From Vicinamibacterales bacterium (GTDB lineage Bacteria; Acidobacteriota; Vicinamibacteria; Vicinamibacterales; JAMQPK01): a DNA stretch of 64,000 bases. The DNA lies in the NCBI GenBank assembly GCA_023717525.1, contig JAMQPK010000220.1:35026-99025 (forward strand). The letters are read 5' to 3'. Of this stretch, positions 1 to 64,000 are shown piece by piece. The position numbers and the translations under genes are program-made. Numbering within the stretch: position 1 is the stretch's first letter; every line of letters starts with the position of its first letter. The notes under the pieces are model-generated. The model ran no database searches and had not been told where the DNA came from. It saw only the letters and a list, made by a program, of their open reading frames with translations.

Positions 1-25
1 CATTCGTTCGGCCGTTCTCGCCGCT

Positions 26-898
26 GTGCTTCTCGCAGGACTGTTGATGCCCCGGGGCGCATCCGCCCAGGACAGCATCGCGGTGGCGCGAGACCTCTAT
101 GCATCGGCGGCGTATGAGGACGCGCTGGCCGTCCTCAGCAGAATCGACCCGAGCGCCCGTCCAGATCGCCTCGCGGTGAATCAGTACAAGTCGTTCTGTC
201 TTGTTGCACTAAGGCGCACGGCGGAGGCCGAGCAGGCGATCGAGGCCGTGCTTTCGGACGAGCCTTCGTATAACCCCTCGGTCAGCGACGCATCGCCTCG
301 GCTGCTCTCGATGTTTGCCAGCGTTCGGCAGCGTGTCCTGCCGTCGATTGCGCAGCAGCGCTACGCCCATGCGAAGGCCGCCTTCGATCGCGGGGAATTT
401 GCCGTAGCCGCGGCCGAGTTCGACCAGGTGCTGAAGGTTCTCGAAGATGTCGATCTTGCCGAAGCTGCCCGGCGCCCGCCGTTGTCTGATATTCGCACCC
501 TGACGGTCGGGTTTCGCGACCTGAGCGCCCGTGCGGCAGCCCCGCCGCCTCCTCCTGCGGCTCCGCCCGTTGAAGTGCCCGTGGCTCCGCCCCCGGCTGT
601 CGCGGTTCCCTTGCGCGTCTACAACACGGGCGAATTGAATGTCATGCCACCGGCCATCCTTCGTCAGGATCTGCCGTCCCTGCCCCGCGATGTCGTCTTT
701 CGCGGACAAGGCGTGCTCGAAGTCGTCATCAACGAAGCCGGCCTGGTTGAATCGGCCACGATGAGGACGCCGATTGATCCGCGCTACGACCGCCTGGTTT
801 TGGCGGCAACGAGAAACTGGAAGTACGAGCCCGCCACCGTCGTCGGAAAGCCGGTGAAGTTTCGAAAAATCATCGGCGTGAGGACAAAATCAGACTAG
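26..898 (+). CDS. TonB-like C-terminal domain protein with N-terminal TPR-like region
   Basis: Signal-like N-terminus, helical repeat region, Pro-rich linker (APPPPPAAPPVEVPVAPPPAVAVP), TonB_C-like end (GVLEVVINEAGLVESATMRTPIDPRYDRLVLAATRNWKYEPA). May start upstream of window. Confidence 0.65.
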   Translation: MLLAGLLMPRGASAQDSIAVARDLYASAAYEDALAVLSRIDPSARPDRLAVNQYKSFCLVALRRTAEAEQAIEAVLSDEPSYNPSVSDASPRLLSMFASVRQRVLPSIAQQRYAHAKAAFDRGEFAVAAAEFDQVLKVLEDVDLAEAARRPPLSDIRTLTVGFRDLSARAAAPPPPPAAPPVEVPVAPPPAVAVPLRVYNTGELNVMPPAILRQDLPSLPRDVVFRGQGVLEVVINEAGLVESATMRTPIDPRYDRLVLAATRNWKYEPATVVGKPVKFRKIIGVRTKSD

Positions 899-2217
899 GC
901 GAGCCGTTTCCAGAGGTGGTGGATCGGAAATCCCGCCGCGGCGATCGCCAGGCCGTAGAGCGGCGAGTAGTTGCCGACCGCAATCTCGCCCCAGAGGATC
1001 GCGGCTAGCCCGATCGCTGTTCCTACGACGAAGCAGAGCGGCACCCACGGATAAGCTGGGGTTCTGTACGGTCTTGCCGCATCCGGCATCGTGCGTCGCA
1101 GTACGAAAACCGCCGCCACCGCCGCAATGAGCGCTGTCCATTCGACCACCACGAAGAACGTCGTCAGCGTGTCGAAGTCTCTCAGCACAAAGATCATGGC
1201 GATCGCCGCGGTGCCCTGAACCAGCAGCGCCGCCCAGGGCGTGGCCCAGCGGGGATGTACGTTTCCCAGAAACGAAAACGTCAAGCCATCACGGGCCATC
1301 GCATAGGCGACACGTGGCTTGGCGAGAAAGCCACCATTCAGTGCACCGAACACGCTCGTCATGATGGCAAGCAGGATGAGCGTCCCGCTGAACGGGCCGG
1401 CGATCGACGTCATCACCGTGCGCGCGATGGCTTCCTTCTGCTGCGCCATCACATCGACCGGCATCATGTAGAAGTAGGCCAGGTTGGCGCCTATATAGAG
1501 CGTGACGATCGCCAGCATCCCGGCGATGATGATCCGTTTCATCAGCCGCTCAGGAGCGATGACCTCTCCGGCGATCATGCTGACGGCGATCCAGCCGTCG
1601 TAGGTGAAGATCACCGAAGCCATTGCGCGGCCGAGGCCTTCACCCTGCACGGGCCCACCGGTGATCAGGTTGGACGCGCTGCCGTGTCCCAGCAGAAATG
1701 CCCCACCGATAATCGCCACGAGCGCGGTCACCTTGATCGCCGTGCACACACTGCCGACCGCGGCACCCACCTGAGCGCCGAGCAGATTGACGACCGTCAG
1801 CGTGACGAGGGCGGTGATGGCAATGCCCTGGACAGCGAACGGTCCCGGGCTGGTACCAAGCAGGTTCAGCAGAAATTCTGCGAAAACAATCGAGAGCGCG
1901 GCAGCGTTGGCTGGGGTCGTCACGACGACGTAGAGCCAGCCGAAGACGAACGCGGCCGCGTCGCCATAGGCCTCGCGGAGGAAAACGTAGACACCGCCGG
2001 GACGCGGCAATAGCGAACTGAGCTCTGCCACTGTAAGCGCGCCGCAGGTGCTAATCAGCCCAAAGGCCGTCCATAGGCCCATGATGACGAGCGGGTTCGG
2101 AACGAGGCCCGCAATGGTGGGAGGTTTACGGAAGATACCGCTGCCTATCGTGATGCCGACGATAAGGGCCGTTCCGCCCCAGAACCCGATGACTCTCCGG
2201 AGGTCTGTTCCCGTCAT
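895..2217 (-). CDS. APC-family amino acid permease
   Basis: MTGTDLRRVIGFWGGTALIVGITIGSGIFRKP; about 12 TM segments. ATG at 2217 preferred over the ORF-track start at 2274. Confidence 0.85.
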   Translation of the reverse strand: MTGTDLRRVIGFWGGTALIVGITIGSGIFRKPPTIAGLVPNPLVIMGLWTAFGLISTCGALTVAELSSLLPRPGGVYVFLREAYGDAAAFVFGWLYVVVTTPANAAALSIVFAEFLLNLLGTSPGPFAVQGIAITALVTLTVVNLLGAQVGAAVGSVCTAIKVTALVAIIGGAFLLGHGSASNLITGGPVQGEGLGRAMASVIFTYDGWIAVSMIAGEVIAPERLMKRIIIAGMLAIVTLYIGANLAYFYMMPVDVMAQQKEAIARTVMTSIAGPFSGTLILLAIMTSVFGALNGGFLAKPRVAYAMARDGLTFSFLGNVHPRWATPWAALLVQGTAAIAMIFVLRDFDTLTTFFVVVEWTALIAAVAAVFVLRRTMPDAARPYRTPAYPWVPLCFVVGTAIGLAAILWGEIAVGNYSPLYGLAIAAAGFPIHHLWKRLA

Positions 2218-2258
2218 GAAATTGGAGTATATTCGCGCCTCAAACCAAGGAGGGCCTC

Positions 2259-3821
2259 GTGAGCGAGCGATCACTCAGCCGCCGCGACCTGCTTCGCGGA
2301 GGAAGGGACGTGGGCGGCCTGCTGGCGTTGTCTGCGCTGCCACTCGAAGCGGCTCAGACGGCTCTTCGCAGTGCGCCAGACGTTTACCAGTCGATCGGCG
2401 TCCGGCCGCTCATAAACGCCCGCGGCACGTTCACGATCATCAGCGGCTCGCTCATGCTGCCCGAGGTCCGCGCCGCCATGGACGCGGCCGCGAAACACTA
2501 CGTGCACCTGGACGAACTGGCGGAAGCGGTCGGCGCTCGGCTCGCCGTGCTCACGAAGGCCGAATGGGGCCTCGTGACGGCAGGCTGCAGCGCGGGCCTG
2601 ACGCTTGCCACGGCCGCCTGTGTCGCCGGCGGCAACCCCGACCTCCACATCCGCGTACCGAATCTGGCGGGCTTCCCCAGGGACGAAGTCATCATCCCGA
2701 AGCATTCCCGCAACGTGTACGACGCGGCCCTGCGAACAGTCGGGGTCCGTGTGATCGAGGTCGAGACCGTTGCCGAGCTCGAGTCGGCGCTCGGCCCGCG
2801 CACCGCGATGATCTACATCATGGCGAGCCCGCGCGTCGACGCGAGTCCGCTCAACTTGAAGGCGATGGCTGCGATCGCGCAATCGAGAGGAGTCCCGATT
2901 CTCGTCGACGCGGCGGCGGAAGTTCTGACGATCCCCAACGTGCACCTCCAGAATGGCGCGTCGCTCGTGGGTTACAGCGGCGGCAAGTGCTTGCGCGGCC
3001 CGCAGACCGCTGGTTTGCTGCTCGGCCGAAAGGATCTCGTGAAGGCCGCATGGGTTCACAGCGCCCCGCATCACGGGCCCGGCCGTGCGCTGAAAGTCGG
3101 AAAAGAGGAAGCCATCGGGATGCTGATGGCCGTCGAGATGTGGGTCAAGCGGGATCACGACGCGGAATGGAAGCAGTGGACGTCAATGCTCGACCACGTT
3201 GACGGCCGCATGCGTCAAATTGCCGGCGTGACGACGGTGGTCAGCCAGCCGAATGGTCTTTCCAATCGGACACCGTCGCTGCGGGTGCTCTGGGATCCCG
3301 CGGTCCGCGGACTCACGAGCGATGCCGTCGTGCGCACGCTGCTCGAGACCGAACCTCGAATCGCAACGGCTGGAACACGGCAGGACAAGCTGAGCGGAGT
3401 GTCCATCACGCCCTACATGATGTCCCCTGGAGACGAGAAGATCGTCGCCGATCGTTTGGCTGCCGTGCTCTCGGCGGGCCGGCCTTCTAGCGTGTCTGCC
3501 CGATCGTCGGCGCCGGTCGCCGATGTTACCGGCCGATGGGACGTGCGCATCGACTACGCGGCAGCTCGATCGACGCACACCCTCTACTTACGGCAGCGTG
3601 GCAGCGACATCGATGGCTCCCACCAGGGCGAGTTCATCACCCGCGACGTGTCGGGCACGATCGACGGCGACGCCATCCGGCTCCGCAGCGCATTCAGCGA
3701 GGAGCACGGCGATGCGATTACGTTCGTCTTTACGGGAAAATTGACTGGCAGCGCGATGTCCGGGGCGCTGGACATGGGCGAGTATCTCGGCGCCACGTGG
3801 ACGGCCACGCGACGGGGATGA
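2259..3821 (+). CDS. Tat-signal SelA-like PLP-dependent enzyme (aminotransferase class V fold) with C-terminal beta-rich domain
   Basis: SRRDLLRGG Tat-like motif; SelA-related core (YQSIGVRPLINARGTFTIISGS...GYSGGKCLRGPQTAGLLLG, candidate PLP lysine); AAGGAGG RBS before GTG start. Confidence 0.8.
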   Translation: MSERSLSRRDLLRGGRDVGGLLALSALPLEAAQTALRSAPDVYQSIGVRPLINARGTFTIISGSLMLPEVRAAMDAAAKHYVHLDELAEAVGARLAVLTKAEWGLVTAGCSAGLTLATAACVAGGNPDLHIRVPNLAGFPRDEVIIPKHSRNVYDAALRTVGVRVIEVETVAELESALGPRTAMIYIMASPRVDASPLNLKAMAAIAQSRGVPILVDAAAEVLTIPNVHLQNGASLVGYSGGKCLRGPQTAGLLLGRKDLVKAAWVHSAPHHGPGRALKVGKEEAIGMLMAVEMWVKRDHDAEWKQWTSMLDHVDGRMRQIAGVTTVVSQPNGLSNRTPSLRVLWDPAVRGLTSDAVVRTLLETEPRIATAGTRQDKLSGVSITPYMMSPGDEKIVADRLAAVLSAGRPSSVSARSSAPVADVTGRWDVRIDYAAARSTHTLYLRQRGSDIDGSHQGEFITRDVSGTIDGDAIRLRSAFSEEHGDAITFVFTGKLTGSAMSGALDMGEYLGATWTATRRG

Positions 3822-5074
3822 TCGTCGATCGTCGATCGTCCATCGTCCATCGTCGATCGTCCATCGTCGTGGTGATCGGCATGCTTGCGCTTGCCGCAAC
3901 GCTGCCGGCGGCAGCGCCGAAGTACGACCTTGTACTGCGCGGCGGACATGTGATCGACCCGCGCAACGGGATCAGCGGCATCCGCGATGTCGCGGTGGCT
4001 GGCCGGACAATCGCCAGTGTGGCGGCCAGCATCAGCCCCGCCGATGCGTCGAAGGTGATTGATGTCTCGGGTTTGTATGTGGTCCCCGGCCTGGTCGACA
4101 TCCACACGCACGTCTATGCCGGGACGGGGGAGAAGGATTCCTACGCCGGCGACCTCAGCGTTTACCCGGACACGTTTGCGCTGCGTTCGGGTGTCACAAC
4201 CGTTGCCGATGCCGGTAGTTCTGGCTGGCGGAACTTCGAAGACTTCAAACAGCGCATCATTGATCGCTCGACGACGCGCGTCCTGGCGTTTCTCAACATC
4301 GTCGGCCAGGGAATGCGCGGCGGCAAGTTCGAGCAGGATCTCGGCGACATGATGGTGCAACCGGCTGCCGATATGGCTCGGCGGTATCCTGGCGTCATCA
4401 TCGGCATCAAGACCGCGCACTACTCAGGGCCGGAGTGGACGCCGGTCGACCACGCTGTCGAGGCCGGCACCCTTGCCGGTGTTCCCGTGATGGTCGATTT
4501 CGGCGCGAACAAGCCCGAGCGTCCGGTTGCCGATCTGTTGACGATGAAACTGCGGCCTGGCGACATCTATACTCATGTGTTTTCGGGATTACGCGGCGAG
4601 CTCGACGGCGCGGGACGCCTCAACCCGGGGCTGGCTGCGGGGCGGAAACGCGGTGTGCTGTTTGATTTGGGGCACGGTGCTCGAAGCTTCAGGTGGGACG
4701 TTGCCCAGGCGGCCATGAAGGAACAGTTTCTGCCGGACACGATTTCCACGGACCTGCATCTGGAGAGCATGAACGGCGCAATGAAGGACGTGTTGAACGT
4801 GATGAGCAAGTGTCTCGTGCTCGGGCTGACGGTCGATCAGATCGTGCAGCGCGCGACCTGGAACGCCGCGCGCGCGATCAAGCAGGACGGTCTGGGGCAC
4901 TTGTCCCCTGGCGCCGGCGCCGACATCGCGGTGCTCCGATTGGAACGCGGAAGCGTCGGGTTGCCCGATGCGTACGGCAGCAGGCTCGAAGGGGCTGGGC
5001 GCTTTCTGAACGAGCTGACGGTACGGGATGGGAAGATTGTCTACGATCTCAACGGCATTGCCATCAGGAGGTGA
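3818..5074 (+). CDS. Amidohydrolase/deacetylase family metallohydrolase
   Basis: YDLVLRGGHVIDPRNGISGIRDVAVAGRTI...VVPGLVDIHTHVY; metal ligand motifs. Start uncertain: ATG 3818 overlaps upstream stop but the first codons are a 7-bp repeat array; a GTG near 3868-3873 is an alternative. Confidence 0.85.
   Translation: MIVDRRSSIVHRRSSIVVVIGMLALAATLPAAAPKYDLVLRGGHVIDPRNGISGIRDVAVAGRTIASVAASISPADASKVIDVSGLYVVPGLVDIHTHVYAGTGEKDSYAGDLSVYPDTFALRSGVTTVADAGSSGWRNFEDFKQRIIDRSTTRVLAFLNIVGQGMRGGKFEQDLGDMMVQPAADMARRYPGVIIGIKTAHYSGPEWTPVDHAVEAGTLAGVPVMVDFGANKPERPVADLLTMKLRPGDIYTHVFSGLRGELDGAGRLNPGLAAGRKRGVLFDLGHGARSFRWDVAQAAMKEQFLPDTISTDLHLESMNGAMKDVLNVMSKCLVLGLTVDQIVQRATWNAARAIKQDGLGHLSPGAGADIAVLRLERGSVGLPDAYGSRLEGAGRFLNELTVRDGKIVYDLNGIAIRR
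3821..3869. repeat. Heptamer tandem array A, 7 x ATCGTC(G/C)
   Basis: Read directly: ATCGTCG ATCGTCG ATCGTCC ATCGTCC ATCGTCG ATCGTCC ATCGTCG. Confidence 0.95.
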
Positions 5075-5075
5075 C

Positions 5076-5546
5076 ATGAAGAAGTCGAATCGACGAAAGT
5101 TCCTCGCGCAGACGTCTGCGGTTGCCGCGGCTGTTGCGCTGCCCTCACGGGCTCAGGCGCAGGCGCGTCCCGCGGGCGCCCCAGCGAAAAAAGTTCATTG
5201 GAGCGGCGGCAAGCCACCTGCGAAGACGCCGTTGTTCAGCGGTGTCGTGTCGTACGGCAACCTTGTGTTCGTGTCCGGCATCGGCGCGCATTTCGAAGGA
5301 GACATCAAGGCGCACACCAAGCATGTGCTCGACGAGATTCAAAAGGCGCTGGAGTCGGTCGGATCATCAATGGAAAAAGTGTTGAAGGTGAATGTGTACC
5401 TGAACGACTTGAAGGACTACGCGGGGATGAACGAGATGTTCCTGGGCCGCTTCGGCCCCGAGCCTGGCGTCCGGACGACGATCGCGGCAGCCGGCGGAAT
5501 ACCCGGAAACTCCCTCGTCGAGATCGATTGCATCGCATGCCTCTGA
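5076..5546 (+). CDS. RidA/YjgF/YER057c/UK114 family protein with predicted Tat signal
   Basis: MKKSNRRKFLAQTSAVAAAVALPSRAQAQA (Tat-like) then Rid fold: FSGVVSYGNLVFVSGIG...VKVNVYLNDLKDYAGMNEMF...RTTIAAAGGIPGNSLVEIDCIA. Confidence 0.85.
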   Translation: MKKSNRRKFLAQTSAVAAAVALPSRAQAQARPAGAPAKKVHWSGGKPPAKTPLFSGVVSYGNLVFVSGIGAHFEGDIKAHTKHVLDEIQKALESVGSSMEKVLKVNVYLNDLKDYAGMNEMFLGRFGPEPGVRTTIAAAGGIPGNSLVEIDCIACL

Positions 5547-6004
5547 TCGAGCCAGGGAAAAAAGCACCGGCCTTCGCGCTGAAGGATCAGCGGGGCAAAA
5601 CCCGCAAGCTCGCCGACTATGCAGGGCGACCGGTGATTCTGTACTTCTATCCGAAGGACGACACGCCAGGCTGCACGAAGCAGGCTTGCGCGTTTCAAGA
5701 CAATCTGCCGCGATTCAAGGCGAGCAAGGCCGCGGTGCTTGGTGTGAGCATCCTCGACGAAGCCAGCAAAGCGCGGTTCGCCGAGAAGTACAAACTATCG
5801 TTCCCGCTACTGGCCGACGACGATCACGCCGTGGCGGAGAAGTACGGCGTCTGGCAGCAAAAATCGCTGTACGGCCGCTCGTTCATGGGCAACGTACGAA
5901 CGACGTATCTGATTGGCGGCGATGGAAAAATTGCGAAACGCTGGGACAAGGTGAAAGTTGACGGCCACGCAGACGAGGTGCTCGAGGCCGTCAACGCGAT
6001 CTAG
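5537..6004 (+). CDS. bcp: Peroxiredoxin, BCP/PrxQ type
   Basis: MPLIEPGKKAPAFALKDQRGKTRKLADYAGRPVILYFYPKDDTPGCTKQACAFQD; overlaps upstream stop. Confidence 0.9.
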   Translation: MPLIEPGKKAPAFALKDQRGKTRKLADYAGRPVILYFYPKDDTPGCTKQACAFQDNLPRFKASKAAVLGVSILDEASKARFAEKYKLSFPLLADDDHAVAEKYGVWQQKSLYGRSFMGNVRTTYLIGGDGKIAKRWDKVKVDGHADEVLEAVNAI

Positions 6005-6007
6005 GTC

Positions 6008-6199
6008 TTACTCGATGACGATCTTTGCGACGGCGGGCAGGCGGTCGACCTTGCCTGCCACGATTTCCATCTGAGCGAGCGTCGTTTTCTTGTGATCGCC
6101 GGCGACGCGCGGGATGCAGCCGCGCACGAGCTGCTGGGTTCTCAGGACGGCAATAGAGACGAATTCGAACGCATTGGACGTCGCCGATCTATTGATCAC
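6008..6199 (-). CDS. rpoZ: DNA-directed RNA polymerase omega subunit-like protein
   Basis: NAFEFVSIAVLRTQQLVRGCIPRVAGDHKKTTLAQMEIVAGKV resembles acidobacterial/deltaproteobacterial RpoZ; GTG start. Confidence 0.65.
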   Translation of the reverse strand: MINRSATSNAFEFVSIAVLRTQQLVRGCIPRVAGDHKKTTLAQMEIVAGKVDRLPAVAKIVIE

Positions 6200-6328
6200 T
6201 GATGGCTCCCTATCTTGGCTTCAATGAGGGCTGGAACCTGGCCCGGGCGAGACCGGGGATTGAGGGCAGAGCTCAGGAAAGCGAGTAAGACTCAAGTATA
6301 CTTCGATATCCCGAGACGGAGCAGCATC

Positions 6329-7339
6329 ATGAAGACGCGAACGACACCGTACGCCTGGGCCGTCGCCTGCACGGTTGCAGCCACCCTTGCCGCCGTGTCG
6401 AGCGGGTTGTCTTCGCAGGGGCTCCAAGGCCCGAATCCCGACACGTCGTACCACCTTGGCCCCGATTCGCTCCCACAGGACGGTGTGCCAAAAGGGGAAA
6501 TTCGCGGCCCGTTCAGCCTGTCCAGCCAGGCGTATCCGGGAACGCAGCATACGTATTGGGTCTACGTCCCGGCGCAGTATCGATCTTCCGTGCCGGCGAG
6601 CCTGATGATTTTTCAGGACGGGCAGGCGTTCAAGAACCCGGACGGAAATCTTCGCGCGCACAACGTGATGGACAACCTGATTTACCGGCGCGAGATACCA
6701 GTGATGATCGGCGTGTTCATCAATCCCGGCCGCCGGCCCGACCAGCCGGAGCCCACGCCGCAGAACTGGGGCGATCGCGACACCAACCGTCCGACCGAAT
6801 ACAACACGCTCGATGACAAGTATGCGCGGGTCATTGTCGATGAGCTCATGCCCGTGCTGCATAAGGACTTCAACATCTCGAACGATCCGGAGCGTCACGG
6901 CATCGGAGGCGCCAGCTCTGGCGCCATCGCCGCGTTTACGGTCGCGTGGCAGCGTCCCAACGATTTTCGCAAAGTGCTGAGCATCGTCGGCAGCTTCGTG
7001 AATCTGCGCGGTGGCCACGCGTATGCCGACATCGTCCAGGAGAGCGAGAAGAAGCCCATCCGGATCTATTTGCAGGACGGCCGGAACGACAATCGAGGTA
7101 CGGGGCGCGGCGGCGAGTACGACGAGACACGCGACTGGTTCCTTCAGAACGTGCGCCTCATGAAGGCGCTGACCGGCAAGGGCTACGACGTGAACTACTC
7201 GTGGGGACTGAATCGCCACGACCAGGCGATGGGCGGTGCTATTCTGCCGGACATGATGCGCTGGTTGTGGCGCGATCATCCGGTTTCTGTGGATGCGAAC
7301 GACGCTGTCGAGCGGTCGTTCAATGAACCTGGCAAATAA
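6329..7339 (+). CDS. Secreted alpha/beta-hydrolase esterase (enterochelin esterase-like)
   Basis: Signal peptide; [44 protein letters not shown] nucleophile elbow. Confidence 0.85.
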
Positions 7340-7354
7340 CGAACGGGAGAACTT

Positions 7355-9418
7355 ATGTCGCGTCGAACACTAGGTGTGATGCTGCCGGCGATTCTGCTTG
7401 GGTGCCTGTTTATTCGTCCATCGACGCCTGTATCGGGACAGAGTGGTGTGACGGGCGGCGAATGGCCCCATTGGGGCGGCGACCATGGGAACACCAAGTA
7501 CTCGCCGCTCGATCAGATCAATCGCGACAACGTGAAAAATCTGCGGATCGCCTGGCGCTGGAAATCCGAAAACTACGGAGCGCGGCCGCAGAACAACATG
7601 GAAGCCACGCCGCTGATGATCGGCGGCGTGCTCTACACGACCGCCGGTGTCCGCCCCAACGTCGTCGCTATCGACGGCGCGACGGGCGAAACGCTCTGGA
7701 GCTATCGCATCGATGAAGGGGAGCGCGGCGACATCGCGCCGCGAAGCGTCTCTCGCGGCGTCGAATACTGGACCGATGGAAAGCAGTCGCGCATCATTCT
7801 GGTGACGCGCGGCTATCGTCTGGTGTCGCTCGATGCAAAGACCGGTTTGCCCGATCCCGCGTTCGGGCGAGGCGGCGTGGTCGACTTGTACGAGGATTTC
7901 GATCAGCCCGCGCCGAAAAATGGCGTCATCAGCTCCACCTCTCCAGCCGTCGTCGTCAGAAACGTGGTCATCATGGGCGCCGCGATGGTCGGGGGCACGG
8001 CGCCGCGATCGAAGGAAAACACGAAAGGCTACATTCGTGGCTTCGACGTGCGCACGGGCAAGCGTTTGTGGACGTTCCACACCGTTCCGAATCCCGGGGA
8101 ATTCGGCAACGATACCTGGCTGAACGATTCGTGGGCGTACACGGGGAACACGGCTGTCTGGTCGCCGTTCTCGGCCGACGACGATCTTGGTTACGTCTAT
8201 CTTCCTGTCGAATCGGCAACGGGCGATTTCTACGGTGGACACCGACCTGGGAATAACCTTTTTGCGGGCAGCCTTGTGTGTCTGGATGCGCGGACCGGGA
8301 AGCGCATCTGGCATCAGCAGCTCGTGCACCACGACATCTGGGACTACGACCTGGCGTCGCCGCCGACGCTCATCAACATTACCGTCAACGGCAAGCCGAT
8401 TCGTGCCGTCGCGCAGACGACCAAGTGGGGCTATCTGTTTGCCTTCGATCGCGTGAACGGCACGCCGGTGTGGCCGATTGAAGAGCGCCGCGTGGAGGCA
8501 GGCACGGTTCCGAGCGAATGGTACTCGCCTACCCAGCCGCACCCAACCAAGCCGGCACCTTACGATCGTCAAGGGGTGAGCGAACAGGATCTCATCGACT
8601 TCACACCAGAACTGAACGCTGAAGCACGCGCGATCATCAAGGAATACAAGATCGGCCCGCTCTTCACGCCGCCAATCGTCGGAGGCACCGATGGATTGCG
8701 GGGAACGCTGCAGATTCCGGCGGCGCAAGGTGCAGCGCTATGGCAAGGCGCAGCGTGGGATCCGGAAACCAACATGCTGTACGTGCCGTCTGTTACCAAC
8801 ATGACCAACAACGCCTTGCAGCCTGGCACCGGACGCTCGGACATGAACTTCATTGGCGGTGGCGGCGGTGGCGGCGGACGGGGCGCACCTCCACCAGAAG
8901 AAGGCGCCGGCGGCGCACGCCGCGGCGGCGGCGGTGGCCGTGGCGGCGCGGCACCCACTCTCGGTCCTGGTGTTGGCCGTGGTCCCTGGGGTATCGGTCC
9001 GCAGGGCCTTCCGCTCGTAAAGCCACCCTACGGAAGAATCACGGCGTACAACATGAACACGGGTGATATCGCGTGGCAGGTTGCCAACGGCGACACCTAC
9101 GAGTGGATCAAGACGCACCCAGCCCTCAAAGGGTTGACTATTCCGCGCACCGGGCGCGCCGACGAAGGCGGCATCGTCGTGACCAAGACGCTGGCCTTTG
9201 CCGGGCAAGGCTGCGGGCTGTTCCGAGGCGGCGGCGGCGGCGGCAACATGTTCGTCGCCTACGACAAGGCGACGGGTGCTGTTGTGCACGAAATGCCGCT
9301 GCCGGCCAACACGTGCGGGAATCCGATGACCTACATGGTGAACGGGAAGCAGTACCTCGCCGTGTCGATCGGCGCTCAGAACTTTCCCGCGGAGGTCATC
9401 GCGCTGACGCTTCCGTAG
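7355..9418 (+). CDS. PQQ-dependent dehydrogenase (quinoprotein beta-propeller)
   Basis: WPHWGGDHGNTKYSPLDQINRDNVKNLRIAWRW...HHDIWDYDLASPPTLI...AFAGQGCGLF; Gly/Pro-rich insert around 8851-8965. Confidence 0.9.
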   Translation: MSRRTLGVMLPAILLGCLFIRPSTPVSGQSGVTGGEWPHWGGDHGNTKYSPLDQINRDNVKNLRIAWRWKSENYGARPQNNMEATPLMIGGVLYTTAGVRPNVVAIDGATGETLWSYRIDEGERGDIAPRSVSRGVEYWTDGKQSRIILVTRGYRLVSLDAKTGLPDPAFGRGGVVDLYEDFDQPAPKNGVISSTSPAVVVRNVVIMGAAMVGGTAPRSKENTKGYIRGFDVRTGKRLWTFHTVPNPGEFGNDTWLNDSWAYTGNTAVWSPFSADDDLGYVYLPVESATGDFYGGHRPGNNLFAGSLVCLDARTGKRIWHQQLVHHDIWDYDLASPPTLINITVNGKPIRAVAQTTKWGYLFAFDRVNGTPVWPIEERRVEAGTVPSEWYSPTQPHPTKPAPYDRQGVSEQDLIDFTPELNAEARAIIKEYKIGPLFTPPIVGGTDGLRGTLQIPAAQGAALWQGAAWDPETNMLYVPSVTNMTNNALQPGTGRSDMNFIGGGGGGGGRGAPPPEEGAGGARRGGGGGRGGAAPTLGPGVGRGPWGIGPQGLPLVKPPYGRITAYNMNTGDIAWQVANGDTYEWIKTHPALKGLTIPRTGRADEGGIVVTKTLAFAGQGCGLFRGGGGGGNMFVAYDKATGAVVHEMPLPANTCGNPMTYMVNGKQYLAVSIGAQNFPAEVIALTLP

Positions 9419-9435
9419 GTCGCGTGAACGCTGTC

Positions 9436-10971
9436 TCAGCCTGCCGGTTCGAGGTCGGTGGAGAAGACTGTCTCGCCGGCGAGGTTGACCAGGCGTACGG
9501 TCATCACACGTGTTGCGGCGCTGATGCGGACGAGACCAAAAAACTGCAGTCCTCCCAATGGGCCGGGATATGAGGGTAGGCCGGCTGGTACTCCATTGAA
9601 GCGGACTTCCGGGCCGAAGGTGTTATCGAGCGCCGCAGGCGCACCGGTTCCTGCATGGATAGGTCCGGCGACAAATTCCCAGAACGGCAGGAAATCCTTG
9701 AACTGCGCGCGCTCCGGGTCGTAGTGATGCGCGGCGGCGTAATGGACGTCGGCAGTGACCCACACGACGTTCCTGATCTGGCGCTGTCGAATGAAGCGCA
9801 GAAGGTCGGCGACTTCCAACTCGCGCCCCAGAGGCTCTCCGTTTCCGTTGGCGAACGCCTCGAAGTTGTCGCCGTCTCGTACGATCAGCCCGATCGGCAG
9901 ATCGCTGGCGATCACTTTCCACGCCGCCTTCGACGAGGCCAGGCGGCCCTTCAGCCACTCGATCTGAGCCGGACCTGCGAGCTGCGACTCAGCGGTTCGC
10001 GTCGCCTGTCGATTTGTCGTGTTGGGCCCCCGGTAGGTCCGGAGATCGAGCGTGAAGACATCGAGCAGCGGCCCGTACGGACACTGGCGAAAGATCGGAG
10101 GTCGGTCGCCTGGTTCCAGGCGAATGGGCACATGTTCGAGGAACGCGCGCCTCGCGTTCGAGCTCAGTGCCGCAACGCTCTTGATTGTGTACCGGTCGTC
10201 GCCTTCGAGGGTCTGCTGCGGGTACCAGTTATTGCGGACTTCGTGATCGTCCCACAGCGCTATCTGGGGTACCTCCGCATTGAATCGACGAACGTGCTCG
10301 TCGAGCAGGTTATAGAGGTGGTTTCCGCGGAACTCGTCGAGCGTTTCGGCAACCTTCGACTTCGCGGGCGTGACGACGTTCTTCCAGATGCCGCCATCCG
10401 GCAGCCGCACCTCTTCCACCAGCGGCCCATCCGCATAGACTGTGTCGCCGCAATGAATGAAGAAGTCCGGTTGCGCGCGCCGCATCGTCTCGAACATCTT
10501 CAAGCCGCCCCACTGGAGATTGATGCCCCAGCCCTGACCGACAGTGTCTGCCGCCCACGCGAAGCTGAGGTCGCCCGGCCGCGCCGGCGCAGAAAGAAAA
10601 CTGCCCTGTGAGGGCAGGCTCTGATTGCGCGAATCGCGAAGATCCTCGAAACGAACGCGGTAGAAGATCCGCTGGCCTGACGGAAGGCCTGAAAGGTCGA
10701 TCCGGGCCGTGAAGCCCGATTCTGCGCGAGCCACCGAACCGGCCGCTCGCTGAATGTTCTGGAATGACTCGGTCGTCGACCACTCGACCAGCATTCGGGA
10801 GGCTCGATCGCTGCGGCTCCAGACGATTGCGCGGTTGCCGGTGACGTCACCGGCGGCTGTGCCGTAGCTGATTGAGGGTCGTGAGGATTCCTGGCGGAGC
10901 ACAGCAGGGGCAAATGCAAATGCCCCTGCTGCACGTGTTGTCGTCGAAAGAAAACGGCGCCTGCCGATCAA
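9436..10971 (-). CDS. phoD: PhoD-like alkaline phosphatase D, Tat-exported
   Basis: MIGRRRFLSTTTRAAGAFAFAPAVL; FFIHCGDTVYADGP, ALWDDHEVRNNW, VWVTADVHYAAAHHYDP; TTG start. Confidence 0.85.
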   Translation of the reverse strand: MIGRRRFLSTTTRAAGAFAFAPAVLRQESSRPSISYGTAAGDVTGNRAIVWSRSDRASRMLVEWSTTESFQNIQRAAGSVARAESGFTARIDLSGLPSGQRIFYRVRFEDLRDSRNQSLPSQGSFLSAPARPGDLSFAWAADTVGQGWGINLQWGGLKMFETMRRAQPDFFIHCGDTVYADGPLVEEVRLPDGGIWKNVVTPAKSKVAETLDEFRGNHLYNLLDEHVRRFNAEVPQIALWDDHEVRNNWYPQQTLEGDDRYTIKSVAALSSNARRAFLEHVPIRLEPGDRPPIFRQCPYGPLLDVFTLDLRTYRGPNTTNRQATRTAESQLAGPAQIEWLKGRLASSKAAWKVIASDLPIGLIVRDGDNFEAFANGNGEPLGRELEVADLLRFIRQRQIRNVVWVTADVHYAAAHHYDPERAQFKDFLPFWEFVAGPIHAGTGAPAALDNTFGPEVRFNGVPAGLPSYPGPLGGLQFFGLVRISAATRVMTVRLVNLAGETVFSTDLEPAG

Positions 10972-10973
10972 CG

Positions 10974-11048
10974 CTGGTCCTTGGTCCTTCGTCCTTCGTC
11001 CTTGGTCCCGACGATGGACGATGGGCCATCGACGATGGACGATGGACG
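10974..11048. repeat. Heptamer array B: 5 units (T/C)T(G/C)GTCC then 5 units ATSGRCS in opposite orientation
   Basis: CTGGTCC TTGGTCC TTCGTCC TTCGTCC TTGGTCC - CGACG - ATGGACG ATGGGCC ATCGACG ATGGACG ATGGACG; the second half is the reverse complement of the array A unit. Confidence 0.95.
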
Positions 11049-11057
11049 GCCGTCAGC

Positions 11058-12128
11058 TTAGTTCGTCGGTTTCGCCGCCCAGGGGCCGACTTCCGGCTTG
11101 CCCTGCGTGTTGGCCAGCGGACCGAGCTCGCCCTGCACACCACGCGTGATTGCGGCCGTTTCGCTGGCGTTCTGGAAGCAGGTGAAGTCCGGCCGGTCGC
11201 GCCATGCGAACGGACCGCAGAGACGCTTGCCTGCGCCGATGGCGGCGTCGTGCACGATATTGATGATGCGCTCGTAGTCGGGCGTGCCCTGTGCGTACCC
11301 AGAGAAGTTGCCCAGGTCGCCGCTTGCGGCGAAGAGCGCCGTCACGCCGGGGATCTTCGCAATCTCATGCGCATTCTTCACGCCTTCGAGCGTCTCGATC
11401 ATCAGAATGAGCACGATATTGTCGTTGATCGTCTGGCGATAGCCACCGGGGACGCCGCCGAACATCGCGGGATCGAACGCCTGCCCGCCGCCGTTGCTGC
11501 GACGGCCGAGAGGCGGGAAGTAGGTCCAGTTGCGCGCGGCCGTGGCTTCTTCAACTGTGTCAACCGTGGGCACGACGACTACCAGCGCGCCGGCATCGAC
11601 CGCGTGCTGGATTTCTTTTTCGTCGGTGTACGCGACGCGTGTGCCAGGCACCGCTTTCGCGTGCGGGCAGGTGCGCCACAAACGTGCGGCTGCCGACCAG
11701 TCACGATTGTCGTGCTGCATCTCGGTCCAGATGAAGTCGTAGCCGGCGTTGGCCATCGCGCAGTAGGTGCTCGCGTCGGTCGCGCCGAAGACCGTGCCGC
11801 CCGTCACCTTCTGGCCCGCCATCATCTTCAGCTTGACCGGGTTCCAGATCTTGGAGCCCGCCGGTGGAGCGAAGGCTGAACCGTACTTCCAGGCATCCGA
11901 ATTGAACGGACCGGTATTCTGGGCGCCAGCCGGCGGAGTCTGTTTGGCGTTGCTGTCCTTGCCCGCGGGGGCGGCGAGCGGAAACTGCATCTTCCCGGCA
12001 TCCGGGTTATTGGCGTAGGGGTCGGCGCCAGCCGGGCCACCCTGTCGCGCCGGAGCCTGTCCCTGTGCGCTGAACGTGGCGATTCCTAACGCTGTGACGG
12101 CCGTCACAGCAAAAAGCAGACGTTTCAC
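11058..12128 (-). CDS. Secreted HpcH/HpaI aldolase/citrate lyase family protein
   Basis: GTG start at 12128 after AGGAGG; signal peptide KRLLFAVTAVTALGIATFSAQGQ; aldolase core (NAGYDFIWTEMQHDN, ILMIETLEGVKNAHEIAKIPGVTALFAASGDL). Confidence 0.8.
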   Translation of the reverse strand: MKRLLFAVTAVTALGIATFSAQGQAPARQGGPAGADPYANNPDAGKMQFPLAAPAGKDSNAKQTPPAGAQNTGPFNSDAWKYGSAFAPPAGSKIWNPVKLKMMAGQKVTGGTVFGATDASTYCAMANAGYDFIWTEMQHDNRDWSAAARLWRTCPHAKAVPGTRVAYTDEKEIQHAVDAGALVVVVPTVDTVEEATAARNWTYFPPLGRRSNGGGQAFDPAMFGGVPGGYRQTINDNIVLILMIETLEGVKNAHEIAKIPGVTALFAASGDLGNFSGYAQGTPDYERIINIVHDAAIGAGKRLCGPFAWRDRPDFTCFQNASETAAITRGVQGELGPLANTQGKPEVGPWAAKPTN

Positions 12129-12205
12129 TTCAAACCTCCTTATGAGTGCGACTGTTCGCAGAGGGAGAATATGCACCCGTACGTCCCCTGAGGGCAAGCG
12201 TTACC

Positions 12206-12541
12206 TTACGGTTGTGCGTCGAAGAATTTCAGGGCCATCGTGCCGTGTGTCGTGGCTGCACCGGCACGCAACGCGGCGGCGAGCAGCGCCGATTCGACGA
12301 GCTCTTCGCGCGTCGCGCCGGCCGCCTTGGCCGCTTTTGAATGGGCCTCGATGCAGTACGGGCACATCTGGGCGCATGCGACCGCGACCGCGATCAGCTC
12401 TCGATACTTTCTGGGGATGGCGCCGTCGGTTCGCGCCGTGATTTTTTCGAGATTCAACCACGCCTCGTAGTCGGCAGGGGCGAGTTTCCTCATTTCTCTG
12501 AGAAGACGAATGTCAGCTGGATCGTGAAAGTGGTCGCTCAA
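12206..12541 (-). CDS. Carboxymuconolactone decarboxylase family protein (AhpD-like)
   Basis: IPRKYRELIAVAVACAQMCPYCIEAHSKAAKAAGATREELVESALLAAALRAGAA; CxxC and conserved His. Confidence 0.9.
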   Translation of the reverse strand: MSDHFHDPADIRLLREMRKLAPADYEAWLNLEKITARTDGAIPRKYRELIAVAVACAQMCPYCIEAHSKAAKAAGATREELVESALLAAALRAGAATTHGTMALKFFDAQP

Positions 12542-12595
12542 ATGAAGGCCTCCGGGCAGAGGATACCAATCTACTGCGGAAGACGCACGATGAAG

Positions 12596-12623
12596 TTAGT
12601 TATTGGTCGTCAGTCGTTGGTCG
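12596..12623. repeat. Heptamer array C (upstream of four-helix-bundle gene)
   Basis: TTAGTTA TTGGTCG TCAGTCG TTGGTCG in 7-bp register. Confidence 0.8.
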
Positions 12624-12655
12624 TGCGCGGGCAGGGTTCTTGCCGTGCTCTCGAC

Positions 12656-13039
12656 ATGATCGCAAAGACTCTCATCGATTTACAGGTCTATCAGAAAGCG
12701 CTCGTCGGATCGTTCGCAGTTTCTGCACTCTTGAAGCACCCCCAGCTGCGCAAAGACCGCAAACTGAGCGAACAACTTGGCGCAGCCGCCGATTCGGTGT
12801 GCAGCAACATCGCCGAAGGGTTCGCACAGCAGTCCGACCGGAAATTCACGCTCTATCTCTTTGTTGCACGAGGATCGGCCAACGAGGTACGCGCGCATCT
12901 GGCTGTGGCCCGCAACCGAGACCATATCACCGCCGAGGAACTTTCAGAACTGAGCCGTACCTACGACGAGATCGGGCGGATGTTGACGCGCTTCATCCAG
13001 TATCTGCGCCGGTCGGATCGCCGGGAGCAGGCAAAGTAG
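12656..13039 (+). CDS. Four-helix-bundle protein, S23/23S rRNA intervening-sequence protein (Avd-like) family
   Basis: MIAKTLIDLQVYQKALVGSFAVSALLKHPQLRKDRKLSEQLGAAADSVCSNIAEGFAQQSDRKFTLYLFVARGSANEVRAHLAVA...; SNIAEGFAQ...ARGSANEVRAHL is typical. Track start at 12341 is an over-extension. Confidence 0.85.
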   Translation: MIAKTLIDLQVYQKALVGSFAVSALLKHPQLRKDRKLSEQLGAAADSVCSNIAEGFAQQSDRKFTLYLFVARGSANEVRAHLAVARNRDHITAEELSELSRTYDEIGRMLTRFIQYLRRSDRREQAK

Positions 13040-13064
13040 GTTCTTGGTCCTTTGTCCCCGGTCT
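13037..13064. repeat. Heptamer array D (immediately downstream of four-helix-bundle gene)
   Basis: TAGGTTC TTGGTCC TTTGTCC CCGGTCT in 7-bp register; the stop codon TAG is in the first unit. Confidence 0.7.
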
Positions 13065-13132
13065 CAGCCGGCCCGCCGCCAACGCCGGGTTCTTCATGCG
13101 GCCTGACTGTTGTGACGGATACAATCTCCCGG

Positions 13133-15106
13133 ATGCCGGCACTCACGGTAGTGGTCGTCGTCTACAACATTCCGCGCGAGGCGCCACGGACGCTCTTCTC
13201 GTTGTCGGCTGACTACCAGCGGGACATCGATCCCGAAGAATACGAAATCATCGTCGTCGATAACGGTTCGAGTCCACCCTTCGATCCGAGGGTCCTCGAT
13301 GGACTGCAGGGTAACTTTCGTCTGCTCAGAATTGACGATGCACCCGCGTCACCGGCTCACGCTGCGAATCGCGGTCTGGCGGCGGCGCGGGGTGCGGTGG
13401 TCGGCCTGTTGATCGACGGAGCCCGTCTCGTCACTCCTGGTCTGTTGCACTACGCGTTGCTCGGGGCGAACAGTCATCCGAAGGCGGTCGTTGCCAGCCT
13501 TGGCTGGTATCTCGGTGGCGACCTGCAGGGAGCTGCCGCGGAAGCCGGCTACAACCAGGCGCGCGAAGACGCGTTGCTGTCGTCGATCGACTGGCCGACG
13601 GACGGATATCGTCTGTTCGACATCGGAACCCTCGACGAATCCTCGGTCGACGGCTGGATGGCACCGATTTCCGAAACCAATACGTTATTCATGCGTCGCC
13701 AGTTGTGGGATCTCCTGGGGGGGTTGGACGAGCGTTTCGACGCCGCGGGGGGTGGTTTGGTCAACCTCGATATCTACCGCCGGGCCTTGCAGCTCGACGG
13801 AGCGGACCCGGTCGTCCTCCTCGGAGAAGCGTCGTTCCATCAACTGCATGGGGGGGTCTCGACGAATGCGGGCCAGTCCCAGCAGCTCGATAACTGGGAT
13901 CGCTGGCATTCGCAGTACCGACAACTCCGCAGCGTCGACTGGACCTGGGTGCCCCGGCGGAGCCCTGCAACGCTGATCGGCAGGCTTCCGGCGGAGGCGA
14001 TGTCGCGATTCGTCCACTCGGCCATCAGCCCGGTACGTGCGGACGTTCACCCGCTTGGGCCAGCGTTCGATCAGGGCACCTGGTCGCCGACACCGGTGGC
14101 CCGGCCGGCCGACCCAGTCACCGCCGGCCTTGTCGATCTCGCGCATATGGAGCTCAGGCGCGGTCGACCGGGTGCGGCCGGAGCCGTAGCCCGATTCGCT
14201 CGCCATCGCGATCCCGACAATCACGAGTTACGGCGCCTCATGTCCCTGACCGCCAATCACGTCCGCTTCGAGCCGGATGACGCACATCGGGCCGTGGCCT
14301 TGGCGCGTGCGCATCAGATCGTCGGTGACCTGGCCGGCGCGACTGCTCATTTCAGGAAAGCGCTCGACCGTCAACCAGGCTTGGTCGACGCGCACGTCGG
14401 ACTGTCTGAGCTGCGGATGCCGGCGGAGCATTATCTGGTTTGGTTGCAGCGGCTGTACGACCTGTTGGCGCCCGCCACAGCCCTCGAGATTGGGATCTAC
14501 CACGGGCAGTCGCTCGCGCTGCATCGTCCACCGACCGTGGTAATCGGCGTCGACCCCCAGCCATTGGTAGCTCAGCCGCTCCAGACCGAGACGCACATCT
14601 TTACGCAGACGAGCGATGCCTTCTTCGCGAGCCAGCGGCTCGACGCGTTGCTCGGTGGACGCCCGCTCTCGGTGGGGTTCATCGACGGACTACACCTCTT
14701 CGAACAAGCGCTGCGGGACTTCATGAATCTCGAAGCCCATTGCGGACCAGAATCCACGATTCTTATTCACGACACGGTTCCGCTGGACGAACCGACGCAG
14801 CGTCGCGAAATGGACACGGTGTTCCACACCGGCGACGTCTGGCGCACCGTCTTGTGCCTCAGGAAGTATCGACCCGGCCTGCAAATGTTCACCATCGCGA
14901 CGCCGCCCACCGGCCTCACGGTCGTGACCGGTTTGGATCCGAGCTCGCGACTCCTGGAAGCGCACTATGATGAGTATGTGAACGAGTTTCTTTCCATTCC
15001 ATTCGTCGCCATCGAGAACGATCTGAGCCGTGCGCTTAACGTGGTAGCGGCCGATCTTCCCTCCGTCGAACGCCTACTCGGCGAGCGGCGGTCTACCAGG
15101 TCGTGA
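13133..15106 (+). CDS. GT2 glycosyltransferase fused to C-terminal class I methyltransferase-like domain
   Basis: MPALTVVVVVYNIPREAPRTLFSLSADYQRDIDPEEYEIIVVDNGSSPPF; C-terminal ATALEIGIYHGQSLALHRPP...VGFIDGLHLFEQALRDFMNLEAH...ILIHDTVP. Confidence 0.8.
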   Translation: MPALTVVVVVYNIPREAPRTLFSLSADYQRDIDPEEYEIIVVDNGSSPPFDPRVLDGLQGNFRLLRIDDAPASPAHAANRGLAAARGAVVGLLIDGARLVTPGLLHYALLGANSHPKAVVASLGWYLGGDLQGAAAEAGYNQAREDALLSSIDWPTDGYRLFDIGTLDESSVDGWMAPISETNTLFMRRQLWDLLGGLDERFDAAGGGLVNLDIYRRALQLDGADPVVLLGEASFHQLHGGVSTNAGQSQQLDNWDRWHSQYRQLRSVDWTWVPRRSPATLIGRLPAEAMSRFVHSAISPVRADVHPLGPAFDQGTWSPTPVARPADPVTAGLVDLAHMELRRGRPGAAGAVARFARHRDPDNHELRRLMSLTANHVRFEPDDAHRAVALARAHQIVGDLAGATAHFRKALDRQPGLVDAHVGLSELRMPAEHYLVWLQRLYDLLAPATALEIGIYHGQSLALHRPPTVVIGVDPQPLVAQPLQTETHIFTQTSDAFFASQRLDALLGGRPLSVGFIDGLHLFEQALRDFMNLEAHCGPESTILIHDTVPLDEPTQRREMDTVFHTGDVWRTVLCLRKYRPGLQMFTIATPPTGLTVVTGLDPSSRLLEAHYDEYVNEFLSIPFVAIENDLSRALNVVAADLPSVERLLGERRSTRS

Positions 15107-15110
15107 CACC

Positions 15111-15800
15111 ATGATTCGCCAGGGTTCATACGTTGTCGATCGAGACCAGGCCGCTTTGTCGTCAGGGGATACCGAGGCCGTCGATCGATTTCACGAGCTT
15201 TATTACCAACGCTGGGTTAACCAGTCCGACACTATCAACCTGAGCTGGTTCGGATACCGGCTGCTGAAGTGCCCGATGGACATGTGGATGTATCAGGAAC
15301 TGCTGGTACGCACGCGGCCGGACTTCGTAGTGGAGGCGGGTACTTATCTGGGGGGCAGTGCGCTGTATCTGGCGACCATCCTCGACCAGCTCGGGCACGG
15401 ACGGGTCATTACGATCGACATCACTCCACAACCCGATCGCCCGGTCCATCCGCGCATCGACTATGTTCTCGGGTCGAGCATCGATCCGGCGGTGGTGCAG
15501 GGCGTGTTCGGATCGGTTGCCGGGCGGCGCGCCATGGTCATTCTGGATTCCGATCACACCGAAGACCACGTTCACGCGGAGATGACCGCATATAGCCCGC
15601 TCGTGCACGTTGGCGACTACATGATCGTTGAGGACACCAACGTCAATGGCCACCCGGCATGGCCGGCGTTCGGGCCTGGTCCGATGGAGGCCGTAGACCG
15701 ATTCCTATCGCAGCGGCAAGATTTCGAGGTGGACTCGCGCTGCGAGCGCTTCCTGATGACGCTGAACCCGCGTGGGTACCTGCGGCGCTGCGCGAGCTGA
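15111..15800 (+). CDS. Cephalosporin hydroxylase (CmcI)-family methyltransferase-like protein
   Basis: MDMWMYQELLVRTRPDFVVEAGTYLGGSALYLATILDQLGHGRVITIDI...VILDSDHTEDHVHAEMTAYSPLVHVGDYMIVEDTNVNGHP. Confidence 0.85.
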   Translation: MIRQGSYVVDRDQAALSSGDTEAVDRFHELYYQRWVNQSDTINLSWFGYRLLKCPMDMWMYQELLVRTRPDFVVEAGTYLGGSALYLATILDQLGHGRVITIDITPQPDRPVHPRIDYVLGSSIDPAVVQGVFGSVAGRRAMVILDSDHTEDHVHAEMTAYSPLVHVGDYMIVEDTNVNGHPAWPAFGPGPMEAVDRFLSQRQDFEVDSRCERFLMTLNPRGYLRRCAS

Positions 15801-15807
15801 TACCGAC

Positions 15808-16584
15808 ATGCTCGCTGAATCGCCGCTGGCTACGTTGTATCTGGACCTCCTCGAACAGACACTCACCGGGGCCATCCTGCAGGACACCGGTGTTCTCCCG
15901 GCCTTCCTTTCAACGACAGTCGTCGCATCAGTCGGCTATGACCGCGAAAGGAGGAGCAAGGGCAGGGACTGGCCGACTCACGCGCACACGATGATCGGCC
16001 TGGAGCGGCTCAGGAGCCTGCGGCACCTCGTGGCGGAGGTCCTCGAAAATGGAACGTCAGGGGACCTCCTCGAAGCCGGAGTCTGGCGGGGCGGTGCCAG
16101 CATCTATATGCGCGCGCTGCTGGCCGCGCATGGTGTGAATGATCGTCGTGTCTGGGTTGTCGACTCGTTTGCCGGGTTACCGCCGCCAAACGAAAAGGAT
16201 TTTCCCGCGGACCGCGGCGATCGACTTCATGAGATTGGTTACCTGGCCGTGCCGCTGGAGGAAGTGAAACAAAATTTCCAGAAATACGGCATGCTGGATT
16301 CCCAGGTTGAGTTCGTGTCTGGCTGGTTCAAAGATACCCTTCCAACCATACCGGTCTCTCAACTCGCGATTCTTCGCCTCGACGGCGACATGTATGAGTC
16401 CACGACGCAGTGCCTACGGTCGCTCTATGGTCGCGTCTCTATTGGCGGATTTGTCATCATCGACGATTTCGGCCTCCCCCCCTGTCGTCAGGCGGTTGAA
16501 GACTTTCGGGAGCAGAACGGAATCGTTGATCCGTTGATCGACATTGACGGTATGGCGGTTTTCTGGCAACGAGCAGGACCTTGA
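15808..16584 (+). CDS. TylF/MycF-family O-methyltransferase
   Basis: MIGLERLRSLRHLVAEVLENGTSGDLLEAGVWRGGASIYMRALLAAHG...VDSFAGLPPP...LRLDGDMYESTTQCLRSLYGRVSIGGFVIIDDF. Confidence 0.9.
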   Translation: MLAESPLATLYLDLLEQTLTGAILQDTGVLPAFLSTTVVASVGYDRERRSKGRDWPTHAHTMIGLERLRSLRHLVAEVLENGTSGDLLEAGVWRGGASIYMRALLAAHGVNDRRVWVVDSFAGLPPPNEKDFPADRGDRLHEIGYLAVPLEEVKQNFQKYGMLDSQVEFVSGWFKDTLPTIPVSQLAILRLDGDMYESTTQCLRSLYGRVSIGGFVIIDDFGLPPCRQAVEDFREQNGIVDPLIDIDGMAVFWQRAGP

Positions 16585-16637
16585 GTTGATCCTTCATTCC
16601 CGCTTAGTGACAAAACCAGCCTGTCGTCACGATCTTC

Positions 16638-16643
16638 TATAAT
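16638..16643 (+). promoter_or_regulatory. Candidate sigma70 -10 box upstream of methyltransferase gene
   Basis: Perfect TATAAT; AGGAGG RBS at 16662-16667 before ATG 16677. No convincing -35 at 17 bp. Confidence 0.4.
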
Positions 16644-16676
16644 CAACAGCGAACGGTTATCAGGAGGTAAGACGGG

Positions 16677-17477
16677 ATGAGCGAGTCACTCGAGGTGGGC
16701 GCGAACGAGTCGGCACTGATTCCGCCGAAAGAAATGCTGTACGACGGCAGCTCCTCGCCAGCGGAGTTCGTGCTGTACGGCGACCACTTCTGCCAGCACT
16801 TCCTCATAGCACGAGCTCATATGACGCCCTCGGCGGCCGTTCTCGATGTAGGTTGTGGCAACGGCTCGGTGTCGCGGGCGTTGACGCAGGTGCTCACACC
16901 TGCCGGACAGTATGAAGGCGTTGACGTGAACGGGGCGAGCATCTCCTGGCTGCAGGAGCGCTACCGAGGCTTTCCGAACTTCCACTTCAGCCACGCCGAC
17001 GTGTACAACAAAATGTACAACCCCGGCGGGCGGCTGACCGCGGGCGACTACCGATTTCCTTTTGCTGATTCGGCCTTCGACCTTGTGCTGCTGAAGTCGG
17101 TCTTCACGCACATGATGCCCGTCGACGTGCGCAAGTACATCCATGAAATCGACCGGGTCTTGAAGCCCGGTGGCCGGGCGGTCATCACGTACTTCCTGTT
17201 GAACGACGAGTCGCGGCTATTCATTGCGCGTGGACAGGACGTCCATCACTTGACGCATGAGTACGAGCGAGACCCGCTGTGCCGAATCGCGAATCCCGTG
17301 GTCCCAGAGGTGGTGGTCGCACACGACGAAGCGAGAATTCGCGGCTACCAGTCCGAGGTCGGCTGGAGCACGCTGGAAATCGCCTACGGAAACTGGAGCG
17401 GCCGAAGCTCGTTCCTCGGGCATCAGGATCTCATCATCTCGGCGAAGGAACCGAAAATCCCGGCGCCGCAGCGCTAG
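16677..17477 (+). CDS. Class I SAM-dependent methyltransferase
   Basis: AAVLDVGCGNGSVSRALTQVL...FDLVLLKSVFTHMMPVDVRKYIHEIDRVLKPGGRAVITYFLLN. Confidence 0.9.
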   Translation: MSESLEVGANESALIPPKEMLYDGSSSPAEFVLYGDHFCQHFLIARAHMTPSAAVLDVGCGNGSVSRALTQVLTPAGQYEGVDVNGASISWLQERYRGFPNFHFSHADVYNKMYNPGGRLTAGDYRFPFADSAFDLVLLKSVFTHMMPVDVRKYIHEIDRVLKPGGRAVITYFLLNDESRLFIARGQDVHHLTHEYERDPLCRIANPVVPEVVVAHDEARIRGYQSEVGWSTLEIAYGNWSGRSSFLGHQDLIISAKEPKIPAPQR

Positions 17478-17504
17478 CCGGCCCACGCCCTTCTGTTCCG
17501 CGCA

Positions 17505-19151
17505 ATGCCAGAAATCCTCTACTCGTGTGTTGTCGACGCCTCTCCTGTGCTCTACCACCAGACGATGGTATGGGCATGGACGGCGATCCATCTGGCAGGC
17601 ATTGACCCGTCACAACTCGTCGTCCACCTGGTTGTCGGCAGTGACGACCGGTTGCGGCGCGACCTCGCGCGGATCGGTGTGCGCTGTATTCCCGTGCAAC
17701 CGTTTGCCAAAGGCACTCCAAGCTGCAACAAGCTGGTCCAGCTCGACAGCGAAGCACTGCTCTCCCATCCGCGTGTCGTGCTGAGCGATTGCGACATCGC
17801 GTGGATCGCGCCTGTCGACGGGCACCTGTTCGGCGGGCAGCCACGAGCGAAGGTCGTCGACCTCGCGAATCCGCCGCTTGAACTACTGGAGCCGCTGTTT
17901 CTTGAGGCGGGCTTTCCGGATGCCGCAACGAGCATCACCTCGATTGGCAACCAGGCGACGTTGCACAACAATTGCAATGGCGGCTTGTACCTGCTGTCCG
18001 GTGGCTGGCTGCGCAGACTGCAGGAACCGTGGAAGCGCTGGCTGGATTGGGTCGAGGCGCGAGCCGTGCAACTCGGCCCTTACAGCGTGCACATGTTTCA
18101 GGTGTCCTTTGCGCTGGCGATGGAAGAGCTCGGGGCTCGAGTCGAGCACCTTCCACTCGAATACAACTTCCCGACGCACACAAACCGAACGGCGGAGTGT
18201 TCCGTTGAAAGCGATATTCGCGCATTGCATTTCCATCGGGCGTACGACACGTCCGGCCTGCTGTTGCCAACCGGCGTCGCGCGCGTCGACAAGGCAGTTA
18301 CCGCGGTGAACACCTTTCTCTGGCCGCGCTTCGCCGGCGCGTGGTGGATGAACGGGCCCGAGCTGGTCACGAGGGAATCGGTGCACGGACGATTCCGGAC
18401 CCGACGGTATGACCATGTTACGCAACAGCTGGAGACCTACGGCGCACACACTCGGAATGAGCTGGCCATGGTTCTCGCGTTCCTGCGGCCCGGTGATCAG
18501 GTCATCGATGTCGGGGCACACATCGGCACGTTCACCGTGCCGTTCGCTCGCGCGGTCGGGCCAGAGGGGCGCGTGGTCTCGGTCGAGCCGGGCATCGATG
18601 CGTTCGACTTGCTGCTCGAGAACCTGGCGCTCAACGGCGTGCTGGAACGCGTTCGGGCCGAATGTGCCCTGGTATGCGAACATCCAGGCGCCTATCGCGC
18701 GGCGGAAACGGCTGACCACACCAGCGCCACGTACTACGTAAGCACGGAGGGTGTCCCCTCGCTGGAGTGCCTGCAGTTGGATTCGCTTGCGGCGAATCTG
18801 GATAGTCACCGCCCTCTGCGGCTCATCAAGATCGACGTTGAAGGCATGGAGTTGTCGGTCCTGCGTTCTGCGGAGGCGCTCATCACGGAACATCGACCGG
18901 TACTCTACGTCGAGGTCGTTTCCGAACAATTGCTGCGCGGAGGCTCGACGGTCGCGGAACTCGAGGCTTTCCTGGTGGATCGCCACTATGGGTTCTTCCG
19001 CAACATTGGTGAGCGGAACTCGACAAACGATCGCTACGAGATCTTGCGGATTGCCACGCTCGACGAAGGCGGGCCCTTCTTCGACTGTCTGGCGATTCCC
19101 CTGGAGCGCTTGAGCGAGGAACCCGCGCTCCTCTCGTCGTCGAGCCGGTAG
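17505..19151 (+). CDS. Glycosyltransferase-like N-terminal domain fused to FkbM-family methyltransferase
   Basis: N-term resembles nucleotide-diphospho-sugar transferase (SDCDIAWIAPVDGHLFGGQ); C-term FkbM (LRPGDQVIDVGAHIGTFTVPFARAVGPEGRVVSVEPG...LIKIDVEGMELSVLRSAEALI). Confidence 0.85.
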   Translation: MPEILYSCVVDASPVLYHQTMVWAWTAIHLAGIDPSQLVVHLVVGSDDRLRRDLARIGVRCIPVQPFAKGTPSCNKLVQLDSEALLSHPRVVLSDCDIAWIAPVDGHLFGGQPRAKVVDLANPPLELLEPLFLEAGFPDAATSITSIGNQATLHNNCNGGLYLLSGGWLRRLQEPWKRWLDWVEARAVQLGPYSVHMFQVSFALAMEELGARVEHLPLEYNFPTHTNRTAECSVESDIRALHFHRAYDTSGLLLPTGVARVDKAVTAVNTFLWPRFAGAWWMNGPELVTRESVHGRFRTRRYDHVTQQLETYGAHTRNELAMVLAFLRPGDQVIDVGAHIGTFTVPFARAVGPEGRVVSVEPGIDAFDLLLENLALNGVLERVRAECALVCEHPGAYRAAETADHTSATYYVSTEGVPSLECLQLDSLAANLDSHRPLRLIKIDVEGMELSVLRSAEALITEHRPVLYVEVVSEQLLRGGSTVAELEAFLVDRHYGFFRNIGERNSTNDRYEILRIATLDEGGPFFDCLAIPLERLSEEPALLSSSSR

Positions 19152-19152
19152 A

Positions 19153-20265
19153 CTATTGAGGTGTGACCGTGATTGCCATCCCATCGCGAAGGTTCGAGAT
19201 CCCTTGAGTGATGATCAACTCTCCGGGCTTCAGTCCTGACACGATCTCGACATGTTCAGTGTCGACCAGTCCGGTCACGATTGGCCGCCTCCGCGCAACG
19301 TTCCCGGCAGCAATGAATACCGCAGCGCCGTTCTTCTCATCGCGGGTGACGGCGATGGGCGGCACGAGCGGTACATTCAAGCGCTGCTCCGCGTCGATCT
19401 CCACGGCGACCTGAGTACCCGGTGCGAGATCGGTCGGCGACTCGAACCCGAGCACGACGGGAATCATCGTCGCGCCAGGTTCGGCATCGGGCCGGATCGT
19501 CACCCGCAGGAGTTCGGTCGTCCCTCGCCCCTCCGCGACGATGCGAGCCTGCGCGCCGGACGCGAACCGCTTCGCATCTGCGATCGCGACGTTTGCGGTC
19601 ACCTGAACCTGCTTCGGATCGAGGATTCGCAGGATGGCGTCGGTTTCGCCCACGCCGACGGTATCGCCAGGATTGTGAAGACGTCCCGACACGATGCCGT
19701 TGAACGGCGAGAGAAGCGTCGTGTTCCGGCCTTGTGCTTCGGTCGTGCTCTGGGCCGCGCGCGCCTGGGCGAGCTCTGTTTCTGCTTCATTCGCGTCGCG
19801 ATCGGCGGCTTCGACTTCCATCCTCGACGCGGCGCCTCGCTCCATGAGCCCGTGAAGGCGCTCTTGCACCGTTTTGGTGTTCTTTGCCCGCAGCTCGGCT
19901 GCGTGCACCGTCGCGGCGCCAGCAGACGACTCGGCGCGAAGCGATGGAAATTCGAATCGCACCAGTAACTCGCCGCTCTTGACTGGATCGCCGACGTTCT
20001 TCGTGATTTCGGCAATTCGCGCGATTTGAGGCGCAACGAAGGCGACCTCCGCCCCTGGAAGCGTCGTTACTTGACCGGTCGCGCTGACGACGCCGCGGAT
20101 GCTGCCAAGCTGAACGCGCTCGGCAATCACCGGAACGGCGATGTCGGATTCAGGGTCTTCTGTGTTCTGGCGTGTGCAACCGGACATCGCCGCGCACACG
20201 AGCAGTGCGACAGGCGTCAGCGCGACTGAGCGCGTGATCTCCGGCATCGGCGCCCAGAATCGCAC
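19153..20265 (-). CDS. Efflux RND transporter periplasmic adaptor (HlyD family)
   Basis: Lipoprotein-like N-terminus (LLVCAAMSGCTRQ); barrel-sandwich/helical hairpin; LLSPFNGIVSGRLHNPGDTVGVGETDAILRILDPKQVQVTANV. Confidence 0.85.
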   Translation of the reverse strand: MRFWAPMPEITRSVALTPVALLVCAAMSGCTRQNTEDPESDIAVPVIAERVQLGSIRGVVSATGQVTTLPGAEVAFVAPQIARIAEITKNVGDPVKSGELLVRFEFPSLRAESSAGAATVHAAELRAKNTKTVQERLHGLMERGAASRMEVEAADRDANEAETELAQARAAQSTTEAQGRNTTLLSPFNGIVSGRLHNPGDTVGVGETDAILRILDPKQVQVTANVAIADAKRFASGAQARIVAEGRGTTELLRVTIRPDAEPGATMIPVVLGFESPTDLAPGTQVAVEIDAEQRLNVPLVPPIAVTRDEKNGAAVFIAAGNVARRRPIVTGLVDTEHVEIVSGLKPGELIITQGISNLRDGMAITVTPQ

Positions 20266-20274
20266 GAAACTGGG

Positions 20275-20703
20275 TTAGCGCGCCAGGTTGGGATGCTGAG
20301 TGGCCGCGACTTGCCGCTGGGGTTTGATGAGCTGGTTGAGTTTCGTGAACACGCGTTCATAGCCTTCCTGCTTGTAAAGGATATGCGCGCGGTTGCGGCT
20401 GATGATCTCGAGGTCGCGCTCGGCGAGATTGGCAAGGCCTGTCAGGACAATCACCGTCAGATTCGCGAAACGTTCTTCAAGGCGCATCAGCTCGAGCACC
20501 TCGAGCCCCGATCGATTGTCGTCGAGCGCGATGTCGAGAATCATCGCGTCGAGTCGGCCTTCCGATTCCTTCAGGCGCTTGAATGCCGTGTCCGGGTCGG
20601 AGGCCATTTGCACCTCGAAACCGTACATCGTGAAGAAATCCTCCAGCATGTTACGCACGGTCAGCGCGTCCTCGACGATCAGCACCTTCCGCATCGGGGC
20701 CAT
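20275..20703 (-). CDS. Single-domain response regulator receiver
   Basis: MRKVLIVEDALTVRNMLEDFFTMYGFEVQMASDPDTAFKRLKESEGRLDAMILDIAL...VIVLTGLANLAERD; no output domain. Confidence 0.85.
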   Translation of the reverse strand: MAPMRKVLIVEDALTVRNMLEDFFTMYGFEVQMASDPDTAFKRLKESEGRLDAMILDIALDDNRSGLEVLELMRLEERFANLTVIVLTGLANLAERDLEIISRNRAHILYKQEGYERVFTKLNQLIKPQRQVAATQHPNLAR

Positions 20704-20769
20704 TGAGCCCGTTTCTACAAGTTGAATGCCAGCTGGATTACTGGTGCTTTCCTGTGCAGCGGTGCGAAA

Positions 20770-20788
20770 GTGTCCCGGCGTGGGACAC
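20770..20788. promoter_or_regulatory. Perfect inverted repeat GTGTCCC-N5-GGGACAC upstream of the response regulator
   Basis: gtgtcccggcgtgggacac read directly; operator or terminator not distinguishable. Confidence 0.45.
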
Positions 20789-20808
20789 GGCGTTGCCAGT
20801 TTTGTCCG

Positions 20809-22077
20809 TCAGCGGAAGTCTCTATAAATGACGTGTCCATCAGGCTGGATGACACCGATCCAGGGCGAGGCGAGGTCGATGCGGCCGCCAAGAATTTCGT
20901 AAATGAACTGTGGGTTGCTCGTCGGCGGCAGGCTGAACTGAGTTCTGACGGCTCGCATGGGCCGCGCTTGCCGCACAAGCTCGCGCGATCCATCGACGAG
21001 CGCCCCGTACTCCGGCATGCGGACCAGCGTGCCCGCAAAACGCGTTCGCGCCGGGACGATCGCAACGGCTCCGGCCAGGAGCGCAATGCCGGCCGCCCGG
21101 GCAACCGCAGGTGGCCGCAACGCCGTCGCACTGAGAGTCAGAGTGAGAACCACAGCGGGCATCAACGAAAGGTAGTAATAGCGATCGAGAAAGTCGCCCA
21201 CGTAAAACGCGTATCCAATGACCGCCGCGATCTGCGGCAGCAGCGTCACCGATAGCAGCGGCAGGTCGTGCCGAAACCTGCTCGCCACGATGGCTGCGCT
21301 CAACACTATCAGCCAGACGGACCACGGTGCCCGCCACGGAGAAACAAGGATGAAGGTGAACGCCTCCTTGTAGCCTGCCACGCTGTTGGCCAACTGCAGC
21401 GGCTGACGGCCAGAGACGATCTCTCCGATGCTGTCGGCGACTTCAGACATGCCGCTGTCGGCGAATCGCGTCGATACCTGATGGACGGCGTGGGGAATCT
21501 GGAGGAGCGAGACGACGACCGCGATGATGGCGGCGTTGAGTCGAAGCGTCGCCCAATCGCGTCTGCTGAACGGGCCGGCGAGGAGAGCAGCAAAGACACC
21601 GATCGCCACGAACACTGCGCCTGTGTATGCCTGAACTGCGCACCAGACGATGGCCGTCGTCAACGCGATTCGCGATGGCGATCGTTCCGGCCACTTCAAT
21701 ATGACTAGAGCTGTCGCGATTTTTGCCAACGCAGAACCCACCATGGGGTTCCACACGAGCGCCGACAGGCTCAGGTCCAGGGACGCGGTCGCAAGCAGGA
21801 CGATCGTCGCCAGTCCGAGCCAGATCGACCTGGTTCGCTGCCAGACGGCGGCAAGCAGGATCGTGTCGGCCATCGACTGCAGAATCGCCTGACCGATGCC
21901 GCCCGCGTGCGGCAGATTCTGGAACCAGGGCCCGACGGTCACGCGAATCAACCAGAGAATCCAGTAGAACGCGGGGCCGATGGTGTAGCCGCCGACGTGC
22001 GTCGGTGGGCCGACCAATGGGAGTTCGCTGAAGGGGCCAAGCGCGATTCCCCAGTCGCGAATCTGATCTTCCAGCAA
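20809..22077 (-). CDS. Multi-pass membrane protein, GT-C/ArnT-PMT-like
   Basis: GYTIGPAFYWILWLIRVTVGPWFQNLPHAGG and repeated TM helices. In-frame TM-like sequence upstream (ATLALTFALTLTIRVWDIGSHFW) means the true start probably lies near 22150 at a non-standard codon or the frame is broken. Confidence 0.7.
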   Translation of the reverse strand: MLEDQIRDWGIALGPFSELPLVGPPTHVGGYTIGPAFYWILWLIRVTVGPWFQNLPHAGGIGQAILQSMADTILLAAVWQRTRSIWLGLATIVLLATASLDLSLSALVWNPMVGSALAKIATALVILKWPERSPSRIALTTAIVWCAVQAYTGAVFVAIGVFAALLAGPFSRRDWATLRLNAAIIAVVVSLLQIPHAVHQVSTRFADSGMSEVADSIGEIVSGRQPLQLANSVAGYKEAFTFILVSPWRAPWSVWLIVLSAAIVASRFRHDLPLLSVTLLPQIAAVIGYAFYVGDFLDRYYYLSLMPAVVLTLTLSATALRPPAVARAAGIALLAGAVAIVPARTRFAGTLVRMPEYGALVDGSRELVRQARPMRAVRTQFSLPPTSNPQFIYEILGGRIDLASPWIGVIQPDGHVIYRDFR

Positions 22078-22206
22078 CCAGAAGTGGCTGCCGATGTCCC
22101 AGACGCGGATCGTCAGCGTGAGCGCAAATGTGAGGGCGAGCGTTGCTGCGGGCTTGAAGGCGAAGATTCGCGATTATAGCGTTAGAATCGTGGCCAGGAG
22201 TCGCCG

Positions 22207-22671
22207 ATGCCGGTTACAAACGCAGTGCTGGGACCGAACGTCAAGATCGCTCTACCCGAGCTCGTCAATATTTACGGTTGCACCATAGGCAGCGACACGA
22301 AAATAGGGCCGTTCGTCGAAATCCAGAAGAACGCGTTCATTGGAGCGCGCTGCAAAATTTCGTCGCACTCCTTTATCTGCGAGGGCGTGACGATCGAGGA
22401 CGAAGTGTTTGTCGGCCACGGCGTCATGTTCATCAACGATCGCAAGCCGCGGGCCACAGCCGACGGAGCGTTGCAGCAGGAAAGCGACTGGACGGTGATT
22501 CCCACGCGAGTAGGCTTTGGCGCCTCGCTCGGGACCGGTTCGGTCATCATGTGCGGCGTGACGATTGGGGCTCGCGCGATCATCGGGGCCGGCGCCGTGG
22601 TCACCCGCGATGTGAAGGAAGATGCCATGGTCGCCGGAGTGCCCGCGCGCGCGTTGATCGCGCGAGAGTAG
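22207..22671 (+). CDS. Left-handed beta-helix acyltransferase (WbbJ/N-acetyltransferase type)
   Basis: Hexapeptide repeats: IYGCTIGSDTKIGPFVEIQKNAFIGARCKISSHSFICEGVTIEDEVFVGHGVMFINDRKP. Confidence 0.9.
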   Translation: MPVTNAVLGPNVKIALPELVNIYGCTIGSDTKIGPFVEIQKNAFIGARCKISSHSFICEGVTIEDEVFVGHGVMFINDRKPRATADGALQQESDWTVIPTRVGFGASLGTGSVIMCGVTIGARAIIGAGAVVTRDVKEDAMVAGVPARALIARE

Positions 22672-22677
22672 CAGGGC

Positions 22678-23688
22678 CTAGGAGCCGCGGAGTCCGAAGT
22701 CGAATTTCTTCTCGCTCCGCTTCTGCCGAATCCAATTCTTTTCCATAGCCTGCCAGAGGACATTCGCCGGCGTGATTCGGCCGTTCTGCACCGCGGCGCG
22801 CTTGCGAAGAACCGACGGCGTCCCCTTCAGCGCAGCCCATTTTCCCTTCAGATAGGGGCCGAGCAGGCCCACAGAGGCGTACTTCAGCAGTGCCGCCGCG
22901 TCATACGCCATGTGGCTTGGAAAGGACCTCAGCAAGAGGCTTGAAGGCGTGTTCTTCAAGTACGTCCATTCGAGATTCCGCTGTCCGTAAAACACGGCCG
23001 TCGCGCTGGTCTTTCTAAGCGTACCGCTACCCGCGTGGTGAACGATCGCGTTCGCCACATACACGCATCGGTGACCACGCAGCCTGGCGCGATATGAGAG
23101 ATCGACGTCTTCATAGACCATGAAGAAGTCCTCGTCGAATCCGTCGAGGCCGGCGAAGACGTCCCGCCGAATCATGCAGGCCGCTCCGCAGGCACCAAAG
23201 ACGTCACCCGACGCGTCACCGAGCGAAAACCCTGCTCCGTGGAATCGTTTGAAGGCTCCTCCCGCACGCAGGTATCCATCGCCCGCGCTGTCGATGATCG
23301 AAGGATCGTGCAGATAGACGATCCTGGATGTTGTCAGCGCTACGCCAGAATCCTCGAGAAGCGGCTTCTTCAAGGCGTCCAACCAGCCCGGCTGCGGCAC
23401 GGTGTCGTTGTTGAGGAACGCCAGGCAGCGACCCCTTGCGATCCGGGCACCCGCGTTGTTGCCAGCAGCGAATCCGAGGTTGCTGTCGAGAGACAACACG
23501 TGGACGCCGGGAAATCGTTCGCGGACCAGGTCGAGCGAACCGTCCGTAGAGGCGTTGTCGACGAGGATTAGTTCTCCATGAGCGCCAAGCTGGCTTTGTG
23601 TCGCCGCGAGGCAAGGCTCGAGCCACTGACGGCCGTTGAAGTTGAGGACGATCACCGAAACGTCGACGGTGCTCGAGTGGGAACTCAT
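22678..23688 (-). CDS. GT2 glycosyltransferase (rhamnosyltransferase-like)
   Basis: VDVSVIVLNFNGRQWLEPCLAATQSQLGAHGELILVDNASTDGSLDLVRERFPGVHVLSLDSNLGFAAGNNAG; MVYEDVDLSYRARLRG. Confidence 0.9.
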   Translation of the reverse strand: MSSHSSTVDVSVIVLNFNGRQWLEPCLAATQSQLGAHGELILVDNASTDGSLDLVRERFPGVHVLSLDSNLGFAAGNNAGARIARGRCLAFLNNDTVPQPGWLDALKKPLLEDSGVALTTSRIVYLHDPSIIDSAGDGYLRAGGAFKRFHGAGFSLGDASGDVFGACGAACMIRRDVFAGLDGFDEDFFMVYEDVDLSYRARLRGHRCVYVANAIVHHAGSGTLRKTSATAVFYGQRNLEWTYLKNTPSSLLLRSFPSHMAYDAAALLKYASVGLLGPYLKGKWAALKGTPSVLRKRAAVQNGRITPANVLWQAMEKNWIRQKRSEKKFDFGLRGS

Positions 23689-24776
23689 CGACTCGCTATC
23701 GCCCGGTACGCATCAAGGGTCAGGGCCGCGGTTCTGTCCCACGTGTAGTCCATCGCTCTGCGCCGGCCTGCCTCGCGCAGCCGGTTCGCGAGATCCGCAT
23801 CTTCGATCAGCCGTACGATACCAGCAGCCATCTCCATTTCGTCGTCTGGGCTCACGAGGATACCCGCATCGCCCACGACTTCGGGAATGGCGCTCGCTCG
23901 TGCGGCGAGCACCGGAGCGCCACACGCCATTGCCTCGAGCAGGGGTAGTCCGAAACCTTCATATCGCGATGGATACGCGAACACGGCGGCGCTGCAATAC
24001 AGATCCGCAAGAGTACGATCGTCGGTCGCATCTGCGAAGTGAACCTGAACATTCGCGCCGCGTGCCTCCTCCTCGAGTTTTGCGCGTTCGCCTCGGTCTA
24101 CCCCTGCCAGAACCAGCATGGGGCCGACGCGACTCGGCGATAGCGCCGGAAGCCGGCCCAGGGCACGTACCAGCATCAGGAGATTTCGACGCGGGTGAAG
24201 GTCGCCGACGTGAAGCACATACGGAGCCGTTATCCCCGGAGGGAGTTGACGCGGTGTTGCCCCTGCGAACGGCGTTCCCACGCCGAGGGGAACAACTCTA
24301 ATTCGCTGCGCGTCAACGCCGTAGGCGGCCGAGATCTCGCTTCGAGAGAACTCGGAGTCCGTGATGATGAGGTCTGCCGCATGAGCGCTCCGGCGATAGA
24401 ACCAGCGCCGCAGCGGGTCGCGGCGGTACGGGTACCACTCTGGATGGCGCTCGTAACTGACGTCATGAATGGTCAGGACAAGAGGATGCACGCCGCGAAG
24501 CGGGGCAGTGTAGGCAGGCGAGTGGAACACGTCGAGCCGTTCGCGTCGAACCGCGCGCGGGAGATCCACGAGGCACCAGCCGAGATTCGTTGGTGCGATC
24601 TGTCTGACGGGTCGACGTTCGGCGGCGGACGGCAGGGCTGCGGCTTCCGGCGAGCCGAAGACCACAAGCTCGTTACTCGGACGTACGCGGGCGAGGGCGT
24701 TCAGCAGCTCGGAGGCATATCGTCGCACTCCGCCCGCTGGAGATCCCAAGCTTCGCCCATCGAATCCGATTCGCAT
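23685..24776 (-). CDS. GT4 glycosyltransferase
   Basis: MRIGFDGRSLGSPAGGVRRYASELLNALARVRP...CSAAVFAYPSRYEGFGLPLLEAMACGAPVLAARASAIPEVVGDAGILV. Confidence 0.92.
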   Translation of the reverse strand: MRIGFDGRSLGSPAGGVRRYASELLNALARVRPSNELVVFGSPEAAALPSAAERRPVRQIAPTNLGWCLVDLPRAVRRERLDVFHSPAYTAPLRGVHPLVLTIHDVSYERHPEWYPYRRDPLRRWFYRRSAHAADLIITDSEFSRSEISAAYGVDAQRIRVVPLGVGTPFAGATPRQLPPGITAPYVLHVGDLHPRRNLLMLVRALGRLPALSPSRVGPMLVLAGVDRGERAKLEEEARGANVQVHFADATDDRTLADLYCSAAVFAYPSRYEGFGLPLLEAMACGAPVLAARASAIPEVVGDAGILVSPDDEMEMAAGIVRLIEDADLANRLREAGRRRAMDYTWDRTAALTLDAYRAIASR

Positions 24777-24807
24777 CGCGCAGAACGCAGGGACATTCTA
24801 CGGCCTG

Positions 24808-26664
24808 CTAGTGCACTATCCGAACATTCGGCGGCGCGATTGGCGGTTGCTGACCTATGAGGACCGGCCAACGGGCATACGTGCCGTTGCCGTTTTGACC
24901 GTCGGTGATCACTGCGTAGATGTAGTACTCGCCGAGAGGCACGACCGGAATGTTGTTCCAGACAAACGAGCCTGCCGATGTGGGGGCGCTCCCAATCGGG
25001 GTTGTTCCGCTTGTCGGATTGCGATCGGTGTCGTAGTACAGATTGACCGTTCCGTTGCTTTCGCTCGCGGTCCACTGGAACGTGTACGTACCGCCGGAGT
25101 TGAGCCGCTCGAGGGCGGCAAGCTTGATGCGCTTCAGGAAGAAGGTGACTGCGCCGCTGTACTCGTGCGGGTCGAACCGGAATCGGTCGATGCCGCCCAT
25201 GCCGCCCGGCACCCAGCCAAGCTGAGACGGCGAGCTCGCTTCGATTGGGAGAACGGCACGGTCAGACATGTCCAGGCTGACCTTGTCCAGAACGCTCACG
25301 CCGAGGCGCGAATTGAAAATGATGTCGTCCGTCACCGTATAGTTGATGCCGCCAGCTGCCCGCCACGCGATTCGTGCGATGGAGCCGTTGTTGACGTTGC
25401 GCGCCGCATTGGGGATGCCGAACTCGACGGTCAGAATGCGATAGCGGAGCGGATCGATGCGCGTGGCGTCGCCGCGCGATGAAAGGGGTTGAAGGATCGG
25501 ATCCCCTACGAGCCCGGGCTGAGCAGGGGCGCTGATGGCAGAGAAAACAGACACGCTTCCCAGCGACGTACCGGCCGGCGTTTCGGCAACAATCGGTGTA
25601 ATCGAGGGCGGTGCGCAAGAAGGCGGCAGGCAGAGTCCAAAATAATCATCGACATCCGAGAGCGCATTCATATCCCACGCGTTACCAAGTTGCGCTGTCG
25701 CGAAGTCGTCGGCGCTTCCTTCGTCTGAAGGCAACGTGAAGGACATCGTAGGAGTGGCGTTGACCAGGTAGGCAGTCCCCGGCCTGGTAAACGCACCGGA
25801 CGTGCCGGCCGCCCGCGCGAGTACTTGGTAGCTGCCGGGCGCCAGGGCCCCAGCGTAGAAGTTGTACCCGGCGCCGGAACCACTAACTAGGCATCCGGCC
25901 GAGTTGCCGTTAGCCGCGGAAGAAATGTTCTTCGCAAGGACTGTTTCGTTTCCGTTGGTGGTCGTGTCGGTGTCGAGGTAGAGATCGATGGCGCCGGAGA
26001 AACCGGTCCAGGTCGCCTTCCGGCAGAGGTTAGTGTCGATGTTGACCAGTCGAATCCAGTCGATCTGAATATTGAGTGTCGTGTTGTATGACGGATGAAA
26101 TCGTAACGAGCGAATCAGGCCTCCCCACGAAATCGGGCCAGTCTGTTTTCCGAGCGCCTGGAGGTCGACAAGATAGGTTCGCCATCCAGCGGTCAGGTTG
26201 ATGATGTTGCTGCTGCTATCGGTGAGGTCCCAGAGATTGTCGCGATTCCAGGTCAATACGCTCTGCGAAGGGCCGCTCATATTCACGCGAATCGCAAGGA
26301 ACCTGTAGAAGTCCGCGTCGATGGGATAGTTGGCGCCGGTCTTTCCCAGCCGCGCGGCGTAGGGGTTCCCAGTCTCGAGCAGAAAGACGTTCGGGCTGAC
26401 AGCCGTCGTTGCCGAGAAGATGCCGCTCGCGAACGAGACGTTGCTCAGTTCCGGTAAGGGGTTATCTGAGCCGTTCAGGAACCAGCCGAAATCCGTACGC
26501 TCGTTCATGTCCCAGGGGTCCTGGAACGTTCGAGCGGCGAAGTCCTCTGCCGACGCAACGCTGGCGGATCCGCCGAGGGTTACGGTCTGTGCGAGCAGAT
26601 CGACGGAAGTACACAGAAATGCGCACACAAAGAGCGCCGGGGCCGCCAGGGAGTACTTCTTCAT
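24808..26664 (-). CDS. Secreted protein with internally duplicated carbohydrate-binding-like modules and Ig-like end
   Basis: Start MKKYSLAAPALFVCAFLCTSVDLLAQ (ATG 26664); duplicated SAEDFAARTFQDPWDMNERTD.. / SADDFATAQLGNAWDMNALSD..; WTASESNGTVNLYYDTDRNPTSG. Confidence 0.6.
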   Translation of the reverse strand: MKKYSLAAPALFVCAFLCTSVDLLAQTVTLGGSASVASAEDFAARTFQDPWDMNERTDFGWFLNGSDNPLPELSNVSFASGIFSATTAVSPNVFLLETGNPYAARLGKTGANYPIDADFYRFLAIRVNMSGPSQSVLTWNRDNLWDLTDSSSNIINLTAGWRTYLVDLQALGKQTGPISWGGLIRSLRFHPSYNTTLNIQIDWIRLVNIDTNLCRKATWTGFSGAIDLYLDTDTTTNGNETVLAKNISSAANGNSAGCLVSGSGAGYNFYAGALAPGSYQVLARAAGTSGAFTRPGTAYLVNATPTMSFTLPSDEGSADDFATAQLGNAWDMNALSDVDDYFGLCLPPSCAPPSITPIVAETPAGTSLGSVSVFSAISAPAQPGLVGDPILQPLSSRGDATRIDPLRYRILTVEFGIPNAARNVNNGSIARIAWRAAGGINYTVTDDIIFNSRLGVSVLDKVSLDMSDRAVLPIEASSPSQLGWVPGGMGGIDRFRFDPHEYSGAVTFFLKRIKLAALERLNSGGTYTFQWTASESNGTVNLYYDTDRNPTSGTTPIGSAPTSAGSFVWNNIPVVPLGEYYIYAVITDGQNGNGTYARWPVLIGQQPPIAPPNVRIVH

Positions 26665-26761
26665 GAGTCCTCTATCCTGGTGTATGCAGGGTTCGATCCA
26701 AGCTGTGCCCACCGACATGGACAGGAGTTCTGCGCTGCTGTAGCCTGAAGCACGCGTTGTA

Positions 26762-28024
26762 ATGCGGTACACGTTGATTACATTTCTTGCCTGTCCAGCG
26801 TGCTCTGGGCAGCTGGCGACGATTGTCGTCACGGAGCGGCAGGCAGCCATACCGGTCCGTCACAGGCTCCTGCCGAATGTGGTTGCTCCGGAGGGCGCCG
26901 TCGTCGCTCCGCTGAACCCCGCTTCCGCGAGGACGCCTCTCGGTGCCGTTCTGTCTCGACACGCCGCGAATCCCGCACCACCCGAGCGAGACTACGCGGT
27001 CGAGGTCGAGACAGGAATCCTGGCGTGCGTCTCGTGCGGGCGTTGGTTTCCCATTCGCGGTTTTCTACCGGAGCTGTTGCCCGACCATCTCCGCGATCGC
27101 GACGACGATCGGCGATTCTTCGACGAATGCGCGCGTCAGCTTCCCACGGAGCTCGTCGAGGCGCTTAGAGCGGCCGCCCCCAGTGCCGGGTCGACGGAAC
27201 TCGATCGAGGCGAGGGCTACAAGCGCGCGGAGATCACGATTCGCAGCAAAGTAGACAATCCCTACTTTTTTTCGCCCGGCTATTCTTCTCCTTTCAACCC
27301 GCACGCGACTGAGCACACGCTCTACCTCATCAAGCTATTCGGCGCGGCGGTCCCGTTGTTGGAACTCAAAGTCGGCGATGTGTTGCTCGATAGCGGCTGC
27401 GGGTACTCCTGGACGACGGAATGGCTGTACAGGGCCGGCGTAGAGACAGTCGGTGTCGACATCTGCCGGACTTACCTCGAAATCGGGATCGAGCGCATGG
27501 GCGCCAACCGGCCGCATCTCGTGGTGGCCGACGTCGAGAACCTGCCGATTCGCGCCGCATCGATGGATGCCGTCCTGGCGTTCGAAAGCGCGCATCACAT
27601 TCCCGATCGCAAGAAAGCCATGGCAGGATTCGGCCGTGTCCTCAAGCCGGCGGGCCGCATGGTCCTGGCCGAACCTGGAGCGACGCACGAACACGCGCAG
27701 GTCTCGGTGGATGTGATGAGCAAGTACGGGATCCTCGAGAAGGGCATGGAGCTCGAAGACGTGCGGGACTATGTCGCTGGCACCGAGATGGGAAAGCCGG
27801 AGCAGATATTTCTGCTGCGCGCGTCGGACCGCGAGATTGGGCGGACGATCGATCACGCATTCGTTCACACGCATTCCGCGGTCGAGGGTAACTTGTTTCG
27901 CATTTCCAAGACCGAAAGCCTGCTCGAGACCGTCAGCGCCGCCTGGCGCGAACCTCGCCGCGTCGTGTGGCCGAAGTTGAAGCGCTACGCCAAGACGGCG
28001 CTCGTCAGACTCGGTTTGGAATGA
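26762..28024 (+). CDS. Class I methyltransferase with N-terminal zinc-ribbon/Trm112-like region
   Basis: FLACPACSGQLATIVV...VETGILACVSCGRWFPIRGFLPELLP...GDVLLDSGCGYSWTTEWLYRAGVETVGVDICRTYL...AFESAHHIPDRKKAMAGFGRVLKPAGRMVLAEPG. Confidence 0.85.
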   Translation: MRYTLITFLACPACSGQLATIVVTERQAAIPVRHRLLPNVVAPEGAVVAPLNPASARTPLGAVLSRHAANPAPPERDYAVEVETGILACVSCGRWFPIRGFLPELLPDHLRDRDDDRRFFDECARQLPTELVEALRAAAPSAGSTELDRGEGYKRAEITIRSKVDNPYFFSPGYSSPFNPHATEHTLYLIKLFGAAVPLLELKVGDVLLDSGCGYSWTTEWLYRAGVETVGVDICRTYLEIGIERMGANRPHLVVADVENLPIRAASMDAVLAFESAHHIPDRKKAMAGFGRVLKPAGRMVLAEPGATHEHAQVSVDVMSKYGILEKGMELEDVRDYVAGTEMGKPEQIFLLRASDREIGRTIDHAFVHTHSAVEGNLFRISKTESLLETVSAAWREPRRVVWPKLKRYAKTALVRLGLE

Positions 28025-29787
28025 CGCGCGTTCTTGTCGCGTTTGCGGCGGCTTTCGCCACTGTGGCGATTGTCACGCCGTTTCTGAAGCGGCTGGCCGT
28101 CAGGCTCCAACTCGTCGCCCGTCCAATCGAGCAGCGCTGGCATCGAGCGCCTGTGCCGCTCCTGGGCGGCGTCGCCATCTTTGCGGGCTTTGCATCTTCG
28201 GCCCTGATGACGGCCCGTTCGCCGTCTCTGACACCCGTCTTCGCGGGCAGCGCTGCGATGTTCGCCCTCGGCGCGGCTGACGACCTCTGGCGTTTCCGGC
28301 CTGGAACAAAATTCCTCCTGCAGATCGCCATCGCGTCGGCACTCGTCGCTGTGCTTCCGCGGCCAGTCTTGACAGGGTTTGTCGCCATCGACGCGCTGAT
28401 CGCCATCACCTGGCTGGTCGGCATCACGAACGCTTTTAACCTGCTCGATAACGTCGACGGATTAGCCGCCGGTGTCGCGACGATCGCAGGCGGCTTCCTG
28501 GTGCTGACGCTGTGGCCTGTTGCGTCGGTTCCCGTGGTCTGCGCGCTGGCAGCGTTCGCAGGGGCGACGGCGGGTTTTCTCGTTTACAATTTTCATCCGG
28601 CTTCGATTTTCATGGGAGACAGCGGCAGCCTCTTTCTGGGATTCTTTCTGTCGGCCATTGGCCTGCTTGTCTTGCCGCTGCAGAGTTTCGGAGCCCCTTA
28701 CGCCGCCGTTTCCGTATTGATTCTCCTGGTACCGATCTTCGATACGACGTTTGTCACGCTGACGCGTGTGATGGCCGGTCGCAGCCCGATCGCTGGAGGA
28801 CGCGACCACACGTCGCACAGGTTGATCGCGCTCGGCATCAGCGAGCGCCGCGCGGTGGTCGTGCACTATGTCCTGACGGCGGTCGGCGGACTGATTGCGC
28901 TCGGGGTCCTCCACGCACGACCCGGCGGTGTCGGCATTGCCTTGGGATTGTTTGTCATAGTCCTGGCCGCCCTGGGCATTGTGTTGAGTCACGTTGAAGG
29001 CGCACACGGAGCCGGTGCGACCCAGGCGGAGCCCCTGATGCTGGCGGAAATCAGTTATCGAAATCGCGCTCTGGAACTCTTGCTGGACGCTGCGCTGGTG
29101 GGCCTGGCGTACTACGCGGCGTTTGCCGTGCGTTTCCAGGCCGAAGAGTTCCTGCATTTTCTGCCGTACTTTGCGGGCTCGCTGCCGTTTGTGCTCGTGT
29201 GCCAAATAGCCGGCCTCTGGGTCAGCGGCAAGTATCGGCAGGTGTGGCGGAGCTTCGGCGCTGCCGAAGTGACGACAATCCTCAAGGGTGTCGCTGCCGG
29301 CGTCACCGCATCTGTCATTCTCGTGTTGTACCTCTACCGCTTCGAGGGTTTTTCGAGATTGGTCTTCGCGATAGATACGGTCATCATCAGCGCCCTGCTC
29401 ATCGGCAGTCGCGTAGCTGTGAGCCGGCTCGACTACCACCTGCGGCGCCAACGTGGCACCGATCGTCACGTGCTGATCTACGGCGCCGGGCGGCGTGGTG
29501 TGCTGCTCGTGCACGATCTCCAGGGGAACGGCCGCTTGAATCTCGTTCCTGTCGGATTTCTGGACGACGATGAGGCGAAGCGACGGCTGCGGATCGAGGG
29601 ACTACGCGTGCTCGGAGCTTCGGAAGATCTTGCGGAGGTCCTGGGTAGACATCGCGTGAATGAGCTGCTGGTGAGCACGCAGCACATCGATCCGCAGCGC
29701 TTCGCAGCAGTGGAGGCCGTCTGTCGTGCGCGGAATGTAAGAGTGCGGCGCCTCAGATTCGATCTGGAAGATGCCTCGGCGAATTGA
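28021..29787 (+). CDS. WecA/MraY-type UDP-sugar:undecaprenyl-P sugar-1-P transferase fused to FlaA1/CapD-type 4-TM plus Rossmann region
   Basis: WecA-like: WHRAPVPLLGGVAIFAGF, NAFNLLDNVDGLAAGVATI, VYNFHPASIFMGDSGSLFLGF, GGRDHTSHRL; then LELLLDAALVGLAYYAAFAVRF...HVLIYGAGRRGVLLVHDLQ. Confidence 0.88.
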   Translation: MTRVLVAFAAAFATVAIVTPFLKRLAVRLQLVARPIEQRWHRAPVPLLGGVAIFAGFASSALMTARSPSLTPVFAGSAAMFALGAADDLWRFRPGTKFLLQIAIASALVAVLPRPVLTGFVAIDALIAITWLVGITNAFNLLDNVDGLAAGVATIAGGFLVLTLWPVASVPVVCALAAFAGATAGFLVYNFHPASIFMGDSGSLFLGFFLSAIGLLVLPLQSFGAPYAAVSVLILLVPIFDTTFVTLTRVMAGRSPIAGGRDHTSHRLIALGISERRAVVVHYVLTAVGGLIALGVLHARPGGVGIALGLFVIVLAALGIVLSHVEGAHGAGATQAEPLMLAEISYRNRALELLLDAALVGLAYYAAFAVRFQAEEFLHFLPYFAGSLPFVLVCQIAGLWVSGKYRQVWRSFGAAEVTTILKGVAAGVTASVILVLYLYRFEGFSRLVFAIDTVIISALLIGSRVAVSRLDYHLRRQRGTDRHVLIYGAGRRGVLLVHDLQGNGRLNLVPVGFLDDDEAKRRLRIEGLRVLGASEDLAEVLGRHRVNELLVSTQHIDPQRFAAVEAVCRARNVRVRRLRFDLEDASAN

Positions 29788-29793
29788 GCGCGG

Positions 29794-31368
29794 CTACGGG
29801 AGGATTGTGAGCGTAATGTTGGTGACCTGCCAATCCCAATGTCGGCTCACGGGGTTATACGCATAGGTTTCGAACCACACCACGCAGGTCCCGGCCGTCC
29901 CGGGAGCGGGTATGCCCTGCACGAGCGCCGTTCCATCCCCACGATCGACCAGCGTCAAACCGGGTGGGAGCAGAACTCCATGGTCAGGGTGATCAACCGG
30001 AAGGAGAGAAATCCACTGATTGATCACAGTTGCCGCTGGGTAGCCAGCCGTCGTGAGTGTAAAGCTGCCGAATGTTCCGACCCTGAACGGAGGAGGGTTT
30101 CCGCTCGTGAAGCTAGGATACTCGTGCACGGTGAGCGTGAACGGTTTGGTCGCCGGTTTCATGTTTCCGCTTGTTGCCGTCACCGTCAGAGGATAGACAC
30201 CGCCCGTTCCGGATGCGGCGCGTCCGGTCAGAAGTAGCGATCCATTCCCTTGCTGGATCGTTTGAATGCCCGACGGAAGGGACCCGACTACCGAGAGGGA
30301 ACCAGTACCCTGGAACATGAAGCTCTGCTGATTTCCCATCTCGAAAGTTCTCGCGGCATCGGTCGTGGTAATCCTCAGCCCTGCATACGAACCAACCCAG
30401 ACGCCGCCGGTGAAGCTCGGGTCGTACCCGTAGTAGCTGCGCAGGTAGCTCAGATTTCTCCCGTCGAAGACGAGTACATGAGGTCCGCCGCCCGGACCCG
30501 CGCCAGTAATGATGTCTATCACGCCGTCAAGGTTCTCATCGCCGGCCGCAACGGAAACGCCGCCACGGAAGGCCGGATCGTAGGCGTAAAAGCTCGCTAG
30601 ATAGCTGAGCGTGCGCCCGCTGCGGACGATGACGTGCGGACCGCCACCGGGTCCCGCACCTGTAATGATGTCTGCCAGTCCGTCCCGGTCGATATCGCCG
30701 GCCGCTACGAACACGCCCCCCCTGAACGCCGGATCGTACGCGTAGAAGCTGGCGAGGTAAGTGAGATACGGGCCACTGCGGACGGTGACGTGCGGCGCAG
30801 CCCCTGGTCCGGCTCCGGTGAGGATGTCGTCGAACCCGTCGCCGTTGACATCGCCGGAGGCGACAGTGACACCGCCACGGAACGACTGGTCGTAGGCGTA
30901 GAAGCTTGCTAGATAACTCAAGTCGACGCCGTTGAAGACCACCACGTGCGGGCCTCCGCCAGGACCGGCGCCGGCAATGATGTCGGTGACTCCGTCGCCA
31001 TTGAAGTCGCCAGCCGCCACGAAAACGCCTCCGCGGAATGACGGATCGAATGCGTAAAAACTGGCGAGGAGGCGCCGGTCCCATGTGCCACTGAAGACCT
31101 TGATATGGGGGCCACCGCCCGGGCCGGCACCCGTGATGAGATCAAGTACACCGTCGCCATTGACGTCGCCTACTGCCACATGCACGCCACCAAGAAAATC
31201 GTAGCCGTATGCCCCGAAGTAGGAGCAGTAATCACAGGTAGAGCCCAGGGGACCGCCTACCAGAGGTGGACTTCCAGGTCCCGGGCCATACGCGAGCTGC
31301 GCGGTTGCAGGCGAAGAGATCGCGAGCGCGGCGATGACGACGAGCGCAGCCTTGCTTGCAATTGCCAT
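29794..31368 (-). CDS. FG-GAP/VCBS-repeat secreted protein with Ig-like C-terminus (paralog 1)
   Basis: Signal peptide; repeats RGGVFVAAGDFNGDGVTDIIAGAGPGGGPHVVVFNGVDLSYLASFYAYD; putative Ig: LPSGIQTIQQGNGSLLLTGRAASGTGGVYPLTVTATSG. Confidence 0.85.
   Translation of the reverse strand: MAIASKAALVVIAALAISSPATAQLAYGPGPGSPPLVGGPLGSTCDYCSYFGAYGYDFLGGVHVAVGDVNGDGVLDLITGAGPGGGPHIKVFSGTWDRRLLASFYAFDPSFRGGVFVAAGDFNGDGVTDIIAGAGPGGGPHVVVFNGVDLSYLASFYAYDQSFRGGVTVASGDVNGDGFDDILTGAGPGAAPHVTVRSGPYLTYLASFYAYDPAFRGGVFVAAGDIDRDGLADIITGAGPGGGPHVIVRSGRTLSYLASFYAYDPAFRGGVSVAAGDENLDGVIDIITGAGPGGGPHVLVFDGRNLSYLRSYYGYDPSFTGGVWVGSYAGLRITTTDAARTFEMGNQQSFMFQGTGSLSVVGSLPSGIQTIQQGNGSLLLTGRAASGTGGVYPLTVTATSGNMKPATKPFTLTVHEYPSFTSGNPPPFRVGTFGSFTLTTAGYPAATVINQWISLLPVDHPDHGVLLPPGLTLVDRGDGTALVQGIPAPGTAGTCVVWFETYAYNPVSRHWDWQVTNITLTILP
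30400..31200. repeat. About 156-bp coding repeats (52-aa FG-GAP units), paralog 1
   Basis: Unit starts recur near 30401, 30559, 30715, 30870, 31027 and 31187 (approximate). Confidence 0.8.
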
Positions 31369-31375
31369 CTTGCCT

Positions 31376-32992
31376 CTACGGAGCAATTGTGATCGTAATG
31401 GTCGCCCACGAACTTCCAACGTAAAACGGCACCAGGTAGGTGCCCACCTTGTCTGGAGTCGGCGTACCACTCAGGGTAGCCGTGCCGTCGCCACGGTCGA
31501 CCAACGTCAGGCCGGTCTGCGACAGCGACGACAGCGGCGGAGACCACATACCTGGGACAAAGAAGGCTGGGCTGATTGTGGCAGGCCCAGGGTATGCTGC
31601 CGTCGTCATCGTAGCGCTGCCAAATGATCCGACGTGAAACGGTGGTGGATCTCCACTTGTGAAGTGTGGAGGTTCTAGTGCCGTCAGCCTGAAGTGTTGA
31701 ATGACGGAGTGTGTGGGCCCGCTCGTGGCGGTAAACGTCAGCGGGTAAATCCCCCCAAATCCAGACGCGATGCATCCTGTGACCACCAACGACCCGTCTG
31801 GCTGCGGATCAGCCCGGAGGCCCGGTGGAAGTGTCTCAGTAAGTGAGACCGTCGGCCTGCCAGGACCCGAGGCCGCAACTCTGAAGCTGCTCAGCATCGA
31901 AGGGCAACCAGTGAATGTGATTAAGGATGCTTCATCGCTCGTCACGAAGTGGAGACCCGCGTACGCGCCGACCCAGACGCCAGCTGTCATCGTCGGAGCG
32001 TCGGCGAGGAAACTCGCCACGTAATATAAGTTGCTGCCGTCAAACGCGATCACGTGCGGTCCGCCGCCTGGTCCCGCGCCGGCGATGATATCCGGTGTAC
32101 CGTCGCCATTGATGTCGCCTGCGGCGACAGAAACGCCGCCGCGAAAAGAGGGATCGTAGGCGTAGAAACTCGCGAGGTAGTTAAGCGTAAGAGCACTGCG
32201 GACGGTGACATGCGGCCCGCCGCCTGGTCCCGCACCGGTAATGATGTCGGCGTATCCATCCCGGTCGATGTCGCCGGCAGCTACGAACACGCCGCCCCGG
32301 AAGATCGGATCGTACGCGTAGAAGCTGGCGAGGTAGGTCAGGGAGGGCCCGCTGCGAACAGTTACGTGGGGCGCAGCGCCGGGGCCAGCGCCGGTGACGA
32401 TGTCGTCGAACCCATCGCCGTTGACGTCGCCGGCCGCGACGCTCACACCGCCACGGAACATGGGGTCATACGCGAAAAAGCTGGCCAGATAACTGAGGTC
32501 CACACCATTGAAGACCACCACATGCGGCCCTCCACCCGGACCAGCGCCGGCAATGATGTCGGCGAAACCGTCGCCATTGAAATCGCCGGCCGCCACGAAG
32601 ACGCCGCCGCGGAATGAGGAACCGAACGCGAAAAAACTTGCCAGCAAGCTTCGGTCTTTGCCGCTGAACACCTCAATATGGGGCCCACCCCCAGGGCCTG
32701 CGCCGGTAATTGTGTCCAGCACACCGTCGCCGTTCACGTCACCAAAAGCCACGTGCACGCCGCCTGAGAAGGAGGGGCCATACGGAAAGAACGGTGTGAG
32801 GTAAGTCCATCCTGCGTCTCGGTCGAACGGGAAGTTCTTGAGGGTGAAGCTAGCTTGTGACGGTCCACTGAGACCTTCCGTTGAGCCTAGCCCAACGATG
32901 AGTTGGGCCGCAGCGGCTGAAGGTACCAAGAGCACCGCGATGACGAGAGCCAGACTCGTCGCGAAACGGGTGAGGGGAGAGCGGGTCGGCAT
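31376..32992 (-). CDS. FG-GAP/VCBS-repeat secreted protein with Ig-like C-terminus (paralog 2)
   Basis: Same architecture as neighbour: FRGGVFVAAGDFNGDGFADIIAGAGPGGGPHVVVFNGVDLSYLASFFAYD; TLPPGLRADPQPDGSLVVTGCIASGFGGIYPLTFTATSG. Confidence 0.85.
   Translation of the reverse strand: MPTRSPLTRFATSLALVIAVLLVPSAAAAQLIVGLGSTEGLSGPSQASFTLKNFPFDRDAGWTYLTPFFPYGPSFSGGVHVAFGDVNGDGVLDTITGAGPGGGPHIEVFSGKDRSLLASFFAFGSSFRGGVFVAAGDFNGDGFADIIAGAGPGGGPHVVVFNGVDLSYLASFFAYDPMFRGGVSVAAGDVNGDGFDDIVTGAGPGAAPHVTVRSGPSLTYLASFYAYDPIFRGGVFVAAGDIDRDGYADIITGAGPGGGPHVTVRSALTLNYLASFYAYDPSFRGGVSVAAGDINGDGTPDIIAGAGPGGGPHVIAFDGSNLYYVASFLADAPTMTAGVWVGAYAGLHFVTSDEASLITFTGCPSMLSSFRVAASGPGRPTVSLTETLPPGLRADPQPDGSLVVTGCIASGFGGIYPLTFTATSGPTHSVIQHFRLTALEPPHFTSGDPPPFHVGSFGSATMTTAAYPGPATISPAFFVPGMWSPPLSSLSQTGLTLVDRGDGTATLSGTPTPDKVGTYLVPFYVGSSWATITITIAP
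31978..32775. repeat. About 156-bp coding repeats (52-aa FG-GAP units), paralog 2
   Basis: Unit starts near 31978, 32134, 32290, 32446, 32602 and 32758. Confidence 0.8.
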
Positions 32993-33055
32993 TCCTACCC
33001 TGCGCTATCATAGCCCCCAGTTTGCCTCGGATGACGCGTTCCATTTCGTAACACC

Positions 33056-34306
33056 GTGCCGGCCCCTCGCCAACCTCTGATTGAGCAACCTGCCTCGCGG
33101 CTAACAGCCCTCGTGGGCGACGCCGCGCTGGCGGTTGTGTGCTATTTCGCCGCCTATGCCCTTCGGTTTGATTCACACGATCTGGCGCGATTTCTTCCCG
33201 GCGCCGTTCGCACGCTGCCGTTCATCGCAGGCGCACAGATTGCCGGACTTCTCGTCTTCCGCGCATACACGTTCAGGCAGGGACGCAGATGGCTGCCGCG
33301 CCTTCTCGGTGGCGTGTTCGCCGGGACGGCCGTGGGAACGTTGTTGGTGTGGCAGGTCCACGGGTTTCAGGGCGTCTCGCGCATCTCCTTCGCCCTCGAC
33401 GCGGTTCTGCTCGCGCTCGCGGCCTTTGGGTGGCGGGCGGTCGTTGGCCTTTCGCGGCTGGCGCGCGCTGCGCGCGACGAGCGCGTGTCGGGCGACGACA
33501 TCGAAGATCGAACCGCGCCTCCCAGCGTCAGCGCGGGGCTGCTCGGGATCGTGCGCTACCGGGAGCTTCTGCGGAATCTCGTGCTCCGTGACACGAAGCT
33601 GAAATACCGCGGCTCGGTCTTCGGGTTCTTCTGGTCGCTCGCCAATCCGTTGTTGCTCGTGTTCACGTACACGATCGCTTTCCGCTACATTCTTCGGACG
33701 ACGACAGAGGGCTTTGTCTTCAACCTCTTGTTGGGATTGCTGAACTGGACGTTCTTTTCCAATTCCGCGATGATGTCGACCGGATCGGTGGTGGGCGCGG
33801 CGTCGTTGATTAAGAGCGTCGCGTTTCCACGCGCGATCCTGCCGGTGGCGACTGTGCTCTTCAACCTGGTGCAATTCCTGCTCACCATCGCCGTCTTCCT
33901 TCCGATCGCGTTGCTGATATTCGGCATTGCCCCAACGCCCGCCGTGCTGTTCTTTCCGGCACTCCTGGTGCTCCAGATTCTTTTCACGACTGGTGTGGCG
34001 TTTGCGCTCGCGACGCTGACGTCGTTCTTCCGTGATGTCAGGCACATTCTGGAGATAGGGCTCGGCATCCTGTTCTGGACTACGCCGATTATCTACTCCT
34101 ACGACAACCTGCCAGAGCGCCTTCGACTCCCCATCCTTCTGAGCCCGATGTCGTCGTTCATCGTGGGGTATCAGCAGATTTTTCATTATGGGCACGGCCC
34201 CGATCTTGCCGTCTGGCTCGCAGCCGGCAGCTATGCGGCAGGCATGTTCGTGCTGGGCGCTTCGCTGTTCGTCAACACCGAGGATCAGCTGGCGGAGCAG
34301 GTGTGA
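33056..34306 (+). CDS. FlaA1/CapD-like 4-TM module fused to ABC-2 polysaccharide export permease (Wzm-like)
   Basis: N-term LTALVGDAALAVVCYFAAYALRF...FQGVSRISFALDAVLLALAAFGWRAVVGLSRL; C-term YRELLRNLVLRDTKLKYRGSVFGFFWSLANPLLLVFTYTIAFRYI...LFWTTPIIYSYDNLPERLRLPILLSPMSSFIVGYQQIF. Confidence 0.88.
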   Translation: MPAPRQPLIEQPASRLTALVGDAALAVVCYFAAYALRFDSHDLARFLPGAVRTLPFIAGAQIAGLLVFRAYTFRQGRRWLPRLLGGVFAGTAVGTLLVWQVHGFQGVSRISFALDAVLLALAAFGWRAVVGLSRLARAARDERVSGDDIEDRTAPPSVSAGLLGIVRYRELLRNLVLRDTKLKYRGSVFGFFWSLANPLLLVFTYTIAFRYILRTTTEGFVFNLLLGLLNWTFFSNSAMMSTGSVVGAASLIKSVAFPRAILPVATVLFNLVQFLLTIAVFLPIALLIFGIAPTPAVLFFPALLVLQILFTTGVAFALATLTSFFRDVRHILEIGLGILFWTTPIIYSYDNLPERLRLPILLSPMSSFIVGYQQIFHYGHGPDLAVWLAAGSYAAGMFVLGASLFVNTEDQLAEQV

Positions 34307-35718
34307 TGTCGAGCGTGATCGAATCACGGGAGCTGTCGAAGCGGTTCCTGCTGAGGCACAACCGGTCGGGATCGATCAAAGAGCGATTTCTCGGCGCAAT
34401 TCACACCTCCCACCGTGAGCGGACCGAGGAATTCTGGGCGCTGCGGGATGTCACGCTCTCCATAAAGTCAGGCGAAGCTGTCGGCATCATCGGACGGAAC
34501 GGTTCCGGCAAGAGCACGTTTCTCCGGCTGGTGGCTGGTATTCACCGGCCGACCGAGGGCTGGCTTGGCGTCCGTCGCGGCTCCCGCATCGGCACGATGA
34601 TCGAGCTCGGCATCGGCTTCCATCCAGAGCTGACAGGGACAGAAAATCTGTTTCTGAGCGCCTCGGTGCACGGCTTGACGCGGAACCAGATCGAAGGCCT
34701 CTACGAACGCATCGTCGCGTACGCTGGACTCGCGGCGTTCATGGACGTGGCGATGAAGAACTACTCGTCCGGCATGACGGTCCGGCTTGCGTTCGCGCTG
34801 GCGGCGAATCTGGATCCAGACATGCTGTTACTCGACGAAGTGTTCGCCGTCGGCGATGTGGCGTTTCAACAGCAATGCATCCAGACCATGCAGCAGTTTC
34901 GGGCAGATGGGAAGACGATCCTGTTCGTGTCGCATTCAGCTCCGGCGATTCGGAGCATCTGCGACAGAGTGTGCCTTCTCGACCATGGGCGATTGCTGTT
35001 CGACGGGCCCGTCGCGCGAGGGTTGCAGGAATACGAACGGGTGACGGCCAGCAATGCCGCGGCGCCAGCACAGCTGGAGTCGTCGCAGGAGCACGACGGC
35101 GGGTGGCATCGAGTTGTCCCTGGTGGAAAGTGGTCCGAAGGAGGCGAGTGGGCGTTTGAACTCCTCCGTCGCGAGGGACTGCAGCCGAGTGATGTTGTCC
35201 TCGATGTCGGCTGCGGAGGGTTGAGCACCGGGCGACACCTCTTGAAGTTCCTCGACGAGCTTCATTATTGGGGCTTCGACACCAACCACGCACTGGTTCT
35301 CGCCGGCGTCACGCTGGAGCTGCCCCGGTTGGGTGTGTCCGCCAACCGGGGGTCGTTCCTATTCAATCAGGAATTCGATCTCTCGAGTAGCCCAGAGGGA
35401 CTGCGATTCGCGATCTCGGAGGGGTTCTTCTCGCGCCTGCCGCTGAACCGCATCGCGCGCTGCATTGCGTCTGTGACGCGGCGGCTTGCGCCGGGCGGCC
35501 GCTTTTATGCGACGTGGCTCGAAAACCCCGATCCACGCGGGTTCGATCCGATCGACCGGGGATCGTTCACGACGTTTCCGGACGCAGAGCCCTACCACTA
35601 TCCCTTCGCGATGTTGGCGAGCATCTGTGATGCCATGGGCGCACGCGCCGAACGTGTTGCGACCGACCCCGCGCATCCGCGCGGAGAGTCGCTGATGATC
35701 ATTACGCCTGGCCGATGA
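34306..35718 (+). CDS. ABC transporter ATP-binding protein (Wzt-like) fused to C-terminal SAM methyltransferase domain
   Basis: GIIGRNGSGKSTFLRLVAGI, YSSGMTVRLAFALAANLDPDMLLLDEVFAVGDVAFQQ, ILFVSHSAPAI; then QPSDVVLDVGCGGLSTGRHLLKFL...CIASVTRRLAPGGRFYATWLENPDPRG. GTG 34303 is an alternative start. Confidence 0.9.
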   Translation: MSSVIESRELSKRFLLRHNRSGSIKERFLGAIHTSHRERTEEFWALRDVTLSIKSGEAVGIIGRNGSGKSTFLRLVAGIHRPTEGWLGVRRGSRIGTMIELGIGFHPELTGTENLFLSASVHGLTRNQIEGLYERIVAYAGLAAFMDVAMKNYSSGMTVRLAFALAANLDPDMLLLDEVFAVGDVAFQQQCIQTMQQFRADGKTILFVSHSAPAIRSICDRVCLLDHGRLLFDGPVARGLQEYERVTASNAAAPAQLESSQEHDGGWHRVVPGGKWSEGGEWAFELLRREGLQPSDVVLDVGCGGLSTGRHLLKFLDELHYWGFDTNHALVLAGVTLELPRLGVSANRGSFLFNQEFDLSSSPEGLRFAISEGFFSRLPLNRIARCIASVTRRLAPGGRFYATWLENPDPRGFDPIDRGSFTTFPDAEPYHYPFAMLASICDAMGARAERVATDPAHPRGESLMIITPGR

Positions 35719-37112
35719 CGGACTCGCGGATCGAAGATCTGCGGACAGAACTCACCCGCGCGATCGCCGAGCGTCAGGCCCTGGACAAGGACTCGAGCGA
35801 CGGCGCCGGGGAAATCAGAGTCCTCCTCGATCGGCAGATCGAACTGCTGAGCGATACGCTCGAGGCTCGGACGGCGCTCACCCGCATTCAGACCAGCCTG
35901 GCCTGGCGAGCGCTCGACGTGCTCCGGCACCAGAGGCTCGCGCTTCGCCGCGCGAAGATGCGGTTGCGCGGAGTGCGGAAGCCAGCGCGAGTACGGACGT
36001 CCATTCCGGCGTACGTCACCGACGCGCCTCTCGGAGTGAATGTTGCCGGCTACCTGAATACCGAAAGCGGCATGGGCGAGGCTGCGCGGCTCAGTATCCG
36101 GTCTCTGGAGGCAGCAGATATCCCTGTGGCCCTCAACAACGTGCCATCGCGATTGCGAATGCTGGATGGCACATACGCCGCGTTCACGGACGCAAATCCG
36201 CATCCTTTCAATCTCGTGCACCTGAACGCCGACAACATGGAATGGTTTGCGCAGGCGCGAGGCCGTGACTATTTCCGCGATCGCTACACGATCGGCTACT
36301 GGTTCTGGGAACTCGCGCAGTTCCGGTCTGACTGGATGCCGGCCTTCGCGTTTGTCGATGAGGTGTGGGTGCCAAGCGAGTTTGGCCGGGCGGCATTGGC
36401 CGAGCGCTCGCCGGTGCCCGTCACGTGCGTGCCGCTGCCCGTGGTCGCCCCGCACTTGCAGTCGCCTCGACGTGCGCAGTTCGATCTTCCAAATGATGCT
36501 CTTGTGTTTCTGTTCACGTTCGACGTTTCGAGTCAGATCGAACGAAAGAACCCCCTGGGAACGATCGCGGCATTTCGAGGTGCGTTCGGCGCGAGGCAGG
36601 ACGTGGTGCTCGTGCTGAAGTTCACCAACGCTGAATACGATCCATCCGGCGTCCGTCATCTCTATCGCGCCGTGGAGGGAATCAACGCGGTCATGCTCGA
36701 AGGGTATATGGCTCGAGAAGAGCTTGCGGAGCTGGTGGCCGTCGCGGACTGCTATGTGTCGCTGCATCGTTCAGAAGGGTTTGGGCTGGGGATTGCCGAA
36801 GCGATGGCGATTGGCAAACCTGTCATCGCGACGAACTACTCCGGGCCGGCAGATTTCATGACTGCGGCAAACAGCTATCCCGTCAACTATCGGATGGCGC
36901 CCATCCCCCGCGACTACGGTCCGTATCTGGAGGGATTTTCATGGGCGGAACCTGATCTCGAGCACGCGAGCCTGCTGATGCGTCAAGTGGCAGACGATCG
37001 TGGCGAAGCGTCTGCTCGCGGACGTCAGGCCGCGAACGACATGGCCGAATGGCGCGCCCCCGCCCGAACCGGCGCGCGCGTCCGTGCCCGCCTGGAGGAA
37101 ATTCGACAGTGA
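35715..37112 (+). CDS. GT4 glycosyltransferase with N-terminal coiled coil
   Basis: GVNVAGYLNTESGMGEAARLSIRSLEAADIPVALNN...VSLHRSEGFGLGIAEAMAIGKPVIATNYSGPADFM. Confidence 0.88.
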   Translation: MTDSRIEDLRTELTRAIAERQALDKDSSDGAGEIRVLLDRQIELLSDTLEARTALTRIQTSLAWRALDVLRHQRLALRRAKMRLRGVRKPARVRTSIPAYVTDAPLGVNVAGYLNTESGMGEAARLSIRSLEAADIPVALNNVPSRLRMLDGTYAAFTDANPHPFNLVHLNADNMEWFAQARGRDYFRDRYTIGYWFWELAQFRSDWMPAFAFVDEVWVPSEFGRAALAERSPVPVTCVPLPVVAPHLQSPRRAQFDLPNDALVFLFTFDVSSQIERKNPLGTIAAFRGAFGARQDVVLVLKFTNAEYDPSGVRHLYRAVEGINAVMLEGYMAREELAELVAVADCYVSLHRSEGFGLGIAEAMAIGKPVIATNYSGPADFMTAANSYPVNYRMAPIPRDYGPYLEGFSWAEPDLEHASLLMRQVADDRGEASARGRQAANDMAEWRAPARTGARVRARLEEIRQ

Positions 37113-39562
37113 CGTCGTCCGCCAGGACCGAGCGGCAGATCAGGGCGACGCTGGCGCGGTTGGAAGGCGAGAACCGCGCCGTCCGCGAAGAACTGGATCT
37201 CGTGCTTGGTTCAAAAGCACGTCGCCTGATCCTGATGGCCCTGCATCCTCTGTGGACCCTTCGCGGCGCCGTCTCGTGGCTGATCGCGCGGACACCCCTT
37301 GTTGCTGCCACGGAACTGTGGCGCGACTTCCGCGACCACCGCATTGCATTCAGCTCTCTCGCCAGCGCTCCCGATGAAGGCGGGGCGGTCACGCAATGGA
37401 ATCCGGCACTCGGCATTACCGCGGAGGTGCATGAAGGACTGCTGTGTCTTGGCGCATCCACTTTCACTTTCCGGACAGCCGTTGGCCGGGGCGCGCGGCT
37501 GCATGCGCACTGTGCGATGCTGCCGGGCGAGTGGGATGCCGGCGATCACGCGCTCGAGTTCCGCGCAAACGTCCAGGTTGGATCCTCCAGTGAAACAACC
37601 GCATCGCGTTTGATTCGTCCATCAGTTCGCTGGAGCGATCGACGCTGGCGCAAACTGACCGTCGCCATGCCAGATTCGGTCGAAGGCCAGGCTGTCATAG
37701 TCCTGGAGACGCGCGCAGCGCCGGAAGCCGGGCGAGCCGTGGCTGCGGCGTGGGGCGACCTCACTCTCGCCTGGCCGAGGAGTTTCGCCGAGCGCAAGGC
37801 ACTCGCTCTTGGGGCGGTCCGTCGTCTTCAAGAGTGGGGAGTGCGCGGCGCGATTGCGTACGCGCGCGGTCGGCGGCGCGTCGACGATCAAGCAGCGGCC
37901 TATACGCGCTGGGTCAGCCAGCGCCAGCTCGATGGGCCGGCACTCGAGGCCGTTCGTGCCGCCGTCGATGCACTGCCGTACCGGCCGCTCATCAGCGTCA
38001 TCACACCCGTTCATAACACGACCCCTCGCGCCTTGACCGCGTGCCTGGAATCTGTGCGCGCGCAGGCCTATGGCAACTGGCAGTTGTGCATAGCCGATGA
38101 TGGCTCGACGCAGACGGACACAAAGAGCGTTCTTCAGCAGCATGCCGCGGATCCGCGCGTGCGCCTGATCACGCTGGAGACCAGCCAGCACGTATCGGCC
38201 GCGTCAAATGCCGCCCTGTCTCTCGCCACCGGCGAGTTTGTCGTCCTTCTCGATCACGATGACGTGCTCGCGCCGGAGGCGCTGGCAGAAGTGGTCCGGT
38301 TCCTCAACGCGATCCCCGACGCCGATGTGATCTACTCGGACGAAGACAAGCTCGACGAGGCCGGTGCACGGTGCGATCCGTACTTCAAGCCTGACTGGTC
38401 ACCCGAGCTTTTCCTTAGCTACATGTATACCTGCCACCTGATGGTGGTACGGCGTCAGCTCATGGAGGACATCGGCGGGTTTCGCCGCGAATTTGACGGG
38501 GCTCAGGACTACGACCTGCTGCTGCGCCTGATGGAAAAGACCGCCCGCATTCATCACCTTCCTCGCATCCTCTATCACTGGCGAAAAAGCGCGACGTCCA
38601 CCGCATCTGCGGGTGCCGCCAAGCCCTGGGCGCTCGATGCGGGCCGGCGCGCGCTCGAAGACTACGGGCGCCGGACGGGGTTGGGTAGCGAGGTCCTACC
38701 CGGGCCTCATCCAGGTATGTACCGTCTGCGCCGAACGATTCAAGGTGCGCCGCTCGTGTCGATTGTGATTCCTACAACCGGCCGGCCGCACGAGAAGCGC
38801 GGCGATTTGCTGGCTCAGTGCCTGCGGAGCCTGGAGAAAACGTCCTGGCGTCATCTCGAGGTGATTCTGGCAACCGATACCGAAGCGATAAGCGACGCCT
38901 CACAAGCGGCGCTCGACAAGTTGCCGCACAGCGTTTTCAAGTATCCGTCTCGACCGACGTTTAATTTCTCGCACAAGGTGAACGAGGCAGTGCGGCAGTC
39001 TCGTGGAAAGCACGTCGTGTTGTTCAACGACGATCTCGAAGTGAGATCGAGTGAGTGGCTGACGGCGATGCTCGAGCATTCCCAGGACCGGGAGATTGGT
39101 GCCGTCGGGGCCAGGTTGCTGTATCCCGACGGCCGGCTGCAGCATGTCGGGATGCTGATCGGCGTTTGTGGCCTTGCATCTCATGCGTTTCACCGGTACC
39201 CGGGCGGCTCCAGCGGCTACGCAGGAAGCGCGGTGGTCGCGCGAAACTGCTCGGCCGTTACTGCTGCGTGCCTGATGACCCGGCGGGCCGTCTTCGACGA
39301 GCTTGGCGGGTTCGATGAAGAGCTTCCAGTCGATTTCAACGACGTGGACTTCTGCCTCCGGCTCCGCGCCGCCGGATACCGAATTGTGTACACGCCATCC
39401 GCCGAGCTCGTCCACCATGAATCGGCGAGCTTCGGGCGTCGAACGCAGAGTGCGGCGGAACTGGCCCTCATGCGCCAGCGATGGGGCGCCGCGCTCGAGC
39501 GCGACCCCTACTACAACCCCAACCTTTCGAAGCTGTTCAGCGATTACCGCCTGCAGGTCTGA
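37109..39562 (+). CDS. Double-domain GT2 glycosyltransferase with N-terminal coiled-coil/beta region
   Basis: YRPLISVITPVHNTTPRALTACLESVRAQAYGNWQLCIADDGST...; second domain PLVSIVIPTTGRPHEKRGDLLAQCLRSLEKTSWRHLEVI...DFNDVDFCLRLRAAGYRIVYTPSAELVHHESAS. Confidence 0.9.
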   Translation: MTSSARTERQIRATLARLEGENRAVREELDLVLGSKARRLILMALHPLWTLRGAVSWLIARTPLVAATELWRDFRDHRIAFSSLASAPDEGGAVTQWNPALGITAEVHEGLLCLGASTFTFRTAVGRGARLHAHCAMLPGEWDAGDHALEFRANVQVGSSSETTASRLIRPSVRWSDRRWRKLTVAMPDSVEGQAVIVLETRAAPEAGRAVAAAWGDLTLAWPRSFAERKALALGAVRRLQEWGVRGAIAYARGRRRVDDQAAAYTRWVSQRQLDGPALEAVRAAVDALPYRPLISVITPVHNTTPRALTACLESVRAQAYGNWQLCIADDGSTQTDTKSVLQQHAADPRVRLITLETSQHVSAASNAALSLATGEFVVLLDHDDVLAPEALAEVVRFLNAIPDADVIYSDEDKLDEAGARCDPYFKPDWSPELFLSYMYTCHLMVVRRQLMEDIGGFRREFDGAQDYDLLLRLMEKTARIHHLPRILYHWRKSATSTASAGAAKPWALDAGRRALEDYGRRTGLGSEVLPGPHPGMYRLRRTIQGAPLVSIVIPTTGRPHEKRGDLLAQCLRSLEKTSWRHLEVILATDTEAISDASQAALDKLPHSVFKYPSRPTFNFSHKVNEAVRQSRGKHVVLFNDDLEVRSSEWLTAMLEHSQDREIGAVGARLLYPDGRLQHVGMLIGVCGLASHAFHRYPGGSSGYAGSAVVARNCSAVTAACLMTRRAVFDELGGFDEELPVDFNDVDFCLRLRAAGYRIVYTPSAELVHHESASFGRRTQSAAELALMRQRWGAALERDPYYNPNLSKLFSDYRLQV

Positions 39563-40447
39563 GTGTCGACTACCAGCATCAGTTGCGCGATCTGCGGCGG
39601 CACACGAACGCGCAGGCTCTATACAAAATCGGGATACGACATCGCGCGGTGTGTCCGCTGCGGGCTTGTATACGCGAACCCGCGCGCGCCGCGCGACATT
39701 ATTCTCGGGCGCTACAGCCGGGACTATTTCTGGAACGAGTATCTGCCCGCGCTCGGCATCCAGGATGGGACGTTCGATCTGAAGTGGTTCGACACACGCT
39801 ATGCACCCCTTCTTGGGCTGCTCGGCCCTGCGGCCGGTCGCCGGCTGCTCGAGGTCGGCAGCGGCGCCGGGTTCTTTCTGAAGAGCGCCGAGCGGGCCGG
39901 CTGGTCCGTTACCGGCATTGAGCTTTCTGAAGAGGCGTCGCGATTCGGCCGGGAGCGGCTGGGACTCGATATTCGAGGCGAGAGGGCCGAGGCGGCGAGC
40001 GTTGGCGCCGCAAGCGTCGATGCGGCGGTGATGTTCGACACCATCGAGCATCTCTTCGATCCACGCGCTGTATTGACGTCGGTTGCCAGCGCGCTTGTGC
40101 CAGGCGGACAGCTTCTTATCAGCACGCCCAATTTTCGGGCGCTAAGCCGGCTTCTGCTCGGTTCGCCGTGGGCAGTCCTGAGCCCGCTTGAACACATGTA
40201 CTACTTCGAAGAGAAATCGCTGAACCAGCTTCTCGGGGCATCGGGTTTTGTTGACGTGACGTTTATACGAAGACACGAGTCGTGGATTCCCCAGGAAACC
40301 ATGAACTTTGTCCACACTCACGAGCCGTACGGGCTGAGGGCACGACTTGCCGCCCTCCTTGGACGTGTCGGTGGCTCACCGCTGGCGCACGCGGTACAGC
40401 GCGCCGGACGTCAGGACATCCTTCTGTGTCTGGCGAGGCGAGGGTAG
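39563..40447 (+). CDS. Class I methyltransferase with N-terminal Cys-rich zinc ribbon
   Basis: ISCAICGGTRTRRLYTKSGYDIARCVRCGLVYANP...RRLLEVGSGAGFFLKSAERAGWSVTGIELSEEASRFGRE. Confidence 0.88.
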   Translation: MSTTSISCAICGGTRTRRLYTKSGYDIARCVRCGLVYANPRAPRDIILGRYSRDYFWNEYLPALGIQDGTFDLKWFDTRYAPLLGLLGPAAGRRLLEVGSGAGFFLKSAERAGWSVTGIELSEEASRFGRERLGLDIRGERAEAASVGAASVDAAVMFDTIEHLFDPRAVLTSVASALVPGGQLLISTPNFRALSRLLLGSPWAVLSPLEHMYYFEEKSLNQLLGASGFVDVTFIRRHESWIPQETMNFVHTHEPYGLRARLAALLGRVGGSPLAHAVQRAGRQDILLCLARRG

Positions 40448-40459
40448 AATACGTTTACG

Positions 40460-41410
40460 TTGCTGCCACGACGACTGAAAGGTCTCGGTCGCTACTTGCG
40501 CGATGGGTTATCCCACCGAGACCTCCCCGTGGCCACCCCAGCTGCTCCATCGATTCCGCAGCTGCAAGTACCTGACGTGACTCCGCCGGTCGAGCACAAA
40601 GCCAGCGCCGAGACCCAGATCTTGCTGCGCCTTCAGTACCGGGAGCTCGCGCTGCGCGGGACCCACCTCCCGGATTTCTCGGATGTCGAGTTTCGCTACC
40701 GTTCGCAGAATGGAGAGGACGGCATCCTCCTCTATATTTTCTCGCTCATTGGTACCACCAATCGCCGCGTTGTGGAGATCTGCGCCGGGGACGGGCTGGA
40801 GTGCAACGCCGCCAACCTCATCATCAACCACGGCTGGCAGGGATTGCTCATCGACGGTGATCCCGAGCAGGTGGCTCGCGGGCGACGCTTCTACGCCACA
40901 TGTCGGAGCACTGCAATCTCTCCGCCGACGCTCAAAGATGCCTGGATAACCAGAGAGAATGTCAACAGCGTGGTGACGGATGCCGGATTTGGCGGGCAGA
41001 TCGATCTGCTTTCGCTCGATATCGATGGCAACGACTATTGGGTATGGAAGGCGCTCACCTCTGTAGAACCGCGCGTCGTGGTGCTCGAGTTCAATGCGGC
41101 ATGTGGCCCGGAGAGGCCTGTGGCGATGTCCTATCAAGAGGGATATCGATTGGACGTCACCAAGCGCCCGTACCGCTGTGGAGCATCTCTGGCTGCCTTT
41201 GTTGGATTGGCGAAAGCGAGGGGGTATCGACTCGTCGGCCTGCAATCCCTGGGATTCAATGCATTCTTTGTTCGCAATCCCGTTGGGGAAAACCTCCTGC
41301 CGGAGTATTCTGCTCAGGAGTGCTTTGCGAGAAACGAGCGGTTGAAGACGTGGCAGCCGGCCTGGCTCGATTCCATACTGTCAGGAGCGGAACCGTGGGA
41401 AGACGTCTAG
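40460..41410 (+). CDS. FkbM-like methyltransferase
   Basis: YRSQNGEDGILLYIFSLIGTTNRRVVEICAGDGLECNAANLIINHGWQGLLIDGDPEQ...IDLLSLDIDGNDYWVWKALTSVEPRVVVLEFNA. Confidence 0.7.
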   Translation: MLPRRLKGLGRYLRDGLSHRDLPVATPAAPSIPQLQVPDVTPPVEHKASAETQILLRLQYRELALRGTHLPDFSDVEFRYRSQNGEDGILLYIFSLIGTTNRRVVEICAGDGLECNAANLIINHGWQGLLIDGDPEQVARGRRFYATCRSTAISPPTLKDAWITRENVNSVVTDAGFGGQIDLLSLDIDGNDYWVWKALTSVEPRVVVLEFNAACGPERPVAMSYQEGYRLDVTKRPYRCGASLAAFVGLAKARGYRLVGLQSLGFNAFFVRNPVGENLLPEYSAQECFARNERLKTWQPAWLDSILSGAEPWEDV

Positions 41411-41438
41411 TGCCAACGAAGAAGCACGAGGCCTAGAG

Positions 41439-42311
41439 ATGCGAGTGTTGACCATTTTCGTGCGCAACGGCACTGAAAAGTACAACGGGGCAGAGCAGGA
41501 TCTTGCGGATCTCTTCCAGCGCCAGTTGCCAGGGATCGAACATGACACGGTGGTCGTGGACACCGCACGGCCGAAGTACGAAATCGAGCAGCGCCAGCAG
41601 TACACCCTGATCGGCGGCGATAACTCCTCGTGGGAGTTCTCCGGATTCGACTCTGGGCTGTCCCATGTCGGTGACGACGTCTGGAGCTACGACCTGGTCA
41701 ATCTCACGACGTCTGCATTTCACCAGCTCTACACCGGGTACCTCGATCGGTTCCGGCCCGAGGTCCTCAAGGCGATCGTGGGCCATTCCGTTTGTCTCGG
41801 TCATATCGACTGCTACAGCGAAGCTATCGAAGTGTGCGGGTGTACGAGCCAGCATTGGGTCAGGACTTCGTGCATGTTCGTCCCGCCGGCGGAGTTGAAG
41901 ATTCTTGGGACGCTGGTCTCGGCGGGCGAGCGCGATCGGTGGTTCAGCGGCGACGCCGCCGAGCCTTTCCTGGCGGAGGCGCCGCTCTCTGTGAACTACC
42001 GCAGATTGATTACAGACTGGCTCACGGGTCAGGATATCGGCCAGGGTGTCGCCTGGCATTCCCGCATCGGTCTCGAAGAGGCGAACCTTCGACTGTTCGA
42101 GCAGAAGGCGACGGCGATCTTGAACGAGCACCTCTTCGGTCTGCGGCTTCGGGCGGGCGGTTGCCGGACGATAGACGTGACCTGGTTATCGGGCCTCCTG
42201 GCTGGACGGCAGACGGCAGAGCCCGATTGGGACACTCCGTGGTGGCGGCAGCTTGCCGATCGAGATCGCGACGCGCTCCGCGTCCAAACGGCCGTTCGGG
42301 CTGCGTCGTAG
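41439..42311 (+). CDS. Hypothetical glycan-locus protein, possibly glycosyltransferase-like
   Basis: MRVLTIFVRNGTEKYNGAEQDLADLFQRQLPGIEHDTVVVDTARPKYEIEQRQQYTLIGGDNSSWEFSGFDSGL; no confident family. Confidence 0.5.
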   Translation: MRVLTIFVRNGTEKYNGAEQDLADLFQRQLPGIEHDTVVVDTARPKYEIEQRQQYTLIGGDNSSWEFSGFDSGLSHVGDDVWSYDLVNLTTSAFHQLYTGYLDRFRPEVLKAIVGHSVCLGHIDCYSEAIEVCGCTSQHWVRTSCMFVPPAELKILGTLVSAGERDRWFSGDAAEPFLAEAPLSVNYRRLITDWLTGQDIGQGVAWHSRIGLEEANLRLFEQKATAILNEHLFGLRLRAGGCRTIDVTWLSGLLAGRQTAEPDWDTPWWRQLADRDRDALRVQTAVRAAS

Positions 42312-42324
42312 AGAACTCGAACTC

Positions 42325-43131
42325 GTGCAGATCACGCTCGACTATCCAATTACGCCTCGGCCCCGGTGGGGGCACGGACAGCCGCCGCATCGGCGCCTCT
42401 ACGGGATTCTCGATCGCGGCCGCGAGCGCTATCGACAGCATCTTCGCCACATTGCGGCCCTCGCTCCTCGACTGCGTGCGATTGCCGTGCCGCCATCCCT
42501 GGAAGATCCTCTCGCGCCGGCCTGGGCAAATCCCTGGTTCTCTGGCCTGGATCTGGCTGCCCTGTACATGTTCGTCAGTCAACATCGGCCTTCGAAATAC
42601 ATGGAAATCGGGTCGGGCTGGACGACGAAGATCGCCCGGCGGGCGGCTCGTGACAGCGGGGCAGCGCTGCATATCACGTCTATCGACCCGCAGCCTCGCG
42701 CCGAGATCGATCAACTCTGCGACGTGGTGGTCCGCAGGGCTGCAGAGGAGATGGACGTTGCGCTGCCCAGTCAACTCGGTGCCGGCGACATCCTCTTTCT
42801 GGATGGCTCGCATCGCGTCTTTACCAATTCAGACTGCGTGGCTTTTTTTCTCGAGATTCTTCCGGAGCTCAAACCGGGCGTATTGGTCCATGTCCATGAT
42901 ATTTTCCTGCCCTACGATTACCCGCCCGAATGGAACGATCGGTACTATTCCGAGCAGTATCTGCTTGCCGCGTGGCTGATTGCCGAGGGGACGCGTCTTC
43001 GCGTCGAGTTGCCGAACATGTTCATCAGTGAGGATTCCGATCTTCGCGACGAGCTGGGATCGCTGTGGAGCGGTGAGCTCGCCGGCGTCCAACGGCACGG
43101 CGGCTCCTTCTGGCTGAGCGTCACCGAGTAG
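42325..43131 (+). CDS. Class I SAM-dependent methyltransferase
   Basis: HRPSKYMEIGSGWTTKIARRAARDSGAALHITSIDPQPRAEI...DILFLDGSHRVFTNSDCVAFFLEILPELKPGVLVHVHDIFLPYDYP. GTG 42325 chosen to reduce overlap. Confidence 0.8.
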   Translation: MQITLDYPITPRPRWGHGQPPHRRLYGILDRGRERYRQHLRHIAALAPRLRAIAVPPSLEDPLAPAWANPWFSGLDLAALYMFVSQHRPSKYMEIGSGWTTKIARRAARDSGAALHITSIDPQPRAEIDQLCDVVVRRAAEEMDVALPSQLGAGDILFLDGSHRVFTNSDCVAFFLEILPELKPGVLVHVHDIFLPYDYPPEWNDRYYSEQYLLAAWLIAEGTRLRVELPNMFISEDSDLRDELGSLWSGELAGVQRHGGSFWLSVTE

Positions 43132-43135
43132 CCAG

Positions 43136-44155
43136 ATGGGCAATCCGCTGTCGGCCGTTCTCGCCGAGATCATTCACGCGGCCCCTTCCCTGCATCGAGC
43201 CGGAACGTTTTCGAGCAGGGCGCTTGAAGCGATCTTCGAGCACGCGTCACAACGCACTATTTCGCACTCCGCCGAAACAGGGTCCGGAGCAAGCACGCTC
43301 CTTTTCTCGCACCTCAGCGACCATCACCTTGTGTTCGCGGTCGATGACGGGACGGAAAGTATTCGCGCAGTTCGAACCTCTCGTCTGTTACGGCCCGGTG
43401 TTGTGACGTTCATCGAGGGGCCCACGCAGCTCACGCTCCCCGTTCATCGATTCGATGCCAGCCTGCAGTTGGTGTTGATCGATGGTCCCCACGGGTATCC
43501 CTTTCCGGATCTCGAGTACTACTACTTCTATCAGCGCCTGGATGAGGATGGATTGCTCATTGTTGACGACATCCAAATCAGGAGCGTCAACAACCTCTAT
43601 GAGTTCCTGCGTGCTGACGACATGTTTCGACTGATGGAGGTCGTCGAAAACACAGCTTTTTTCCGGCGAACGGCGGCACCGACGTTTTCCCCGGTCGGCG
43701 ACGGGTGGTGGACTCAGGGCTACAATCGCCGCGATTTCGAGACCACGACCGTCGAGCCCGGGGAGACGGAGACTTTGGAGCGCCTCGTGTCGCCAACCCC
43801 ATTCTTTCTCGACTACCTCGGGTCAGTGCAGGATCCTGCCAGAAGCGCTGCGGTCGAAGTCCCTGCCTCCGAACCGCTTGTGGTCGCCGGCTGGGCGATC
43901 GACGAGCGAAGCCGGCATCCCGCCGCATGGATAGAGATTGTGCTGGACGGAATTCCCTACCGGACAGAGGCGCGGGTCCCCAGAAGCGACGTTGCGGCCG
44001 CGCACGGGAATATTCAGTATCTCCGATGCGGCTTCCTCGCTTCACTGCCTGCGGACCGTCTTTCGCCAGGCAGCCATGCAGTCAAGCTGCGAATAGTTCT
44101 CAAGGGCGGCCACACTTACTATCAGACTCCGGAGGTTTCGTTTACAGCGCGGTGA
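43136..44155 (+). CDS. Class I methyltransferase-like protein with C-terminal beta-sandwich-like module
   Basis: ISHSAETGSGASTLLFSHLSDHHLVFAVDDGTESIRAVRTSRLL...LQLVLIDGPHGYPFPDLEYYYFYQRLDEDGLLIVDDIQI; C-term VVAGWAIDERSRHPAAWIEIVLDGIPYRTE. Confidence 0.78.
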   Translation: MGNPLSAVLAEIIHAAPSLHRAGTFSSRALEAIFEHASQRTISHSAETGSGASTLLFSHLSDHHLVFAVDDGTESIRAVRTSRLLRPGVVTFIEGPTQLTLPVHRFDASLQLVLIDGPHGYPFPDLEYYYFYQRLDEDGLLIVDDIQIRSVNNLYEFLRADDMFRLMEVVENTAFFRRTAAPTFSPVGDGWWTQGYNRRDFETTTVEPGETETLERLVSPTPFFLDYLGSVQDPARSAAVEVPASEPLVVAGWAIDERSRHPAAWIEIVLDGIPYRTEARVPRSDVAAAHGNIQYLRCGFLASLPADRLSPGSHAVKLRIVLKGGHTYYQTPEVSFTAR

Positions 44156-44329
44156 GCCGGGTTATTTTTGCCCGGTCGTGTTCTTTTTTTCCCACTTGAC
44201 GCATGGAAGTGGTGATAATCCACACGCAACTTTGTAATGTCGCGGCCAGTTCTTTCCACTTGTTTCCCGTTTCATTTTTGAACTGGAACCTAAAGTCAGT
44301 GAGGACAGCACTTAGGGCTCTAGACTGCC

Positions 44330-44345
44330 CGGCATAGCCATTGCT
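44330..44345 (+). promoter_or_regulatory. Candidate sigma54 -24/-12 promoter
   Basis: CGGCATAGCCATTGCT against TGGCACGrNNNTTGCW; GG and GC elements correctly spaced; 33 bp upstream of the CDS. CCAGTTC-N27-GAACTGG lies upstream (44246-44286). Confidence 0.45.
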
Positions 44346-44380
44346 TCGACCCGCATGGGTTTGCATCACGAGGAGGCATG

Positions 44381-45487
44381 ATGGCGGTTTCTCAGGCGCG
44401 TCGGTATCTGGTTGGGGGGCTCTTGTGGCTTGCGGCGGCGGCGCCTGTCAGTGCGGCGACCGTGACCCTCGCCTGGGATCCGAATCCAGAGACGAGCGTT
44501 AACAACTATAACGTCTTCGTCAGCACGCAGCCAGGTGGGTTCGGTGCCGGTACTCCAGTGGGCAATCGGACGGCCTGGACCTTCACGGGCCTGCAAAATA
44601 ACGTTCAATATTATTTTGCCGTTCAGGCTCAGAGCCCTTCGGGTCTTAGTCCCCTCTCACAGATTGGGTATGCGACGCCTTCGCCGATTCCGGCAGGTAG
44701 CGATGCGAGTCGCGGCGACTTCAACGGCGACGGCCGGTTCGACCTGGTCTGGAAAAACCAGTCAACGGGCCAGCTTCTCACTTGGAACATGAATGGCGGC
44801 ACGATGGTTTCGGGGCGATTCATGACACCCTCTTCCGTTGCCGCGGGCTGGGATCTTGGTGGCAGCGGCGATTTCAATTACGACGGAAAACCCGACCTGA
44901 TTTGGCACAACACCACGACTGGGGACGTCGTGTACTGGCTGATGGACGGTGCATACAACTACAGCGCCGGATTTCTTCCGGGTCCGGTCAATCCAATATG
45001 GCGCATCGCGTCAATCCGTGACATGGACCTCGACGGGAATCCCGACATCTGGTGGCGGAACATGAGCACAGGCGACATGATCGTCTGGTACTTCAACGGC
45101 GTTACGTTCCTCAGGTCCGCGGTGCCCAATCCGGGACGTATTGCCGATATGAATTGGAAGTTGCGCGGTACGGCCGATTTCACTGGAGATGGACGCCCCG
45201 ATGCGCTCTGGCAGCACCTCTTGACCGGCGAACTCCGCGTATGGGAACTCAACGGAGCGGACGGGGTCAGCGCTGTGAATTCGACGCTTGTGACCCCGGT
45301 GGCGCCGGCTTGGAAGGCGGTGGCGCTGGGCGACGCCGACCTCGACGGTCGTCCGGACATCTACTGGCAAAACGACACCACCGGCGACCTCGTCTGGTGG
45401 AAGATGAATGGCACAGCGATTGTTAGTGGCGCCTATCTGAGCGTCCCAACGGTTGACCCGAATTGGAAGATCGTGGGTCCCAAGTAA
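44381..45487 (+). CDS. Secreted fibronectin type III plus FG-GAP/VCBS repeat protein
   Basis: Signal peptide; VTLAWDPNPETSVNNYNVFVSTQPGG...YYFAVQAQSPSGLSPLSQ; repeats DASRGDFNGDGRFDLVWKNQSTGQLLTWNMNGGTMVSG. Confidence 0.85.
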   Translation: MAVSQARRYLVGGLLWLAAAAPVSAATVTLAWDPNPETSVNNYNVFVSTQPGGFGAGTPVGNRTAWTFTGLQNNVQYYFAVQAQSPSGLSPLSQIGYATPSPIPAGSDASRGDFNGDGRFDLVWKNQSTGQLLTWNMNGGTMVSGRFMTPSSVAAGWDLGGSGDFNYDGKPDLIWHNTTTGDVVYWLMDGAYNYSAGFLPGPVNPIWRIASIRDMDLDGNPDIWWRNMSTGDMIVWYFNGVTFLRSAVPNPGRIADMNWKLRGTADFTGDGRPDALWQHLLTGELRVWELNGADGVSAVNSTLVTPVAPAWKAVALGDADLDGRPDIYWQNDTTGDLVWWKMNGTAIVSGAYLSVPTVDPNWKIVGPK

Positions 45488-45502
45488 GCAACTTCAGGGT
45501 GT

Positions 45503-45528
45503 TGCGAGGGCCTTTCATGGCCCTCGCA
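45503..45528 (+). terminator. Candidate terminator hairpin
   Basis: Perfect 10-bp stem TGCGAGGGCC-TTTCAT-GGCCCTCGCA 15 bp after the stop at 45487; no strong U-tract. Confidence 0.6.
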
Positions 45529-45640
45529 GCTGTTCGCCGTCAGTTCCGTTCCGCCCTTCCGCGAAGCGATTGCCGTTCTCTTCAGTAAAGTTGCGCTAGA
45601 ATTCGCTTCAAGCCCCCGCGAATCGCCGTGACCCATCCGA

Positions 45641-48600
45641 GTGAATAAGGACCTGCCCGGCGTCGAACGCGACGTGACCCGCGAGGGCCGCGACCTATCC
45701 CGGTATCTCTACCGGCCGATCGTTCTTCAAGAGCCAGATCGTCTCGTCAGTCCTGCCTCCTGGCTGGAGCATGTCCCATTCGCGTTCTGGATGGTGGATG
45801 CGCTGCGTCCCGTCTCTTTTGTCGAGCTTGGCACGCACTCCGGCAACAGCTACTCCGCATTCGCCCAGGCTGTGAGCACCCTGGGGCTTCCGACGGCTTG
45901 TTATGCGGTCGATACGTGGAAAGGCGATCCGCACAGCGGATCCTATAGCGAGGATGTTTTCAGCGAGTGGCGGGATTATCACGATCGTCACTTCTCGTCT
46001 TTTTCCACGCTGATCCGCACGACCTTTTCCGACGCCGTTCATCGGTTTGCAGACGGAAGCATCGACCTGCTGCACCTCGATGGGTACCACACCCTCCACG
46101 CTATTCAACAGGACATCCCGTTGTGGCTCCCGAAGATGAGCGATCGCGGCGTCCTGCTGCTGCACGACATCAACGTCCGCGAGGGAGACTTTGGCGCGTG
46201 GCAATTCTGGCGGCAGATCGAAAATACCTACCCGTCTTTTGCGTTTCTCCACGGCCACGGGCTCGGCATTCTTGGCGTCGGGCGGGATGTCCCGGAGGCC
46301 GTTCAGTGGTTGCTGAGTCGCGCGCGAGTGTCGCCCGATGAACTTAGTGAGATCCGGCTCTATTTCTCGCGGCTTGGCCGCCGCCTGAGCCTTCAGCACG
46401 AATGTGGGCGCTACGAGAAGGAGACACAGAAGCTGCGGTCGCGCTTACTGGCTCGCGGCGTCGCCATGCCGGCGTTCGAGGCAGATCAGTCAGCCCAGCG
46501 AGTTCGAAGCGGTCACGAGCTGCTGGCGCTCGAGTCGGTCCTGAAGAATGCGTGCGAGGAGCGCGATCAAACGATTCGGGAGCTGGACGCTGAGGCCAGA
46601 GCGTTGGCAAGTCAGCTCGAGGCCGCACGGACACAACTACAGGACAACCGGTCGGCGTTCCAGCGCGGCGCAGCAAGTGTCTGGTCGCGTCTTCGCGCGG
46701 TTCGGCACTCGCGAATTGGGCATGCCGCCGGTGTTCTTCGGACGATACCCTCGATCGTAGCCATGACGATGGGGCGCGGCTGGCGCGCCGCACTGCCGGC
46801 AGTGCGACAGTTTGCGTACCATCCGAGAAGGCTTCAGGAAGCCTCGGTCGCGGCTCGCAGCGGTCTCTTCGATGAGGAGCACTACCTCGCGGAGAGCCCC
46901 GACCTCCGCAGCGCCAACGTTCACCCCTTGATCCACTACGTGCTCTGGGGCGTAACCGAAGGACGCCGCCCGAACCTTTTGTTCGATCCCTTGTACTACC
47001 TGGGACAGTACCCCGACGTTGCGCGGGCCGGCTACGAACCGCTCAGTCATTTCGCGCTGCGTGGGGGTGCCGAACAGAGGAACCCCGGTCCACACTTCGA
47101 AAGCAAGTACTACCTTGCAATGAATCCCGATGTCCGGAAGAGCGGTGAGAATCCTCTCCGGCACTTCTTGAAGCAGGGCTGGCAGGAGGGCCGAAGCCCG
47201 TCGCCGTCATTCGACTTTGCCGGATACGTCGCACGGTACGAGGATGTCCGGTCGTCGGGGCTCGACCCGCTCGCGCACTACCTGAACATCGGTCTCGGCG
47301 AGGGCAGGGACGCGCGACCCCTCACGGAGGCGTCGCTGCCGGCGCTGCCGCGCGTGCGCGTGGCCAGCCGGTCGATCTCCATCCGGCCTCGTGATCGGTC
47401 GCCGGAACCTCTCGTATTGTGCCTGACGCACGTCTGCCCGTGGCCGCCGTACGCGGGCAATTCTTACCGTATTTTCCGGATGCTTCAGTGGCTCCGCAAG
47501 AGCGGCTTTCGCGTCCTTCCAGTCATCGTGCCATTGGAGGGGGAAACTCCGGATGCGGAATCGATCCGCAGGGTCGAGGAGCTGTTTTCGAACGTGGTGG
47601 TCGTCGATCGGGGAGGGCAGGTTCGGTATGCGCTTTCCGGCCTGCCTGATGTGCTCGCGTCGCTGAACGGAGAGCACACCCCGCGCTACTCCACGTTGCT
47701 GGGCGAGGAAGCACGAATTACGCCGCGCGAGCGTGAATTGCTCACGATCGATCGAACCTATTGCCCCGATGCCGCAATCGCTGCCGTCCTCAGGCTGCAT
47801 TCGGTGCTGGGCCCCTACGTGTTCCTGGCGGAGTATGTCTGGATGACGCGAGTACTGCCGTTGATCGACGGCCGTGCCGTCAAGGTGATTGACACCCACG
47901 ACGTCTTTTCAACGAAGGCAGACAAGGTTCTTCGTTTTGGGATTCAGGACCTCTGGCTGAGCGAGCAGGAAGAGGCGAAGAGGCTCGTCCTGGCAGACCT
48001 GGTTGTTGCTATTCAGGAGGACGAGCATCGCCTTCTGCAGCAGCTCGTGCCCGAGCGGCCGGTTCTGACGGCGGGCATCGACTGCGATGTCGTGGGCGTT
48101 CCTCAGTTGCCCGAGGCGCGCCGTATCCTTTACGTTGCGTCCGGCAACCCCATGAATGCGCGCGGCCTGCGCGACTTCCTGCGCTTTGCGTGGCCCACGA
48201 TACTCGAACAGGTACCGGATGCTCAGTTGCTTGTCGCGGGCGCGGTATCTCGGACTCTGAAAGAGAAACTGCCTGGCGTCACGTCGCTTGGCATGGTGGA
48301 GGACCTCGACGAGCTTTACAAGAGCGTTCGCGTCGTGATCAATCCCGCACTGGCAGGCACAGGCGGGAAGATCAAGACGGTCGAAGCTCTGGGACACCTG
48401 CGGCCGATAGTCACGTTTCCAACAGGCGTCGAGGGTTTGCCTGGCGAGCTGAAGAAGCTCTGCGATGTCGTTCAGGATTGGTACGAGTTTGGTCCGCGCG
48501 TCATCCTTCGACTGTCGGATGAGTGTACGAGCGCGTTCTCGCCTCTCGAATGCGAGCGCATCAGGCGAGCCACATCGGCGCAGATGGTGTACGCTGACCT

Positions 48601-48676
48601 GTCGGCGCATTTTCTCGATCTCCTGCGTCAGCGCCACTGGGCTGCGAGCAGGAATATGCCGGCCGCCAGAACCTAG
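45641..48676 (+). CDS. Multidomain protein: N-terminal methyltransferase, coiled coil, 4 x 38-aa repeats, C-terminal glycosyltransferase
   Basis: VSFVELGTHSGNSYSAFAQAVSTLG...DLLHLDGYHTLHAIQQDIPLWLPKMSDRGVLLLHDINV; repeats FDPLYYLGQYPDVARAGYEPLSHFALRGG; LVLCLTHVCPWPPYAGNSYRIFRML and GT C-terminus. Confidence 0.82.
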   Translation: MNKDLPGVERDVTREGRDLSRYLYRPIVLQEPDRLVSPASWLEHVPFAFWMVDALRPVSFVELGTHSGNSYSAFAQAVSTLGLPTACYAVDTWKGDPHSGSYSEDVFSEWRDYHDRHFSSFSTLIRTTFSDAVHRFADGSIDLLHLDGYHTLHAIQQDIPLWLPKMSDRGVLLLHDINVREGDFGAWQFWRQIENTYPSFAFLHGHGLGILGVGRDVPEAVQWLLSRARVSPDELSEIRLYFSRLGRRLSLQHECGRYEKETQKLRSRLLARGVAMPAFEADQSAQRVRSGHELLALESVLKNACEERDQTIRELDAEARALASQLEAARTQLQDNRSAFQRGAASVWSRLRAVRHSRIGHAAGVLRTIPSIVAMTMGRGWRAALPAVRQFAYHPRRLQEASVAARSGLFDEEHYLAESPDLRSANVHPLIHYVLWGVTEGRRPNLLFDPLYYLGQYPDVARAGYEPLSHFALRGGAEQRNPGPHFESKYYLAMNPDVRKSGENPLRHFLKQGWQEGRSPSPSFDFAGYVARYEDVRSSGLDPLAHYLNIGLGEGRDARPLTEASLPALPRVRVASRSISIRPRDRSPEPLVLCLTHVCPWPPYAGNSYRIFRMLQWLRKSGFRVLPVIVPLEGETPDAESIRRVEELFSNVVVVDRGGQVRYALSGLPDVLASLNGEHTPRYSTLLGEEARITPRERELLTIDRTYCPDAAIAAVLRLHSVLGPYVFLAEYVWMTRVLPLIDGRAVKVIDTHDVFSTKADKVLRFGIQDLWLSEQEEAKRLVLADLVVAIQEDEHRLLQQLVPERPVLTAGIDCDVVGVPQLPEARRILYVASGNPMNARGLRDFLRFAWPTILEQVPDAQLLVAGAVSRTLKEKLPGVTSLGMVEDLDELYKSVRVVINPALAGTGGKIKTVEALGHLRPIVTFPTGVEGLPGELKKLCDVVQDWYEFGPRVILRLSDECTSAFSPLECERIRRATSAQMVYADLSAHFLDLLRQRHWAASRNMPAART
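46868..47323 (+). repeat. Four exact-length 38-aa (114-bp) coding repeats
   Basis: FDEEHYLAESPDL.. / FDPLYYLGQYPDV.. / FESKYYLAMNPDV.. / FDFAGYVARYEDV.., each 38 aa, consensus FDxxYYLxxxPDVrxxGxxPLxHYxxxGxxEGRxP. Confidence 0.9.
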
Positions 48677-50562
48677 TGGACGATCTCTTTAAGCAGCCGC
48701 TCGACGTCTTCATCGACCTCACCGCCGGTGAACTGTGCCCGCTTCCCGAGCGTTTCACGGTGCGCGCTCGCAGGGTCACATGCGTGACCCATCCCAACCA
48801 CCTGGCCACGCTTGCTCCGATGGTGGCGTCGCTCGGATGGACTCTGCTGGATCCGGAGTCGGCCGTTGCCGCCTGCACTGATGCGATGTCCCGAGCAGCC
48901 GCCGATCGCGCGCTGTTCCTGCTGCTGAGCGGGCCGGTCCTGGCTTCCGACGAAGCACTGTCGGCCATGCGTCACTGTCTCGATCTCGATCCGATGTTCG
49001 GGTGTGCTGCGGCGAGGATTCGCTGCGAGCGAGGGTGTTGTTTCCGAAGGCCTTCGCAGAATGGCCTTGCTGCCGGATACTGGATTCCGCGACGCGCATT
49101 GGCGGAAGTGCCCGAGATGGAAGTCGGTCTCGAGCTGTTCGACGCGAGTCTCCTGCTGCGGCCCGAGATCGTGGCAGAATTTGGTCCGCTTGATGGGCAG
49201 TTCTCCAGCCTGCCTGGTGCAGTGCTGAACTATCTGGGCCGCGCAAGGCGCGGCGGATATCGTACGGTTCTCGCGAACCGGGCCGTCATGGCCATCCGAG
49301 GTGTTCCTTGTAACGCGGGACAGCCCGATTTCCTCGCGGTCCCACCGAGCGACCAGGCGCTACTACGTCGTCTCGCGCCGGAACTGAGCAGGGGCGGACA
49401 AGAGTTTCGTGCTTCGTCGAGCGAACGGTTCGAGCAGCTGAATGCGCATATAGACCAGGCCGCCCGAGGGACTCGACGGCGATCGGTGCTGCTGGATATC
49501 CGCAATGTAACGGCTGTTCACAACGGCACGAGCCAAGCCGCCCTTGGTTGTGCCAACGCGCTTCACCGCCTGTCACCGCCCTGGGACGTCACCGTGCTGG
49601 CCCACCCATCAGCTATCCCATTTCACGACCTTCGAAAGTTGTGGAGAGGCTGGGAGCTGACGATGACCGTTCCACGCTCACCGTTCGCCGCGGCACTACG
49701 TCTATCCCAGCCGTGGCACATTCAGGAAATGATCGACCTCCACAATACAGCGCTTTTCAACCTCTACTTCATGCTCGACACGATCTCGTGGGACACCGTC
49801 TACCCATCGCCTCGGCACCTCGACGGCACCTGGAGCTTCCTTGCAGATCATGCGGATGGCTTTCTGTTCAATTCGGCCTTCACCGAGAATAGGTTTCTTG
49901 CGCGATTCCGCCGTGCGTCGGAAGTGCGACGGACCGTCTGTCACCATCCGTTCGACCCGGCCGAGTATCGAGATGTGCCGCCGGCGGATGCGGTCATTTC
50001 TGAGGACATTCTTGTCGTCGGCAACAACCTCGACCACAAGGATGCCGTCCGGACGATCGAGCTTCTCTCGGCGGCATTTCCCTTCCGCCCCCTGGTCTCG
50101 CTCGGACCGAAGCTGACAGGCGGACCCTACCTGCGGGTCTACGAGTCCGGCAGTGTGTCCGATCACGAAGTGAATCGCCTCTACGCCGAGGCGAGGTTCA
50201 TCATCTTTCCATCCTTCTACGAGGGTTTTGGGTTCCCGGTGGTGACGGCCCTTGCCCATGGAAAGACGATTCTTGCGAGAAAGTCCGATCTGCTGGATGA
50301 GATCGCGGCGCGCTGTTCAACCGGGCGGTTAATCGCGTTCAAACGGCGCGACGACCTCGTGGATATTGTCGGGCGTCTACTTCACGATGAAGTCGTCCAG
50401 GAAGAGCCGCTGGGTACTGTAGTCTCCGACGTGACACGACGCTGGTCCGATGTGGCCGGCGACATTGTGAGGTTCGTCGACGATGTCTCCGGGCAGCCCG
50501 ACCATTCGCGGTGGGTGAAGCGGGCACATGCGATCAATCAGCTTCTCGCGTTCAGTAATTGA
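48676..50562 (+). CDS. GT4/GT1-type glycosyltransferase
   Basis: RRSVLLDIRNVTAVHNGTSQAALGCANALHRL...RFIIFPSFYEGFGFPVVTALAHGKTILARKSDLLDEIA; GTG start overlaps upstream stop. Confidence 0.82.
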   Translation: MDDLFKQPLDVFIDLTAGELCPLPERFTVRARRVTCVTHPNHLATLAPMVASLGWTLLDPESAVAACTDAMSRAAADRALFLLLSGPVLASDEALSAMRHCLDLDPMFGCAAARIRCERGCCFRRPSQNGLAAGYWIPRRALAEVPEMEVGLELFDASLLLRPEIVAEFGPLDGQFSSLPGAVLNYLGRARRGGYRTVLANRAVMAIRGVPCNAGQPDFLAVPPSDQALLRRLAPELSRGGQEFRASSSERFEQLNAHIDQAARGTRRRSVLLDIRNVTAVHNGTSQAALGCANALHRLSPPWDVTVLAHPSAIPFHDLRKLWRGWELTMTVPRSPFAAALRLSQPWHIQEMIDLHNTALFNLYFMLDTISWDTVYPSPRHLDGTWSFLADHADGFLFNSAFTENRFLARFRRASEVRRTVCHHPFDPAEYRDVPPADAVISEDILVVGNNLDHKDAVRTIELLSAAFPFRPLVSLGPKLTGGPYLRVYESGSVSDHEVNRLYAEARFIIFPSFYEGFGFPVVTALAHGKTILARKSDLLDEIAARCSTGRLIAFKRRDDLVDIVGRLLHDEVVQEEPLGTVVSDVTRRWSDVAGDIVRFVDDVSGQPDHSRWVKRAHAINQLLAFSN

Positions 50563-51803
50563 TCACGGTGCCTGAAAAACTCGCGATTCTTGTTTTTGGC
50601 ATGGGCAGATCCGGAACGTCTGCCCTCGCGCGCGTGTTGTCGCTGTGCGGTGGGTCGCTGCCTGGGCAGTTGATGCCTGCCAATGAAGGGAATCCAGCGG
50701 GCTACTGGGAGCCTCTCGAGGCCTTTCACCTGAACGAGGACTTTCTGTTTCGCCACGGGTCGAGTTGGTACGATCCCACCCTGCGTCTTCAGGGCGAAGT
50801 GACTCTCGAGGATGGCGACGCGGAAACCTACGTTCAGAAGATTCGCGCGTTTCTCGATGCGTGCCCGAGCACTCAGCCTCTCATCTTGAAGGAACCCCGG
50901 ATCGCCGCGCTGTCGCCCTTCTGGTTTGAGGCGTGCCGGAGAGCAGGCTTCGCGCTCCGAATCGTCATAGCGGTCCGGGATCCAGAAGAGGTGGCTGCAT
51001 CCCTGGCGACACGAGATCGCGCGTCGCTCGAACTGTCGCACGCGTTATGGCTCAAGTACAACCTGTTGGCCGAGCGCCACTCGCGACACTTGCCGCGTGT
51101 GTTTGTCGAGTATGCGAAGCTGCTGAGCGATTGGCGAACAGAAATCGATCGAATCTCCGAGGGCCTGGCGATTGCGCTCGTCAATCGCGATGAGGGCGCC
51201 ATCGACGCCTTCCTCAACCCCGAGCTCCGGCGTGAAAGACGAAGCGGTCCACCGCGTGAGTCATTCGGCCAGCCATGGGTCGGCCGGGTTTTCGCCGCCT
51301 TTTCTTCCGCTTCGAGGGGCGCGACTCTCGATCTTCAGATGATGGACGAGACGTTCGACGCCTATTGCGCGTGTGAACGAACGTTTAGAGTTGCCTCTAC
51401 GGAGTTCCGGAGTCGAGTCGGCGGAGATCCGTGGGCGTCAGATTTCGCGACCTGCCTTGCCCAGGCCCAGGCGCACTGCGCTGTCGACATCTCGAGTCAC
51501 CTTGGCAATCCGGTGGCGCTCGACGGGGCTACCTTCGATGCGATCCAGGCGGAGTTTGCCAGACAGCTGGACCAGGTGTCTGAAGTCCTGAGACGAGCGG
51601 CCGCACTCGAAGAAGCGCACGCCAGGGCGGAAAATGAGAACGCGCGTCTCGAATCGGAGATGGCGCGCTCGAAGGCGGAGGATAGCGCGCTCATCGCCGG
51701 CTTGCAGGAGCGGATCGATCTCTACGAGCGCAGCCGCTCGTGGCGACTCACGGCGCCACTGCGGGCGCTCCGGCAGTTCGGTCGCGCTTCGAATCCCCAG
51801 TAG
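50559..51803 (+). CDS. P-loop sulfotransferase-like protein with C-terminal coiled coil
   Basis: LAILVFGMGRSGTSALARVLSLCGGSLPGQLMPANEGNPAGYWEPLEAFHLNEDFL...PLILKEPRIAALSPFW; ends YERSRSWRLTAPLRALRQFGR. Confidence 0.78.
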   Translation: MITVPEKLAILVFGMGRSGTSALARVLSLCGGSLPGQLMPANEGNPAGYWEPLEAFHLNEDFLFRHGSSWYDPTLRLQGEVTLEDGDAETYVQKIRAFLDACPSTQPLILKEPRIAALSPFWFEACRRAGFALRIVIAVRDPEEVAASLATRDRASLELSHALWLKYNLLAERHSRHLPRVFVEYAKLLSDWRTEIDRISEGLAIALVNRDEGAIDAFLNPELRRERRSGPPRESFGQPWVGRVFAAFSSASRGATLDLQMMDETFDAYCACERTFRVASTEFRSRVGGDPWASDFATCLAQAQAHCAVDISSHLGNPVALDGATFDAIQAEFARQLDQVSEVLRRAAALEEAHARAENENARLESEMARSKAEDSALIAGLQERIDLYERSRSWRLTAPLRALRQFGRASNPQ

Positions 51804-52696
51804 CCTCTGGCTTACAATACGGCGTTCTGGTCTCCGCTCTCATCGTCAATTTCCGCGCGTACGGCGAGCTGACGTCCTGTCTGCACGCGCTGAAGGACAA
51901 CGTTGAAAGAGATCTCGAGGTTATTGTCGTTGACCACGCAACTGTGGCCGAGGCAGCAGCGGGTCTGGTCGAGCAATTTCCGTGGGTGAAGCTGATCGGG
52001 ATTGATACAAACCCCGGATTCGGTGCGGGCGTCAATCGCGCCGCACGCCTCGCGCTCGGGAAGTACTTCCTCCTCTTGAACCCCGATGCTGTCCTGCACG
52101 GGAGCGCCGCCCAGCAGCTCGCCGAATGGCTCGATCATCACCCGAACGTCGGCGCCGTTGGACCGCTGGTGATGAACGCCGACGGATCGGTTCAGGCGTC
52201 TGCCAGGTGGTTCCCCGGCTTCACCACGTTCTTCGCGGGACGGGCGAGCTGGCTGACGCGCGCGTGGCCACAGAACCCGTGGTCGCGGCGTAACCTCGTC
52301 GCGCCAGACAAGAGCGGAGCCCCGATCGACGTCGATTGGGTGTCCGGCGCGTGCATGATGATCCGCCGCGAGGCGTTCGAAGCGGTTGCTGGTTTCGACG
52401 AGCGTTTTTTTCTGTACTGGGAAGATGCCGATTTCTGCTTCAGGCTCAAGCGGGCAGGCTGGTCGGTCGTTTACCACCCGGGCGAACGCGTCACTCACTT
52501 GACTGGCCGCAGCAGCGCGCGGGCGCACCGTCAATCGCTCGTCGCGTTTCATCGCAGCGCCTACCGGTACTTCCGGAAGAACGGCGGCCGGTTCGCTCAG
52601 GTTGCCTCGCCGCTGGTCTTCGTCGCGCTCTACGGGCGACTGGCTCTTAAACTCGCATCGATCGAGCTCCGGAGGGCGTCGGAGTCGAAGCCGTAG
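51740..52696 (+). CDS. GT2 glycosyltransferase
   Basis: SALIVNFRAYGELTSCLHALKDNVERDLEVIVVDHATVAEA...GIDTNPGFGAGVNRAARLALGKYFLLLNPDAVL; FLYWEDADFCFRLKRAGW. True start probably near 51830. Confidence 0.88.
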   Translation: MATHGATAGAPAVRSRFESPVASGLQYGVLVSALIVNFRAYGELTSCLHALKDNVERDLEVIVVDHATVAEAAAGLVEQFPWVKLIGIDTNPGFGAGVNRAARLALGKYFLLLNPDAVLHGSAAQQLAEWLDHHPNVGAVGPLVMNADGSVQASARWFPGFTTFFAGRASWLTRAWPQNPWSRRNLVAPDKSGAPIDVDWVSGACMMIRREAFEAVAGFDERFFLYWEDADFCFRLKRAGWSVVYHPGERVTHLTGRSSARAHRQSLVAFHRSAYRYFRKNGGRFAQVASPLVFVALYGRLALKLASIELRRASESKP

Positions 52697-52721
52697 TCCA
52701 TGGTAGGATTCGGCCAAGATC

Positions 52722-53741
52722 ATGCCTTTTGGCGACATCGCGGGCCACGCTCGGATTCGCGGTCTCCTCGCGCAGTCGATCGCCGCGGGGACGCTCCCAC
52801 CCAGCCTGATTTTCTCCGGCCCTGAAGGCGTTGGGAAGCGGATGGCCGCAATGGCTGTTGCCCAGATGCTCAATTGCACCGGAAACACTGCGACGGCCGG
52901 TGGTGCGCCGACAGATGCCTGTGGGAAGTGTCTGCCCTGCAAGCGGATCGCGCGCGATTCGTACGCCGATTTCTTGATGGTCGTTCCGGGAGACAACGGG
53001 TCGATCAAGATCGAACAGATCCGAGAAGTTATCGACCGCTCCATCTACCGGCCGTTCGAAGGCCGGCGCCGCGTCACGATCATCGACGATGCGGATGCGT
53101 TGATGGCGGCAGCACAAAATGCGCTCTTGAAAACCCTGGAAGAGCCGCCGTCCTCTTCTGTGTTCATCCTGGTGACCGCCCGTCCCGATATGCTGTTGCC
53201 AACAGTCAGGTCGAGGTGCTCCCAAATCCGCTTCGGCCGATTGAGCCCAACCGATGTGGCGAGTGTTCTGGAGCGCGAGTACAAGTACGCGACGCGAGAC
53301 GCACTGGCGGTTGCGGCGGCTTCTGACGGCAGCGTTGGCCGGGCGCTGAAGGCGCAGGCCGATGAGTTCTCCGACGCGCGTGGCGATGCGGAAGAGCTGC
53401 TTCAGTCTGCGCGGACCCGAAGCGATGCGCGCGCGAGGGTTGAACGCGCGAAGGATCTGGTGAAGGGTGGGGGAGGGCCAGCGGCGTCCGAGCGCGACTA
53501 TCTGGGTTTGCGGCTGCAGGCGCTGTCGTCCCTGGCACGCGATCTAGGTGTCCTTGGGAGCGGTGCGCGCGTGGAGCTGCTCGCGAACAGGGATCTCCGC
53601 GACGATCTCGCCGCGCTGGCGAAGTCGTTCGACAGCGAGCGCGCCATTCGATTGTTTTCTTCCGTTTTCCGTGCACAGAGTGCGCTCGACCGGAACGTGA
53701 GCCCGAAAGTCGTCGCCGATTGGCTGGCCCTCCAGGTGTGA
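52722..53741 (+). CDS. holB: DNA polymerase III subunit delta-prime
   Basis: MPFGDIAGHARIRGLLAQSIAAGTLPPSLIFSGPEGVGKRMAAMAVAQML...CGKCLPCKRI...TIIDDADALMAAAQNALLKTLEEPPSSSVFILVT. Confidence 0.92.
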   Translation: MPFGDIAGHARIRGLLAQSIAAGTLPPSLIFSGPEGVGKRMAAMAVAQMLNCTGNTATAGGAPTDACGKCLPCKRIARDSYADFLMVVPGDNGSIKIEQIREVIDRSIYRPFEGRRRVTIIDDADALMAAAQNALLKTLEEPPSSSVFILVTARPDMLLPTVRSRCSQIRFGRLSPTDVASVLEREYKYATRDALAVAAASDGSVGRALKAQADEFSDARGDAEELLQSARTRSDARARVERAKDLVKGGGGPAASERDYLGLRLQALSSLARDLGVLGSGARVELLANRDLRDDLAALAKSFDSERAIRLFSSVFRAQSALDRNVSPKVVADWLALQV

Positions 53742-54517
53742 TGCGCGAGACTGTCCGCTACGTGTCCGTCAAATTCGCCCCGATGGGTCGCGCGCAGACG
53801 TTTCTGCTCGGCGAGCTGAATGCCGCCCCCGCACCTGTCACGGGCGATCGCGTCGTGGTACAGACCGAGAGCGGGCCGGCCGTTGGCGCCGTCGTCCCCA
53901 CGATCCAGGGCGTTGCGGAGCGCCACAAGTTATCCCAGGATTCCACACACAGGGTCGTCCGCAAGGCGTCAGCTGACGATATCGTGGTGAAGCTGAAGCG
54001 CCAGCAGAAAGAGCAGGAGGCGCATCGGCTCGCTCTGCTGAAGATCCGCGAACGTGGACTCGAGATGAAGCTGACGCGCGTTGAGCTCCTTTTCGACGGC
54101 TCGCGGATGATCTTCTACTTCACGTCCGAAGGCCGGGTCGATTTCCGGGAACTCGTGCGCGAGCTGGCGTCGGAATTCCACACGAGAATCGAAATGCGCC
54201 AGATCGGCGCTCGCGACGAGGCCAAGATGCTGGGCGGGTATGGATCGTGCGGCCGGCCACTGTGCTGCACAACCTGGCTGAATTCTTTCGAGCCGGTTTC
54301 GATCAAGATGGCGAAGCAGCAGGATCTCAGCCTGAACCCTTCGCGGCTCTCCGGGCTCTGCGGCCGGCTCAAGTGTTGTCTCCGGTACGAGCTCCCGAAC
54401 GCGAAGGGCGTACGCGGCGGCGGCTGCGGTGATGAGGGCGGGTGCAGCAACCCGACCGGCTGTGGCACGGGGTCGTGCGGGTCCGGCGGTTGCGGAACAT
54501 GCGCTCACGGCGGCTAG
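53741..54517 (+). CDS. PSP1 domain / RicT (YaaT)-like protein
   Basis: RYVSVKFAPMGRAQTFLLGE...MIFYFTSEGRVDFRELVRELASEFHTRIEMRQIGARDEAKMLGGYGSCGRPLCCTTWLNSFEPVSIKMAKQQDLSLNPSRLSGLCGRLKCCLRYE. Confidence 0.92.
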   Translation: MRETVRYVSVKFAPMGRAQTFLLGELNAAPAPVTGDRVVVQTESGPAVGAVVPTIQGVAERHKLSQDSTHRVVRKASADDIVVKLKRQQKEQEAHRLALLKIRERGLEMKLTRVELLFDGSRMIFYFTSEGRVDFRELVRELASEFHTRIEMRQIGARDEAKMLGGYGSCGRPLCCTTWLNSFEPVSIKMAKQQDLSLNPSRLSGLCGRLKCCLRYELPNAKGVRGGGCGDEGGCSNPTGCGTGSCGSGGCGTCAHGG

Positions 54518-54521
54518 GCGG

Positions 54522-55253
54522 ATGGCCTACGCCGACATCACGATAGACGACCCGAATCCCGTCAAGCGCTGGATCCAGCGGCGGCGGTTTCGCGATGCGC
54601 TGAACGTGCTGCGCCAGGCCGATCCACGCGACTCTCCGGCGCTGCTCGATTTCGGAGGAGGCGATGGCGAGCTGCTTCGCCAGGCGCTGCAGATGTTTCC
54701 CGGATTGCGCGCCTGTTTCTACGAGCCGACCCCCTCCCTGTTCGGTGAAGCCCAGGCCAAGCTGGCGCCGTGGCCGGACATCCAGATGGCTTCCGACACC
54801 GCGGGCATTGGAACCCGGCGTTTCGATTTCGTCTTCTGCCTCGAGGTCTTCGAGCACCTGTCCCAGCGGGCGACGCAGGACGCTATCGTGTCCATCCATG
54901 GATTTCTGAAACCGCAGGGGCTTGCCGTGATTGGTGTTCCGCACGAAATATTCGTGCCTGCCCTGGTGAAGGGTCTCTTCCGCATGACCCGGCGGTACGG
55001 CGCCTTCGACGCCCGCCCCGGCAATATCCTGCGCGCGACGGTCGGCTATCCTCCAGCCGATCGGCCCCTCCACGACATTTGCCCGGGCTTCAGTTATCAC
55101 CACGACCATCTCGGCTTCGACTATCGAAGCCTCGAGTGGCGATTGCGCGAGAAATTTTCGGTCGAGTCGCGGCGGTTCAGCCCAGCGAGGGTTTTCGGCC
55201 CCGTGCTCAACTCGGAGGTGTACTACCTGCTGCGGCGCGCAGATTCCGCATGA
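54522..55253 (+). CDS. Class I SAM-dependent methyltransferase
   Basis: SPALLDFGGGDGELLRQALQMFPGLRACFYEPTPSLFGEAQAKL...RFDFVFCLEVFEHLSQRATQDAIVSIHGFLKPQGLAVIGVPHE. Confidence 0.9.
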   Translation: MAYADITIDDPNPVKRWIQRRRFRDALNVLRQADPRDSPALLDFGGGDGELLRQALQMFPGLRACFYEPTPSLFGEAQAKLAPWPDIQMASDTAGIGTRRFDFVFCLEVFEHLSQRATQDAIVSIHGFLKPQGLAVIGVPHEIFVPALVKGLFRMTRRYGAFDARPGNILRATVGYPPADRPLHDICPGFSYHHDHLGFDYRSLEWRLREKFSVESRRFSPARVFGPVLNSEVYYLLRRADSA

Positions 55254-57274
55254 ACCGAACGACGAAGCTCCTGGTTCTTACGTCCAATCTCGTCGCCCTG
55301 TGGCTGATGGCGCGCCTGGTGAGTCGTGGAATTCCGCCGATTTTCGTCCCGACGGCAAGCATCTTCGCGGTTTCCCTGATTTCGTCGATTGTCCTGGGAG
55401 ACATCACGACGACCGTGATCCTTTCGCTGATTTATCTTGTTCCGACGCTCTGCATCGCCTGGTTCGGCAATTTCCAGTTTTCCTACTACGCGATCTGGCT
55501 CGCGGCCTTGAGCGGCTCGATGATTCCCCGTGCTGCCAAATCAGGATGGGCGTTTCCTCGCCGATGGGCCGCGCCATTGGTGCTCTGGGCGCTCACGATC
55601 GCCATCATCTGGCCGATTGTCGTGCTGCGCGAAGTCGATTTCGTGCCTGCACTTCTAGGCCGGGGCGATCTCTGGCTCGGGAGATCAACGGTCTCGCCTC
55701 CGGTAGCCACGACCTGGATTCTGAACGTCGTATCGATTGCGATGACGGGCTTGCTCCTGCTCGACTGGATGCTTCTCTCGTTTCCGGCCGAGGCCGGCGC
55801 GCGGTTCGAGCGCCGAATTATCTGGCCGGTGTTCAGCGGCGCCGCCCTTGCCGCAGCCATTGGCGCCTATCAATCGCTTGTTGACCTGAACTTCCTGAAT
55901 CGCAGCATGTGGCCGTCGTTGGGACGCACGGTCGGCACGATGGCGGACGCGAATGCCTTCGGGACCATCATGGCGATGTGGCTTCCATTCGCCGGCGCGC
56001 TGGCCATGGGCCATGAGTGGCGACGTCGCGTCGTGCCTGCCTCGCTCGTGTTGTTTCTGATCTTCGGAGTGGCGCTGTGGGGCTCTGGTTCCCGTAGTGC
56101 AATGATGACGGCGCTCGTCGGCTTCCTGGTATTTGCGGGCCACATTGCCCGATCCCTGACTGTCCGTCAGGTGATGGGCGCGCTCGTCTGCCTCACCCTC
56201 GCGACGGTCGCGATCGTGACGGTGCTTCCCCCCTCGACCACGGGGCCGTGGAAGCGATCGATGGAGCAGATCAGCAGCATTCCGTTATCGATGCATGGCC
56301 TTGCGGAGATCGCCCGGCATGCCTGGCGTCGTGATTTGTATGGTCCCGCCTCTGAGCAGATGATTGTCGAGCATCCGCTGGTGGGCATTGGCATCGGCGG
56401 TTTCAACTACCAGTTTGCCGACGCGCTGTATGTCATTGACCCCCTGGTACAGAGACCCCCGGACAACGCCCAAAACTGGTATCGCCAGCAGCTGGCAGAA
56501 GTTGGTGTCCTCGGCAGCATCGGTTGGATTGTGTGGATCAGCCAGTTTCTCTGGATGCTCCTTCGTCGATCTGGCGGCCAAGACACGCGTGCGGTGGTGG
56601 GCGCAGTAAAAGGCGCGCTCGTCGGGTTTGGCGTTGGATCACTCTTTGGTGTCCCTGCACAGGACGCCGCGGCCTCCCTCACCTTTATTATTCTGGTGTG
56701 CTGGTGCCTGAAACTGACCACCATCGACAGCGGGCGGGCACCCATTGGCGACACGCGGCCCGGCAGGCTGGAATGGATGGCGATCATCGCGGTCCTGGGC
56801 GGCTTTCTTGGCGGCACCGTCTACGCTGCGCGGACAGATCTTCGACCGCCGCGGCGGGCAGTGCGGTTTCATTTTCCGTTTTCGTACGGTTTTACGGCAG
56901 ACCGGACGGATCCGTCAATCCGCTGGACCGGCGCGAAAGCTGTGGAAGTGTTCGAGGCTGACAAACGCTGGTTCAAGCTGGAATTTGGCGAGGTGGCCCC
57001 GGATGCGGCAGAGAAGCCAGTGGACGTGAAAGTCTGGCTGAACCGGTTGCAGATTCTTCGCGTGAGCCGGCGCGGTAATTTCCCCGTCACGAGATGGATT
57101 CGGATGCCTGCCCATGGAACGCCGTTGATGATGGAGATTCACGTTGACCGCACCTGGCGTCCTTCCGCGGACGAGGAGGCACGCGGCATCGCTGTTCGCG
57201 CGTGGGCGTTCGCGGATGAGGATCCGCCGAAGGGATCCATTACGATCGAGTCTCCGGACGTGTTCACCCGATGA
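55250..57274 (+). CDS. O-antigen ligase/polymerase family membrane protein
   Basis: Many TM helices; GRTVGTMADANAFGTIMAMWLPFAGAL, GSGSRSAMMTALVGFLVFAG, EHPLVGIGIGGFNYQF...PDNAQNWYRQQLAEVGVLG. Track start at 54770 is an over-extension. Confidence 0.88.
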   Translation: MNRTTKLLVLTSNLVALWLMARLVSRGIPPIFVPTASIFAVSLISSIVLGDITTTVILSLIYLVPTLCIAWFGNFQFSYYAIWLAALSGSMIPRAAKSGWAFPRRWAAPLVLWALTIAIIWPIVVLREVDFVPALLGRGDLWLGRSTVSPPVATTWILNVVSIAMTGLLLLDWMLLSFPAEAGARFERRIIWPVFSGAALAAAIGAYQSLVDLNFLNRSMWPSLGRTVGTMADANAFGTIMAMWLPFAGALAMGHEWRRRVVPASLVLFLIFGVALWGSGSRSAMMTALVGFLVFAGHIARSLTVRQVMGALVCLTLATVAIVTVLPPSTTGPWKRSMEQISSIPLSMHGLAEIARHAWRRDLYGPASEQMIVEHPLVGIGIGGFNYQFADALYVIDPLVQRPPDNAQNWYRQQLAEVGVLGSIGWIVWISQFLWMLLRRSGGQDTRAVVGAVKGALVGFGVGSLFGVPAQDAAASLTFIILVCWCLKLTTIDSGRAPIGDTRPGRLEWMAIIAVLGGFLGGTVYAARTDLRPPRRAVRFHFPFSYGFTADRTDPSIRWTGAKAVEVFEADKRWFKLEFGEVAPDAAEKPVDVKVWLNRLQILRVSRRGNFPVTRWIRMPAHGTPLMMEIHVDRTWRPSADEEARGIAVRAWAFADEDPPKGSITIESPDVFTR

Positions 57275-58146
57275 CGCATCTTCCGCGCATTGCCATCACG
57301 GCCGGTGATCCTGCGGGGATCGGGCCGGAGATCGCCGAGAAAGCAGCCGCCGATGCGCGCGTCCAAACCGCGTGCGTGCCGCTCATTTACGGCGCCGACC
57401 GGCAGTTCGAGCCGGGCCGGCTCTCGGCCGAGGCAGGCCAGGCCGCCTACGAGGCGATCGTGCGGGCAGTCCGCGACGCACATGCCGGCGGCGTCGAGGC
57501 GATCGCAACCGCGCCGATCAATAAGAAAGCGCTCGCGCTCGCCGGCCTGCCCTGGAAGGGGCACACCGACATGCTGGCGGCGCTGACGAACACGCGCGAC
57601 GTGGCGATGATGTTCTACTCGGAGCCCCTGCGTGTCGTGCTCGCCACGATCCATATTCCCTTGTCTGACGTACCGGCGGCGCTGACCATCGGATCGGTGC
57701 GAGCGGTCATTCGGCTGACCCACGAAGCGATGCCACGGTTCAGGTTCCCACGTCCGCGAATTGCGCTGGCCGGCGTGAATCCTCACGCGGGTGAGATGGG
57801 CGTGATCGGGCGCGAGGAAGAGCTGGTGTTGAGTCCCGCCGTGGAAGCGAGCCGTCAGGATGGTATCGACGTCAGCGGCCCATGGCCCGGCGATACGGTC
57901 TTTGGACGGGCGGTGCGCGGCGATTTCGATGTCGTCGTGGCGTGCTATCACGATCAGGGCCTGATCCCGATCAAGCTGCTCGCGTTCGGCGAGGCCGTCA
58001 ATGTGACGCTCGGACTGCCGATTATCCGAACCTCGGTAGACCACGGCACGGCATTCGACATCGCCGGCCGCGGCGTGGCCAACGCCGAAAGCCTGGTGCA
58101 AGCCGTCCTTCTCGCGGCAAGATTGTCGGCGGCCCATGGCGCTTGA
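57271..58146 (+). CDS. pdxA: 4-hydroxythreonine-4-phosphate dehydrogenase
   Basis: [20 protein letters not shown]...[29 protein letters not shown]...[42 protein letters not shown]. Confidence 0.95.
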
Positions 58147-58615
58147 AAAGACCGAACGTGAAGCGGCGCAGAAGAACATCGCCGAGAACCGGAAGGCGTT
58201 CCACGACTACCACATTCTGGAAACGTTCGAGACCGGCGTCGTGCTGCTCGGCACCGAGGTGAAGTCCATTCGCGAGGGACGCGTGAACCTGCGCGACAGC
58301 TTTGCCCGAGCGGAACACGGTGAGGTGTTCGTCTACAACATTCACATTCAGCCATACAGCCACCGCGGATATGCCGAGCACGATCCCCTTCGGCGCCGCA
58401 AGCTGCTGCTCCACGCGCACGAGATTCGGAAGCTCGTTGGCAAAACGGTGGAGAAGGGCATGACGCTCGTGCCGCTTCGGATGTACTTCAAGGATGGCAG
58501 AGTGAAGATGGCGCTCGGGCTCGCCAAGGGCAAGCAGCTGCACGACAAGCGCGAAACGATCAAACGCCGCGAGGTCGATCGCGAAACGCGCGCTGCGGTG
58601 AAGCGCCGCCGTTGA
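58136..58615 (+). CDS. smpB: SsrA-binding protein
   Basis: [61 protein letters not shown]...DRRRR-type tail. Confidence 0.96.
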
Positions 58616-59493
58616 TGACTTCGTCCAGCCGCGTACTTATCACGGGAGCAGGCGGTCAGCTCGCAGCGGCAATCGCGGACGAGTACGCCGCGCGGGCCGA
58701 CGTCCGCGCTCTCGGCCGCGCCGATCTCGACATCGCGAATGCCCGCGCGGTGGAGCAGGCCGTGTCGTCGTTCCGGCCGACGCACATTATCAATTGTGCC
58801 GCGTACAACCAGGTGGATCGCGCCGAGGACGAACTTGACCAGGCGCTGGCCGTGAACGCGTTCGGTGTTCGGATTCTCGCACGCGCGGCTGCCGACAGCG
58901 GCGCGACGCTCGTCCACTACGGAACGGACTTCGTCTTCGACGGCCGGGCCTCGCAACCGTACACCGAGGAAGACACCCCGAACCCCTGCAGCATGTATGG
59001 CGCGTCGAAATTGCTTGGGGAATGGTTCGCGCTCGAGGCGCCGAAGGGTTACGTGGTTCGTGTCGCGAGCCTGTTCGGCGGGTCGCGTGCCAGGAGTTCC
59101 GTGGACCGCATCTTTGACGCGCTCCTCGAAGGCCGTGAGGCGCGCGTGTTCAGCGATCGAACATGCTCACCGAGCTATGTCGTTGATGTGGCCGCTGCGA
59201 CGCGCCTGCTGCTGGAGCGCGGCGCCCCGGGGCTCTATCACTGTGTCAGCAGCAACCACTGCACCTGGCACGAACTCGGCCTGGAGGCCGGCCGGCTTCT
59301 GGATGTCGATGCCCGACTACTTGTACCGACGCCGGCCGCGAGTGTCGCGATGCGCGCGCCGCGTCCGATGTATGCGGCCTTGTCCAGCGCCAAACTCAAC
59401 GCGATCGTGCCTATGCCGACCTGGCAGGACGCGCTCGGCCGCTACATCACCGAAATCCGTCGGCGACGATCCGAGCCGTCATCGCACCAATAG
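58612..59493 (+). CDS. rmlD: dTDP-4-dehydrorhamnose reductase-like SDR
   Basis: [66 protein letters not shown]...[35 protein letters not shown]. Confidence 0.88.
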
Positions 59494-60541
59494 CCAGGCA
59501 GGACGTCAGGCCCGGTGAATCGATTCCGGCGACATGAATGAGCCCGGGTTGTTCAGCGTCCCGCCGGATCATGAAATCTGCGAAGGTCTGGTCGGGTGAG
59601 TGCAGCTTGGCGCGGATGCCGGTACCCGACAGCCGCAGATCGTCCAGCACGAGGCTGGGCAGCAGGTGTTGCGCGTGTTCGAGAAATGCCGCCGCCGGCC
59701 AGCGGTCGGTTTCATAGTCGTCCTTGGCGGATTGATACCGTGCGTTCGGACCGATCCAGACATCGCCCCGGGTCGTTTTTGTCAGATGCAATCCAAGATG
59801 TCCGCCGGCGCCCGGGAGCGGATAAACGAGGCCATTCACCAGGTCGCGCTTCGATCGTCCAAGCTCGGCGTACTCTCCCCGCGACGGATAGATTCGAAAC
59901 GCTTCGCCACCGAGCATCCGTGAGACGTCGTCGGCGTAGAGGCCTGCGGCGTTCACTACGGTCCGCGCGCGAAAGACCTCGCGAGGTGTCTTCAGCTCGA
60001 ACTCGCCGTCGCGGAAGTCGCCGCCTTCGAGCTTCGTGCCGGCCAGCATCAGCACGTCCCGGTCGCTGCAATCGGCGGCGAGCGCTCGAATCAGGCCCTC
60101 GGTTTCGACGATACCCGTGTCTGAGGAGTAGAGGGCGGGGAGCGGCCGGACGTGCGGCTCCCGCCGCCTGGTGAAGTCGGCATCGACCAGCTCGAGGCCG
60201 GTCACGCCGTTCTCGCGTCCGCGCGCTGACAGCGATTCGAGTTCGGCCTGCTGCGAGGGCTCCGCCACGATCAACTTTCCGACTCGCGCATGCGCCACCG
60301 CCCGGGTGTCGCAATACGCATAGAGCGCCCGCATGCCTTCGACGCACAGCCGGGCTTTCAGCGAATGCGCCGGATAGTAGATGCCCGCGTGGATCACTCC
60401 GGAGTTGTGCGTGCTCGATTCCATCCCTGGCCGCGGATGCTGTTCCAGCACGCACACGGTGAGAGTCGGTGCGGCGATTGCCCGCGCCGCGGCAAGTCCA
60501 ATGACGCCCCCGCCAACGACCGCCACATCGACTGTCTCCAT
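59447..60541 (-). CDS. FAD-dependent oxidoreductase, L-2-hydroxyglutarate oxidase (LhgO)-like
   Basis: [23 protein letters not shown]...[42 protein letters not shown]; convergent overlap with the preceding gene. Confidence 0.85.
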
Positions 60542-60564
60542 GCGCGATATATCATACGCATGCC

Positions 60565-61680
60565 GTGGTTCGAGTTCCGCTGCTCGACTTGCAAGCCCAA
60601 TACGCGCCGCTTCGCGAGCCGGTGATGGCGGCGATCGCGAGAGTGTGCGATTCGCAGCGCTTCATCGGCGGCCCAGAGGTCGACGCGCTCGAACGCGAGC
60701 TCGCCGGCATGCTGCAAGTGAGCCACGCGGTCGGGATGTCGTCGGGCACCGATGCGTTGCTCGCGGCATTGATGGCGATTGGCGTCGGGCCGGGGGACGA
60801 GGTGGTCACGAGTACTTACTCGTTCTTTGCCACCGGTGGCTGCATCGCCAGGCTCGGCGCGCGGCCGGTCTTCGTCGACATCGATCCCAGCACGTTCAAT
60901 CTGGATTGCCAACTGGTCGATGCCGCCTGCTCGGCGGCGACGAAGGCCATCCTTCCCGTCCACTTGTTCGGACTCGCGGCCGACATGGACGAGATCCTCG
61001 AAGTTGCCCGGCGCCGCGGCATTCCGGTCATTGAAGACGCGGCTCAGGCAATTGGCGCCCGCCGCAACGGCAGGACGGCCGGAGCATTCGGCACCATGGG
61101 CTGCTTTTCGTTCTTCCCCAGCAAGAACCTGGGAGCCTTTGGCGACGCGGGTCTCGTGACGACCAACGACGCGACGCTTGCGGCCCGCCTTCGCTTGTTG
61201 CGCAACCACGGCGACGAGCCGAAGTACTTCCACAAGATGGTCGGAGGCAATTTCCGGCTGGACGCCCTGCAGGCGGCGGTACTGCGCGTGAAAGCGCCGC
61301 ACCTGGCGGGCTGGACCGAGGGCCGTCGGCGCAACGCTGACACGTATCGCCAGTTGATAAATGCGGCGGGACTGGGCGGGAAGGTCACGCTCCCCATCGA
61401 GCCCCCGGGCTGCTTTCACATCTACAACCAGTTCGTCATTCGCGTTCCCTCACGTGACGCGCTTCGGGCGCACCTGTCGTCACGCGGAGTCGAGACGGAA
61501 ATCTATTATCCGATCCCGCTTCATCTCCAGGAGTGCTTCGCGTCGCTCGGCGGCCGGCGCGGACAATGCCCTCATGCGGAGGCGGCGGCGCAGGAGTCGC
61601 TGGCACTGCCGATCTATGGCGAACTCACCGATGCGCAGCTGTGTCACGTGGTAGATGCCATCGCGGAATTTTTCAGATAG
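60565..61680 (+). CDS. DegT/DnrJ/EryC1/StrS sugar aminotransferase
   Basis: [49 protein letters not shown]...[46 protein letters not shown]. Confidence 0.93.
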
Positions 61681-61693
61681 AATTCTCTCGGCG

Positions 61694-62683
61694 ATGACAA
61701 AGCGCGCGCTGATTACCGGGATTACTGGCCAGGATGGCTCGTACCTCGCTGAGCTGCTGCTCGAAAAGGGGTATCAGGTTACGGGCGTCGTTCGGCGATC
61801 GAGCGCGCCTAATCTCTGGCGAATTCAGCATCTGCTCGATCGCATCGACCTGAAGCCGGCGGACCTGCTCGATCAGCTTTCGCTGATCCGGCTCGTGGAC
61901 GAGGTTCGGCCGCAGGAGCTGTACAACCTGGCCGCGATGTCGTTCGTGCCGGCGTCCTGGGATCAGCCGATGCTGACCGGCGAGTTCAACGCACAGGGTG
62001 TGACGCGCGTGCTCGAGGCTATTCGCCAGGTCGACACAAAGATTCGCTTGTACCAGGCATCGTCCAGCGAGATGTTCGGCAAGGTGCGTGAGGTGCCGCA
62101 AAACGAAGCCACACCGTTCTACCCGCGCAGCCCGTACGGCGTTTCGAAGGTGTACGGCCACTACATCACGGTGAACTACCGCGAGAGCTACGATCTGTTT
62201 GCCGTTTCCGGCATCCTGTTCAACCACGAATCTCCGCGCCGCGGGCTGGAGTTCGTCACGCGCAAGGTGACGGATGGAGTGGCGAGAATCAAGCTCGGCC
62301 TCAGCGATTCGCTGTCGCTCGGAAACTTGTCGGCCTGCCGCGATTGGGGCTTTGCGGGCGACTACGTCCGCGCCATGTGGCTGATGCTGCAGCAGCCCAC
62401 GCCAGACGACTACGTCATCGCAACGGGCGACGCGCATTCTGTCGAGAATCTGGTCGACATTGCATTTGCCCGCGCCGGCCTCGACTGGAAGAAGTACGTG
62501 AAGCTCGATCCCAAACTCATTCGCCCGGCCGAGGTCGATCATCTGATCGGCGATGCGTCGAAGGCGCGCAAGCAGCTGAACTGGAGTCCTGCTGTAGACT
62601 TCAAGGGGCTCATCGAGATGATGGTGGACGCCGACATCGAGCGTCTGGCCGCCGCCCCGCGTCAGCCAATTCCTACACGCTGA
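61694..62683 (+). CDS. gmd: GDP-mannose 4,6-dehydratase
   Basis: [37 protein letters not shown]...[47 protein letters not shown]...[17 protein letters not shown]. Confidence 0.93.
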
Positions 62684-62694
62684 GTCAAAATCAT

Positions 62695-63990
62695 TTGAAT
62701 CTTCTCGAAAAAATTCGCAGCAAGAAGGCGCGCGTAGGCGTCATCGGCCTCGGGTACGTCGGGCTTCCGCTCGCGGTCGAGTTCGCCAAAGCGGGCCTCG
62801 ACGTGACGGGGTTTGACGTCGATCGATCGAAGACCGATGCCATCAACGCCGGGAAGAGCTACATCCCGGACGTCGAGCAGAGAGAGCTCGAGAGCTGCGT
62901 GAAGGCGGGACGGCTCCGTGCCACGACCGACCTGACCAAGCTCGCCGAGATGGACGCCATCGATATCTGCGTCCCGACGCCGCTCCGCAAGACCAAAGAC
63001 CCGGACATGTCCTATGTCGTCATGGCGGTCGATGCGGTCGCCGCCGTTCCTCACCGGGACAAGCTCGTCATCCTGGAATCGACGACCTACCCGGGGACGA
63101 CCGACGAAGTGGTGCAGCCGAAGCTCGAAGCCGGTGGTTTGAAGGTTGACACCGACTTTTTCCTGGCGTTTTCGCCCGAGCGCGTCGATCCGGGCAATCC
63201 ACAGTTCAAGACGGCAAACATTCCGAAGATCGTCGGTGGCAACGGACCGAAGAGCACGGAAATGGCTGTGGCGCTCTACAACCACATCGTGTCGCAGGTC
63301 GTTCCGGTGAGTTCGACGCGCGTCGCCGAGATGGTGAAGCTGCTCGAGAACACGTTCAGAGCCGTGAACATCGGCCTCGTGAACGAGATCGCGCTGATGT
63401 CGCACAACCTCGGCATCGATGTCTGGGAAGTCATTGACGCAGCCAAGACCAAACCGTTCGGTTTCATGGCGTTCTACCCCGGGCCCGGCCTGGGCGGTCA
63501 CTGCATTCCGGTCGATCCGTTCTACCTCTCCTGGAAGGCCCGCCAGACCGGGTTTGAATGCCGGTTCATCGAGTTGGCCGGACACGTGAACGCGTCGATG
63601 CCGGCCTATGTCGTCGAACGCGTGTCCGACGCGCTCAATACGATGAAGAAGCCGCTCAACGGTTCGCGGATTCACCTGATGGGAGTGGCGTACAAGAAGG
63701 ACGTCGGCGACATGCGCGAATCGCCGGCGCTCGACGTGCTGGAACTGCTCATCAAGCGCGGCGCGATCGTGTCCTATAGCGATCCGTGGGTGCCGACGCT
63801 GCAGCACGGGTCGCACACATTTCAGGCTGTCGGGGAAGAGGCTGCGCTCAAGGGCAAGCCGGACTGTGTGGTCATCTGTACCGACCACTCGGCATTCAAC
63901 TACGACCAGCTCGTGCGGCAGGCGGCTTTGATCGTCGATTCCCGCAACGCGCTGAAGGCGCGCAAGGAACCCTCAATCTTCCGGTTGTAG
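62695..63990 (+). CDS. UDP-N-acetyl-hexosamine/UDP-glucose-type nucleotide sugar dehydrogenase (WecC/WbpA-like)
   Basis: ARVGVIGLGYVGLPLAVEFAKAGLDVTGFDVD...VILESTTYPGTTDEVV...FYPGPGLGGHCIPVDPFYLSWKA; probable TTG start at 62695. Confidence 0.92.
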   Translation: MNLLEKIRSKKARVGVIGLGYVGLPLAVEFAKAGLDVTGFDVDRSKTDAINAGKSYIPDVEQRELESCVKAGRLRATTDLTKLAEMDAIDICVPTPLRKTKDPDMSYVVMAVDAVAAVPHRDKLVILESTTYPGTTDEVVQPKLEAGGLKVDTDFFLAFSPERVDPGNPQFKTANIPKIVGGNGPKSTEMAVALYNHIVSQVVPVSSTRVAEMVKLLENTFRAVNIGLVNEIALMSHNLGIDVWEVIDAAKTKPFGFMAFYPGPGLGGHCIPVDPFYLSWKARQTGFECRFIELAGHVNASMPAYVVERVSDALNTMKKPLNGSRIHLMGVAYKKDVGDMRESPALDVLELLIKRGAIVSYSDPWVPTLQHGSHTFQAVGEEAALKGKPDCVVICTDHSAFNYDQLVRQAALIVDSRNALKARKEPSIFRL

Positions 63991-64000
63991 AAAAGGGGTC

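What the first reader, a model, noticed from the sequence alone, without database searches (positions are those of the whole stretch)
12596..13064. S23/Avd-like four-helix-bundle gene bracketed by heptamer repeat arrays: candidate undescribed repeat-associated element
The small four-helix-bundle ORF (12656-13039) is bounded upstream by TTAGTTA TTGGTCG TCAGTCG TTGGTCG (12596-12623) and, starting at its stop codon, by TAGGTTC TTGGTCC TTTGTCC CCGGTCT (13037-13064). Both follow the same degenerate 7-bp unit (approx. WTSGTCS). Established: this protein family includes ORFs inside 23S rRNA intervening sequences and is structurally related to Avd, the RNA/RT-binding accessory protein of diversity-generating retroelements; functions of orphan members are poorly known. 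Inference: gene plus flanking heptamers form one unit (mobile, RNA-structured, or a source of dispersed repeats).
Basis: partly seen in the sequence, partly recalled or inferred. Interest (0 to 1): 0.85.

Follow-up and report, generated by a model that had tools for sequence, protein, structure and literature searches.

The report
Four-helix gene carried between heptamer-repeat arms
A widespread bacterial gene of unknown function sits between mirror-image arrays of 7-letter DNA repeats, inserts into genomes together with them, and goes with dozens of scattered copies of the same repeat, so it looks like an undescribed kind of mobile element.

Summary
The window's genome (an acidobacterial MAG) holds 17 PF05635/S23 four-helix-bundle genes; 16 lie between short tandem arrays (unit mostly 7 bp, also 8-10) that are reverse complements of each other. 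The heptamer differs from copy to copy but matches within a copy. The same layout holds for 39 of 45 copies in related genomes, 47 of 76 across bacterial and archaeal phyla, and 9 of 10 on cyanobacterial plasmids; random places give 0-0.4%. Nostoc plasmids give filled and empty sites: arms and gene are gained together. Solo arrays and hairpins of a resident gene's heptamer are scattered through the genome (49% exact match to its own S23 heptamers, null 3%); they are rare in S23-free relatives and, in one genus, absent where that S23 gene is absent. Reverse transcriptase and Y1 transposase are not required. I read this as a mobile element that works like REPIN-RAYT, with the S23 pentamer as the repeat-specific factor; that last step is inferred. 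The window copy is an atypical, degenerate member: its two arrays run in the same direction. Classical 23S rRNA intervening sequences may be a special case.

The parts
12595..12624 (+). upstream heptamer arm, degenerate (TTAGTTA TTGGTCG TCAGTCG TTGGTCG)
   Evidence: period scores; hairpins and arrays of the same TTGGTCG/TTAGTCG unit elsewhere in the genome (L137:1993-2198, L146:8257-8322)
12629..12644 (+). sigma-54-like (-24/-12) promoter GGGCAGGGTTCTTGCC directly before the ORF; predicted transcript nearly leaderless
   Evidence: 45 of 63 S23 genes of the order have such a site against 7% of control ORFs; RpoN gene present
12656..13039 (+). S23/IVP four-helix-bundle gene (127 aa)
   Evidence: PF05635 88.8 bits, TIGR02436 85.1 bits, AlphaFold2 pLDDT 96.9, best PDB match 2gsc
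13037..13064 (+). downstream heptamer array, degenerate, same direction as the upstream one (TAGGTTC TTGGTCC TTTGTCC CCGGTCT)
   Evidence: its TTGGTCC unit matches the arms of another copy, C35
10975..11048 (.). solo hairpin without a gene: TTGGTCC/TTCGTCC array followed by GGACGAT array; these two heptamers are those of S23 copies C35 and C105 elsewhere in the genome
3820..3868 (.). solo GATCGTC array beginning at the stop codon of the preceding gene; same heptamer as S23 copy C105

Best explanation
The gene belongs to a mobile unit made of an S23 four-helix-bundle gene between two inverted short-tandem-repeat arms (usually about five heptamers each). The unit inserts as a whole, mostly between genes. 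Each lineage of the unit has its own heptamer. Hairpins and single arrays of that heptamer, without the gene, are its non-autonomous derivatives, as REPINs are to RAYT genes. Shown: architecture, copy-private pairing, insertion of gene plus arms as one unit, co-occurrence of dispersed arrays with the resident S23 gene, and no need for reverse transcriptase or Y1 transposase in the same genome. Inferred: the basic S23 protein, a pentameric ring in the solved structures, binds its cognate heptamer arms in folded single-stranded DNA or RNA and brings in a host enzyme or replication to copy the hairpin. The window copy is an old or damaged member with degenerate arms that no longer match in inverted orientation. 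My confidence that this is a mobile repeat-gene unit is about 0.85; that S23 itself is the repeat-binding mobility factor about 0.45.
For: Inverted arms: 16/17 own copies, 39/45 in the order, 47/76 across phyla, 9/10 on cyanobacterial plasmids, against 0-0.4% at random places. Copy-private pairing: within-copy inverted heptamer distance 1.02 of 7, between copies 3.38. Solo arrays match resident S23 heptamers: 49% exact in G000 against a null of 3% (max 7%), 18% against 1% in G003. Array density 12.5 and 10 per 100 kb in S23-rich genomes, 1.3 in eight S23-free ones; arrays of period 5, 11 or 13 are essentially absent. Within one genus the GGACGGAGG arrays occur about 54 and 42 times in the two species carrying that S23 gene and 0 times in three others, two of which show an empty site. 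Filled and empty sites in Nostoc plasmids over 90% alike. Outer ends of solo hairpins start at one fixed heptamer phase and decay inward. In the G000 DNA read, all 10 inverted arm pairs 200-1500 bp apart enclose S23. No RVT_1 in six S23-rich genomes, two of them complete; no Y1 transposase in G000. Proteins at least 60% identical share near-identical heptamers in 67% of pairs. Median pI 9.6.
Against: S23 has no recognisable nuclease or recombinase, and no movement was observed in real time. The window copy lacks the inverted match. About a third of the cross-phylum copies miss the strict threshold (some are broken, some at contig edges, some have direct arms). Target-site duplication is unclear (3-6 bp at best). 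Orthologous S23 genes can have different heptamers in congeners, so the coupling is not rigid.
Confidence: 0.78

Rival explanations
1. S23 is an RNA-binding regulator: its ring binds about five tandem heptamers in transcripts (as TRAP binds spaced triplets), and the dispersed arrays are its regulon sites rather than transposed copies.
For: Arms have a median of 4.9 units and 2gsc and 2rld crystallise with five chains. The Avd fold occurs in DGR ribonucleoprotein particles (8ube). Arrays are often next to stop codons (window 3820 and 13037).
Against: In this order the predicted sigma-54 start lies at or near the start codon, so the upstream arm is not in that mRNA. Units are gained in whole insertions at unrelated junctions. 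Congeners lack whole array families. Solo hairpins have transposon-like fixed ends.
Confidence: 0.2
2. The heptamer arrays are ordinary slippage repeats or an unrelated MITE family, and S23 genes merely land in or beside them.
For: Heptanucleotide repeats are common in some bacteria without reference to S23 (PMC4679880). In array-dense G003 three non-S23 genes also lie between partly inverted arrays.
Against: Empty sites examined at the L200 locus and in the Nostoc operon have no arrays. Within-copy matching and the fit of solo arrays to the resident S23 heptamers. S23-free relatives are array-poor.
Confidence: 0.06
3. A retroelement: S23, like Avd, works with a reverse transcriptase supplied in trans.
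For: Fold match to Avd of the Bordetella phage DGR (4dwl, TM 0.74).
Against: Complete genomes G003 and G015 and drafts G014, G024-G026 have 6-12 copies and no RVT_1 match. The Avd model NF033474 scores 14.6 against a cut-off of 80 for the window protein.
Confidence: 0.05

Closest known systems
REPIN-RAYT systems (REP doublets forming hairpins with REP-associated tyrosine transposases; PMC3116915)
   Same: A chromosomal gene next to inverted repeats that also occur, gene-free, as dispersed hairpins; several gene-repeat families in one genome, each with its own repeat.
   Different: The gene is an S23 four-helix bundle, not a Y1/HUH transposase; arms are tandem arrays of 7-10 bp units with copy-private sequence; G000 has no Y1 transposase at all.
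23S rRNA intervening sequences with an S23p ORF (Leptospira, Coxiella; PMC4990558)
   Same: S23p ORF inside complementary terminal repeats; the Coxiella IVS has 2-3 tandem heptamers (GACAGAT) before the ORF (PMC4990558).
   Different: The units described here are not in rRNA (no Rfam match in the window, nor any rRNA match at 20 further loci); they carry their own promoter in this order and have dispersed solo arrays.
Avd of diversity-generating retroelements (4dwl, 8ube)
   Same: Same fold and distant family resemblance.
   Different: No reverse transcriptase required; the Avd family model is far below its cut-off.
Cyanobacterial STRRs and TAACTGA arrays of Beggiatoaceae (PMC2670836, PMC4679880)
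   Same: 7-bp tandem repeats, the STRRs hairpin-forming, of unknown function.
   Different: These papers do not link them to S23 genes; here 10 of 10 cyanobacterial plasmid S23 genes examined have inverted arms, which suggests the link.

Membership tests
S23/IVP four-helix-bundle family (PF05635, TIGR02436) | profile score above curated cut-off | tested here: met
   88.8 bits against 33.8; 85.1 against 24
23S rRNA intervening sequence | inserted in an rRNA gene | tested here: not met
   No Rfam match in the window; no rRNA match at 20 further loci
23S rRNA intervening sequence | complementary terminal repeats around the S23p ORF | tested here: inconclusive
   Met by 16 of 17 copies in the genome, not by the window copy
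REPIN-RAYT | Y1/HUH transposase encoded by the repeat-flanked gene | tested here: not met
   Gene is PF05635; no PF01797 match anywhere in G000
REPIN-RAYT | dispersed inverted repeat pairs matching the repeats at the gene | tested here: met
Diversity-generating retroelement (Avd) | reverse transcriptase with the accessory gene | tested here: not met
   RVT_1 absent from six genomes with 6-12 copies; only two adjoining partial RT frames, on another contig (C48), in G000
Diversity-generating retroelement (Avd) | Avd-type four-helix fold | tested here: met
   Foldseek match to 4dwl, TM 0.74, ranked after 2gsc and 2rld
Mobile element | filled and empty allelic sites | tested here: met
   Nostoc plasmids and a Luteitalea-like genus; not testable for the window copy, no genome of the same family was among the relatives held
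Mobile element | target-site duplication | tested here: inconclusive
   3-6 bp possible at one Nostoc junction
Mobile element | observed transposition | not testable with these tools
   needs a living host

The most novel reading that the evidence does not exclude
A transposase-less class of mobile element found across bacteria and some archaea: a pentameric four-helix-bundle protein recognises a lineage-private heptamer array and drives the spread of hairpins bearing it. The rRNA intervening sequences, S23 genes inside cas operons and cyanobacterial heptamer STRRs are all its traces.
Probability: 0.45. Interest if true: 0.95.

Novelty: categorically new. Interest (0 to 1): 0.88.

Why it matters
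S23/IVP proteins have been known since the 1990s without a function, and heptanucleotide repeats in cyanobacteria and other bacteria have stayed unexplained. Linking the two gives both a testable role. It also suggests that S23 genes reported in cas loci (PMC3936711, PMC10910872) are insertions of a selfish unit rather than CRISPR components, and it would add a REPIN-like system with a non-enzymatic protein to the known kinds of bacterial mobile DNA. A conservative reader could file it as a new variant of the rRNA intervening-sequence element; I chose the stronger label because every known system considered failed a defining test.

Tried and rejected
Structured 5' RNA between arm and ORF: the apparent hairpins are better explained as GG-N10-GC sigma-54 promoters in this order and are not seen in other phyla. 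Mirror order of repeat variants in the two arms (foldback copying): only 3 of 38 cases, so arms are not simple mirror copies. Reverse transcriptase or Y1 transposase as a required partner: rejected. Phage carriage: no match in 50,697 phage records. Exact target sites of solo hairpins in the Luteitalea-like genus: orthologous intergenic regions too diverged, and some hold another array or a short hairpin. Xanthomonas genus survey: not run, the tool needs a genome handle. Five term-based literature searches found no paper joining S23 genes to heptamer arrays apart from the single Coxiella case; subscription papers are not covered.

Full report
OBSERVATION. The arrays and the ORF are in the window as described. 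The ORF at 12656-13039 is a clear PF05635/TIGR02436 protein. Each array is weak (scores 11.2 and 11.2; 13.9 at period 14), but both together around a 360-bp interval were not seen in 4000 random placements.

THE FAMILY IN THIS GENOME. The window's genome (G000, 3.78 Mb in 242 contigs) has 17 PF05635 genes. I read the flanks of all of them. Sixteen have tandem arrays on both sides that are reverse complements of each other, for example AGGGCAG x5 ... CTGCCCT x5, GATCGTC ... GGACGAT, AGAAGTA ... TACTTCT. The period is mostly 7, sometimes 8, 9, 10 or 14. The heptamer differs from copy to copy. The window copy (C174) is the only one without an inverted match: TTGGTCG upstream and TTGGTCC downstream run in the same direction.

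GENERALITY. With fixed geometry and threshold, inverted arms are found in 16/17 own copies, 39/45 copies from other genomes of the same order, 47/76 copies sampled by protein similarity from many phyla (loci: Acidobacteriota, Planctomycetota, Bacteroidota, Pseudomonadota, Chloroflexota, Bacillota, CPR bacteria, Methanophagales archaea and others) and 9/10 copies on cyanobacterial plasmids, against 0-0.4% of random placements. The within-copy inverted heptamer distance averages 1.02 of 7, the between-copy distance 3.38; arms have a median of 4.9 units. Upstream arms are purine-rich more often than not (53 against 18, p = 4e-5). Proteins at least 60% identical have heptamers within one mismatch in 67% of pairs (only 9 pairs); below that the similarity fades.

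DISPERSED COPIES. The genome also holds single arrays and gene-free hairpins: window 10975-11048, L017:675-747, L024:7283-7384, L151:17720-17818, L137:1993-2198; the last has the window copy's own TTGGTCG/TTAGTCG unit. Forty-nine per cent of 45 solo arrays match exactly a heptamer at one of the genome's own S23 genes, against 3% (maximum 7%) for equal-sized sets of heptamers from other organisms; in G003 it is 18% against 1%. Period-7 arrays number 12.5 per 100 kb in G000, 10.0 in G003 and 1.3 in eight S23-free genomes of the same order (4 arrays in 307 kb, three of them in one genome); arrays of period 5, 11 or 13 are nearly absent. In the G000 DNA read, all 10 inverted arm pairs 200-1500 bp apart enclose an S23 gene; other pairs are at most 136 bp apart. 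In array-dense G003 three pairs enclose ordinary genes, probably by chance.

GENE PRESENCE AND ARRAY PRESENCE IN ONE GENUS. About 54 arrays of that unit are found in G003 and about 42 in G026, which carries the gene at the same locus, and none in G015, G030 and G031 (counts are approximate and lower bounds because scored candidates are capped). G015 and G030 have an empty site there with neither arrays nor ORF. ATGACCA arrays, the arms of L196, occur about 13 times in G003 and not in the others, although G015 has an S23 gene at that locus with other heptamers. Solo GGACGGAGG hairpins start at a fixed phase, AGGACGG outside, and decay inward from 6.6 to 3.0 matches of 7 (the exact junction was set by looking for AGGA near the segment start, so the phase count is somewhat favoured).

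FILLED AND EMPTY SITES. A homologous operon A-B-C on Nostoc plasmids gives clean cases. One S23 unit with AGTCAGA-type arms lies between A and B in pNsp_a, pC052_D and, with a broken S23, pNPM1; the junction is 3 bp with no array in pNsp_c, pC052_B, p057_H, pC052_A and pNsp_b. Another unit with GGGAAAA arms lies between B and C in pNsp_c only. A third lies between nrdB and nrdA in Nostoc edaphicum pNe_5 and is missing in a Calothrix plasmid. Arms and gene therefore arrive together. S23 genes inside CRISPR operons (cas6-S23-cas4, cas10-S23-cmr3) also have inverted arms, which suggests that the S23 genes noted in cas loci (PMC3936711; PMC10910872) are insertions.

MECHANISM. Reverse transcriptase is not needed, nor a Y1 transposase. 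AlphaFold2 gives a confident four-helix bundle (pLDDT 96.9); the nearest solved structures are 2gsc and 2rld, each with five chains, then Avd of the Bordetella phage DGR (4dwl, 8ube). PMC4990558 describes the Xanthomonas protein as a homopentamer. The proteins are basic (median pI 9.6). I infer that the pentamer binds its cognate heptamer arms in folded single-stranded DNA or RNA and recruits a host enzyme or replication. The five-unit arm and five-subunit ring fit suggestively, no more. Binding and movement remain to be shown.

PROMOTER. In this order 45 of 63 S23 genes have a GG-N10-GC sigma-54 site within 80 nt upstream, tightly placed, against 7% of control ORFs and 6% after shuffling; in other phyla 3%. 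The genome encodes RpoN. In the window the site is 12629-12644, which would start the mRNA next to the ATG, leaving the upstream arm outside it.

COMPARISON WITH WHAT IS KNOWN. The system works like REPIN-RAYT (PMC3116915) but fails its defining gene. It shares ORF and terminal repeats with the 23S rRNA intervening sequences, and the Coxiella one even has tandem heptamers (PMC4990558), but the window has no Rfam match and no rRNA was found at 20 other loci. It has the Avd fold without a DGR. Hairpin-forming 7-bp repeats of unknown function are on record for cyanobacteria (PMC2670836), and heptamer arrays for Beggiatoaceae, Cyanobacteria and Bacteroidetes (PMC4679880). No held paper found joins such arrays to S23 genes in general.

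LIMITS. The window copy itself cannot be shown to have moved: no genome of the same family was among the relatives held. Array densities come from samples, not whole genomes. Gene starts in the order are predicted. The cross-phylum sample favours proteins close to the query. Heptamer identity is not rigid between orthologues.

Noticed in passing
window 12629-12644; upstream of S23 genes in the order: Sigma-54-type promoters directly before most S23 genes of this acidobacterial order, predicting near-leaderless, RpoN-dependent transcripts; absent in other phyla.
   Followed up: partly
L215 (cas6-S23-cas4), L216 (cas10-S23-cmr3): S23 genes inside CRISPR operons of cyanobacterial plasmids have inverted repeat arms, so they look like insertions rather than cas genes.
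   Followed up: partly
G015 locus L257: Nested arm layers: an inner GGGGCAA/TTGCCCC pair inside an outer GAGTCAT/ATGACTC pair around one S23 gene.
   Followed up: no
L300 site in G003, G015 (L324), G026 (L325): The same intergenic position holds different heptamer arrays in three congeners, as if the site is reused.
   Followed up: no
own copy C35 (L011:9881-10264), L037, L030: The downstream arm runs into the 3' end of the S23 ORF and is translated as a short repeat (for example DQGPRTKGPRT).
   Followed up: no
window 30485-30918 and 32055-32614: Two arrays of a 156-bp tandem repeat about 72-73% alike.
   Followed up: no
L043, L050, L096: S23 copies with strongly similar arms in direct instead of inverted orientation, as in the window copy.
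   Followed up: no
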